From the NCBI GenBank assembly GCA_030637775.1, contig DAOWFY010000049.1, forward strand, positions 1-21,449: a stretch of 21,449 bases of DNA, given 5' to 3'. The DNA is from DAOVGU01 sp030637775 [NCBI: bacterium] (GTDB taxonomy: Bacteria > Ratteibacteria > UBA8468). This document shows, piece by piece, positions 1-21,449 of the stretch. Made by a program: the position numbers and the translations under genes. The notes beneath the pieces are model-generated. The model worked only from the letters and a program-made list of their open reading frames with translations. It did not search any database and had not been told where the DNA came from. Every line of letters starts with the position of its first letter. Within the stretch, counting starts at the first letter, position 1.

Positions 1-74
1 GTGCCTGCGGCATAACCGCCAGCTCGCTTACAAACCCCAGTCATCTCTTATGATTAGTAGAGGGGGATAAGCAT
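1..74. other. Leader upstream of rplC, no gene recognised
   Basis: This short stretch lies before rplC. In S10 operons rpsJ normally sits here, but none of the three forward frames ends with a uS10-like C-terminus, so rpsJ is not visible. A weak stem (CTGCGG / CCGCCAG with one bulge, positions 5-22) is present. The AGGGGG at 61-66 is the ribosome binding site of rplC, 8 bases before its ATG. Confidence 0.5.
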
Positions 75-701
75 ATGACTATAGGTTTGTTGGGTAAAAA
101 AGTTGGGATGAGTCGGTTATTTACTGAGAAGGGTGAGGCTATTGGTGTAACAATGATTAAGGCCGGTCCCTGCTATGTCATCCAGCAGAAAACTATAAGT
201 AAGGATGGATATAATAGCCTTCAAATAGGCTTTGAAGAAAAAAGGGAGAAACTTACAACCCGTCCCCTACTTGGCCATTTTAAAAAGGCAAAGTTACCCC
301 CTTTAAGATTTGTACGGGAATTTCGGGTAGAGGAAGAGGAGTTTAAAAAATTTGTTCCGGGAACTGAAATAAAGGTTGATCTCTTTAAGATCGGAGAGAA
401 GGTAGACATTACGGGCACCACAATTGGGAAGGGATTCCAGGGTGTGGTGAAGCGCTGGGGATTTAAAAGTGGTCCGGCGACCCACGGTTCGATGTCTCAT
501 CGTGCCCCTGGCTCTATAGGGCATACTGATGTTGCTCGGGTTTTAAAGGGCACAAAGATGTCCGGTCATATGGGTGCAAGAAAAGAGATCATTTCTCATT
601 TAGAGGTCATCAGAGTTGATGCGGAAAAGAATCTTTTGGTGGTGAAAGGTGCTGTCTCGGGAAGCAAAAATGGTTATCTTATTATCAAAAAGAGTAAATG
701 A
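75..701 (+). CDS. rplC: 50S ribosomal protein L3 (uL3)
   Basis: uL3 is an early-assembling large-subunit protein that binds 23S rRNA near the peptidyl transferase centre. The 208-residue product has the normal family length. The uL3 signature lies at about residues 120-150 (GFQGVVKRWGF, then ATHGSMSHRAPGSIG), and the end reads KNLLVVKGAVSG as expected. The ATG start has a good ribosome binding site (AGGGGG, 8 bases upstream). The stop overlaps the rplD start in an ATGA, so the two genes are probably translationally coupled. It is the first recognisable gene of the cluster; rpsJ is not seen upstream. Confidence 0.98.
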   Translation: MTIGLLGKKVGMSRLFTEKGEAIGVTMIKAGPCYVIQQKTISKDGYNSLQIGFEEKREKLTTRPLLGHFKKAKLPPLRFVREFRVEEEEFKKFVPGTEIKVDLFKIGEKVDITGTTIGKGFQGVVKRWGFKSGPATHGSMSHRAPGSIGHTDVARVLKGTKMSGHMGARKEIISHLEVIRVDAEKNLLVVKGAVSGSKNGYLIIKKSK

Positions 702-1333
702 AGATTAATATTTATAATATGAAGGGAAAGACAGTGGGAGAGGAAATTGAGCTGGAGGACCAAACTTTAAATAAGGTTCATCTACCTTTAATCCATCAGG
801 AGGTGGTTTCCTATCTTTCTCATCAGAGACTGGGCACTGCTTCCACAAAGACAAAAGCAGAGGTTTCCGGTGGAGGGAGGAAACCCTGGCGTCAGAAAGG
901 AACGGGAAGAGCCAGAGCCGGTTCAATACGATCTCCTCTCTGGAGAGGTGGTGGGGTTACCTTTGGTCCAAAACCACGCAATTACCATCTAACACTACCC
1001 AAAAAGATGAAAGGAATAGCAAGGAGGAGCGCTCTTGTGGCCAAGATTAAAGGGGGTAATATCTTGGTTATTGACCAATTAAGAGTGGAAAGACCAAAAA
1101 CGAAGGAGATGAGGATATTATTAAAGAATCTGAATATAAAGGGGAAGGTTCTTTTTCTCCTTGACCATCCTGATGAGAACTTGGCGAGGAGTTTAAGAAA
1201 TATTAGGGATGTGAAATTCCTTCTCTGGAAAGATTTGAATGCCTATCAACTTATAAATAGTGACAGGATCATCGTGAGCAAGAAAGGATTTATTTGGCTA
1301 TGCAAGAATATGAAATTATCAGGTATCCAGTAA
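698..1333 (+). CDS. rplD: 50S ribosomal protein L4 (uL4)
   Basis: uL4 binds 23S rRNA and lines the exit tunnel with its extended loop. In some bacteria it also represses its own operon; no leader that would show this is visible here. The basic loop GGGRKPWRQKGTGRARAGS and the following SPLWRGGGVTFGP are the hallmark uL4 segment. At 211 residues it is slightly longer than usual. The extra residues are a C-terminal tail (about [17 protein letters not shown]) encoded in the overlap with rplW, in place of a typical short end. The ATG overlaps the rplC stop by 4 bases. Confidence 0.97.
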   Translation: MKINIYNMKGKTVGEEIELEDQTLNKVHLPLIHQEVVSYLSHQRLGTASTKTKAEVSGGGRKPWRQKGTGRARAGSIRSPLWRGGGVTFGPKPRNYHLTLPKKMKGIARRSALVAKIKGGNILVIDQLRVERPKTKEMRILLKNLNIKGKVLFLLDHPDENLARSLRNIRDVKFLLWKDLNAYQLINSDRIIVSKKGFIWLCKNMKLSGIQ

Positions 1334-1578
1334 TCACGGAAAAGAGCACCAGCATCTTTGGACCAGAAAATAAATATTGCTTTGCTGTGGGTAAAAAAGC
1401 AAATAAGCAGGAGATAAGAAAAGCAATAGAATCTATTTATAAAGTAACTGTGCTCAAGGTCAATGTCATTAAAATGTCGGGCAAGAAAAGAAAGGTGCGT
1501 TACCAGGTAGGCCGAACCCCGGATTGGAAAAAGGCAGTTATTACCTTAAAAGAAGGAGATAAAATTGACTTTGCGTAA
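1300..1578 (+). CDS. rplW: 50S ribosomal protein L23 (uL23)
   Basis: uL23 sits at the polypeptide exit and is a docking site for trigger factor and SRP. The product starts [16 protein letters not shown], the expected uL23 opening, and contains the [17 protein letters not shown] segment before the rRNA-binding loop. I chose ATG 1300, 11 bases after an AAGGA at 1284-1288. A TTG at 1294 is in frame, spaced 5 bases from the same site, and would add two residues. The gene begins inside rplD (34-40 base overlap) and ends inside rplB, so this part of the operon is compressed. Confidence 0.95.
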
Positions 1579-2383
1579 GTATAAACCGAAAACACCGGGC
1601 ACGAGATTTCTTACCCTTCCGGATTTCAAAGAGATTTCGAAGAAATCCCCGGAAAAATCATTGCTTTTACCTCTCAGGAAGAAAGGGGGTCGGAATTTTT
1701 CTGGAAGAATCACGATGAGACGCCGGGGTGGAGGGCACAAACGAATGTACCGGGTTATTGATTTTCAGAGAAAAGAAGTTCTCCCGGGTAAGGTTATCAG
1801 TATTGAATATGACCCTAACCGCTCGGCAAGAATTGCTCTTGTCCAATACCCTGACGGAAAGAAGCGGTATATCTTAGCACCCTCTGACCTTCTTGTCGGT
1901 AATAAAATTGGGAGTAGCAAGGAGGCAGAACTGAAGCCTGGAAATCGGCTTCCTCTTTCATCTGTTCCGGAGGGAACCCCGGTGTATAATATTGAGATAA
2001 GACCAGGAGTAGGGGGAAAATTGGTTAGGGCCGCTGGAACGAGTGCCATGATTTTATCCAAGGATGATAAATTTGCTCAGGTAAAACTACCCTCCGGAGA
2101 AACGAGATTGATTGACCTCCGTTGCTTGGTCACAATTGGCCAGATTAGTAACCCTGAACATAAATATGTCTCCTTGGGAAAGGCAGGAAGGAAAAGATGG
2201 AAAGGGAAAAGGCCAAAGGTAAGGGGTGTAGCGATGAATCCGGTTGATCATCCCTTAGGTGGCGGGGAAGGAAAGAGTTCCGGCGGCAGAAATCCCGTTA
2301 CTCCCTGGGGAAAACCAACGAAGGGATACAAAACCAGAAAAAGACATAAATATTCCGATAAATATATCTTGAAAAGGAGGTAA
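1565..2383 (+). CDS. rplB: 50S ribosomal protein L2 (uL2)
   Basis: uL2 is a core 23S rRNA-binding protein needed for subunit joining and peptidyl transfer. The 272-residue product has the family length. It opens (M)[13 protein letters not shown] as uL2 does, and [16 protein letters not shown] surrounds His229, the conserved histidine at the same number as in E. coli. The basic tail is [20 protein letters not shown]. The start is a TTG inside the 3' end of rplW, supported by a GGAG about 6-9 bases upstream and by family alignment; a second TTG at 1571 is possible but would remove two residues. Confidence 0.97.
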
Positions 2384-2386
2384 AAG

Positions 2387-2671
2387 GTGGGTCGCTCCTT
2401 AAAGAAGGGTCCCTGTGTGGATGAGAAGCTTCTGAAGAAAGTTAAAAGACTAAAAGATATAGGGAAAAGAGAGCCAATCAAAACCTGGGCGCGACGCTCC
2501 ACCATCCCCCCGGACTTTGTTGGCTGCACCTTTAATGTTCATAATGGGAAGACATTTATTCCTGTTTATATCACGGAGAATATGGTCGGCCATAAATTGG
2601 GTGAATTCTCTCCCACAAGAATCTTTCGTCGTCATGGTGCCCATACTGAAAGATCATTAGACAAAACATAA
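2387..2671 (+). CDS. rpsS: 30S ribosomal protein S19 (uS19)
   Basis: uS19 lies in the head of the small subunit and contacts the A-site finger of 23S rRNA. The 94-residue product begins [19 protein letters not shown] and contains [13 protein letters not shown] and [12 protein letters not shown], all diagnostic. It starts with GTG, 6 bases after a strong AAGGAGG (2374-2380) that lies inside the end of rplB. Three bases separate it from rplB. The C-terminal basic tail is short. Confidence 0.97.
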
Positions 2672-2683
2672 AAAAGAAGATTT

Positions 2684-3034
2684 ATGGAAACAAGGGCAAC
2701 GCTTCGTTATGGCAAGATTGGTCCCCAGAAGGTGAGGGATATTACCTCTTTAATTATCGGTAAAGAGGCAAAAATTGCTTTAGGGATTCTTGCCAATCTT
2801 AAGAAAGGAGGAGCCGCTATCCTCATCAAACTGATTAAATCTGCTCTGGCTAATGCTAAGGCAGGAGAAACAAAAGAGCCTCTTGATTTCTATTTAAAAA
2901 GAGTAGTTGTTGATGGAGGACCGGTAGCCAAGAGGTTCCGGGCGGCAGCCATGGGAAGGTCAACGATGATTAAAAAAAGAACATCTCATATTACTGTAAT
3001 CTTGAAGAATAGAGAAAATGGGTCAGAAGGTTAA
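2684..3034 (+). CDS. rplV: 50S ribosomal protein L22 (uL22)
   Basis: uL22 reaches into the exit tunnel through its beta-hairpin loop. At 116 residues it has normal length. The conserved KIGPQKVRDITSLIIGK segment is near the N-terminus, and LKRVVVDGGPVAKRFRAAAMGRST forms the tunnel loop. The ATG follows a weak purine site (AAGAAGA) by a few bases. The 3' end overlaps the start of rpsC by 17 bases. Confidence 0.96.
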   Translation: METRATLRYGKIGPQKVRDITSLIIGKEAKIALGILANLKKGGAAILIKLIKSALANAKAGETKEPLDFYLKRVVVDGGPVAKRFRAAAMGRSTMIKKRTSHITVILKNRENGSEG

Positions 3035-3719
3035 TCCTACGGGTTTAAGGTTAGGAATAATAGAGGACTGGAGATCAAACTGGTTTGCTAAAAAGAACTA
3101 CGGTGATTTAATCAAAGAGGATCTTTTAATCAGAGACTTTATTACTAAGAGATTTACCCGCGGAGGAATTACCCGGATTGATATTGAGAAATTAGCCGAT
3201 AGAGTTAGAATTATTCTCCGTACAGCAAGGCCGGGAATTGTAATTGGAAGAAGGGGCGCAGAAATTGATCGGCTGAGCAATGAATTACATAATCTTCTTA
3301 AAAAGCAGGTAACGGTTGATGTCGAGGAGGTAAAAGATCCAAATCTTAATGCTCAGTTTATTGCCGATGCCGTTGTCTATCAGATTGCCAAAAAATCCTC
3401 TTATCGTTATGTGATTAAGCGGACGATAGCGGTAGCAATGCAATCAGGAGCAAAAGGAATAAAGATCAGAGTATCCGGTCGATTAGCCGGCACAGAAATA
3501 TCGAGGTCAGAACAGTACAAGGAAGGCAGAATTCCTCTCCATACCCTAAGGGCAGCGATCGATTATGGTGCGGCGACAGCTCACACAAAATATGGCACCG
3601 TAGGAATTAAGGTCTGGGTCTATAAGGGAGAAGTTTTTAAGAAGAAGGGAAGGAAAAATGGTCCTGATGCCCAAAAGGGTGAAATTTCGAAAGTCCCAAC
3701 GCGGTCGGAGAAAAGGTAA
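3018..3719 (+). CDS. rpsC: 30S ribosomal protein S3 (uS3)
   Basis: uS3 forms part of the mRNA entry site of the small subunit. The product opens [13 protein letters not shown], carries a KH type-2 domain with the GRRG loop at residues 77-80, and has the second domain [26 protein letters not shown]. It is 233 residues long, inside the usual range. The last 20 residues (from NGPDAQKGE) are encoded in the same DNA as the start of rplP, an overlap of 62 bases, so this tail is probably shaped by the L16 N-terminus. Confidence 0.97.
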
Positions 3720-4065
3720 GGCTTCACAGGGAAATACCCTTTCCTTTGGAGAATATGGTCTGATTGCTCTGGGACCATATTGGTTTACCGATCGCCAGAT
3801 AGAAGCAGCCAGGGTAGCAATAATGCATCATCTCAAGGAGAGTGGAAAATTATGGTTGAGAATTTTTCCCGACAAGTCGGTCACGGCAAAGCCAGCTGAG
3901 ACCAGAATGGGGAAAGGGAAAGGGGATGTATCCCATTGGGTTGCAGTAGTGAAACCGGGAAGAATTCTTTTTGAGTTAGCCGGAATCTCTGAAGGAGTGG
4001 CAAAAGAGGCTTTTCGTTTAGCCGGGCATAAACTGCCCTTTAAAACAAAGTTTATTAAAAGATGA
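3658..4065 (+). CDS. rplP: 50S ribosomal protein L16 (uL16)
   Basis: uL16 helps position tRNA at the A and P sites and is a late-assembly large-subunit protein. The product begins [20 protein letters not shown], which matches the uL16 start, and contains [20 protein letters not shown] and [14 protein letters not shown] 3658 is chosen because the family starts MLMPKR and a GGAAGGA lies just upstream; ATG 3667 is an alternative three codons in. It overlaps rpsC by 62 bases and rpmC by 4. Confidence 0.96.
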
Positions 4066-4274
4066 AGAAGGACCAGTTGGAAGAGCTGCGAAAAGCACCG
4101 ATAGAAGAATTAAAGGAGAAATCCTTTAACCTGCGTAAAGAGCTCTTTACGCTGAGGACAAAGCAGAAATTAGGGCAATTAAAAAATTCCGCTTCTTTGG
4201 AACTACTTAGGCGAGATATTGCTAAAGTAGAGACAATTTTATCAGAGCATCAAAAATCAAAAAGAATGAAATGA
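4062..4274 (+). CDS. rpmC: 50S ribosomal protein L29 (uL29)
   Basis: uL29 is a small helical-hairpin protein next to the tunnel exit. The 70-residue product contains the two-helix pattern, with [26 protein letters not shown] and a second helix [15 protein letters not shown]. The start overlaps the rplP stop in an ATGA, and its own stop overlaps the rpsQ start the same way, so translation is probably coupled on both sides. Confidence 0.94.
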
Positions 4275-4519
4275 AAAAGAGGGGAAAAAGGAAGGAAAAA
4301 ATAGGAAAGGTACTAAGTGATAAGATGGATAAGACCAGGGTTGTCCGGATAGAAAGGATAACAACGCATCCTCTTTATAAAAAGATAGTAAAGAAATACA
4401 CCAAGGTTAAGGTTCATGATGAAAAAAACAAGAGCAAGATTGGCGATAAGGTAAAGATAGTAGAGACTCGTCCTTTAAGCAAAGAAAAAAATTGGCGGCT
4501 GGTTGAAATAATAAAATGA
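4271..4519 (+). CDS. rpsQ: 30S ribosomal protein S17 (uS17)
   Basis: uS17 is an OB-fold protein that binds 16S rRNA early in assembly. The 82-residue product has [27 protein letters not shown] and the family end [20 protein letters not shown]. It has normal length. It overlaps rpmC and rplN by 4 bases each. Confidence 0.96.
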
Positions 4520-4884
4520 TTCAACTTAATACTGTCTTAGAGGTGGCGGATAATACTGGTGCTAAAAAAATCAGATGCTTTGGAATTTTAGGTGGAACTC
4601 GAAAACGGTATGCTGCCATCGGAGATATTATTATGGCCTCGGTGAAGGAAGCTATTCCTGATGCAGCAGTGAAGAAGAAGGAAAAGGTTAGGGCAGTAAT
4701 CGTGAGGACAAAAAGGCCGATTCGGAGAGCAGATGGCTCACTTATCCGATTTGATCACAATAGTGCAGTGATTATTGATGTGGCAAAGAATCCACGCGGA
4801 ACCAGAGTTTTTGGACCTGTAGCTAAGGAATTGAGGGAAAAGACATTTACCAAAATTGTCTCTCTCGCCCCTGAAGTACTATGA
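4516..4884 (+). CDS. rplN: 50S ribosomal protein L14 (uL14)
   Basis: uL14 lies at the subunit interface, where it forms an intersubunit bridge and is the target of the silencing factor RsfS. The 122-residue product opens [19 protein letters not shown] and contains [29 protein letters not shown], both strongly conserved. Length is standard. ATGA overlaps join it to rpsQ and rplX. Confidence 0.98.
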
Positions 4885-5198
4885 AATTTCATTTAAGAAA
4901 AGACGATTTTGTTCTTGTAAGGAAGGGCAAGGATAGGGGAAAGAAGGGAAGAATTTTGGCCGTCTTTCCTGAAGGAGCAACCGCTCTTGTGGAAGGGATA
5001 AATTTTGTAAAGAAACATACCAGACCCAAGAAGGTTGATCGGCAGGGAGGTATTTTGCAGAAGGAGATGCCGGTTGCTATCGCCAACCTTGCCTACTTCT
5101 GTCTAAAATGCCAGAAAGCCACAAAATTAGGCAGGCGCCATTTAGAGGATAGAACGAAGGTAAGATTTTGCAAGAAATGCGGAGAGATTGTTAAGTAA
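4881..5198 (+). CDS. rplX: 50S ribosomal protein L24 (uL24), zinc-ribbon form
   Basis: uL24 initiates large-subunit assembly and sits near the tunnel exit. A KOW motif is present at the N-terminus ([20 protein letters not shown]), followed by the KKHTRP motif. The C-terminal half holds two CxxC pairs, Cys74/Cys77 and Cys97/Cys100, so this is the form that can bind zinc. It is 105 residues long. It overlaps rplN by 4 bases and ends two bases before rplE. Confidence 0.96.
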
Positions 5199-5200
5199 AT

Positions 5201-5746
5201 ATGGCACGACTTCTTGAGTATTATCAAAAAAAGATAATTCCCCAACTAAAGGAGAAATGGGGTATAAAAAATTCTCTTGTTCTTCCTGAGATAGAAAAGA
5301 TTACGATTAATGTCGGTCTCAATAAAAAGAAGTATAGTACCCCAGAAATGATCCAGGAAGTGGAGAAGGAATTATCGCAGATTACGGGACAGAAACCTGT
5401 TCTTACTTTCTCCAAAAGAGCAATTGCCGGGTTTGATCTAAGGAAAGGCGATACTATTGGCTGTATGGTAACTTTGCGCAGGAGGCGAATGTATGAATTT
5501 TTGGATCGTTTGGTTAATGTTGCTCTTCCTCGGGTGCGGGACTTCAGGGGTCTTTCTCCAAATTCTTTTGATGGGAGAGGTAATTATACTTTGGGGATAG
5601 CTGAGCAATTGATCTTTCCCGAAATTGATTACAACAAGGTGAAGCAAATCTATGGAATGAATATTACCATTACCACGACAGCTGGAGAGAATGGGAAAGC
5701 TCGTGAACTCCTGAAACTATTCGGAGTTCCGTTTAAGGAGAAATAA
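5201..5746 (+). CDS. rplE: 50S ribosomal protein L5 (uL5)
   Basis: uL5 binds 5S rRNA and contacts P-site tRNA. The 181-residue product has KITINVGLN, the [18 protein letters not shown] segment and the conserved [25 protein letters not shown]. Length is normal. The ribosome binding site is weak; the gene begins two bases after the rplX stop, so translational coupling is likely. Confidence 0.97.
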
Positions 5747-5748
5747 AT

Positions 5749-5934
5749 TTGGCAAAGAAATCATTAATTGAGAAGAGTAAGCGAGAGGTAAAATATAGCA
5801 GTCGAAGGTATAATCGCTGCCAGAGATGTGGAAGAGCAAGGGGGTTCTATCGCAAATTCCAATTATGTCGGATTTGCTTTCGGGAGTTAGCCTCAAAAGG
5901 TGAAATTCCTGGAGTAAGGAAGGCAAGCTGGTAA
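5749..5934 (+). CDS. rpsN: 30S ribosomal protein S14 type Z (uS14)
   Basis: uS14 is a small head protein of the 30S subunit. At 61 residues this is the short zinc-binding type: Cys24/Cys27 and Cys40/Cys43 form the ribbon, and the end is [11 protein letters not shown], as in that type. It starts with TTG, supported by AAGGAG at 5735-5740, 8 bases upstream. Having only this copy in view fits bacteria that keep the ancestral zinc form; whether a zinc-free copy exists elsewhere cannot be seen. Confidence 0.97.
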
Positions 5935-5947
5935 AAAGGGATAAAAA

Positions 5948-6346
5948 ATGACGATGACAGATCCGATTGCCGATATGCTTACGAGAATCCGTAACAAAAT
6001 CAACACTTTTCAAAAGGAAGTAGAAATTCCCTTCTCTAAGATTAAAGAGAAAATTGCCAAAATCCTAAAAGAGCAGGGATATATTAAAGACTATAATCTC
6101 CTCTCAAAAAATAAACATAAGTCTCTAAGACTCCAACTCATCTATTTGAAAAATGAGAAGAGCAGAATCTCTACTCTTAAAAGAGCGAGCAGGCCAGGAT
6201 TAAGGTTCTATGCCAAAAGAGGAAAGATACCAAGAATCGCTGCTCGCAAAGGAATTGTCATTCTTTCCACCTCTTTGGGAGTTATGACCGATAGCGAGGC
6301 AAGGGAGAAAGGGGTTGGTGGAGAGGTTCTCTGCTATATCTGGTAA
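5948..6346 (+). CDS. rpsH: 30S ribosomal protein S8 (uS8)
   Basis: uS8 binds 16S rRNA helix 21 and in E. coli also represses the spc operon. The product begins MTMTDPIADMLTRIRN and ends GGEVLCYIW, both typical. It is 132 residues long. ATG 5948 is preferred because GGGAT lies about 8 bases upstream; ATG 5954 is in frame. It is the last ribosomal gene here. rplF, which normally follows, is absent, and the next gene 51 bases downstream encodes a LysM protein. Confidence 0.97.
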   Translation: MTMTDPIADMLTRIRNKINTFQKEVEIPFSKIKEKIAKILKEQGYIKDYNLLSKNKHKSLRLQLIYLKNEKSRISTLKRASRPGLRFYAKRGKIPRIAARKGIVILSTSLGVMTDSEAREKGVGGEVLCYIW

Positions 6347-6397
6347 AAGATTGCAAAAATTGATAAAAAGTTTTATTATATAAGAAGGAGAAAATTG

Positions 6398-7138
6398 ATG
6401 AAAAAAATAGTTCAGATAATAGGCTTAGTAATTTTAGGAATGATACTTTCCTCTATTCCTTGTATGGCTGGGAATGAAGGATATATTACTGGGGGTTCTT
6501 CTGAAGATACAATGGGTCTGCGCCTTGATTTAAACAGAGTCAATACCGGCAGTTATGTTGCTCCCGTCGAAGAGAAGGAGATAACGCCTGTAAAAAAAGA
6601 GACTCCAAGGAGGAGGCGATGGTTCCGGAGGAGAAAGAAGGAGGCAAAGAAAGAATTGACTCCTGCAGAAATAGCCAAGAGCACGGCAGAAGCTGCATTA
6701 GAGGCAAGCAAAAGAGCAAATGAGACTGTGAAAAAAGCAGAGGCTATTGCTAAGACAGCCATGGAAGTGAGCAAGAAAGCGGAGAAAACGGCAATCGATG
6801 CTTTAAATGCTGCCAAGAGGGCAGAAGCAACCGCCAACAAGAGCATTGCGGCAACGAATAGAGTGATTGAGACTGCCAATAAAGCAGTAGCAACGACAAA
6901 TAAGGCAATTGCCGAGATAAACAGGTTAGCCGAAAAGTTAAAAAGGGAAAGGGAGGAGGAGAAAAGGAAGAAAAAGGTAGAAACTTATCGAGTTAAAAGA
7001 GGAGATTCGCTTACCAGGATTGCATTAAAAATTTATAAAGATGCCTCTCTTTGGAAAAAGCTCTTTAATGCTAATCGGGATAAAATCAAGAGGCCTAGTC
7101 TTATCCGTCCTGGGCAAGTTCTTAAAGTTCCACGATAA
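6398..7138 (+). CDS. Exported coiled-coil protein with C-terminal LysM domain (paralog 1)
   Basis: The 246-residue product has a signal peptide (residues 1-24, cleavage likely after CMA), so it should be exported. Next comes a motif shared with the downstream gene (GNEGY, GGSS, LDLNRVNTGS; residues 25-52). A strongly basic patch follows (residues 70-85), then a long alanine-rich helix (about 89-182) whose second half repeats every seven residues in the pattern ATANKSI. The C-terminus (195-246) is a LysM peptidoglycan-binding domain: YRVKRGDSLTRIA and a closing RPGQVLKVP. LysM binds N-acetylglucosamine polymers. By inference the helix forms a trimeric or similar alanine zipper that spans the periplasm while LysM holds the cell wall, as a functional analogue of Lpp. 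ATG 6398 has AAGGAG 7 bases upstream; a TTG at 6395 is in frame. Its position behind rpsH is unusual. Confidence 0.85.
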   Translation: MKKIVQIIGLVILGMILSSIPCMAGNEGYITGGSSEDTMGLRLDLNRVNTGSYVAPVEEKEITPVKKETPRRRRWFRRRKKEAKKELTPAEIAKSTAEAALEASKRANETVKKAEAIAKTAMEVSKKAEKTAIDALNAAKRAEATANKSIAATNRVIETANKAVATTNKAIAEINRLAEKLKREREEEKRKKKVETYRVKRGDSLTRIALKIYKDASLWKKLFNANRDKIKRPSLIRPGQVLKVPR

Positions 7139-7157
7139 AAAACGAAGGGGGTGAAAG

Positions 7158-7685
7158 ATGAAAAAGATATCATTGTTTATTGGTGTTGTAGTAATCTTAG
7201 GAATAGCCATCTCTTCGGCTATTTCTAATGCTGGAAATGAAGGCTACCTCGCTGGTGGTTCTTCCAGAGGTTTGATTGTGCCCGAACTTGATCTTGGCAG
7301 AGTCAATACCGGCAGTTTTGCGCAAAAGGAAGAGAAAAGGGTAGCTGTAAGGAGGGTTGTAAGACCGAGAAGAAAGGCACCAGAGGTAAGATTCTCTGCA
7401 GCTAATCGTGCGATTGCTACGGCAAATAGAGCAATTGATGCTACTAAAAGAGCATTGGCGGCGGCCAATAGGGCAATTAGCGCAGCAAATAGGTTGGGTG
7501 CAAGGATGAGGGGGTTGGAATTGAGGGAAAAACCGTATGTGGTTGTGAATGGCGATTCTCTCTGGAAAATTGCAGAAAGTATCTATGGAGATGCTTCTTT
7601 GTGGAAGAGGATCTTTAATGCCAATCGAGACAAAGTTGAAGATCCAGGCCTCATCTATCCCGGCCAGATTCTTAACATTCCGTGA
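7158..7685 (+). CDS. Exported coiled-coil protein with C-terminal LysM domain (paralog 2)
   Basis: This 175-residue protein is a shorter paralog of the gene just upstream. It has a signal peptide (1-25, ending SNA), the same GNEGY, GGSS and LDLGRVNTGS segment (26-53), a basic stretch (residues 61-73), and five clear heptads at residues 80-114 of the form SAANRAI, ATANRAI, DATKRAL, AAANRAI, SAANRLG. A LysM domain ends the protein (127-175: VVVNGDSLWKIAESIYG, then YPGQILNIP). The heptads fit an alanine-zipper coiled coil. An AGGGGGTG site precedes the ATG. Nineteen bases separate the two genes, so they are probably one transcript and arose by duplication. The envelope-tether role is inferred from domains only. 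Confidence 0.85.
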   Translation: MKKISLFIGVVVILGIAISSAISNAGNEGYLAGGSSRGLIVPELDLGRVNTGSFAQKEEKRVAVRRVVRPRRKAPEVRFSAANRAIATANRAIDATKRALAAANRAISAANRLGARMRGLELREKPYVVVNGDSLWKIAESIYGDASLWKRIFNANRDKVEDPGLIYPGQILNIP

Positions 7686-7690
7686 ATATT

Positions 7691-7761
7691 AAGGGGTCAG
7701 GTCTCAACATTTGACAATTTAATATATCAACATTCTGTCAAATGTTGAGACCTGACCCCTT
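7691..7761. repeat. 71-bp perfect inverted-repeat element (REP/MITE-like)
   Basis: Two 26-bp arms match perfectly in inverted orientation: 7691-7716 (begins AAGGGGTCAGGTCTC, ends ATTTGACA) and 7736-7761. They flank a 19-base AT-rich centre. One arm occurs again at 11832-11857, so this is a dispersed repeat and not a simple terminator. No T-run follows the stem. It fills the gap between the second LysM gene and phoH and ends 7 bases before the phoH start. Such elements are often mobilised in trans by a transposase; no transposase gene is in the window. Confidence 0.85.
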
Positions 7762-7768
7762 CTTGTGT

Positions 7769-8689
7769 ATGAATAAAGAACTTTTATTAGAGAATAATGA
7801 GGAGGCTCGCTCCCTCTTCGGGAAGTATGATGAGAATTTGAGACTCCTGGAGGAGAAATTAGGAGTAACCATTACTGCGAGAGGCTGTAAACTCTCTCTC
7901 AGCGGAGAAGAGGAGAAGGTAAAAGAGTCCCTCAATCTTTTAGAAAAGGCCTTATCTTTAGTAAGAAAGGGAGAAAGCTTTGATAAGAATCTTCTCTTAT
8001 TTCCGGACTCAATTGAAATTTCCTCTAAAAGAACCGCTGTTTTTCCGAGATCAAAGGGACAGAGGAATTATCTTAAAGCAATGGAGAGGTATGATCTGGT
8101 AATTTCTATCGGACCGGCCGGCACGGGAAAGACATATTTAGCAGTGGCGATGGCCCTTTCCAATTTAAGGCAGGCAAAAGTACAAAGAATCATTTTGACC
8201 AGGCCCGCCATTGAGGCCGGGGAGAAATTGGGTTTTCTCCCTGGTGATTTAGAGGAGAAGATTCGTCCCTATCTTCAGCCTCTTTATGACGCCCTTTATG
8301 ATATGCTCCGAACCGAAGAATTAAAAAGGTTATTTGCAAAAAGAATAATCGAGATAATTCCTCTTGCCTATATGAGAGGCAGAACCCTAAACAACTCTTT
8401 TATTATTTTAGATGAAGGACAAAATGCAACGGCCGAACAGATGAAAATGTTTCTTACCAGACTGGGCTTCGATTCAAAGGCGGTCATAACTGGAGATATA
8501 ACTCAGTCCGATCTTCTTTCAGATACGACGATCGCATTAGTTGAGATACAAACTCTTTTAAAAAAAATTACGGGAATAAAATTCATCTATCTAACTGATA
8601 AGGACATTGTCAGACACCCTCTTGTTCGGGAGATTGTCAGGGCCTATGAGAAAAATATACGTTCGGAATCTGACAAAAACAGGGTTTGA
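7769..8689 (+). CDS. phoH: PhoH-family P-loop ATPase
   Basis: This is a cytoplasmic NTPase of the PhoH/PhoL family, which is linked genetically to YbeY and RNA metabolism. The 306-residue product has Walker A GPAGTGKT at 115-122, the family segment TRPAIEAGEKLGFLPGDLEEK, Walker B IILDEGQNA (Asp215-Glu216) and VITGDITQSD. ATG 7769 is chosen because family proteins start near here; the upstream frame extends only into the repeat arm (7736-7761). No Shine-Dalgarno sequence is visible, which suggests that the repeat replaced the native leader. It overlaps ybeY by 44 bases. Confidence 0.93.
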   Translation: MNKELLLENNEEARSLFGKYDENLRLLEEKLGVTITARGCKLSLSGEEEKVKESLNLLEKALSLVRKGESFDKNLLLFPDSIEISSKRTAVFPRSKGQRNYLKAMERYDLVISIGPAGTGKTYLAVAMALSNLRQAKVQRIILTRPAIEAGEKLGFLPGDLEEKIRPYLQPLYDALYDMLRTEELKRLFAKRIIEIIPLAYMRGRTLNNSFIILDEGQNATAEQMKMFLTRLGFDSKAVITGDITQSDLLSDTTIALVEIQTLLKKITGIKFIYLTDKDIVRHPLVREIVRAYEKNIRSESDKNRV

Positions 8690-9056
8690 TTCAGGGTTTC
8701 TTAAAAATATTGTAAGAAATATCTGTCAGATCAGAAGGATTGAGCAAAAAGAAATTGGAATAATTCTCCTTGATGATAAAAAAATTCAAAGATACAATCT
8801 TAGATATCGAGGTGTAAATAGACCTACGGATGTTCTTGCATTTCCGGTTGATGAAAGAACAGGAGAGCTCTTCATCTCCTTAGAATCGGCAAGAAGACAG
8901 GCAGAGATTTATCATCAATCACTTAAAAAAGAGCTCAGCCTCCTTATCATTCATGGACTCCTGCACTTTAATGGTTATAAAGATACGGATAGAAAGAGCA
9001 GGTTAGTGATGCGAAAGGAAGAAAAGAACATTTTAAATCTTCTTAGAAAACCATAA
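8646..9056 (+). CDS. ybeY: Endoribonuclease YbeY (rRNA maturation factor)
   Basis: YbeY is a metal-dependent RNase used in 16S rRNA 3'-end maturation and ribosome quality control. The 136-residue product has NRPTDVLAFP at 58-67 and the metal motif HGLLHFNGYKD, giving His103, His107 and Asp113. Most YbeY proteins have a third histidine at the last position; some lineages use aspartate, so the site is probably still functional. ATG 8646 lies inside phoH and begins MRKIYVRNL. An upstream in-frame start (8607) would add 13 residues with no family match. It ends one base into the next gene. Confidence 0.9.
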   Translation: MRKIYVRNLTKTGFDSGFLKNIVRNICQIRRIEQKEIGIILLDDKKIQRYNLRYRGVNRPTDVLAFPVDERTGELFISLESARRQAEIYHQSLKKELSLLIIHGLLHFNGYKDTDRKSRLVMRKEEKNILNLLRKP

Positions 9057-9652
9057 TGAGAAAATTGCGGCGCTATTTTATTACCGGGCTGGTAGTTCTA
9101 ATTCCCATTGTAGTGACCATCTGGGTCCTATGGAGACTCTCCATCTTCTTGGAGGGAATATTGGGTGGGCTTTTCCGGAGGTATCTACCCGAGTTTTACT
9201 CTCCAGGCTTGGGAGTTATTTCTCTTCTTGTGATTATTATTTTAGTGGGAGCATTGGCAAATAATTTCTTAGGAAAAAGATTATTAAGGTTGTCAGAAGG
9301 ACTTTTGGCGAAGATTCCTCTTTTTAACAAAATCTATCTTTCAATTAAGGGGATCAGCGATGCGATTTTAAAGAAGAAAAGGGGACCCTTCAGTGGCGTT
9401 GCTCTTATAGAATTTCCTCAAGGCATTCAAACCCTTGCCTTTATTACCTCTCCGGCCCAAAAGGAAATTCAAAAGGAAAGTAGTGTAAAATTAGTAAGCC
9501 TCTTTATTCCCACAGTGCCTAATCTTACCACCGGCTTCTATTGCTTGATGCCGGAAAAGAATTTAAAGAGATTGGATTTAAGTGTGCAGGAAGCATTAAA
9601 GTTGATGTTATCATTGGGATTAACTGGACAAAAAGAGGAAAGCACGGAATAG
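9056..9652 (+). CDS. DUF502 family membrane protein
   Basis: This 198-residue protein belongs to DUF502, a family of conserved integral membrane proteins of unknown function. Two hydrophobic segments are clear, at about residues 8-30 (YFITGLVVLIPIVVTIWVLW) and 51-72 (PGLGVISLLVIIILVGALAN). The conserved core LLAKIPLFNKIYLSIKGISDAI and the later FIPTVPNLTTGFYCLMPE (a variant of the family's PTTPNPTSGF motif) support the call. Its stop abuts the recO start, so the two are co-transcribed. The biochemical role is unknown. Confidence 0.88.
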   Translation: MRKLRRYFITGLVVLIPIVVTIWVLWRLSIFLEGILGGLFRRYLPEFYSPGLGVISLLVIIILVGALANNFLGKRLLRLSEGLLAKIPLFNKIYLSIKGISDAILKKKRGPFSGVALIEFPQGIQTLAFITSPAQKEIQKESSVKLVSLFIPTVPNLTTGFYCLMPEKNLKRLDLSVQEALKLMLSLGLTGQKEESTE

Positions 9653-10420
9653 GTGGCTTTAACAAGAACGAATGCGTTCATTATTCAGAGTAAGAGATTT
9701 AGAGAAACAAGCCTTTTCATTATTTACTACACCCTTAACTTTGGGAAAATTAATGCTATTGCCAAGGGAGTCATCGGGACTAAAAAACCCCCCCTTTTTC
9801 ATCTTTTCCCCTCTTATGTGGAGCTTTTCCTGTATCGAAAGGAGAGCGCTTTGTCCCTTGTCTCAAGTTCAGACCTTCTCGATCCATTTCCAAAATTACA
9901 TCAGGATCTAAAGAAATTATCTTACAGCCTCTATATTTTAGAATTGCTCAAAGAAACGATAAAGGAAAATGAGAAAAATAGCTCCCTTTTTTGGCTACTG
10001 CTTAAAACTTTCAAACTTTTGGAGGAGGCAGAAGAGCCAAATCTAATAGAATTGGTCTTAGTTGCCTTCCAACTGAAATTTTTGAAGGTCCTTGGCTATG
10101 GTCCCTTTCTAAATAATTGTGTCTCCTGCCAGGAAAAGATTGAGAAAAATTTACCGAGCCTTAGACTTAGCGCTAAAGCCGGAGGTGTTCTCTGCCGGAG
10201 ATGTTCGAGAGATGCCGGAGAGTCTCTTTCTATCGGTTATCCTTTAGTCGCATTGATGAATTATCTCTTGGATTTGAAGTTCTCTCTCCTCCCGAGATTA
10301 AAGGTCCCCGTTAATTTGAGAAAAGAGCTTATAAAGTATGTCAATTACTTTAGAACCTATCATCTTCCGGTTAGCCAGAAATCATTAGAGTTGTTGAAAT
10401 CCATAGAAGAGAATGCGTAA
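9653..10420 (+). CDS. recO: DNA repair protein RecO
   Basis: RecO loads RecA on SSB-coated single-stranded DNA together with RecR in the RecF pathway. The 255-residue product has an N-terminal OB-fold (TRTNAFIIQSKRFRETSLFI, then KINAIAKGV) and a helical domain. It also has a zinc module with Cys156/Cys159 and Cys181/Cys184, in CVSC and CRRC. It starts with GTG directly after the DUF502 stop. The 3' end overlaps the fumarase alpha gene by 8 bases. Sequence divergence from model RecO is large but the architecture is complete. Confidence 0.92.
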   Translation: MALTRTNAFIIQSKRFRETSLFIIYYTLNFGKINAIAKGVIGTKKPPLFHLFPSYVELFLYRKESALSLVSSSDLLDPFPKLHQDLKKLSYSLYILELLKETIKENEKNSSLFWLLLKTFKLLEEAEEPNLIELVLVAFQLKFLKVLGYGPFLNNCVSCQEKIEKNLPSLRLSAKAGGVLCRRCSRDAGESLSIGYPLVALMNYLLDLKFSLLPRLKVPVNLRKELIKYVNYFRTYHLPVSQKSLELLKSIEENA

Positions 10421-11243
10421 GATTTCCGCCGAAAAGATTGTTGCTGCTGTTAGCCATCTTTGTATCGATAGCAATTACCGGATGAATAAAGATTTAATAG
10501 CTTTATTGAAGAAGAACCAGCAAAGGGAGAAAGGTCGAGCCAGAAGAACCATTGCCTCTATCCTGGAGAACATTAAGATTGCCGAGGGAGAAAAAATTCC
10601 TATCTGCCAGGATACAGGGATGGTGACAATTTTTTTGGAGATAGGAAATAATCTCAAAATCAACTTAGGCCGTTATTCCTCCCTTTCCGATATTATTCAG
10701 GAAGGGGTAAGAAGGGGTTACAAAGACGGGTATTTACGTAAGTCAATAGTTAATCCTCTATCCCGGGTTAATACAAAGGATAATACGCCGGCTATTATTC
10801 ATGAGAAAATAGTAGTCGGGAGCCACTTAAAAATTAAGGCTTTAATTAAAGGTTTTGGCGCCGAGAATATGGCTAAAATACGGATGTTGCCTCCAGATAG
10901 CAAAGAAGAAGAAATTAAAATATTTGTAATTGATTCCATCAAGGAGGCATCTTCCAATCCCTGTCCACCCGTAATTGTGGGAATAGGTATTGGCGGAACG
11001 ATGGAGAAGGCAGCCTCCTTAGCAGAGGAGGCGCTCTTAGAACCAGTTATGAGTAAAATTGAAAAATTTGAAAAAGAGCTGTTAACCGAAATCAACAAAT
11101 TGAACATTGGACCGGCGGGATTGGGAGGAAAAACAACCGCTTCATCTGTAAGGATTAAAACCTTCCCTACCCATATTGCCGGACTGCCGGTAGCGGTCAA
11201 TATCTCCTGCTGGGCAAATCGTCATAAAGAAATAATTATATAA
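10413..11243 (+). CDS. Class I fumarate hydratase, alpha subunit
   Basis: With the next gene this forms the two-subunit, oxygen-sensitive iron-sulfur fumarase (or a close L(+)-tartrate dehydratase relative), which interconverts fumarate and L-malate. The three cluster cysteines are present: Cys65 in ICQDTGM, Cys184 in NPCPP and Cys266 in ISCWANRH. The glycine-rich IGIGGTMEKA and GPAGLGGKTT segments are also present. It is 276 residues, normal for the alpha subunit. It overlaps recO by 8 bases and is followed three bases later by the beta subunit. Fumarase and tartrate dehydratase cannot be told apart by sequence alone; the housekeeping context favours fumarase. Confidence 0.92.
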   Translation: MRKISAEKIVAAVSHLCIDSNYRMNKDLIALLKKNQQREKGRARRTIASILENIKIAEGEKIPICQDTGMVTIFLEIGNNLKINLGRYSSLSDIIQEGVRRGYKDGYLRKSIVNPLSRVNTKDNTPAIIHEKIVVGSHLKIKALIKGFGAENMAKIRMLPPDSKEEEIKIFVIDSIKEASSNPCPPVIVGIGIGGTMEKAASLAEEALLEPVMSKIEKFEKELLTEINKLNIGPAGLGGKTTASSVRIKTFPTHIAGLPVAVNISCWANRHKEIII

Positions 11244-11246
11244 AAG

Positions 11247-11855
11247 ATGAGGGTTAAGAAGATAGTTAGCCCATTAGAAAGAAAGGAAATAAAAAAACTG
11301 AAAGCGGGAGACGAAGTTTTGCTTTCCGGTATCATCTATACGGCGAGGGATGCTGCCCATAAAAGAATGGTGAAAGGTTTGAAGCGACGAAGTCATTCTG
11401 ACCCCCGTGCTTTCTTGCGAAAGCAAGAACAGGGGGAAGAATCTCTCTTTTCTTTACCATTCGATTTGAGGGGTCAGGTGATCTATTATACCGGACCAAC
11501 GCCAGCACCTCCAGGAAAGATTATCGGTTCCTGCGGACCAACAACAAGTTATCGCATGGATCCATACACCCCGACCCTTCTGAGATTAGGTTTAAAAGGA
11601 GTGATTGGCAAGGGAGACCGCAGCAAGGAAGTTGTTGAGGCAATAAAAAAGTATCAGGCCCTCTATTTTATTGCTCTCGGCGGTTGTGGTGCTTTATACT
11701 CTCAATTTGTGAAGAAGGCAGGGTTAATTGCTTATCCTGATTTAGGGTGTGAGGCAATCTTAAAATTGGAAGTAGAGGATTTTCCCCTCATCGTTGGTAT
11801 TGATAGCTATGGGAGGGATATTTATAGGAGGAAGGGGTCAGGTCTCAACATTTGA
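11247..11855 (+). CDS. Class I fumarate hydratase, beta subunit (repeat-modified)
   Basis: This is the partner of the preceding gene and supplies substrate-binding residues. Conserved parts are present: LSGIIYTARDAAHKRM (27-41), LPFDLRGQVIYYTGPTPAPPG (70-90), GPTTSYRMDPYTP (97-109) and GVIGKGDRS. Two oddities are visible. First, residues 49-66, between HKRMVKGLKRR and LFSLPFDL, are encoded by a palindromic element that normal family members lack. Second, the last seven residues (KGSGLNI) and the stop come from a copy of the 26-bp repeat at 11832-11857, replacing the native end. The active-site core is intact, so the protein may still work. It is 202 residues long. Confidence 0.88.
   Translation: MRVKKIVSPLERKEIKKLKAGDEVLLSGIIYTARDAAHKRMVKGLKRRSHSDPRAFLRKQEQGEESLFSLPFDLRGQVIYYTGPTPAPPGKIIGSCGPTTSYRMDPYTPTLLRLGLKGVIGKGDRSKEVVEAIKKYQALYFIALGGCGALYSQFVKKAGLIAYPDLGCEAILKLEVEDFPLIVGIDSYGRDIYRRKGSGLNI
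11392..11443. repeat. Palindromic element inserted in frame in the fumarase beta gene
   Basis: The segment folds into a three-part hairpin. ATTCT pairs with AGAAT, CCCCC with GGGGG, and TTCTTGC with GCAAGAA, closed by a GAAA tetraloop, with small unpaired stretches between. The ends (GTCATTCTGACCCCCG and GGGGGAAGAATC) resemble widespread bacterial REP palindromes. It keeps the reading frame and adds about 17-18 residues to the beta subunit. Confidence 0.7.
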
Positions 11856-11857
11856 CA
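11832..11857 (+). repeat. Solo arm of the 26-bp repeat
   Basis: This copy is identical over 26 bases to the left arm of the inverted-repeat element at 7691-7716. It lies at the very end of the fumarase beta gene and provides its last codons and its TGA stop. No inverted partner is found within the next 100 bases. Confidence 0.85.
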
Positions 11858-11861
11858 AAAT

Positions 11862-11901
11862 ATCCTGTCCCACCTCATCCTGTCCCACCTCGTAGGTGGG
11901 A
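11862..11901. repeat. 15-bp tandem duplication with a hairpin
   Basis: ATCCTGTCCCACCTC occurs twice in direct tandem (11862-11876 and 11877-11891). The second copy continues into an 8-bp stem, TCCCACCT / AGGTGGGA with a CGT loop (11883-11901). The hairpin could end transcription of the fumarase genes, but it lacks a T-run. It lies between the repeat arm and the tRNA gene. Confidence 0.6.
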
Positions 11902-11919
11902 ATGGTTGGGAATAGTTTT

Positions 11920-11998
11920 CGGGGTGTAGCGCAGTTTGGTATAGCGCGCTTGGTTCGGGACCAAGAGGTCGGCGGTTCGAATCCGCCCACCCCGACCA
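11920..11998 (+). tRNA. tRNA-Pro (anticodon CGG)
   Basis: The acceptor stem CGGGGTG pairs with CACCCCG, followed by discriminator A and an encoded CCA. The anticodon stem CTTGG / CCAAG encloses the loop TTCGGGA, giving anticodon CGG, which reads CCG proline codons. The T arm GGCGG-TTCGAAT-CCGCC is perfect. The gene lies between the fumarase genes and the galactose cluster. Confidence 0.95.
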
Positions 11999-12022
11999 GA
12001 GTTATTTATTTAAAGAAATCGA

Positions 12023-12127
12023 ATGAAGAAAAAGAAAATAATTAAGAAGGATGGTCGTTATCTTATCTATTATAGCTTTGATAAAGAAGATAGAGTAAAA
12101 AAACAGAAAGACAGAAAAAAGCACTAA
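12023..12127 (+). CDS. Possible 34-residue basic small protein upstream of galT
   Basis: The ORF encodes MKKKKIIKKDGRYLIYYSF followed by a charged tail ending KKQKDRKKH. It is lysine-rich, has a compact KDGRYLIYY core and no cysteines or membrane segment. It ends one base before the galT ATG, so it could be translationally coupled to galT. The ribosome binding site is weak (AAAGAAA). I do not recognise the family with certainty. The protein-like core, the spacing and the absence of another gene in this gap are the support; chance is possible. Confidence 0.5.
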   Translation: MKKKKIIKKDGRYLIYYSFDKEDRVKKQKDRKKH

Positions 12128-12128
12128 A

Positions 12129-13121
12129 ATGATGGAGTTACGTTGGGATCTAACTTTAGAGGAGTGGGTGGTTATTGCCTCCCATAGGTCGGAGCGCACT
12201 TTCTTTCCTCCAGCCGATTATTGTCCTTTATGCCCTTCCAAAAAGGAAAAACCGAAAACCGAAATTCCTTCCTCAAATTATGAAATAGTTATCTTTGAAA
12301 ATAAATTTCCCTCTTTCTGTAAGAGTGTCAGCAATCAGCCATTAGTCACTGGTAAAAAGGAAATTTTATACAGAAGGGCGCCAGCGAAAGGAATTTGTGA
12401 AGTTATCTGTTATACTCCCCGTCATAATCTGACACTTACTGACCTTCCGACTAACAGAATAGAAAATCTTATCCTTGTCTGGCAGGATAGATATAGAGAA
12501 TTGGGGAAATACTCTTTTATAAAATATGTCTTCATCTTTGAGAACAAGGGAAAAGAAGTTGGAGTTACTCTTTCTCATCCTCATGGTCAAATATATGGTT
12601 ACCCTTTTATTCCTCCAAAGATAAAAAAGGAACTAGAAGCCTCCTTTGATTATTTTAAGAAAAAGAGAAAATGCCTCTTTTGTGAAATAGGAAAAAGAGA
12701 AAAGAAGGAGAAAAAAAGGGTAATTTCTCAAAACAAAGATTTTTTAGCCTTTGTTCCCTTCTATGCCCATTTTCCCTATGAAGTCCATATATTTCCCAAA
12801 AAACATCTTACTTCTTTCCACTCCTTTAAAAAAAATGATACAAGAAATCTTGCAGAAATAATGAAAAAAGTTTTGACTAAATATGATCGACTTTTTGGCT
12901 TCTCTTTTCCCTACATTATGAACATCCATCAAGCGCCAACCGATGGGAGAGAATATCCTTATTATCATTTTCACATTGAGTTTTACCCTTTCTACCGAGC
13001 AGAAAATAGGTTAAAATATCTGGCTGGCTCAGAAGAGGGAGCAGGGGTCTTCATCGGTGATCTACTTCCCGAGGACCAGGCTTCTCAACTCCGTAAATTG
13101 CGACACAATACTATACGCTAA
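12129..13121 (+). CDS. galT: Galactose-1-phosphate uridylyltransferase
   Basis: GalT transfers UMP between UDP-glucose and galactose-1-phosphate in the Leloir pathway, through a uridylylated histidine. The 330-residue product has a CPLC zinc pair (Cys32/Cys35), the catalytic HPHGQ at 150-154, and the later YPYYHFHIEFYP (His280, His282). The N-terminus LRWDLTLEEWVVIASHR is typical. ATG 12129 or 12132 is possible; neither has a strong ribosome binding site. The last residues (about KLRHNTIR) and the stop lie inside a dispersed repeat (13096-13140), so the native C-terminus has been replaced or extended. Confidence 0.93.
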   Translation: MMELRWDLTLEEWVVIASHRSERTFFPPADYCPLCPSKKEKPKTEIPSSNYEIVIFENKFPSFCKSVSNQPLVTGKKEILYRRAPAKGICEVICYTPRHNLTLTDLPTNRIENLILVWQDRYRELGKYSFIKYVFIFENKGKEVGVTLSHPHGQIYGYPFIPPKIKKELEASFDYFKKKRKCLFCEIGKREKKEKKRVISQNKDFLAFVPFYAHFPYEVHIFPKKHLTSFHSFKKNDTRNLAEIMKKVLTKYDRLFGFSFPYIMNIHQAPTDGREYPYYHFHIEFYPFYRAENRLKYLAGSEEGAGVFIGDLLPEDQASQLRKLRHNTIR

Positions 13122-13140
13122 CTTTAGTAGCAATATACGA
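13096..13140 (+). repeat. 45-bp dispersed repeat, left copy
   Basis: This stretch matches 21244-21288 in inverted orientation at 38 of 45 positions without gaps. The core GCTAACTTTAGTAGCAATAT (13117-13136) is identical. It covers the end of galT and the galT-galE gap. The two copies bracket about 8.1 kb holding galE to nadE. Confidence 0.8.
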
Positions 13141-13182
13141 AATTAGTCTTTCAGGTTAAGCATGTAGTAACATAAAAGTCTA

Positions 13183-14930
<1,748 letters not shown>

Positions 14931-15054
14931 TCTTTTAGTTAGCATCTCTGATGAGATTTCCCAGATTGGGCAGATTGAAAAGGTGGAAGCCATTTCTAAA
15001 CTGGTTGATGAGATCTGCGGTCTCGCAGACTAAAGAAGAAAAGGAGGTGTTAGC

Positions 15055-15813
15055 ATGCCTGATACATTTGCGATAACTATAGTTTCTATTATCATCTTTA
15101 CCATCGTTGGTGCTTTTATTAGAGGAAGAATCAGGGATAAATGCCTGAAGGATTTTTCCGAGGACCTGGTAACCCTGGAAGAAACAACGGGCAAAATAAT
15201 TTGGGGTAAACTGAGCGTGGAAAATACGGGTCTAGAATTAGTTTATCTAACCAAGCACAAAGATAAAAGTGGACACGATGAAACGAGCTACATTCTATAT
15301 AAACACGAGTATCCTAATCTCCAAGCCCTAATTCGCTACCACGATGAATTAAATGAAGAGAGAAAGAAGAAAAGGGAGGAGGAATTAAAAAGAGCCTATC
15401 ATCCCACAGCCTTAAGAAGGTTTAAAAGAAGAATACAAAATTTCTTCAAGACGGCAAGAGATTCGGTGATGGATGTAATGAATCTATTAATCGGTCAGGT
15501 CAAAAGAACCACTCCTGCGGGGGCGATGCTGACCTCTCAAGATAAATACATCTCACAGACAAAACAAGAATTGATGGGTTCTGTCGGAACCTCTTTCGAG
15601 CCTTTATTAGAAAGACATATTGGTAAGAGGGTTGTTCTTGAGTTGGCCAAAGGTGATAAAATATTTGAATATCCAGGCGTGTTAAAGGACTATACGGCGG
15701 AGTTTATCGAAGTCATGGATGTTGGTTACAGAATAAAAGAAGACCAACCAACCAGAAAGGCAGATCTTGTGATTCCAAGGAAATATGGTCTCATCCGACA
15801 TCTCGGTGAATAG
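15055..15813 (+). CDS. Membrane-anchored conserved protein of unknown function
   Basis: The 252-residue product has one N-terminal hydrophobic segment (about residues 6-22) followed by RGRIR, so the bulk is likely cytoplasmic. A beta-rich part follows (GKIIWGKLSVENTGLELVYL), then SYILYKHEYPNLQALIRYHDEL. Next is a highly charged helix with a basic patch (RRFKRRIQNFFK, 121-132), and finally a globular C-terminal part (GSVGTSFEPLLERHIGKRVVLEL, then YPGVLKDYTAEFIEVMDV and VIPRKYGLIRHLGE). I recall similar uncharacterised proteins from uncultured bacteria and Planctomycetes but cannot name a domain. A perfect AAGGAGGTG lies before the ATG, which suggests good expression. No neighbour explains its role. 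Confidence 0.85.
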   Translation: MPDTFAITIVSIIIFTIVGAFIRGRIRDKCLKDFSEDLVTLEETTGKIIWGKLSVENTGLELVYLTKHKDKSGHDETSYILYKHEYPNLQALIRYHDELNEERKKKREEELKRAYHPTALRRFKRRIQNFFKTARDSVMDVMNLLIGQVKRTTPAGAMLTSQDKYISQTKQELMGSVGTSFEPLLERHIGKRVVLELAKGDKIFEYPGVLKDYTAEFIEVMDVGYRIKEDQPTRKADLVIPRKYGLIRHLGE

Positions 15814-15855
15814 ATTTGAAATATCGCTTCAATATTAAATAAAAAGGAGGGAATT

Positions 15856-16641
15856 ATGAAACTTTCTTGTCAGGAGAATTTGGTGCCGGGAAAGAATTTA
15901 GAGGAAAAGCTTAAGAATTTAGAGAAGTATGGATTTGAAGGAATTGAGTTTCAAGGCAAAGGTATCTTTGAGAGAGAAGAAGAGATTAAGAAGGCTCTCT
16001 CTAAAAGTTCTATAAAAGCCTCTACCATCTGTGCCGGGTTTTCTGGGCGTCCTCTTGATAGTAAAAGGGAGGAGAGGGAGAAGGCAATTTCCGACATTAA
16101 AAAATTATTGGAAATTGCCTCCAATATTGGAGCGGTAGGGCTAATTATGGTCCCTGTCTTTGGTCCTCCATCCATTCCCGACCTTTCCCCTTATGCTACC
16201 GAGATTGAGTTGGAAAAGAGGCTCTTGGTAGAATTGCTTGTTGAGATTGGAGAGTGGGCGACGAGCCTAAATTCGCTTCTTTTGGTAGAGCCTTTAAACC
16301 GCTATGAGACCCACCTTCTTAACCGGTTGGATGAAGCGATAGAGATCTGTGAAAAGGTAAATAATCCCCGGATAAAGATTATGGCCGATTTCTTCCATAT
16401 GAGCATTGAGGAAAAGGATGTTGCTGCTTCTTTAGGAAAGGCCGGGGATTGGGTTGCCCATATCCATTTAGCCGATTCCAATCGAAAACTACCCGGTCAG
16501 GGCCACACCGATTTCAAAGGACCATTTGCCGCATTGAAGAAGGTTGGTTACGATCAATATATGGCTCTGGAATGTGGCATCCTGGGAAATCCGGAGGAGG
16601 AATTGCCAAAATCGGCAAATTATCTGAAGAGCCAGATGTAA
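15856..16641 (+). CDS. Sugar epimerase of the D-tagatose/D-allulose 3-epimerase-like TIM-barrel family
   Basis: This 261-residue protein is a xylose-isomerase-like TIM barrel. The metal ligands are visible: Glu145 in VEPLNRYETHLLN, Asp178 in MADFFHMSIEEKD, His204 in HIHLADSNR and Glu239 in ALECGI. VEPLNRYE, HMSIEE and the GQGHTDF segment resemble ketose 3-epimerases more than hydroxypyruvate isomerase. The substrate is probably a ketose or a related small carbohydrate, but the exact sugar cannot be read from sequence. AGGAGGG precedes the ATG. The next ORF, two bases after its stop, is the stump of a sugar kinase, which suggests an original epimerase-kinase operon. Confidence 0.85.
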   Translation: MKLSCQENLVPGKNLEEKLKNLEKYGFEGIEFQGKGIFEREEEIKKALSKSSIKASTICAGFSGRPLDSKREEREKAISDIKKLLEIASNIGAVGLIMVPVFGPPSIPDLSPYATEIELEKRLLVELLVEIGEWATSLNSLLLVEPLNRYETHLLNRLDEAIEICEKVNNPRIKIMADFFHMSIEEKDVAASLGKAGDWVAHIHLADSNRKLPGQGHTDFKGPFAALKKVGYDQYMALECGILGNPEEELPKSANYLKSQM

Positions 16642-16642
16642 G

Positions 16643-16747
16643 ATGGGCTATCTTTTAGGCATTGATTTAGGCACCTTAAGTTTGAAGACTCTTCTTCTCG
16701 ATGAAGAGGGCAAAGTAAGAGGAAAGATGACCGAAAGAATTAGATAG
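16643..16747 (+). pseudogene. N-terminal stump of an FGGY-family sugar kinase
   Basis: The frame reads MGYLLGIDLGTLSLKTLLLD, then EEGKVRGKMTERIR and a stop. This is the first phosphate-binding segment of FGGY carbohydrate kinases (xylulokinase-like), whose full length is near 500 residues. Only 34 codons remain. The gene starts two bases after the epimerase stop and is cut just before the higher-GC cassette at 16767. The rest of the kinase is not in the window. Confidence 0.8.
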
Positions 16748-16766
16748 AAACTCTCGGTATAAAAAG

Positions 16767-17582
16767 ATGAAAGTCTCCCTTTTCAGCCAAAGCCTATTTG
16801 CCTATGACCTGTCCAAAGCAATTGCGACAACGGCGAGGCTCGGGTTTCCTGCAATAGAACTTGCTTGCGCAAATCCTCACTTTGACCTGAAAACAGCCTG
16901 CAAGGAACCGGAACGGATCGCTGAGCAAGTTCAGCAGGCAGGACTGGAAGTTTCGGCGCTCTCACTATCAAACACCTTCACCGATGCAGGCCACCTTGAT
17001 GAACAGATTGAAGTAGCAACGATTTATATTCGTCTGGCACCATTGTTCAAAACAAGGTTGCTCAAGTTGACCCCAGGCTCGCCCGGTTCGGCCGAGGCTA
17101 CAGAAGAACACTGGCAATCTCTTGCAAATGCTCTGAACAGGTTAATCCCAATAGCCAGAGATGTTGGTGTGCGGCTTGCCTTTGAGACTCACATGCGACA
17201 ACTGACAGATACATTGGCCTCATCGCAACGGTTAATGAAGATCGCTCCCGCCGATGTGGTGGGACTAACTGTAGATTTTCTAAACCTGGCATTTGCTGGT
17301 GAAAAAATGACCGAGGTTATTCACGTTCTTAAGGACCGCATGTATCATACACATATCAAGAATGGATATATCGATTCGAAAGGAGGGTGGCATTTTCAAG
17401 CGCTTGACAAGGGGCTACTGGATTACATTGCGCTATTGAACCTGCTGCATGATGCAGGTTACACCAGGTATCTGTCCATTGAGTGTTTAAGTCCTCAAGC
17501 GGCTGAGAAGCCCTGTGAAACAGCCCGAAGAGATTTAGAAATACTTCTTAATGCCTTAATCAATAAAGAAGATGAGAAGTGA
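16767..17582 (+). CDS. Xylose-isomerase-like TIM-barrel sugar phosphate isomerase/epimerase
   Basis: The 271-residue product is a second TIM-barrel member of the AP-endonuclease-2/xylose-isomerase-like superfamily. Candidate metal ligands are Glu140 (FETHM), Asp170 (TVDFLN), His196 (HTHIKN) and Glu239 (SIECLS). The substrate is unknown. It overlaps the aldo/keto reductase by 11 bases, so the two are probably a functional pair. Base composition is higher in G+C than in the surrounding genes: bases 17041-17100 hold 34 G or C of 60, against 23 of 60 at 16081-16140. That fits recent acquisition together with the next gene. No strong ribosome binding site is seen. Confidence 0.85.
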   Translation: MKVSLFSQSLFAYDLSKAIATTARLGFPAIELACANPHFDLKTACKEPERIAEQVQQAGLEVSALSLSNTFTDAGHLDEQIEVATIYIRLAPLFKTRLLKLTPGSPGSAEATEEHWQSLANALNRLIPIARDVGVRLAFETHMRQLTDTLASSQRLMKIAPADVVGLTVDFLNLAFAGEKMTEVIHVLKDRMYHTHIKNGYIDSKGGWHFQALDKGLLDYIALLNLLHDAGYTRYLSIECLSPQAAEKPCETARRDLEILLNALINKEDEK

Positions 17583-18540
17583 ACGGTTGGTGGCGGGTAT
17601 CGATAAACCGGTTTCAGAATTAGTCCTAGGAACAGCCTGGTACTCGCTCAAGGAGAAAGAACAATGGTTCGGTCTGATGGATAACTTTATAAGGTATGGC
17701 GGAACAACTATCGACACAGGGCGAATCTACGGGGAGAGTGAAGATGTAATCGGGCTCTGGATGCAGAATCGGGCAAACCGGGACCGGATTGTCATTATTA
17801 CCAAGGGTGGACTTTCGGAAAAACATCCAGAACGTCTTGCTGTGGAAGGATTTCAGGATAAAATTAAGAAGGATATCACCCGGAGTCTGAAATGCCTCCG
17901 GACAAATTATATCGATTTATACTTCCTGCACCGTGATACCCCATCGATTCCAGTAGCGGAGATTGTTGAGTGTTTGAATGCGGAACTAAAATGTGGTCGT
18001 ATCCACGCCTTTGGTGGCTCAAACTGGGAACTTCATCGCGTAGATGAAGCTAACGAGTATGCCTATAAATACGGTATGACTGGATTTGCCGCGGTCAGCA
18101 ACAATCTCAGTCTTGCGGTTTCCGCCGGCCCTTTTTACCCGGGATTGGTCTCAACCGATAAATCTGGCGAATGCTGGCATGCAGAGACCAATATCCCTCT
18201 TTTTTCCTGGTCATCACAGGCGCGGGGATTTTTCACTGGCCGTTATCGTCCCCAGATGTATGGCAGGATCGATAGGATTGAAGACGGGTTTACGAAAAGA
18301 ATGATTGAGGTCTACGGCACTGACGAAAACTTTGAGCGGTTCCACCGGGCTGAGGAACTGAGTGAAAGGAAGGGTGGTTATTCGGCGGTGCAGGTAGCAT
18401 TAGCCTGGGTGCTACATCGACCGTTTACGGTGCTGCCGGTAGTGGGTCCACATACAGAGGAAGAGCTGGCATCGTGCGTGGCTGCCCTCTCGATTAAACT
18501 GACCGAACCGGAAATCAGATGGTTGAATCTGGAGACTTAG
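17572..18540 (+). CDS. Aldo/keto reductase
   Basis: This is an NADP(H)-dependent TIM-barrel oxidoreductase. The catalytic tetrad is complete: Asp48 and Tyr53 (TIDTGRIYGESE), Lys78 (IITKGGL) and His120 (YFLHRDTP). The C-terminal part has ALAWVLHRPFTVLPVVGP, near the cofactor-binding end. It is 322 residues, normal length. The sequence resembles the L-glyceraldehyde-3-phosphate reductase/YdjG-like branch more than classical aldose reductases; the substrate is not fixed. It overlaps the preceding isomerase by 11 bases and shares that gene's higher G+C, so the two probably arrived as one cassette. Confidence 0.88.
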   Translation: MRSERLVAGIDKPVSELVLGTAWYSLKEKEQWFGLMDNFIRYGGTTIDTGRIYGESEDVIGLWMQNRANRDRIVIITKGGLSEKHPERLAVEGFQDKIKKDITRSLKCLRTNYIDLYFLHRDTPSIPVAEIVECLNAELKCGRIHAFGGSNWELHRVDEANEYAYKYGMTGFAAVSNNLSLAVSAGPFYPGLVSTDKSGECWHAETNIPLFSWSSQARGFFTGRYRPQMYGRIDRIEDGFTKRMIEVYGTDENFERFHRAEELSERKGGYSAVQVALAWVLHRPFTVLPVVGPHTEEELASCVAALSIKLTEPEIRWLNLET

Positions 18541-18594
18541 GATGATTTGCAGCTTATATTGGAGGAGACCAGAAAATATCAGAGAGTGAAATGA
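18541..18594 (+). other. Short open tail before the third isomerase, possible gene remnant
   Basis: After the reductase stop the same frame stays open for 17 codons (DDLQLILEETRKYQRVK) and ends in a TGA that overlaps the next ATG as ATGA. That overlap is typical of operon junctions, so this may be the 3' scrap of the gene that preceded the isomerase before the cassette inserted. The match is too short to identify. Confidence 0.2.
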
Positions 18595-19412
18595 AATTTT
18601 CGATGATGTCTTATACCATGGCGAGAGGAGATTGGGGTAAAAAACCTGAGATAAAAAAGCTCTGTCAGTTCACCAGGGAACTGGGCTTAGAAGGAATTGA
18701 TTTTGTTACCACCTATGGAGTTGCTCCAAAAGAAGTCCGCAAGATTACTGATGATTACGGATTAAAAACGGTCTGTTATACCTTTTTTGCCGATATAAAT
18801 TTTCCCGATGAAAAAGACCGTCAACCCGGTCTTGATAAAATTAAGGAAGGTATTGAGGCCGCCTTAATTCTTGGGGCTGACAAGATTATGCTGCCGATAA
18901 AGGGAAAGGATGGTCTTTCCCGGGAGGGGAGCAGGAGAAATGTTGTCACTGGTCTTAAGGAGGCGGTAGAAGTTGGAAAAGCGGCAGGAGTGATTGTCAC
19001 CGTGGAGCATTTTCCTGACTTCAGAAGTCCATTCATTGTCTCAACAGATGTCAATAAGGCTCTTAAAGAAATTCCGGATTTAAAAATAACCTTTGATAGC
19101 GGGAATGTATTGACTGGAGGGGAGGAGCCCGTTCGAGCTTTTCTGAATTCAAAGGATAGCATTGTGCATACTCATTTCAAAGACTGGACTCTTTCAACCG
19201 ATAAAAAGGGATTAAAGGGGCTTGACGGAAGATATTATTCCCCAGCCCTTATCGGTGAAGGGATTGTTGACCACAAAAGTGTTTTGAGAGCGATGAAAAG
19301 AGCGGGATATGGTGGATATATAAATTTGGAATATGAGGGAAATAAATATAGTCCAACGGAAGCGATGGTTAAAGGGCTAAAGACACTTCAGGATATAATG
19401 TCGGAAATCTAA
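18591..19412 (+). CDS. Xylose-isomerase-like TIM-barrel sugar phosphate isomerase/epimerase
   Basis: The third TIM-barrel isomerase of the cluster has 273 residues. Candidate metal ligands are Glu139 (TVEHFPD), Asp169 (TFDSGN), His195 (HTHFKDW) and Glu247 (INLEYEG). An HTHFKDW signature followed by IGEGIVDH is common in family members linked to inositol or keto-sugar oxidation, often beside Gfo/Idh/MocA dehydrogenases, as here. The precise substrate is unknown. A purine-rich stretch precedes the ATG. Base composition returns to the window's norm. Confidence 0.85.
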   Translation: MKFSMMSYTMARGDWGKKPEIKKLCQFTRELGLEGIDFVTTYGVAPKEVRKITDDYGLKTVCYTFFADINFPDEKDRQPGLDKIKEGIEAALILGADKIMLPIKGKDGLSREGSRRNVVTGLKEAVEVGKAAGVIVTVEHFPDFRSPFIVSTDVNKALKEIPDLKITFDSGNVLTGGEEPVRAFLNSKDSIVHTHFKDWTLSTDKKGLKGLDGRYYSPALIGEGIVDHKSVLRAMKRAGYGGYINLEYEGNKYSPTEAMVKGLKTLQDIMSEI

Positions 19413-19442
19413 TATTCTAATATAATCAACGAGGAGGAGAAA

Positions 19443-20426
19443 ATGAAGATAGGATTTGTTGGGACGGGTGGAATTGCCAATTATCATTTAGAGCATCTTA
19501 TGGAGATTAAGGAGGCAGAGATTGTTGCTCTCTGTGACGTGGTAGAGGAGAAAGCAAAAGAGGCAGCAAAAAAGTATGGAGGAAAGTTCTATGCCGACCA
19601 CCGGAAAATGCTGGATAAGGAAAAATTGGACGCTCTCTATATCTGTATCCCTCCCTTTGCTCATCAGGATCAGGAACTCTTAGCCGCCGAAAAAGGAATT
19701 CCCTTCTTTGTGGAAAAACCTATTGGACTTTCCTTGGATTATGCGAAGAAGGTAGAGGAGAGCATTGCCAAAAACAATCTTGTTACCTCGGTTGGGTATC
19801 AGGATCGGTATCAGGATATTATTGAGAAGATAAAGAATCTTTTAGCGGAAAGGAAGACAGGACTTTTTATTGGCTACTGGATGGGAAGTATGCCAGCCGT
19901 TTCCTGGTGGCGGAAAAAGGAAGAATCCGGTGGTCAGGCTGTGGAGCAGACAACCCATATCTTCGATTTAGCCCGATACCTCTTCGGAGAGGTGGAGAAG
20001 GTAGCAGCCTTCGGCAGAACCGGATTGATGGAGGATGTCAAGGATTACAATGTTGAGGATGCCTCCTCCGCCACCCTTTACTTTAAGAATGGAGTTGTGG
20101 GCACAATATTCTCCGCCTGCTTTCTTTCTTACGTGGGAAGATGTGGAATGGATATTTACTCAAAGGATTTAGCCATAGAATATAAGGAGCGAACCTCGAT
20201 CAAGATTACGGAGACCAAGAAATCTACCGAGATTAATGTCGGCAATGATTTTGGATTTCTTGAGGACCAGGTCTTTATTGAAGCGGTAAAGAAAAATGAT
20301 GGTTCTAAAATTAGGTCAAACTATGCCGATGCTACCCGCACCTTAGCCGTAACCTTAGCTGTCAATGAGTCAATCGCCTCGGGCAAGCCTGTCGAGGTAA
20401 ATTTCTCTTGTGAGAAGAATTCTTGA
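19443..20426 (+). CDS. Gfo/Idh/MocA family NAD(P)-dependent oxidoreductase
   Basis: This 327-residue sugar or inositol dehydrogenase-like enzyme has an N-terminal Rossmann fold (GFVGTGGIANYH), the catalytic EKP at residues 91-93 (FVEKPIG), and the C-terminal domain motif GGQAVEQTTHIFDLAR with His172 and Asp175. AGGAGGAG lies just upstream of the ATG. It follows the third isomerase by 30 bases and is likely co-transcribed; together they suggest oxidation and isomerisation of a sugar or cyclitol. Its 3' end overlaps the convergent nadE by 65 bases. Confidence 0.9.
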   Translation: MKIGFVGTGGIANYHLEHLMEIKEAEIVALCDVVEEKAKEAAKKYGGKFYADHRKMLDKEKLDALYICIPPFAHQDQELLAAEKGIPFFVEKPIGLSLDYAKKVEESIAKNNLVTSVGYQDRYQDIIEKIKNLLAERKTGLFIGYWMGSMPAVSWWRKKEESGGQAVEQTTHIFDLARYLFGEVEKVAAFGRTGLMEDVKDYNVEDASSATLYFKNGVVGTIFSACFLSYVGRCGMDIYSKDLAIEYKERTSIKITETKKSTEINVGNDFGFLEDQVFIEAVKKNDGSKIRSNYADATRTLAVTLAVNESIASGKPVEVNFSCEKNS

Positions 20427-21153
20427 AAAGGGATTCGACCTTCTCAATCTTTTTCTCGGGATAGCCTAATTTTGATATTCTGTTTTTTTTATATCCTCGA
20501 TCAACCAAAAAATATAAGATTTCATCCATCTCTTCATAGGAAAGGCCCAATTCCCCTTCATCGGTCTGCCCCTTCCATAGATCGGCGCTGGGAACCTTCT
20601 TGATAATTTTTCCGGGAACGTTTAAATATTCTGCCAAAAGGAACACCTGGCTCTTATAGAGAGAGCCTAAAGGCTCGATATCCACCCCGGCATCCCCATA
20701 TTTAGTAAAATAGCCAAGGAGGAGTTCGGTGCGGTTGCTGGTTCCAATCACCAACGCTCTTTCCTTTTTGGCGACATCATAGAGGATACTCATTCTTTCT
20801 CGGGATATCTTATTACCTAAACGGATTCTATCCACTTTAGAAAAATTTTTGAAATAGGCCTTAAGCATTGGAGTAATATTGGTGATTTTATAGCGGATGC
20901 AAAGTTTTTTGGCTACCGTCTTGCCATCTGCGATATTTTTTAAGGAGCCAGTCTGGAAGGGAAGGATAAGGGCAAGAACATTTTTAGAGCCAATAGCTTT
21001 CGCTGTAAGATAGGCAACAACAGTAGAATCAAGACCACCAGAGAGCCCGATAATTCCTCTATGAAAGGGAGTTTTACCTAATTCCTGCTGAATGAATTTA
21101 ACGATGCCTCTTTCGGTCTCTTTGGGGTTAATCTTCAGTTGTTTTAACATCAT
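20362..21153 (-). CDS. nadE: NH3-dependent NAD+ synthetase
   Basis: NadE adenylates and amidates nicotinic acid adenine dinucleotide to NAD+, the last step of NAD biosynthesis. The 263-residue product has the PP-loop SGGLDST at 38-44, the conserved GTSNRTELLLGYFTKYGDAG and PSADLWKGQTDEGELGLSYEE. The glutaminase domain is absent, so free ammonia is the donor unless a partner exists. The family C-terminal motif HKR is present; about 14 further residues follow, coded across the end of the convergent oxidoreductase. ATG 21153 or 21150 can start it; no clear ribosome binding site is visible. Confidence 0.95.
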   Translation of the reverse strand: MMLKQLKINPKETERGIVKFIQQELGKTPFHRGIIGLSGGLDSTVVAYLTAKAIGSKNVLALILPFQTGSLKNIADGKTVAKKLCIRYKITNITPMLKAYFKNFSKVDRIRLGNKISRERMSILYDVAKKERALVIGTSNRTELLLGYFTKYGDAGVDIEPLGSLYKSQVFLLAEYLNVPGKIIKKVPSADLWKGQTDEGELGLSYEEMDEILYFLVDRGYKKNRISKLGYPEKKIEKVESLFKNSSHKRNLPRQACPRRLTH

Positions 21154-21243
21154 AATATATTCTAATGCTATGTTGGGAGTCTGTCAAATGCAGGTTTGGA
21201 CTCTCCACAGTTGCTGCGAGTAATTCCTGTGAAGTAAATCTTC

Positions 21244-21288
21244 TCGCATATTGCTACTAAAGTTAGCAGATAGATTAGTATCGCAATT
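21244..21288 (-). repeat. 45-bp dispersed repeat, right copy
   Basis: This is the inverted partner of 13096-13140 with 38 of 45 identities, including a perfect 20-base core (21248-21267). It lies upstream of nadE. Confidence 0.8.
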
Positions 21289-21328
21289 CCCTACTAAAGA
21301 TAGTTCGATTAGTAGGTAGCGGAATTTC
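21254..21328. repeat. Imperfect 37-bp tandem repeat
   Basis: Two units begin CTACTAAAG at 21254 and 21291, share GATTAGTA in their middle, and end in GCAATTCC and GCGGAATTTC. The first unit overlaps the 45-bp dispersed repeat, so the dispersed element may be one unit of a longer array. Confidence 0.6.
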
Positions 21329-21387
21329 TGAAAAAGGCAACAATTGACTGTCTGGGTTCAGACACATAGGTAAGAGTTAGGGTAAAT

Positions 21388-21440
21388 ATTATTCATAGTT
21401 AATGGGGGTTCTCCAAGGGGGAGTTAAAACTGTGAATAAT
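21388..21440. repeat. Terminal inverted repeat with DnaA-box-like nonamers
   Basis: ATTATTCATAGTT (21388-21400) and AACTGTGAATAAT (21428-21440) form a 13-bp inverted repeat with a single G-T wobble. The right arm contains TGTGAATAA, the complement of TTATTCACA, a perfect match to the DnaA-box consensus TTATNCACA. The left arm has TTATTCATA, one mismatch. The function is unknown. Confidence 0.5.
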
Positions 21441-21449
21441 GTTAATAAC

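Follow-up and report, generated by a model that had tools for sequence, protein, structure and literature searches.

The fumarase beta subunit encoded in this stretch of DNA carries a REP-type palindrome that appears to have been inserted in frame into fumB and to be translated and tolerated there, the same process having apparently reached the linkers of other proteins in related genomes; we give this reading a probability of roughly 0.87. The window, i.e. the whole stretch of 21,449 nucleotides that was analysed, is an entire contig (C117) of the source genome (G000), which is a fragmented MAG of 1.40 Mb in 177 contigs and 84% complete. It was compared with a congener (G001), a sister genus (G003) and a fourth genome (G002), all four belonging to one bacterial family. 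The two fumarase genes are adjacent, 3 nt apart, and the features of this locus are as follows.

10413..11243, + strand: fumA, fumarase alpha subunit, 276 aa (Pfam Fumerase, 2.9e-98), without a repeat in the source genome.
11247..11855, + strand: fumB, fumarase beta subunit, 202 aa (Pfam Fumerase_C, 8e-52), host of the insert.
11385..11453, + strand: inserted segment, R47-S69, 23 aa compared with 1 in the sister genus (from alignments and link lengths).
11392..11401, + strand: left conserved arm, GTCATTCTGA (23 copies in the source genome, 1 of the reversed control).
11402..11435, + strand: variable hairpin core, of which 11407-11432 recurs identically on contig C77 of the same genome.
11436..11445, + strand: right conserved arm, GAAGAATCTC (exact GAAGAATC in 80 of 82 family A copies).
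11832..11858, + strand: a second, unrelated repeat of 27 nt with GGGGTCAGGTCTCAACATTTGACA, which overlaps the fumB stop codon and codes for the last residues.

The fumB reading frame is intact, without frameshift, and the palindrome at 11391-11444 supplies the codons of residues 49-66. The earlier note had described this hairpin-forming segment as a repeat with REP-like ends, set in frame between two conserved motifs where homologues have only a short link, and the DNA, the reading frame, the fold, the copies of the left arm and the Fumerase_C match agree with that description; the insert as a whole is longer than the 54 nt proposed, however, running over about 69 nt with limits that are uncertain by a few nucleotides because the flanks have diverged. 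As single-stranded DNA with its flanks (11380-11455), the segment folds at -14.5 kcal/mol compared with a shuffle mean of -8.7 kcal/mol (z -2.48), and an equal or better fold was reached by 1 of 200 shuffles. A search of positions 11200-12100 against Rfam returned no structured RNA except the downstream tRNA. In the fumarase beta alignment the window reads ...RMVKGLK-RRSHSDPRAFLRKQEQGEESLFS-LPFDL..., while the empty site reads RMVKKLPFDL in the congener and RMTKNLKKLPFDL in the sister genus; against these two empty sites no target-site duplication, as would mark a MITE, is visible by eye, the flanks having diverged. The link between the invariant H38 and P71 measures 32 residues in the window and 7-19 in relatives. 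These comprise 109 loci (7 residues, n=3; 10, n=2; 13, n=100; 19, n=4), or 107 distinct stretches once two duplicates are removed (7, n=2; 10, n=1; 13, n=100; 19, n=4), and none has an equally long loop. The net gain is thus 25 residues over the congener, 22 over the sister genus and 19 over the commonest length. The two nearest relatives by fumarase beta, CSMAG_1143 (L084) and Candidatus Ratteibacteria CG_4_9_14_3_um_filter_41_21 (L085), have links of 7 and 10 residues, and their fumarase beta stretches are identical to those of G001 and G003. The window would accordingly fall in the family of this Ratteibacteria genome, from which the lineage name is taken. On the simplest reading of these alignments, the insert would have been gained on the lineage of the source species rather than lost in both relatives.

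An AlphaFold2 model of the beta subunit alone, built on a 62-sequence alignment, has a mean pLDDT of 86 with values of at least 90 for 136 of 202 residues, and it adopts the same fold as fumarase beta subunits of known structure (5dni, Z 25.4 over 173 residues; 2isb, Z 25.3); Foldseek ranked the same entries high, with 7xky also among the fold matches. The insert lies in a linker that joins the helix following the ARDxAH motif to the LPFD segment. Values of pLDDT below 50 are confined to residues 49-51, 54-67 and the C-terminal 196-202, so that the model portrays the insert as a low-confidence and probably disordered stretch outside the folded core. A surface position for the loop may be inferred.

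The two arms define a dispersed repeat, family A, with the architecture GTCATTCTGA-hairpin-GAAGAATCTC. The pattern CATTCTGN{5,35}AGAATC matches 20, 38, 9 and 26 times in G000 to G003 with 0-1 matches for controls, and by eye a few of these matches are not genuine copies. The window copy falls outside this pattern because its core is longer, and a search with a long-core pattern gave three matches, all chance-like. The 26-nt core at 11407-11432, found unchanged in the second element on C77, has 14 near copies that differ from it at 2-3 positions and are spread over three of the four family genomes. Neither outcome that would have refuted the earlier note, relatives with a loop of equal length or a palindrome without a second copy, was thus observed. 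Among 82 family A copies the tag is TGTC in 51, AGTC in 17 (including the window copy), GGTC in 10, CGTC in 3 and another in 1, while the tail is CTC in 64. The outer stem of 5 bp opens with AT; a GA/GA mismatch and a core that varies in length come next. Arms and core together mostly span 25-60 nt. A sister family, C, has the form TCATTGCGA...GCAATCTC and is present in 8, 128, 21 and 83 copies in G000 to G003, with 0 for controls; the matches listed cover about 100 of the 128 in G001 and about 21 of the 83 in G003. A terminal stem of at least 2 bp occurs in 32 of 44 distinct family A cores (shuffled mean 6%, maximum 23%) and, among the matches listed, in 94 of 167 distinct family C cores (shuffled 16%); pairing within the core is maintained while its sequence changes. 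The two families share at least 14 cores. In its stricter form family A was found in 12 of 61 genomes, comprising all 4 genomes of the family, 2 of the 31 remaining genomes of the class and 6 of the 26 from the rest of the domain, so that its distribution is wide yet patchy.

Around the matches listed there are at least 331 distinct copies in G000 to G003 (82 of family A, 249 of family C), and among these matches 39 element-frame rows fall in open frames that encode 150 residues or more. Seventeen rows were dropped, as the element lay upstream of the likely start codon or in a reading frame without family support (a minority of the latter reading frames were searched against family libraries); L250 is doubtful. 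The 22 rows kept among the matches listed (family A, n=5; family C, n=17) amount to 22 of the 331 copies judged to lie in frame within 17 proteins. That judgement draws on open frames, family models and alignments, the family-model scan covering ten of the 17 host proteins and FumB being scanned separately; the count covers copies in open frames, with broken genes outside it. The hosts are:

FumB, in the source genome: the insert described above.
FumA, in the congener (C95, L180): two adjacent repeats, one from each family.
PolA, in G000 (L019), G001 (L295) and G002 (L260): repeat inserts.
LigA, in G003: repeat insert.
O-antigen-ligase-like protein, in G001 and G003: repeat inserts.
PabB, in G000: repeat insert.
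FtsX-like permease, in G000 and G001: repeat inserts (two rows), without an empty site.
ApbE, in G001: repeat insert.
PheT and PurL, in G001: the family model spans the element, with no clear net gain.
SPOR-like protein (name read from the sequence), in G001: repeat insert, without an empty site.
OppD, in G001 and G002: repeat inserts.

Empty sites are seen for FumB in G001 and G003, for FumA in G000 and for LigA in G000 to G002, while G003 has 10-13 additional residues at its FumA site in which no repeat is recognised. Different repeats occupy the PolA linker after LVKE in G000, G001 and G002; among the 13 other relatives aligned, 12 have a short linker and L366 has some additional residues. 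At a second position in PolA, after LLN, these three genomes again have a long stretch, with three different sequences, and all 13 others have a short one; one of the three sequences belongs to family C and one resembles many short places in these genomes. PolA was not found in G003. All four family genomes have a long OppD loop after GEA, with recognisable repeats in two of them. The two O-antigen-ligase-like orthologues align well, the main exception being a loop occupied by different repeats; both orthologues carry inserts and the empty site is seen in neither. It is tentatively proposed, at somewhat less than even odds, that these palindromes are modular, with arms and cores that may evolve and move separately, and that certain linkers could be recurrent targets for different palindromes across genera. 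As a separate observation on PolA, the proteins of L019, L295 and L260 contain several repeat-derived segments, and the G000 stretch around VGVGFIRPAGLINQ weakly matches many short places in G000, G001 and G008, and therefore probably represents one more coding family of repeats. Outside the family, four open-frame rows came from the 48 family A copies of the distant genomes G058, G035 and G047, and none was convincingly protein-internal; with 0 of 48 there against 5 of 82 in the family genomes, the numbers are too small for a distinction, and a general habit of insertion into proteins is unsupported.

Several other explanations of the fumB insert were weighed. The insert might have been co-opted, its mRNA hairpin tuning translation between fumA and fumB or its peptide contacting the alpha subunit. 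The adjacency of the two genes would suit such a role, as would the repeat dimer in the fumA of the congener, and it is a curious coincidence that both subunits of one enzyme have been hit in two sister species. However, the fumB insert occurs in one species only among the relatives seen, the segment is predicted to be disordered (in a model of the beta subunit alone), and the inserts of other proteins use several reading frames and encode unrelated peptides, which argues for tolerance rather than for a selected peptide; co-option is accordingly regarded as improbable. Hairpin-bearing segments that ribosomes bypass exist elsewhere, and this precedent raises the question whether the palindrome could remain untranslated through bypass or through excision from the mRNA. 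Skipping would not need the open frames in which the protein-internal copies lie, an argument that is weak because the search accepted open frames only, and we consider non-translation very unlikely. A lineage-specific loop extension by ordinary indels, with a palindrome arising by chance, would accord with the variation of loop length among relatives (7-19 aa), but both arms belong to a dispersed repeat and the 26-nt core is identical elsewhere in the genome; the copy counts and the recurrent core rule out a chance palindrome and leave this explanation with hardly any credibility. An assembly or binning artefact, which short contigs of a fragmented MAG might invite, is just as implausible, as fumB reads through without frameshift and similar inserts occur in independent assemblies at orthologous sites in PolA, OppD and the O-antigen-ligase-like protein.

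According to the preferred reading, a small dispersed palindrome of two short arms and an interchangeable core would have been inserted into fumB, most simply after the split from the congener, and would be translated as about 23 extra residues. Its length and frame happened to suit, and fumB therefore stays open; since the modelled loop is disordered and lies outside the core, the enzyme probably works and the insert would not have been removed by selection, making it nearly neutral. Members of families A and C would likewise have been placed into linkers of other proteins in several reading frames, in-gene copies surviving where frame and place allow, as in linkers, and gene-breaking copies presumably being lost. 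The repeats may spread as hairpins, perhaps of single-stranded DNA with an HUH/Y1 enzyme acting on them in trans, although a role of a Y1 enzyme for families A and C is a guess. Of the transposase class searched, Y1, matches were found in 23 of 35 genomes, and 20 of 39 loci were read, including 4 of the 8 matches of G000 to G003. None of these 20 loci contains a complete copy or a left arm of family A or C, and 4 contain a single 8-nt right-arm match. Spread by the Y1 transposases found is therefore unsupported in the loci read. Another repeat, with GGGGTCAGGTCTCAACATTTGACA, flanks the Y1 transposase genes in L219 and L221, and a variant does so in L223. In the window, the GGGGTCAGGTCTCAACATTTGACA repeat (26-31 nt) forms an inverted pair at 7691-7761, and its third copy is the one that overlaps the stop codon of fumB.

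The closest known counterparts are the Rickettsia palindromic elements (RPEs), which the earlier note had invoked, and the further in-frame copies in the same and sister genomes strengthen that comparison. RPEs are credited to Ogata et al. (2000 and 2002; cited through PMC2229807 and PMC10969869), and a title from 2002 calls protein-coding palindromes a unique feature of Rickettsia. Both systems consist of dispersed palindromes that sit in frame in unrelated conserved proteins, are tolerated there and also have intergenic copies, and here relatives provide empty sites. By contrast, the insert of about 69 nt is shorter than RPEs of the long type (105-146 bp, or about 150 bp), has an interchangeable core and resides in a candidate phylum far from Rickettsia. 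One paper gives the RPE length as 105-146 bp and reports that the R. conorii guanylate kinase with an RPE is active (PMC2229807), and another suggests that proteins of other prokaryotes may have undergone comparable changes (PMC10969869). The remark that protein-internal repeats are rarely reported outside a few groups needs qualification, as a study of CGTC REPs lists intragenic REPs in several species and in repair genes including polymerase I and DNA ligase, equates two of these REPs with RPE-6 and RPE-4 of R. conorii, and states that a dedicated transposase was not found (PMC3733652; Di Nocera et al., 2013). CGTC REPs share with the present repeats a GTC tag at one end, a stem that opens with AT, intragenic units, and polymerase I and ligase genes among the hosts; for the present repeats, no transposase lies next to a complete copy in the 20 Y1 loci read. 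They differ in having a stem of 8-9 bp with a loop of 4-5 nt and a CCA tail, whereas here a 5-bp outer stem is followed by the GA/GA mismatch and a variable hairpin, the tag, CGTC, TGTC or CCTC in those REPs, is mostly TGTC or AGTC and the tail mostly CTC. The repeats resemble CGTC REPs in kind while lacking some of their defining traits. GTAG REPs and their RAYTs resemble them as short dispersed palindromes in genomes with Y1 transposases, but the GTCATTCTGA...GAAGAATCTC consensus has no GTAG tag and the loci read contain no Y1 gene flanked by it, unlike a REPtron with its flanked RAYT gene. Among the best palindrome and repeat matches in the open-licence literature Ratteibacteria are unmentioned, and other reports may exist; matches by repeat sequence have titles that look unrelated.

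Protein-coding palindromes are frequent here, in a candidate lineage distant from Rickettsia. The empty and recurrent sites in sister genera offer a natural series on which protein sites accept insertions, and the same series bears on how hairpins spread without an obvious transposase. If the modular reading were true, linkers would be shaped by repeat turnover on a Rickettsia-like scale in a distant uncultured lineage. When such genomes are annotated, HSEALAEES, DCFANARND and similar peptides within proteins are best taken as repeat inserts and not as signs of protein function. Elsewhere in the window, the reading frame in 14234-15050, which we take to be galactokinase-like, ends after 102 aa with no reading frame of at least 90 aa before 15055, and the gene may be broken. 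Finally, a 45-nt inverted repeat (13096-13140 and 21244-21288) is 84% complementary, its two halves lying 8.1 kb apart.
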